Positions 1 through 9,420 of a stretch of 9,420 nt of DNA are shown here, piece by piece. The notes under the pieces were generated by a model that saw nothing but the letters and a program-made list of their open reading frames with translations, was not told the origin of the DNA and made no database searches. The position numbers and the translations under genes are program-made. How positions within the stretch are numbered: position 1 is the first letter of the stretch; the number at the start of each line of letters is the position of its first letter. The DNA is from an uncultured Haloferula sp. (GTDB lineage: Bacteria > Verrucomicrobiota > Verrucomicrobiae > Verrucomicrobiales > Akkermansiaceae): the NCBI GenBank assembly GCA_946481625.1, contig CAMLOZ010000096.1, positions 1 to 9,420 on the forward strand, read 5' to 3'.

Positions 1-330
1 CAAGCGCGCGAGTTCGTGGCCGCGAGCTTCCGGGAGGATTTCGATTACTACGTGCATCGAAGCGAGGGGGCGCTCTTCCTCTGGCTCTGGTTCCCGGGAC
101 TGCCAATCAGCTCGCGCGAACTCTACGAGCGCCTCAAGAAGCGCGGCGTGCTCATCATCTCCGGCCACTACTTCTTCTTCGGTCACGAAGACGAGTCATG
201 GCGCCACCGCCACGAGTGCCTGCGCATGACCTTCACCATGGACGAGGGTATCGTGAAGCGGGGAATTCAGGCAATCGGGGAGGAAGTGCGGCGAGCGCAT
301 GAAGAAGCGCGGGAGCCAGCGGCCGTGTAG
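1..330 (+). CDS. avtA: Valine-pyruvate aminotransferase, C-terminal fragment (5' end outside window)
   Basis: This is the last 109 codons of a pyridoxal-phosphate aminotransferase of fold type I. The reading frame is open from base 1, so the gene begins upstream; the GTG at base 16 is internal, not a start. The visible part matches the end of AvtA, which interconverts valine and pyruvate with 2-oxoisovalerate and alanine in the cytoplasm. Diagnostic stretches are EGALFLWLWF, the LPISSRELYERLKKRGVL segment, SGHYFFFG, and HECLRMTF near bases 211-234. The Arg in CLRM (bases 223-225) is the likely substrate-carboxylate-binding arginine of this fold (family knowledge). The PLP lysine lies outside the window. 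It is the only plus-strand gene here and stops (TAG, 328-330) four bases from the stop of the converging membrane-protein gene. The family call is fairly firm; exact substrate preference cannot be read from a fragment. Confidence 0.85.
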   Translation, partial: QAREFVAASFREDFDYYVHRSEGALFLWLWFPGLPISSRELYERLKKRGVLIISGHYFFFGHEDESWRHRHECLRMTFTMDEGIVKRGIQAIGEEVRRAHEEAREPAAV

Positions 331-334
331 GCCC

Positions 335-1249
335 TCAGATGCTCGCCCGCACCTCGCGCGCGATCCGCATCACGGCCTCCATCGAGCGCGCGGCATTCGC
401 CATCCACTCCTGGCCGAAGCCCTCGAAGCCGAGCGGCTTGGCGGTCGCGCAGAGCAACACCGCGAGCACGAGTTGGTTCGCGAGGTAGATGATCACCAGC
501 GAGAGGAAAGTGCCGTTTTCCTTCAGGTCCGGCTGGTCGCGCGGGATCATCCACAAGGTCCACAGGAGGTGGAAGGCCCAGAAGAACCCGACGAAGCCGA
601 AGAGAATTTTTTCCGAGACCGGCGGAAGGTCGACCACCAGCCCCAGCAGACCGTGGATGATCACACCGACCACCGACCAGAGAGGCACGAAGTAGGGCGA
701 CAGCGCGATCGCGATATTCGTTTTGTCCGTGGTCACGTAGCCGCCGTCGAGGCTCACGCCCCAATCGCTCACCCGGCCGCGGAAGGCCCAGATGAAAAGG
801 ATGTGCGTGAGCTCGTGGCCGAGCACATACAGATAAAGGAAGAAGGACCTCAGCAGGCCCGAGAAGAACCAGCCCGTCATCAGCACCACGCCGGTCGCGA
901 AGTACCAGAAGGCCGGCATCTTCCAGAAACCGTGATCGAGCGTAGCGTTCGAGAACTGCGAGAAGAAGGTCCAGGAGGTGATCCAGCAGAAGGGCAGCAG
1001 AAGAAAACCGAGCACCCAGCGGCCCATGCGCGTCGCAACACGCGGAGGCGGCTCCATGTAGCCCGCCGTCGCCGAGAAGGACGCGCGGATGTTCTTGAAC
1101 TCGCGCTGGTTCAGCCGGCGGTTCACGCGCTCATGCGCGCGGGCGTTTGCACGGCTGATCGCCTCCGTAAAGCTCTGGCGCCGGCGGGCACGGTTGCCGC
1201 CGGTGGTGGTCGAGCCGAGCCGGATCTGCTTCTTGGGGGTCCTCGCCAT
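335..1249 (-). CDS. Polytopic membrane protein with HELTH zinc motif, M50-like metallopeptidase candidate
   Basis: The product is a 304-residue inner-membrane protein. Residues 1-75 are hydrophilic and very rich in Arg and Lys, so this tail is probably cytoplasmic. About five hydrophobic segments follow, near 77-99, 113-143, 178-205, 214-236 and 247-271. The HExxH motif HELTH (145-149), preceded by Gly, lies at the end of a hydrophobic stretch, as in intramembrane site-2-protease-type (M50) enzymes, where the two His bind zinc and the Glu is catalytic. Possible partner regions are the LDGG stretch (167-170), the SPYFVPLW segment (184-191) and RDQPD (237-241), whose Asp241 could be a third metal ligand; this is inference. 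The ATG at 1249 is supported by a GAGGT ribosome-binding site at 1257-1261, seven bases away. It is last in the minus-strand block, 53 bases after the isomerase gene. No substrate can be named, and the protein could be a non-peptidase relative. Confidence 0.75.
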   Translation of the reverse strand: MARTPKKQIRLGSTTTGGNRARRRQSFTEAISRANARAHERVNRRLNQREFKNIRASFSATAGYMEPPPRVATRMGRWVLGFLLLPFCWITSWTFFSQFSNATLDHGFWKMPAFWYFATGVVLMTGWFFSGLLRSFFLYLYVLGHELTHILFIWAFRGRVSDWGVSLDGGYVTTDKTNIAIALSPYFVPLWSVVGVIIHGLLGLVVDLPPVSEKILFGFVGFFWAFHLLWTLWMIPRDQPDLKENGTFLSLVIIYLANQLVLAVLLCATAKPLGFEGFGQEWMANAARSMEAVMRIAREVRASI

Positions 1250-1256
1250 GGCGCGG

Positions 1257-1261
1257 ACCTC
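1257..1261 (-). promoter_or_regulatory. Shine-Dalgarno site of the HELTH membrane-protein gene
   Basis: The minus strand reads GAGGT seven bases before the ATG at 1249. It is the only well-placed Shine-Dalgarno sequence before any start in this window, and it fixes the start of that gene. Confidence 0.6.
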
Positions 1262-1302
1262 GATTACTTTGGTTTTCTTAATGAATCAAGCGTGATCGCT
1301 GT

Positions 1303-2274
1303 TCATACGATCTTGAGGCGGGCGAGGTCCTGGGTATCGACCAAGCCGACCGCCATGCCCTCGTCATCCAGCACCACGACATCATCAACCCTATGAGATC
1401 CAATCGTTTGCAATGCTTCCACGGCCAGGGAAGAGGCGCTCACGCTGATCGGGTGGCGGGTCATGAAATCCGCCACCGGCTTGTCCCCCACCAAGGGATC
1501 GCTCTGGTAGCAGCGGGCAAAATCGCCATGCGTGAAGATCCCCGCCAAACGACCGTCCTGCTCGGTCACGACGCAGGCACCCGCCCGGGCGGAGGACATC
1601 GCGACCAGCGCATCGCGGACCGAGGAGGCCAGGGGCACGGAGGCGAGTTGGTCGCCGGCGCGCATGATATCGGAGACGCGGGTGAGCAGGGCCCGGCCGA
1701 GCGCGCCGCCGGGGTGATAGCGGGCGAATTGCTCCTCGGTGAAGCCGCGCGCCTCCAGCAGCACCATGGCCAATGCATCTCCCATCACCAGCATGGCGGT
1801 GGAGGACGAAGTGGGGGCAAGGTTCAGCGGACAGGCCTCGCGATCGACGGAAGTGTCGAGCACCACGTCGCTATGCTCGGCAAGAGTTGAACGCGGATTA
1901 CCCGTCAACGCGATCAAACCGACATCGAAGCGCTTCACGTGGGGCAGGAGATCGAGCAGCTCGACGGTCTCGCCCGAGTAGGAAAGCAGGAGCACGGCAT
2001 CGCCGTCCGAGACGAGCCCGAGATCGCCGTGAAGGGCGTTCTGGGAATTCAGCACCACGGCGGTCGCGCCCGTGGAGTTCAGGGTTGCCGCGATCTTGTG
2101 GCCGATATTGCCCGACTTGCCGATGCCCACCACCACGATCTTGCCGCGGCGGTCGAGCGTCTCATGCAGGATCTCGACGGCGCGCGCGAAGCCATCCTCA
2201 AGCCGGTTCGCCATCCGCTGGAGGGCGCCGGTTTCGATCTCGATGACTTGCCGCGCTTTGGCCAGGAAATCCAT
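1303..2274 (-). CDS. kpsF: KpsF/GutQ-family sugar isomerase, probable D-arabinose-5-phosphate isomerase (SIS plus two CBS domains)
   Basis: The predicted enzyme interconverts D-ribulose 5-phosphate and D-arabinose 5-phosphate in the cytoplasm, the first step toward Kdo for lipopolysaccharide or capsule. The 323-residue length is normal for the family. An N-terminal helix (MDFLAKARQVIEIE) leads into a SIS domain at about 35-175, with GIGKSGNIGHKIAATLNSTG (50-69), HGDLG (82-86) and SYSGE (98-102), then HPGGALGR (187-194) with the conserved His. Two CBS repeats follow, about 203-257 and 268-323; in relatives these bind nucleotides or sugars and tune activity. The ATG at 2274 is chosen because it starts the family's conserved N-terminus; the frame is open 42 codons further to 2400, but that would overlap pnkp and encode low-complexity sequence. 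No clear ribosome-binding site is seen. The loop before HGDLG reads NSQNAL rather than the usual HPAEA. No other Kdo gene is nearby. A gluconeogenic or glucitol-type GutQ role cannot be excluded. Confidence 0.88.
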   Translation of the reverse strand: MDFLAKARQVIEIETGALQRMANRLEDGFARAVEILHETLDRRGKIVVVGIGKSGNIGHKIAATLNSTGATAVVLNSQNALHGDLGLVSDGDAVLLLSYSGETVELLDLLPHVKRFDVGLIALTGNPRSTLAEHSDVVLDTSVDREACPLNLAPTSSSTAMLVMGDALAMVLLEARGFTEEQFARYHPGGALGRALLTRVSDIMRAGDQLASVPLASSVRDALVAMSSARAGACVVTEQDGRLAGIFTHGDFARCYQSDPLVGDKPVADFMTRHPISVSASSLAVEALQTIGSHRVDDVVVLDDEGMAVGLVDTQDLARLKIV

Positions 2275-2319
2275 GCGCGGAGCATGAGCGGGCGGGAGTC
2301 TCAGGGGAAACGAGAAATT

Positions 2320-2337
2320 GCCGGATCCTGATCCGGC
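2320..2337 (-). terminator. Short GC-rich hairpin between pnkp and the isomerase gene, possible weak terminator
   Basis: On the minus strand GCCGGATCAGGATCCGGC forms a perfect 7-bp stem around a CAGG loop (or 8 bp with a 2-base loop), starting nine bases after the pnkp stop at 2346. It is followed by AATTTCTCGTTT, which is only partly T-rich, so termination would be weak. It may attenuate read-through into the isomerase gene or protect the pnkp mRNA 3' end. Confidence 0.35.
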
Positions 2338-2345
2338 CAAACGGT

Positions 2346-4898
2346 TCAAAGCCTCGGGTCCACCGGCTCGCTTTCCATCGCCAGCACCGCCAGCACGCAT
2401 TCATGCACCTCTCTCAGGGGGCGACGGGCGACGAAGCGGGAGAGTCCCTCCAGGCCGAGGGCGAATTCGCGCTCGGCCATCGAGCGCTTGTGGCCGAGGC
2501 CGCGATCCCTCAGACGGGCGAGATGTTCGGGATGATCGTATTCCGGGCCGTAGATGATGCGCAGGTACTCGCGGCCACGGCATTTCACCGCGGGCTGGAT
2601 CAAGCCACGCGGACCCTTCGCGATGAAGTCGCGAGGCTTCACCACCATGCCTTCGCCGCCGGCAGCCGTAAGCTCCTCCCACCACCGGACGGCCATCGCC
2701 ACCGCTGCCTCGTCGGCCAAAGGAACTTCACGCCAGCGGGTAGCCTGGAAGAGATCGGGGTCGGCGACATTCAGGCGCTCCGCAAGGGTCATGTGCCAGA
2801 TGTGATCCCGCCCGGCGAAGGTCGTTCCCTCGCCTGCCAGGAAATGGAATGGCGCGAGCTTCAAGCCTTCCAGCCCTTCGACCTCCCAGCAGTAGTGCCG
2901 GTAGGCTTCGCGATAGCGATCCAGCATCGCGAGCCGGGAGGCATTGCGGTCCGACATCGACGCAAGGTTCTTCCGAGCCTCCGCCTCCAGCATTGGATTG
3001 CCAGCGACACTCACGGCGGTGGCGACAGAGGTCGCATGGGCAATGCCGGCGGCTCCCACCGCCGCATACTGCGATTGCAGCAGTTCCATCGCCTTCGCCG
3101 ACCAGGGCATCAGCTCGCAATCCAGGCAAAGCCAATCCGTCGCAAGTTCCTCCCAGAGGCCGGAGACCTCCAGTGCCGCGGCCAGACGGTCCAGCAAGGC
3201 ATGCTCGATGGACGGGTCATTGAAAAAAGGTCTGCCCGTCCGCGTATAGATGACGCCAAGGCGCTCCTGCTTCAGGCCGAACCGAGTCACGGCAAGTGCG
3301 GGATCGCGACAGACCACCGCGACGGACCGCGACCCCATGTGCTTCTCCTCGCAAATGACGGTGCCCACCTCCTGCCCCCGGAAGTAATCGAAGGCTTCCT
3401 CCGGCCGCTCCAGCCAACCGTCCTGCTTGCTGGTGCCGCAGGGCGACATGGTCGGTGGCAGATACACCAGCCAGCGCGGATCGACCGAGAAGCGGCTCAT
3501 CACCTCCAGGGCGGCGAGCACGTTCTCCTCTTTCACGGTGATCGCCGGACGCAGCGCGGTATCGATGAAGCGTTTGCCGCGGAGATCGTCGAGATCAAGA
3601 AGGCGGTCGTGCGCGAGTTGGGCATCCGGGCCGCTTTCGGGAAGCAGCGGCCGGACCGGCTCGGCGTACGTGCGCAAGGCAGGAACGGCCACTATTTCCA
3701 GCTCCGGGTAACGCAGGGCGGTCAGGGCACCGCCGAAACAACAACCGGTGTCGATGTTCACCGTGTGGTTGAGCCAACGCGGGGCGGCAAAGGGGGTGTG
3801 CCCGTACACCACCAGCGCCTTGCCGCGGTAGTCGCGGGCCCAATCGAGCCGCTCGGGCAAGCCATATTCATCGCGCTCGCCGGTGGTTTCGCCGTAGAGG
3901 CAGAACTCGCGCACCTTGCCCGAACCCCGGCCTTGCATCTCTTCCTTCAGGCCGGCGTGAGCCACTACCAGCTTGCCATCGTCAAAAACATAGTGACTCA
4001 CCAGCCCATCGAGGAACTCCGTGAGATCGCGGCGGTCGATGGGGTCCGCTTCGAGCTGTGCCACCGTTTCCGCCAGACCGTGGGTGAGCTGTACGTGCTT
4101 GCCGTTCAGCCAGCGCAGGAACTTCGTGTCGTGATTGCCCGGCACGCAGATCGCGTTGCCCGCCTTCACGGAAGCCATCGCGAGACGCAACACGTTCGGC
4201 GAGTCCGGGCCGCGGTCCACGAGATCGCCGACGAAGACGAGCCGCCGTCCCTCGGGATGCGACACGACGTGCTCGCTCGCGGAATAGCCGAGCTTCTCGA
4301 TCAAACCAAGCAACTCCTCGTAGCAACCGTGGACATCGCCAACGATGTCGAACGGACCATGGTCCTGCTTGCGGTTGTTCCAAAGCGGCTCGCGCTCGAT
4401 TCCTTCGACCGCATCGACCTCCTCCTGGCTCTTGAAGAAGACGATGGTGCGGAAGCCCTGTGTCTTCAGGTTGCGCAGCCCCTGGCGCAGCAGCGCCGAT
4501 TGACGCTTCACCACGTTCGGCCCGAAGTTCCGGTCGGCGCGCGTGGCATTGCGTTCGTGGCAAACGCTTTCCGGAATCTTGAAAACCAGTGCGGCCGGCA
4601 GGAAATGGTACTCGCGCGCCAGCGCCACCAGAGTGGCGCGTGCCGCCGCATCCACGTTGGTGGCATCCACTACCGTCAACCGGCCAAGCGCAAGGCGCTG
4701 CCGCACGATGAAATGCAAAAGCTCGAATGCCTGCGCGCTGACCGTCTGGTCGTTCTCGTCGTCGGAAACGATGCCGCGGCATGCATCCGAGGAGACGATC
4801 TCCGTGGCCTTGAAGTGCCTCCGCGCGAACGTGGACTTCCCCGACCCGGAAGGTCCGACGAGGAGAACAAGCGAGAGCTCTGGAAGGCGGAGGGTCAT
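2346..4898 (-). CDS. pnkp: Polynucleotide kinase-phosphatase-adenylyltransferase (Pnkp) of the Pnkp/Hen1 RNA-repair system
   Basis: This 850-residue, three-module enzyme prepares and seals broken RNA. The 5'-kinase module (about 1-170) has P-loop GPSGSGKST (15-23), Asp38 and Arg41 in SSDACRG, VVDATNV (76-82) and lid arginines 116, 120 and 123. The metallophosphoesterase module (about 180-410), which removes 3'-phosphate and 2',3'-cyclic ends, has GDVHG (187-191), GDLVDRG (224-230), GNHD (254-257), HAG (314-316), GHTP (366-369) and Asp383. The ligase-type nucleotidyltransferase module (about 475-850) has adenylation motif KHMGSR with nucleophile Lys519, DCEL (593-596), EGMVVKP (749-755) and the QPAVK segment (768-772) with a further lysine. 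Domain order and size match Clostridium thermocellum Pnkp, which seals only when bound to Hen1. The ATG at 4898 puts the P-loop at the family's usual position; an upstream frame to 5042 overlaps hen1 and adds unrelated sequence. It starts two bases after the hen1 stop, so translational coupling is likely. All checked catalytic residues are intact. Confidence 0.96.
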   Translation of the reverse strand: MTLRLPELSLVLLVGPSGSGKSTFARRHFKATEIVSSDACRGIVSDDENDQTVSAQAFELLHFIVRQRLALGRLTVVDATNVDAAARATLVALAREYHFLPAALVFKIPESVCHERNATRADRNFGPNVVKRQSALLRQGLRNLKTQGFRTIVFFKSQEEVDAVEGIEREPLWNNRKQDHGPFDIVGDVHGCYEELLGLIEKLGYSASEHVVSHPEGRRLVFVGDLVDRGPDSPNVLRLAMASVKAGNAICVPGNHDTKFLRWLNGKHVQLTHGLAETVAQLEADPIDRRDLTEFLDGLVSHYVFDDGKLVVAHAGLKEEMQGRGSGKVREFCLYGETTGERDEYGLPERLDWARDYRGKALVVYGHTPFAAPRWLNHTVNIDTGCCFGGALTALRYPELEIVAVPALRTYAEPVRPLLPESGPDAQLAHDRLLDLDDLRGKRFIDTALRPAITVKEENVLAALEVMSRFSVDPRWLVYLPPTMSPCGTSKQDGWLERPEEAFDYFRGQEVGTVICEEKHMGSRSVAVVCRDPALAVTRFGLKQERLGVIYTRTGRPFFNDPSIEHALLDRLAAALEVSGLWEELATDWLCLDCELMPWSAKAMELLQSQYAAVGAAGIAHATSVATAVSVAGNPMLEAEARKNLASMSDRNASRLAMLDRYREAYRHYCWEVEGLEGLKLAPFHFLAGEGTTFAGRDHIWHMTLAERLNVADPDLFQATRWREVPLADEAAVAMAVRWWEELTAAGGEGMVVKPRDFIAKGPRGLIQPAVKCRGREYLRIIYGPEYDHPEHLARLRDRGLGHKRSMAEREFALGLEGLSRFVARRPLREVHECVLAVLAMESEPVDPRL

Positions 4899-4900
4899 TT

Positions 4901-6304
4901 TCAACTGTTTCTCGCGAATACCGCCATCTGGCTCGGCGCGCCGTGTTCCGCATGCTCTTCGCCCAACGGCTCGAACGCGACGGCATAGCCGTGCGTTCCC
5001 GCGACCCGCGACGCCCAATCCCGGAACTCCGCGCGCGTCCACTCGAAGCGGTGATCCGCGTGACGCATGGCGCCGGGCTTCATCCCTTCAAAGAGCACGT
5101 TATACTCGCGGTTGGGCGTCGTCACGATGACCGTGCGCGGCGCGGCATCGGCGAAAACGACTTCCTCCAGCGAATCGAGCCGGTCGGCATCGAGGTGCTC
5201 GATGACCTCCACCAGCGCGGCGACATCGTAGCCGCGCAAGCGCGAGTCACGATAGACGAGCGAGCCGAGGAATATCTCCACCCTGCCCTGCCGCTTGAAG
5301 GGCGGAATGCGCTCCATCCTCTCGTGCGCGATTTCCAGCACGCGGCTGGAAACGTCCATCCCGATGATCTTCGGAATCTTCGTTTGATGTAGCAGGCGGC
5401 GCAGCAGTTTGCCTTCGCCGCAACCGAGATCGATGACCGAGGCGGGCTGCAAGCTCGCGATGAGATCCGCCACCCGGTCGAGACGCTGCTCGTGCAGCGA
5501 GAGCTTCTTCCCGACCTCAGGCTCCTTCGCCTCATCCACTGCTCGGGCGGCTTCTTCATCGCCCTCTCCCTCCGGCTCCGGCACAAGCCGTTCCAGCGCC
5601 TCGCGGGCCAGACGCGCCTGATACTTCAGATAGCGCCGCACGATCCAGTCCTTCTCCGGGTGATCCGTGAGCCAGCCCTCGCCCTTGGCAAGCAGCTTGT
5701 CGATCTCCTCGCGGCCGACCCAGTAGTGCTTGGCGCGATCGAGCGCCCCGATGAGCACGAAGAGATGCTTCAGCAAGACATGAAGCCGCGTGGTGGCCCG
5801 CAAGACCAGATGATGGTAGCGGCTCCCGTCCCACGACGGGAATGCGGGATCCAAGGGCAAGCGGTGCATCTCGACCGTGTAGCCGAGAGGTTCGAAAAGC
5901 CGCTTCAAGATCTCACCGTCCCCCGCCGGCACGACCGGCAGCACGACCTCGAGATCCATCGGGCGGTCCACCAACTCCGGGCGCTTGGTGCAGCGCCCGT
6001 TGAGCGCCGTGCCGTATGCCCGCGCGATCGCCACCGAAAGGAAGGACGATGCCGCATAGGGCCGGTCGTTCACGTACTGGCCGAGCGCCCATCCGCCCTG
6101 CCGCGCACCCGCGGAACGCACCATGTCGATCGGATCCACCTCGACCAGCAGCACCGCCGTACATTCGGCTTCGCCGACGACGGGATAGAACACCGTGCCC
6201 TTGCCGAACGCCAGTTCCACCTCGTGACAACGGGCCGGATGCTTGTGCAGCAAGTGGCCGAGGTCCGTGGCTTCGGGGCTACGGTTGGTGATGGATAGCA
6301 ACAA
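4901..6304 (-). CDS. hen1: 3'-terminal RNA ribose 2'-O-methyltransferase Hen1, with N-terminal Pnkp-ligase activating domain
   Basis: Bacterial Hen1 methylates the 2'-OH of the 3'-terminal ribose of cleaved RNA from S-adenosylmethionine, before Pnkp seals it, so the repaired site resists re-cleavage. The protein has 467 residues, normal for bacterial Hen1. Residues 1-240 are the conserved Hen1-N domain (DLGHLLHKHP, 14-23; YVNDRPYAASSFLSVAIAR, 77-95; KHYWVG, 192-197), which in homologues binds Pnkp and switches on ligation. An acidic linker (about 241-262) joins it to the Rossmann methyltransferase: SAM motif VIDLGCGEGKL (290-300), metal-ligand motif EVIEH (Glu366, Glu369, His370) and the RHADHRFEWTR segment (414-424), whose His415 or His418 should be the fourth Mg/Mn ligand. 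The start is TTG at 6304: a stop lies in frame at 6317-6319, no ATG or GTG lies between, and translation from here gives the family N-terminus MLLSIT. No Shine-Dalgarno is visible. The gene lies 66 bases after the SNF2 gene and ends two bases before pnkp. Confidence 0.95.
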   Translation of the reverse strand: MLLSITNRSPEATDLGHLLHKHPARCHEVELAFGKGTVFYPVVGEAECTAVLLVEVDPIDMVRSAGARQGGWALGQYVNDRPYAASSFLSVAIARAYGTALNGRCTKRPELVDRPMDLEVVLPVVPAGDGEILKRLFEPLGYTVEMHRLPLDPAFPSWDGSRYHHLVLRATTRLHVLLKHLFVLIGALDRAKHYWVGREEIDKLLAKGEGWLTDHPEKDWIVRRYLKYQARLAREALERLVPEPEGEGDEEAARAVDEAKEPEVGKKLSLHEQRLDRVADLIASLQPASVIDLGCGEGKLLRRLLHQTKIPKIIGMDVSSRVLEIAHERMERIPPFKRQGRVEIFLGSLVYRDSRLRGYDVAALVEVIEHLDADRLDSLEEVVFADAAPRTVIVTTPNREYNVLFEGMKPGAMRHADHRFEWTRAEFRDWASRVAGTHGYAVAFEPLGEEHAEHGAPSQMAVFARNS

Positions 6305-6335
6305 GGTCCGGTCGGTCTAACCGGAATCCGGCATC

Positions 6336-6366
6336 CGGGCAAGTTCACAGCGGGATCAATTGCCCG
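6336..6366 (-). other. Inverted repeat in the SNF2-hen1 gap
   Basis: CGGGCAA at 6336-6342 is perfectly matched by TTGCCCG at 6360-6366, giving a 7-bp stem with a 17-base loop. It begins four bases after the SNF2 stop codon on the minus strand and lies about 30 bases before the hen1 start. There is no T-run after it, so a classical terminator is unlikely. It could be an operator or an mRNA structure before hen1, or chance. Confidence 0.3.
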
Positions 6367-6370
6367 ACTT

Positions 6371-9300
6371 TCATCCCAGCGGACCCAGCAGATGCGAAAG
6401 CGTCTCGGCATCGATCTTGAGCTTCGAGGTGTCCTCCGAGAGCAGCGCCTCCACCAGCGCGGACTTGTGCTTCTGCAATTCCAGGATGCGCTCCTCGATG
6501 CTGCCGCGGCAGACGAGCTTGTGAACGAAAACCGGCTTGGTCTGTCCGATGCGGTGAGCGCGGTCCGTCGCCTGGTTCTCCGCGGCGGGATTCCACCAGG
6601 GATCGTAGTGGATCACCGTGTCGGCGGCTGTTAGATTGAGACCGGTGCCGCCGGCCTTGAGCGAGATCAGGAACACGGGAACTTCTCCGGTTTGGAATTC
6701 CTTCACCAGCACGGCGCGGTCCTTTGTCTGGCCGGTGAGCTTGAGATGCCGGATCTTCTCCTTCTCCAGATGCTCCTGGATGAGCGCGAGCATCGAGGTG
6801 AATTGTGAAAAGATCAGGATGCGCCGACCTTCTTCCAGCAGGGTCGGCAGCAGTTCCCCGGTGAGGTAGTCGAGCTTCGCGGAGTCCGTCACCTTCCGTG
6901 CGGCGGGGGTCTTGAGAAGCTGCGGGTGGCAGCAGATCTGCCGCAGCTTCAAGAGCGCATCGAGCACGATGATGTGCGATTTCGCCAAGCCCTTCTCCGC
7001 GATGGCCTCGCGCACGCGCTTGTCCATCGAGGCCCGCACGGACTCGTAGAGATCCGTCTGCTTCTTGCTGAGATCGATGCCGTGGATGATCTCCGTCTTC
7101 GCCGGCAGCTCCTTCGCCACCTGATCTTTCGTACGTCGCAGGATCAGCGGCGCGACCCGCCGGTTCAGCGCGAGTTGGGCATCGTGCGAACGGTCGCGCT
7201 CGATCGGTTTGCGGAACTGCGTGTTGAAGGTCTTCTCGTCCGCGAGGAAGCCGGGCATCAGGAAACGCATCAGGCTCCACAGCTCCCCGAGGTGATTCTC
7301 GATGGGCGTGCCGGAGAGGCAGATGCGGTGCGCGGACTTCAGCTTGCAGGCGCTCTGCGCGGTGAGCGCCTTCGGGTTTTTGACGTGCTGCGCCTCATCG
7401 AGGACGATCGTGTGCCATTCCCGCTTCGACAGCTCGTCGAAGTCGCGCACCAGCAGGGGGTACGACGTGAAGACCACTTCAGCTCCGGCGATCTTGTCAT
7501 AGTCTCCGCCCCGTTTCGCACCGTGCAAGACGAGCGTCTTCAGCCCCGGCACGAATTTCTCCGCCTCCGCGGCCCAGTTCGGCACCACCGAGGTAGGTGC
7601 CACGACCAGCGACGGCCCGCCCTGCTCCGAGGCATGCTGCGCCGCGAGATGAGCCAGCGTCTGCAAGGTCTTCCCCAGCCCCATGTCATCCGCCAGGATC
7701 CCGTGCAGGCCATGCGAGGAGAGGAACTGCAACCAGCGGAAGCCCTCCTCCTGATAGTGCCGCAGGCTCGCCTTCACCCCGGCCGGGATCTCCACCGCCG
7801 GCAGCTCCCGGATGTCCTTCAGCCCCTTCCCGAGCCGCGCCAGCGCCCGCGTGGTCTCGGAGGAGTCGATCGCCAGTGAATCCGCCACGCCCGCCGCCGC
7901 CAGACGGTCCATACGCAGCGGCCCCTCTCCCGATCGGCCGAGGAAGAGATGCCTCACCTGGTCCACGATCTCCATCAATTGCCGCGCCGGGAAGCGCAGG
8001 AATCCATCCTCTTCTTTCTCGGCGGGCAGGAGGATGAACTCCGGCAGATCGGGTGAATCGGCAGGCGGGAAATTCCGCGCGATCGCACTCGCGATCACCG
8101 GGATCAGGCTGATGCGCTGGCCATCGATCTCATAGGTGACATCGAAGCGGAACCAGTCGATCCCGTGATCCGTCTCCGCCTCGATCGCCGGCACGAATTC
8201 CGTGACGTCCCTCAAGCTCAGCCCGCACTCCGGATCGACCTCGATCCGCCAGCCCTCGCCACGCAGCGCTTCGACCGCAGGCGAATCCAAAAGGTCGATC
8301 CAGTCCATCTCCGGCATCGTCGTCCGCTCCGCCGGAATATAGGAGCGGTGTGCCGCCGAGTCCGGCGGCCCCATCGGGTAAGTTTTCACGGCAGGGACCA
8401 ATCCGGCCCGCACGAGTCGCGTCGCCGCCGCCCGTTCCGCCCTCGCATCGCGCGGCCAGATGACCCGCTTCCCGTCCTTCAATACCGAATGCTGCGCCAC
8501 CGCGTGCTTGCCCATCGGCGGCATCTTCGGGCTATCGGCGTATTGGAAGCTCAGTTCGCCGACAATCGTTTCGATTTCGTGCCAGTAGTTCGCCAGTGTC
8601 CGGAGCCGCACGTGCAGACATGGCACCGGCGCGACGGCCGCGCGGGTCTCGGTCGGGATCTCGACAGGCGTGGGCAGAGTGGCCCCGGGGAGTGCTGAGA
8701 ATCGCTCCACCAGCGACGGCAGGTTCTCCGCGCGAACCACCGGACCGCGTGTCCACGCGGACAGGACGGCGGAAGGCAGCGTGCTCTCCACCGGGCCGAT
8801 CAATGCCGCCCCCGTGTCGAGGTACCGCGGCGGCACGGTGGCCAGCAGGCGCAATTCGCCGCGTAGCCCGCGCAGCACCGGCCGGGCGCTCCCATCGGGC
8901 AGGGTTTCCCACACCGCCTCCACCTTCTCCGCCGGCCCCCCGCTCAGCACCCGGTAGCCGGAAGAGCCCCGTCCGTCGTGGCTTTGCTTCCCGAAAAACA
9001 GACGGCCGGTCGCCAGTGCCCCGTCCAAAAGTTCATCCCAATCCGGACCATCCAGGGCCATGGTCCCCCAGCCGCCATGCTTCCTGAGCCGCTGGTGGTA
9101 GAGGGAACTCAAGATGATGTCCTCCCGCGCCATGTACTTCGGCGGGCGCGAGGGGTCGGCGCTCGCTTGGTTCGGCTGGATCCTCACCGTCCCGTCCTTG
9201 AGCCGGTTTGCCACCCTCATCGCGAACTGGAACCTCGAGCGGGGCGCCGCCCCCGTCTCTTCGATGCAATAGGCGAGGAACTTGCCATCGCTTCCCGGCT

Positions 9301-9420
9301 TGCCGGCGCTCGCCACCGGATTCGCCGTGCTCCGCGCGACCGTTTCGATCTCGTGCAACCAGGCACGGAGCGCATGGTCGGCCACCGTACCCGGCTGGCC
9401 CAAGAAGAACCCGCCACCTG
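6371..9420 (-). CDS. SNF2/SWI2-family DEAD-like helicase/ATPase, N-terminus outside window
   Basis: This is an ATP-dependent duplex-translocating motor of helicase superfamily 2. Numbering from the TTG at 9403, the C-terminal half carries the two RecA lobes: motif I ADDMGLGKTLQT (571-582), a VAPTS segment (601-605), motif II DEAQ (669-672), motif III SGTPIEN (697-703), RILIFSQF (861-868), motif V SLKAGGTGLNLT (914-925) and motif VI QATDRAHRIGQ (944-954). The DEAQ box and the long spacing are typical of bacterial SNF2 proteins. The first 540 residues have no motif I recognise, but resemble the accessory region of large bacterial SNF2 proteins. The frame is open past 9403 to the window edge (upstream codons read GGGFFL), so the TTG is probably internal. 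Bacterial relatives of this size often begin with a SWIM zinc finger, which would lie outside. It stops 66 bases before hen1, same strand. Roles in relatives include transcription recycling and DNA repair; a link to RNA repair is only positional. Confidence 0.93.
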   Translation of the reverse strand, partial: GGGFFLGQPGTVADHALRAWLHEIETVARSTANPVASAGKPGSDGKFLAYCIEETGAAPRSRFQFAMRVANRLKDGTVRIQPNQASADPSRPPKYMAREDIILSSLYHQRLRKHGGWGTMALDGPDWDELLDGALATGRLFFGKQSHDGRGSSGYRVLSGGPAEKVEAVWETLPDGSARPVLRGLRGELRLLATVPPRYLDTGAALIGPVESTLPSAVLSAWTRGPVVRAENLPSLVERFSALPGATLPTPVEIPTETRAAVAPVPCLHVRLRTLANYWHEIETIVGELSFQYADSPKMPPMGKHAVAQHSVLKDGKRVIWPRDARAERAAATRLVRAGLVPAVKTYPMGPPDSAAHRSYIPAERTTMPEMDWIDLLDSPAVEALRGEGWRIEVDPECGLSLRDVTEFVPAIEAETDHGIDWFRFDVTYEIDGQRISLIPVIASAIARNFPPADSPDLPEFILLPAEKEEDGFLRFPARQLMEIVDQVRHLFLGRSGEGPLRMDRLAAAGVADSLAIDSSETTRALARLGKGLKDIRELPAVEIPAGVKASLRHYQEEGFRWLQFLSSHGLHGILADDMGLGKTLQTLAHLAAQHASEQGGPSLVVAPTSVVPNWAAEAEKFVPGLKTLVLHGAKRGGDYDKIAGAEVVFTSYPLLVRDFDELSKREWHTIVLDEAQHVKNPKALTAQSACKLKSAHRICLSGTPIENHLGELWSLMRFLMPGFLADEKTFNTQFRKPIERDRSHDAQLALNRRVAPLILRRTKDQVAKELPAKTEIIHGIDLSKKQTDLYESVRASMDKRVREAIAEKGLAKSHIIVLDALLKLRQICCHPQLLKTPAARKVTDSAKLDYLTGELLPTLLEEGRRILIFSQFTSMLALIQEHLEKEKIRHLKLTGQTKDRAVLVKEFQTGEVPVFLISLKAGGTGLNLTAADTVIHYDPWWNPAAENQATDRAHRIGQTKPVFVHKLVCRGSIEERILELQKHKSALVEALLSEDTSKLKIDAETLSHLLGPLG

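Follow-up and report, generated by a model that had tools for sequence, protein, structure and literature searches.

This locus raises the question of whether two adjacent genes encode a complete system for repairing and marking cleaved RNA, and, if so, in which lineage and against what kind of damage. An earlier note, based on the letters of the window (the whole stretch of 9,420 nucleotides analyzed here), described the genes as an intact Pnkp/Hen1 RNA-repair cassette in a probable member of the Verrucomicrobiota. Both lie on the minus strand, as open reading frames at the coordinates first proposed: hen1 (4901..6304, TTG start) encodes a predicted 3'-terminal RNA ribose 2'-O-methyltransferase of 467 amino acids, and pnkp (2346..4898, ATG start) a predicted three-domain polynucleotide kinase-phosphatase-ligase of 850 amino acids. 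The hen1 stop codon (4903-4901), two bases (4899..4900, minus strand), and the pnkp ATG can be read straight from the letters, confirming the adjacency and the 2-base gap. The mechanically called pnkp frame begins further upstream, at a GTG (5042) within hen1; ATG 4898 corresponds to residue 1 of the Pnkp family model. For hen1 the start can only be TTG 6304 or TTG 6301, because an in-frame TAG lies a few codons upstream; TTG 6304 aligns to residue 1 of the solved Hen1 N-terminal domain.

The hen1 product scores 636 bits against the NCBIfam model for bacterial Hen1 (TIGR04074; cut-off 340, residues 2-464), and the pnkp product 1340 bits against that for bacterial Pnkp (TIGR04075; cut-off 750, residues 1-850). 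Hen1 consists of an N-terminal Hen1_L domain (residues 1-240; 5585..6304, minus strand; PF12623, 3.7e-101; PDB 4dqz, 2.4e-71), followed by a methyltransferase domain (residues 274-431 matched; 5012..5485, minus strand; PF13489, 9.4e-10) that aligns with 3jwi, 3jwg, and 3jwh. The single Pnkp chain carries, in order and on the same strand, a 5'-OH kinase domain (residues 10-133; 4500..4871; PF13671, AAA_33, 1.1e-29; 4gp6), a 3'-end phosphatase domain (residues 182-368; 3795..4355; PF00149, Metallophos, 4.7e-15; 4j6o, 1.3e-109), and an adenylyltransferase/ligase domain (residues 462-845; 2364..3515; PF16542, PNKP_ligase, 1.9e-172; 4drf and 3ty8). These domain and family matches are far beyond chance. 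Among the PADLOC models, none matches Pnkp, and Hen1 has a single weak methyltransferase match (mad2, 32.5 bits). In studied homologues the Hen1 N-terminal domain is the part that activates the Pnkp ligase (PMC4411300, in excerpt).

The kinase contains the P-loop GPSGSGKST and aligns with 4gp6 over the whole domain; the phosphatase retains GDVHG, GDLVDRG, GNHD, AHAG, and GHTP (alignment with 4j6o), the ligase EEKHMGSR, GGEGMVVKP, and VKCRG (alignments with 4drf and 3ty8), and the Hen1 methyltransferase the conserved blocks EVIEHLD and RHADHRFEWTR. The blocks commonly regarded as catalytic (the P-loop, the five phosphatase motifs, EEKHMGSR, and the two Hen1 blocks) are kept or differ from the solved homologues at single neighboring positions. 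Purifying selection on both genes is strong: by a Nei-Gojobori count, which is rough here as synonymous sites are near saturation, pN/pS is 0.15-0.28 across four relatives (hen1: 0.18 against G004, 0.20 against Haloferula sp. BvORR071, 0.25 against G011, and 0.28 against G010; pnkp: 0.15, 0.19, 0.23, and 0.24, respectively). The open frames, both curated cut-offs passed, the motifs, and the selection uphold the description of the cassette as complete and intact; Pfam and the solved domains bear out each of its listed modules (5'-kinase, 3'-phosphatase, adenylyltransferase, Hen1-N, and methyltransferase), and together with NCBIfam they support its identity as a Pnkp/Hen1 RNA-repair pair. The shared strand and the 2-base gap are, as a gene arrangement, what would be expected of one operon, and the two genes remain paired in the clade.

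We consider it very probable that the pair is a canonical two-gene Pnkp/Hen1 RNA-repair operon of a Luteolibacter/Haloferula-like verrucomicrobium. Its modules, motifs, gene order, and adjacency all agree with those of the bacterial Pnkp-Hen1 system, from which it differs only in host and sequence; the window thus holds an ordinary member of an already known bacterial RNA-repair system, and contributes a well-preserved case from the Verrucomicrobiota of RNA repair combined with a protective methyl mark. Bacterial pairs have been studied from Clostridium thermocellum and Anabaena. By analogy with these, a metal-independent ribotoxin would cut RNA (tRNA in vitro) to leave 5'-OH and 2',3'-cyclic phosphate ends; the Pnkp phosphatase would heal the 3' end, Hen1 would methylate its terminal 2'-OH, the kinase would phosphorylate the 5' end, and the Hen1-activated ligase would seal the two, after which the methyl group would stop the same toxin from cutting that spot again. 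We infer sealing, 2'-O-methylation, and immunity for the window pair from the studied homologues; that the attacking toxin is foreign to the host is a guess. Pnkp-Hen1 is reported from about 250 species, always as one operon, in repair "with immunity" (PMC4411300, in excerpt). The same excerpt describes the T4 Pnkp/Rnl1 tRNA-repair system, which has the heal-and-seal logic in common but a separate ligase and no methylation step (PMC4411300).

The guess of a verrucomicrobial host is borne out by the Hen1 and Pnkp trees and by the nearest Hen1 relatives, which place the host as a Luteolibacter/Haloferula-type verrucomicrobium. Among the best 120 Hen1 matches listed, the nearest is 98% identical, and those from named organisms include Luteolibacter sp. 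Populi (85%), Haloferula sp. BvORR071 (81%), and Luteolibacter luteus (77%). The best Pnkp match among the 80 stretches kept of 545 in a genome scan is that of Haloferula sp. BvORR071 (82%); the Pnkp of G004 is nearer (86%). In the phylogenies against other pairs that had been proposed as a check (84 loci; FastTree, with local support only), the window falls in a Haloferula/Luteolibacter branch of the Verrucomicrobiota. In the Pnkp tree its nearest neighbor is G004 (99), and Haloferula joins these two next (97); in the Hen1 tree it again groups with G004 (92), and these two with Haloferula and G011 (99). An 11-row clade (99-100) and an outer 13-row clade (100) are identical in both trees; some branches within the 11-row clade are open or discordant (G101 and G011). 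The other sampled Verrucomicrobiota pairs (seven named rows and two further) form a separate group (99 and 97), apart from the branch of the window; the Verrucomicrobiota label changes twice, as forced by the starred branches. The trees suggest that the phylum holds two distinct lineages of the pair, the change count being no proof of transfer, and that its two genes have for the most part moved jointly. A viral origin was considered and rejected: a viral-contig scan, using patterns drawn from the protein encoded in the window, gave two relatives (56% and 42% identical).

Pnkp is above cut-off in 16 of the 144 genomes related to Haloferula sp. BvORR071, and G006 has a pnkp copy split over two contigs, making 17 pnkp-bearing relatives in all. 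In an even sample of 384 genomes across the class, Pnkp is likewise above cut-off in 17, seven of them already in the set of 144. Among the closest relatives (G001-G015), pnkp is above cut-off or split in 11 of 15 (G001, G004, and G006-G014) and missing from G002, G003, G005, and G015; the pair is therefore dispensable. On a weakly resolved kdsD tree, from which G012 is absent (no kdsD match), the presence of the pair changes four times over 18 rows.

The remaining genes of the window are the end of a valine-pyruvate transaminase gene (1-330), a membrane protein gene (335-1249), a KpsF/GutQ-type arabinose-5-phosphate isomerase gene (1303-2280), and an SNF2 helicase gene (6371-9403 or longer, minus strand). 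The membrane protein has a GHELTH motif and appears M50-like by eye, with no Pfam or NCBIfam match; it is conserved in the kdsD-bearing regions of G001, G004, and G011. By the same rough count, pN/pS is 0.12-0.16 for kdsD and 0.11-0.26 for the membrane protein gene (three relatives each), and 0.34-0.44 for the SNF2 gene (four relatives). SNF2, a leucyl-tRNA synthetase gene (identified by eye), or both lie upstream of hen1 in 10 of 11 pair-bearing regions; G009 has neither. In L179 (G025), an RtcB-like RNA ligase gene (by eye; 4772-6259) lies upstream of hen1-pnkp. The SNF2 protein of the window is 71% identical to those of G010 and G012 and 79% identical to partial matches in G006 and G007.

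The position of this helicase, 66 bp upstream of hen1 on the same strand, might suggest that it is part of the system, within a larger defense island of the DpdE or Zorya kind; it also scores 677 bits against the PADLOC DpdE model, and in eight relatives the full-length or longest SNF2 match lies on the pnkp contig, within about 5.3 kb. We nevertheless regard this as very unlikely and have rejected SNF2 as a partner. The protein falls far below the NCBIfam cut-offs (50.7 of 500 bits for DpdE, 259 of 1500 for ZorD), and the window holds no further Dpd or Zor gene. Further mechanically called frames separate SNF2 from hen1 in seven of the eight relatives' regions, L171 being the exception, and the two occur separately: G008, G009, and G013 have the pair but no full-length match to this SNF2, while G005 has the SNF2 but no pair. 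Between the window and G004, the SNF2 gene shows an identity of only 65% whereas the surrounding genes reach 85-92%, which points to a history other than that of its neighbors, as if it had been replaced. More remote still, to the point of being negligible, is the reading of the pair as the three-protein Pnkp1-Rnl-Hen1 system, which shares Hen1 and the same four activities with the family of the window pair (PMC4411300, in excerpt). In the window, kinase, phosphatase, and ligase form one 850-amino-acid chain with hen1 adjacent, in place of a separate Pnkp1 and Rnl with hen1 elsewhere; the excerpt describes the Capnocytophaga gingivalis system as three separate proteins with a nonadjacent hen1, and its Hen1 as about 20% identical to AvaHen1 (PMC4411300). 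The Hen1 chain solved with Rnl (4xrp, inferred from its chain names to be the Hen1-Rnl complex) matches the window Hen1 at only 2e-10.

More weight attaches to the possibility, still improbable in our judgment, that the pair serves housekeeping RNA processing or repairs damage from the cell's own toxin-antitoxin systems rather than defending against competitors or phage. Its place beside leuS or SNF2 in all but one of the clade's 11 regions with the pair, the strong purifying selection on both genes, and a VapC-type toxin within the operon in three related loci would fit this reading; its patchy distribution, with the four close relatives that lack it, argues against. Colicin-like or toxin-antitoxin anticodon nucleases had been named as candidates for the natural threat. 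Three results speak against the proposed natural role: the window contains no candidate ribotoxin, a PrrC/RloC-type match (PF13166, E<=1e-30; at most seven candidates scored per genome) is absent from all 17 relatives that carry pnkp, and the pair is patchily distributed. Such matches occur in seven of the 144 relatives, all outside the pnkp bearers, and PrrC/RloC was rejected as an endogenous source of damage. A canonical repair operon remains our preferred reading.

The 2-base gap of the window is the empty form of a slot that varies widely among related loci. The comparison began with 108 loci: the window, the 80 stretches kept of 545 that encode relatives, and 27 of 31 further regions (L166 and L208-L210, without pnkp, were left out). 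Four loci without hen1 in the stretch and three copies were dropped, leaving 101, and then three near-copies, leaving 98. In all 98, hen1 and pnkp lie on one strand; the gap, taken as the distance between tblastn match ends and so overestimated by a few bases (the window measures 5, where the true value is 2), is below 250 bases in 58 loci and 250 or more in 40. The large slots contain RlaP-type genes (10 loci), a P-loop kinase followed by a Thg1-like 3'-5' polymerase (six), R2K-type ATP-grasp genes (four), HEAT-repeat genes (four), a VapC-like gene (three), and two further unnamed types (two each); some hold more than one class and 12 of the 40 none of these, all assigned by phmmer with representatives from the slots themselves, which leans the counts towards the slot. 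Pfam confirms one representative each for kinase, Thg1, RlaP, R2K, HEAT, PIN, and DUF2947, and has no match for a second VapC, the antitoxin-like protein, or the type found in L078. In the flanks of the 101 loci, which total about 1.09 Mb compared with 0.06 Mb for the slots, the representatives gave seven RlaP, two R2K, and one other match; those for kinase, Thg1, HEAT, and VapC had no match there. In Haloferula sp. BvORR071 and G004 (L001 and L169), close relatives of the window, Hen1 is extended at its C terminus by a DUF2947 domain (PF11163) that the Hen1 of the window lacks; in L169, one of the 12 classless slots, this extended Hen1 is all that was found.

The kinase-Thg1 slots (L001, at 6798-8004, L009, L026, L076, L165, and L171) come, where named, from Verrucomicrobiota, Planctomycetota, and Cyanobacteriota. 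Thg1 occurs in six of the 144 relatives: inside the slot in G001, G006, and G012, and, again with the kinase alongside, in G119, G127, and G132, which have no pnkp above cut-off. The kinase-Thg1 pair therefore also lives alone, and with only three of six occurrences in the slot, Thg1 was rejected as a partner in the clade of the window. Bacterial neighborhoods of kinase-Thg1 and RNA ligase have been reported (PMC2904730, in excerpt), and the Pfam text itself describes RlaP as an RNA repair pathway family. The links of RlaP and kinase-Thg1 to hen1-pnkp are thus already described; the same families lie between hen1 and pnkp in related loci, whereas the window, with its 2-base gap, has neither. 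A speculative proposal, which we think improbable, is that the gap is a cargo slot that fits one repair core to different kinds of damage. The window would then be the bare core; RlaP and kinase-Thg1 would serve ends that have lost nucleotides, ATP-grasp and HEAT proteins other tasks, and VapBC, in at least two lineages, would place toxin and repair in one operon. Close species of the lineage differ in slot content (empty, kinase-Thg1, VapBC, or DUF2947 fusion), and this natural series offers a way to ask what the core gains from its accessory genes, and whether toxin and repair can be combined in one unit. The main survey of RNA-repair operons is said to be that of Burroughs and Aravind in 2016.

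VapB-VapC-type pairs, with antitoxins named by eye, lie directly before pnkp in L164 (G010; 11922-12616), L172 (G007; 9962-10659), and L010 (4594-5243). In G007 and G010 the slot is filled by a gene for an 88-amino-acid antitoxin-like protein, with no Pfam or NCBIfam match, and one for a 143-amino-acid VapC (83 bits in both genomes against TIGR00028; cut-off 73.6). Here vapC runs into the start of pnkp, and the bases before vapB are nearly identical in the two genomes, including a CATATG...CATATG palindrome. Their closest relatives (G009, and G008/G013) have empty slots, implying two gains, one gain with several losses, or transfer. The pair in L010, whose contig belongs to the second verrucomicrobial group of Pnkp, is unlike these two and sits amid repeated pieces of the pnkp start (VapC by phmmer, 2e-20), so that the three loci appear to hold at least two unlike pairs. 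VapC relatives are common in these genomes: 14 of 23 contain them, with 44 matches in about 126 Mb (a sum of rounded sizes); by hand arithmetic about 0.02 would be expected in 0.06 Mb of slot, a figure to be read with the query coming from the slot and the slots spanning many phyla. Chance insertion is a fair reading, because toxin-antitoxin pairs are mobile. Cleavage by PIN-type VapC enzymes yields 5'-phosphate and 3'-OH ends, which the Pnkp ligase could seal without healing; this bears on testability and is not evidence. A literature search found no paper on VapC together with Pnkp/Hen1, which is no proof of novelty.

The cassette of L165 (G012:C68) looks degraded, possibly through assembly error: its hen1 is truncated, a stop codon interrupts the kinase gene in frame, and the part of pnkp that would match residues 287-497 is missing. 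The pnkp match in L058 contains one in-frame stop and the hen1 match in L078 two. In L181 (G126:C3:59004-61545) pnkp is broken into two frames near residue 655; it is whole in G105 and G123, close kin of G126.
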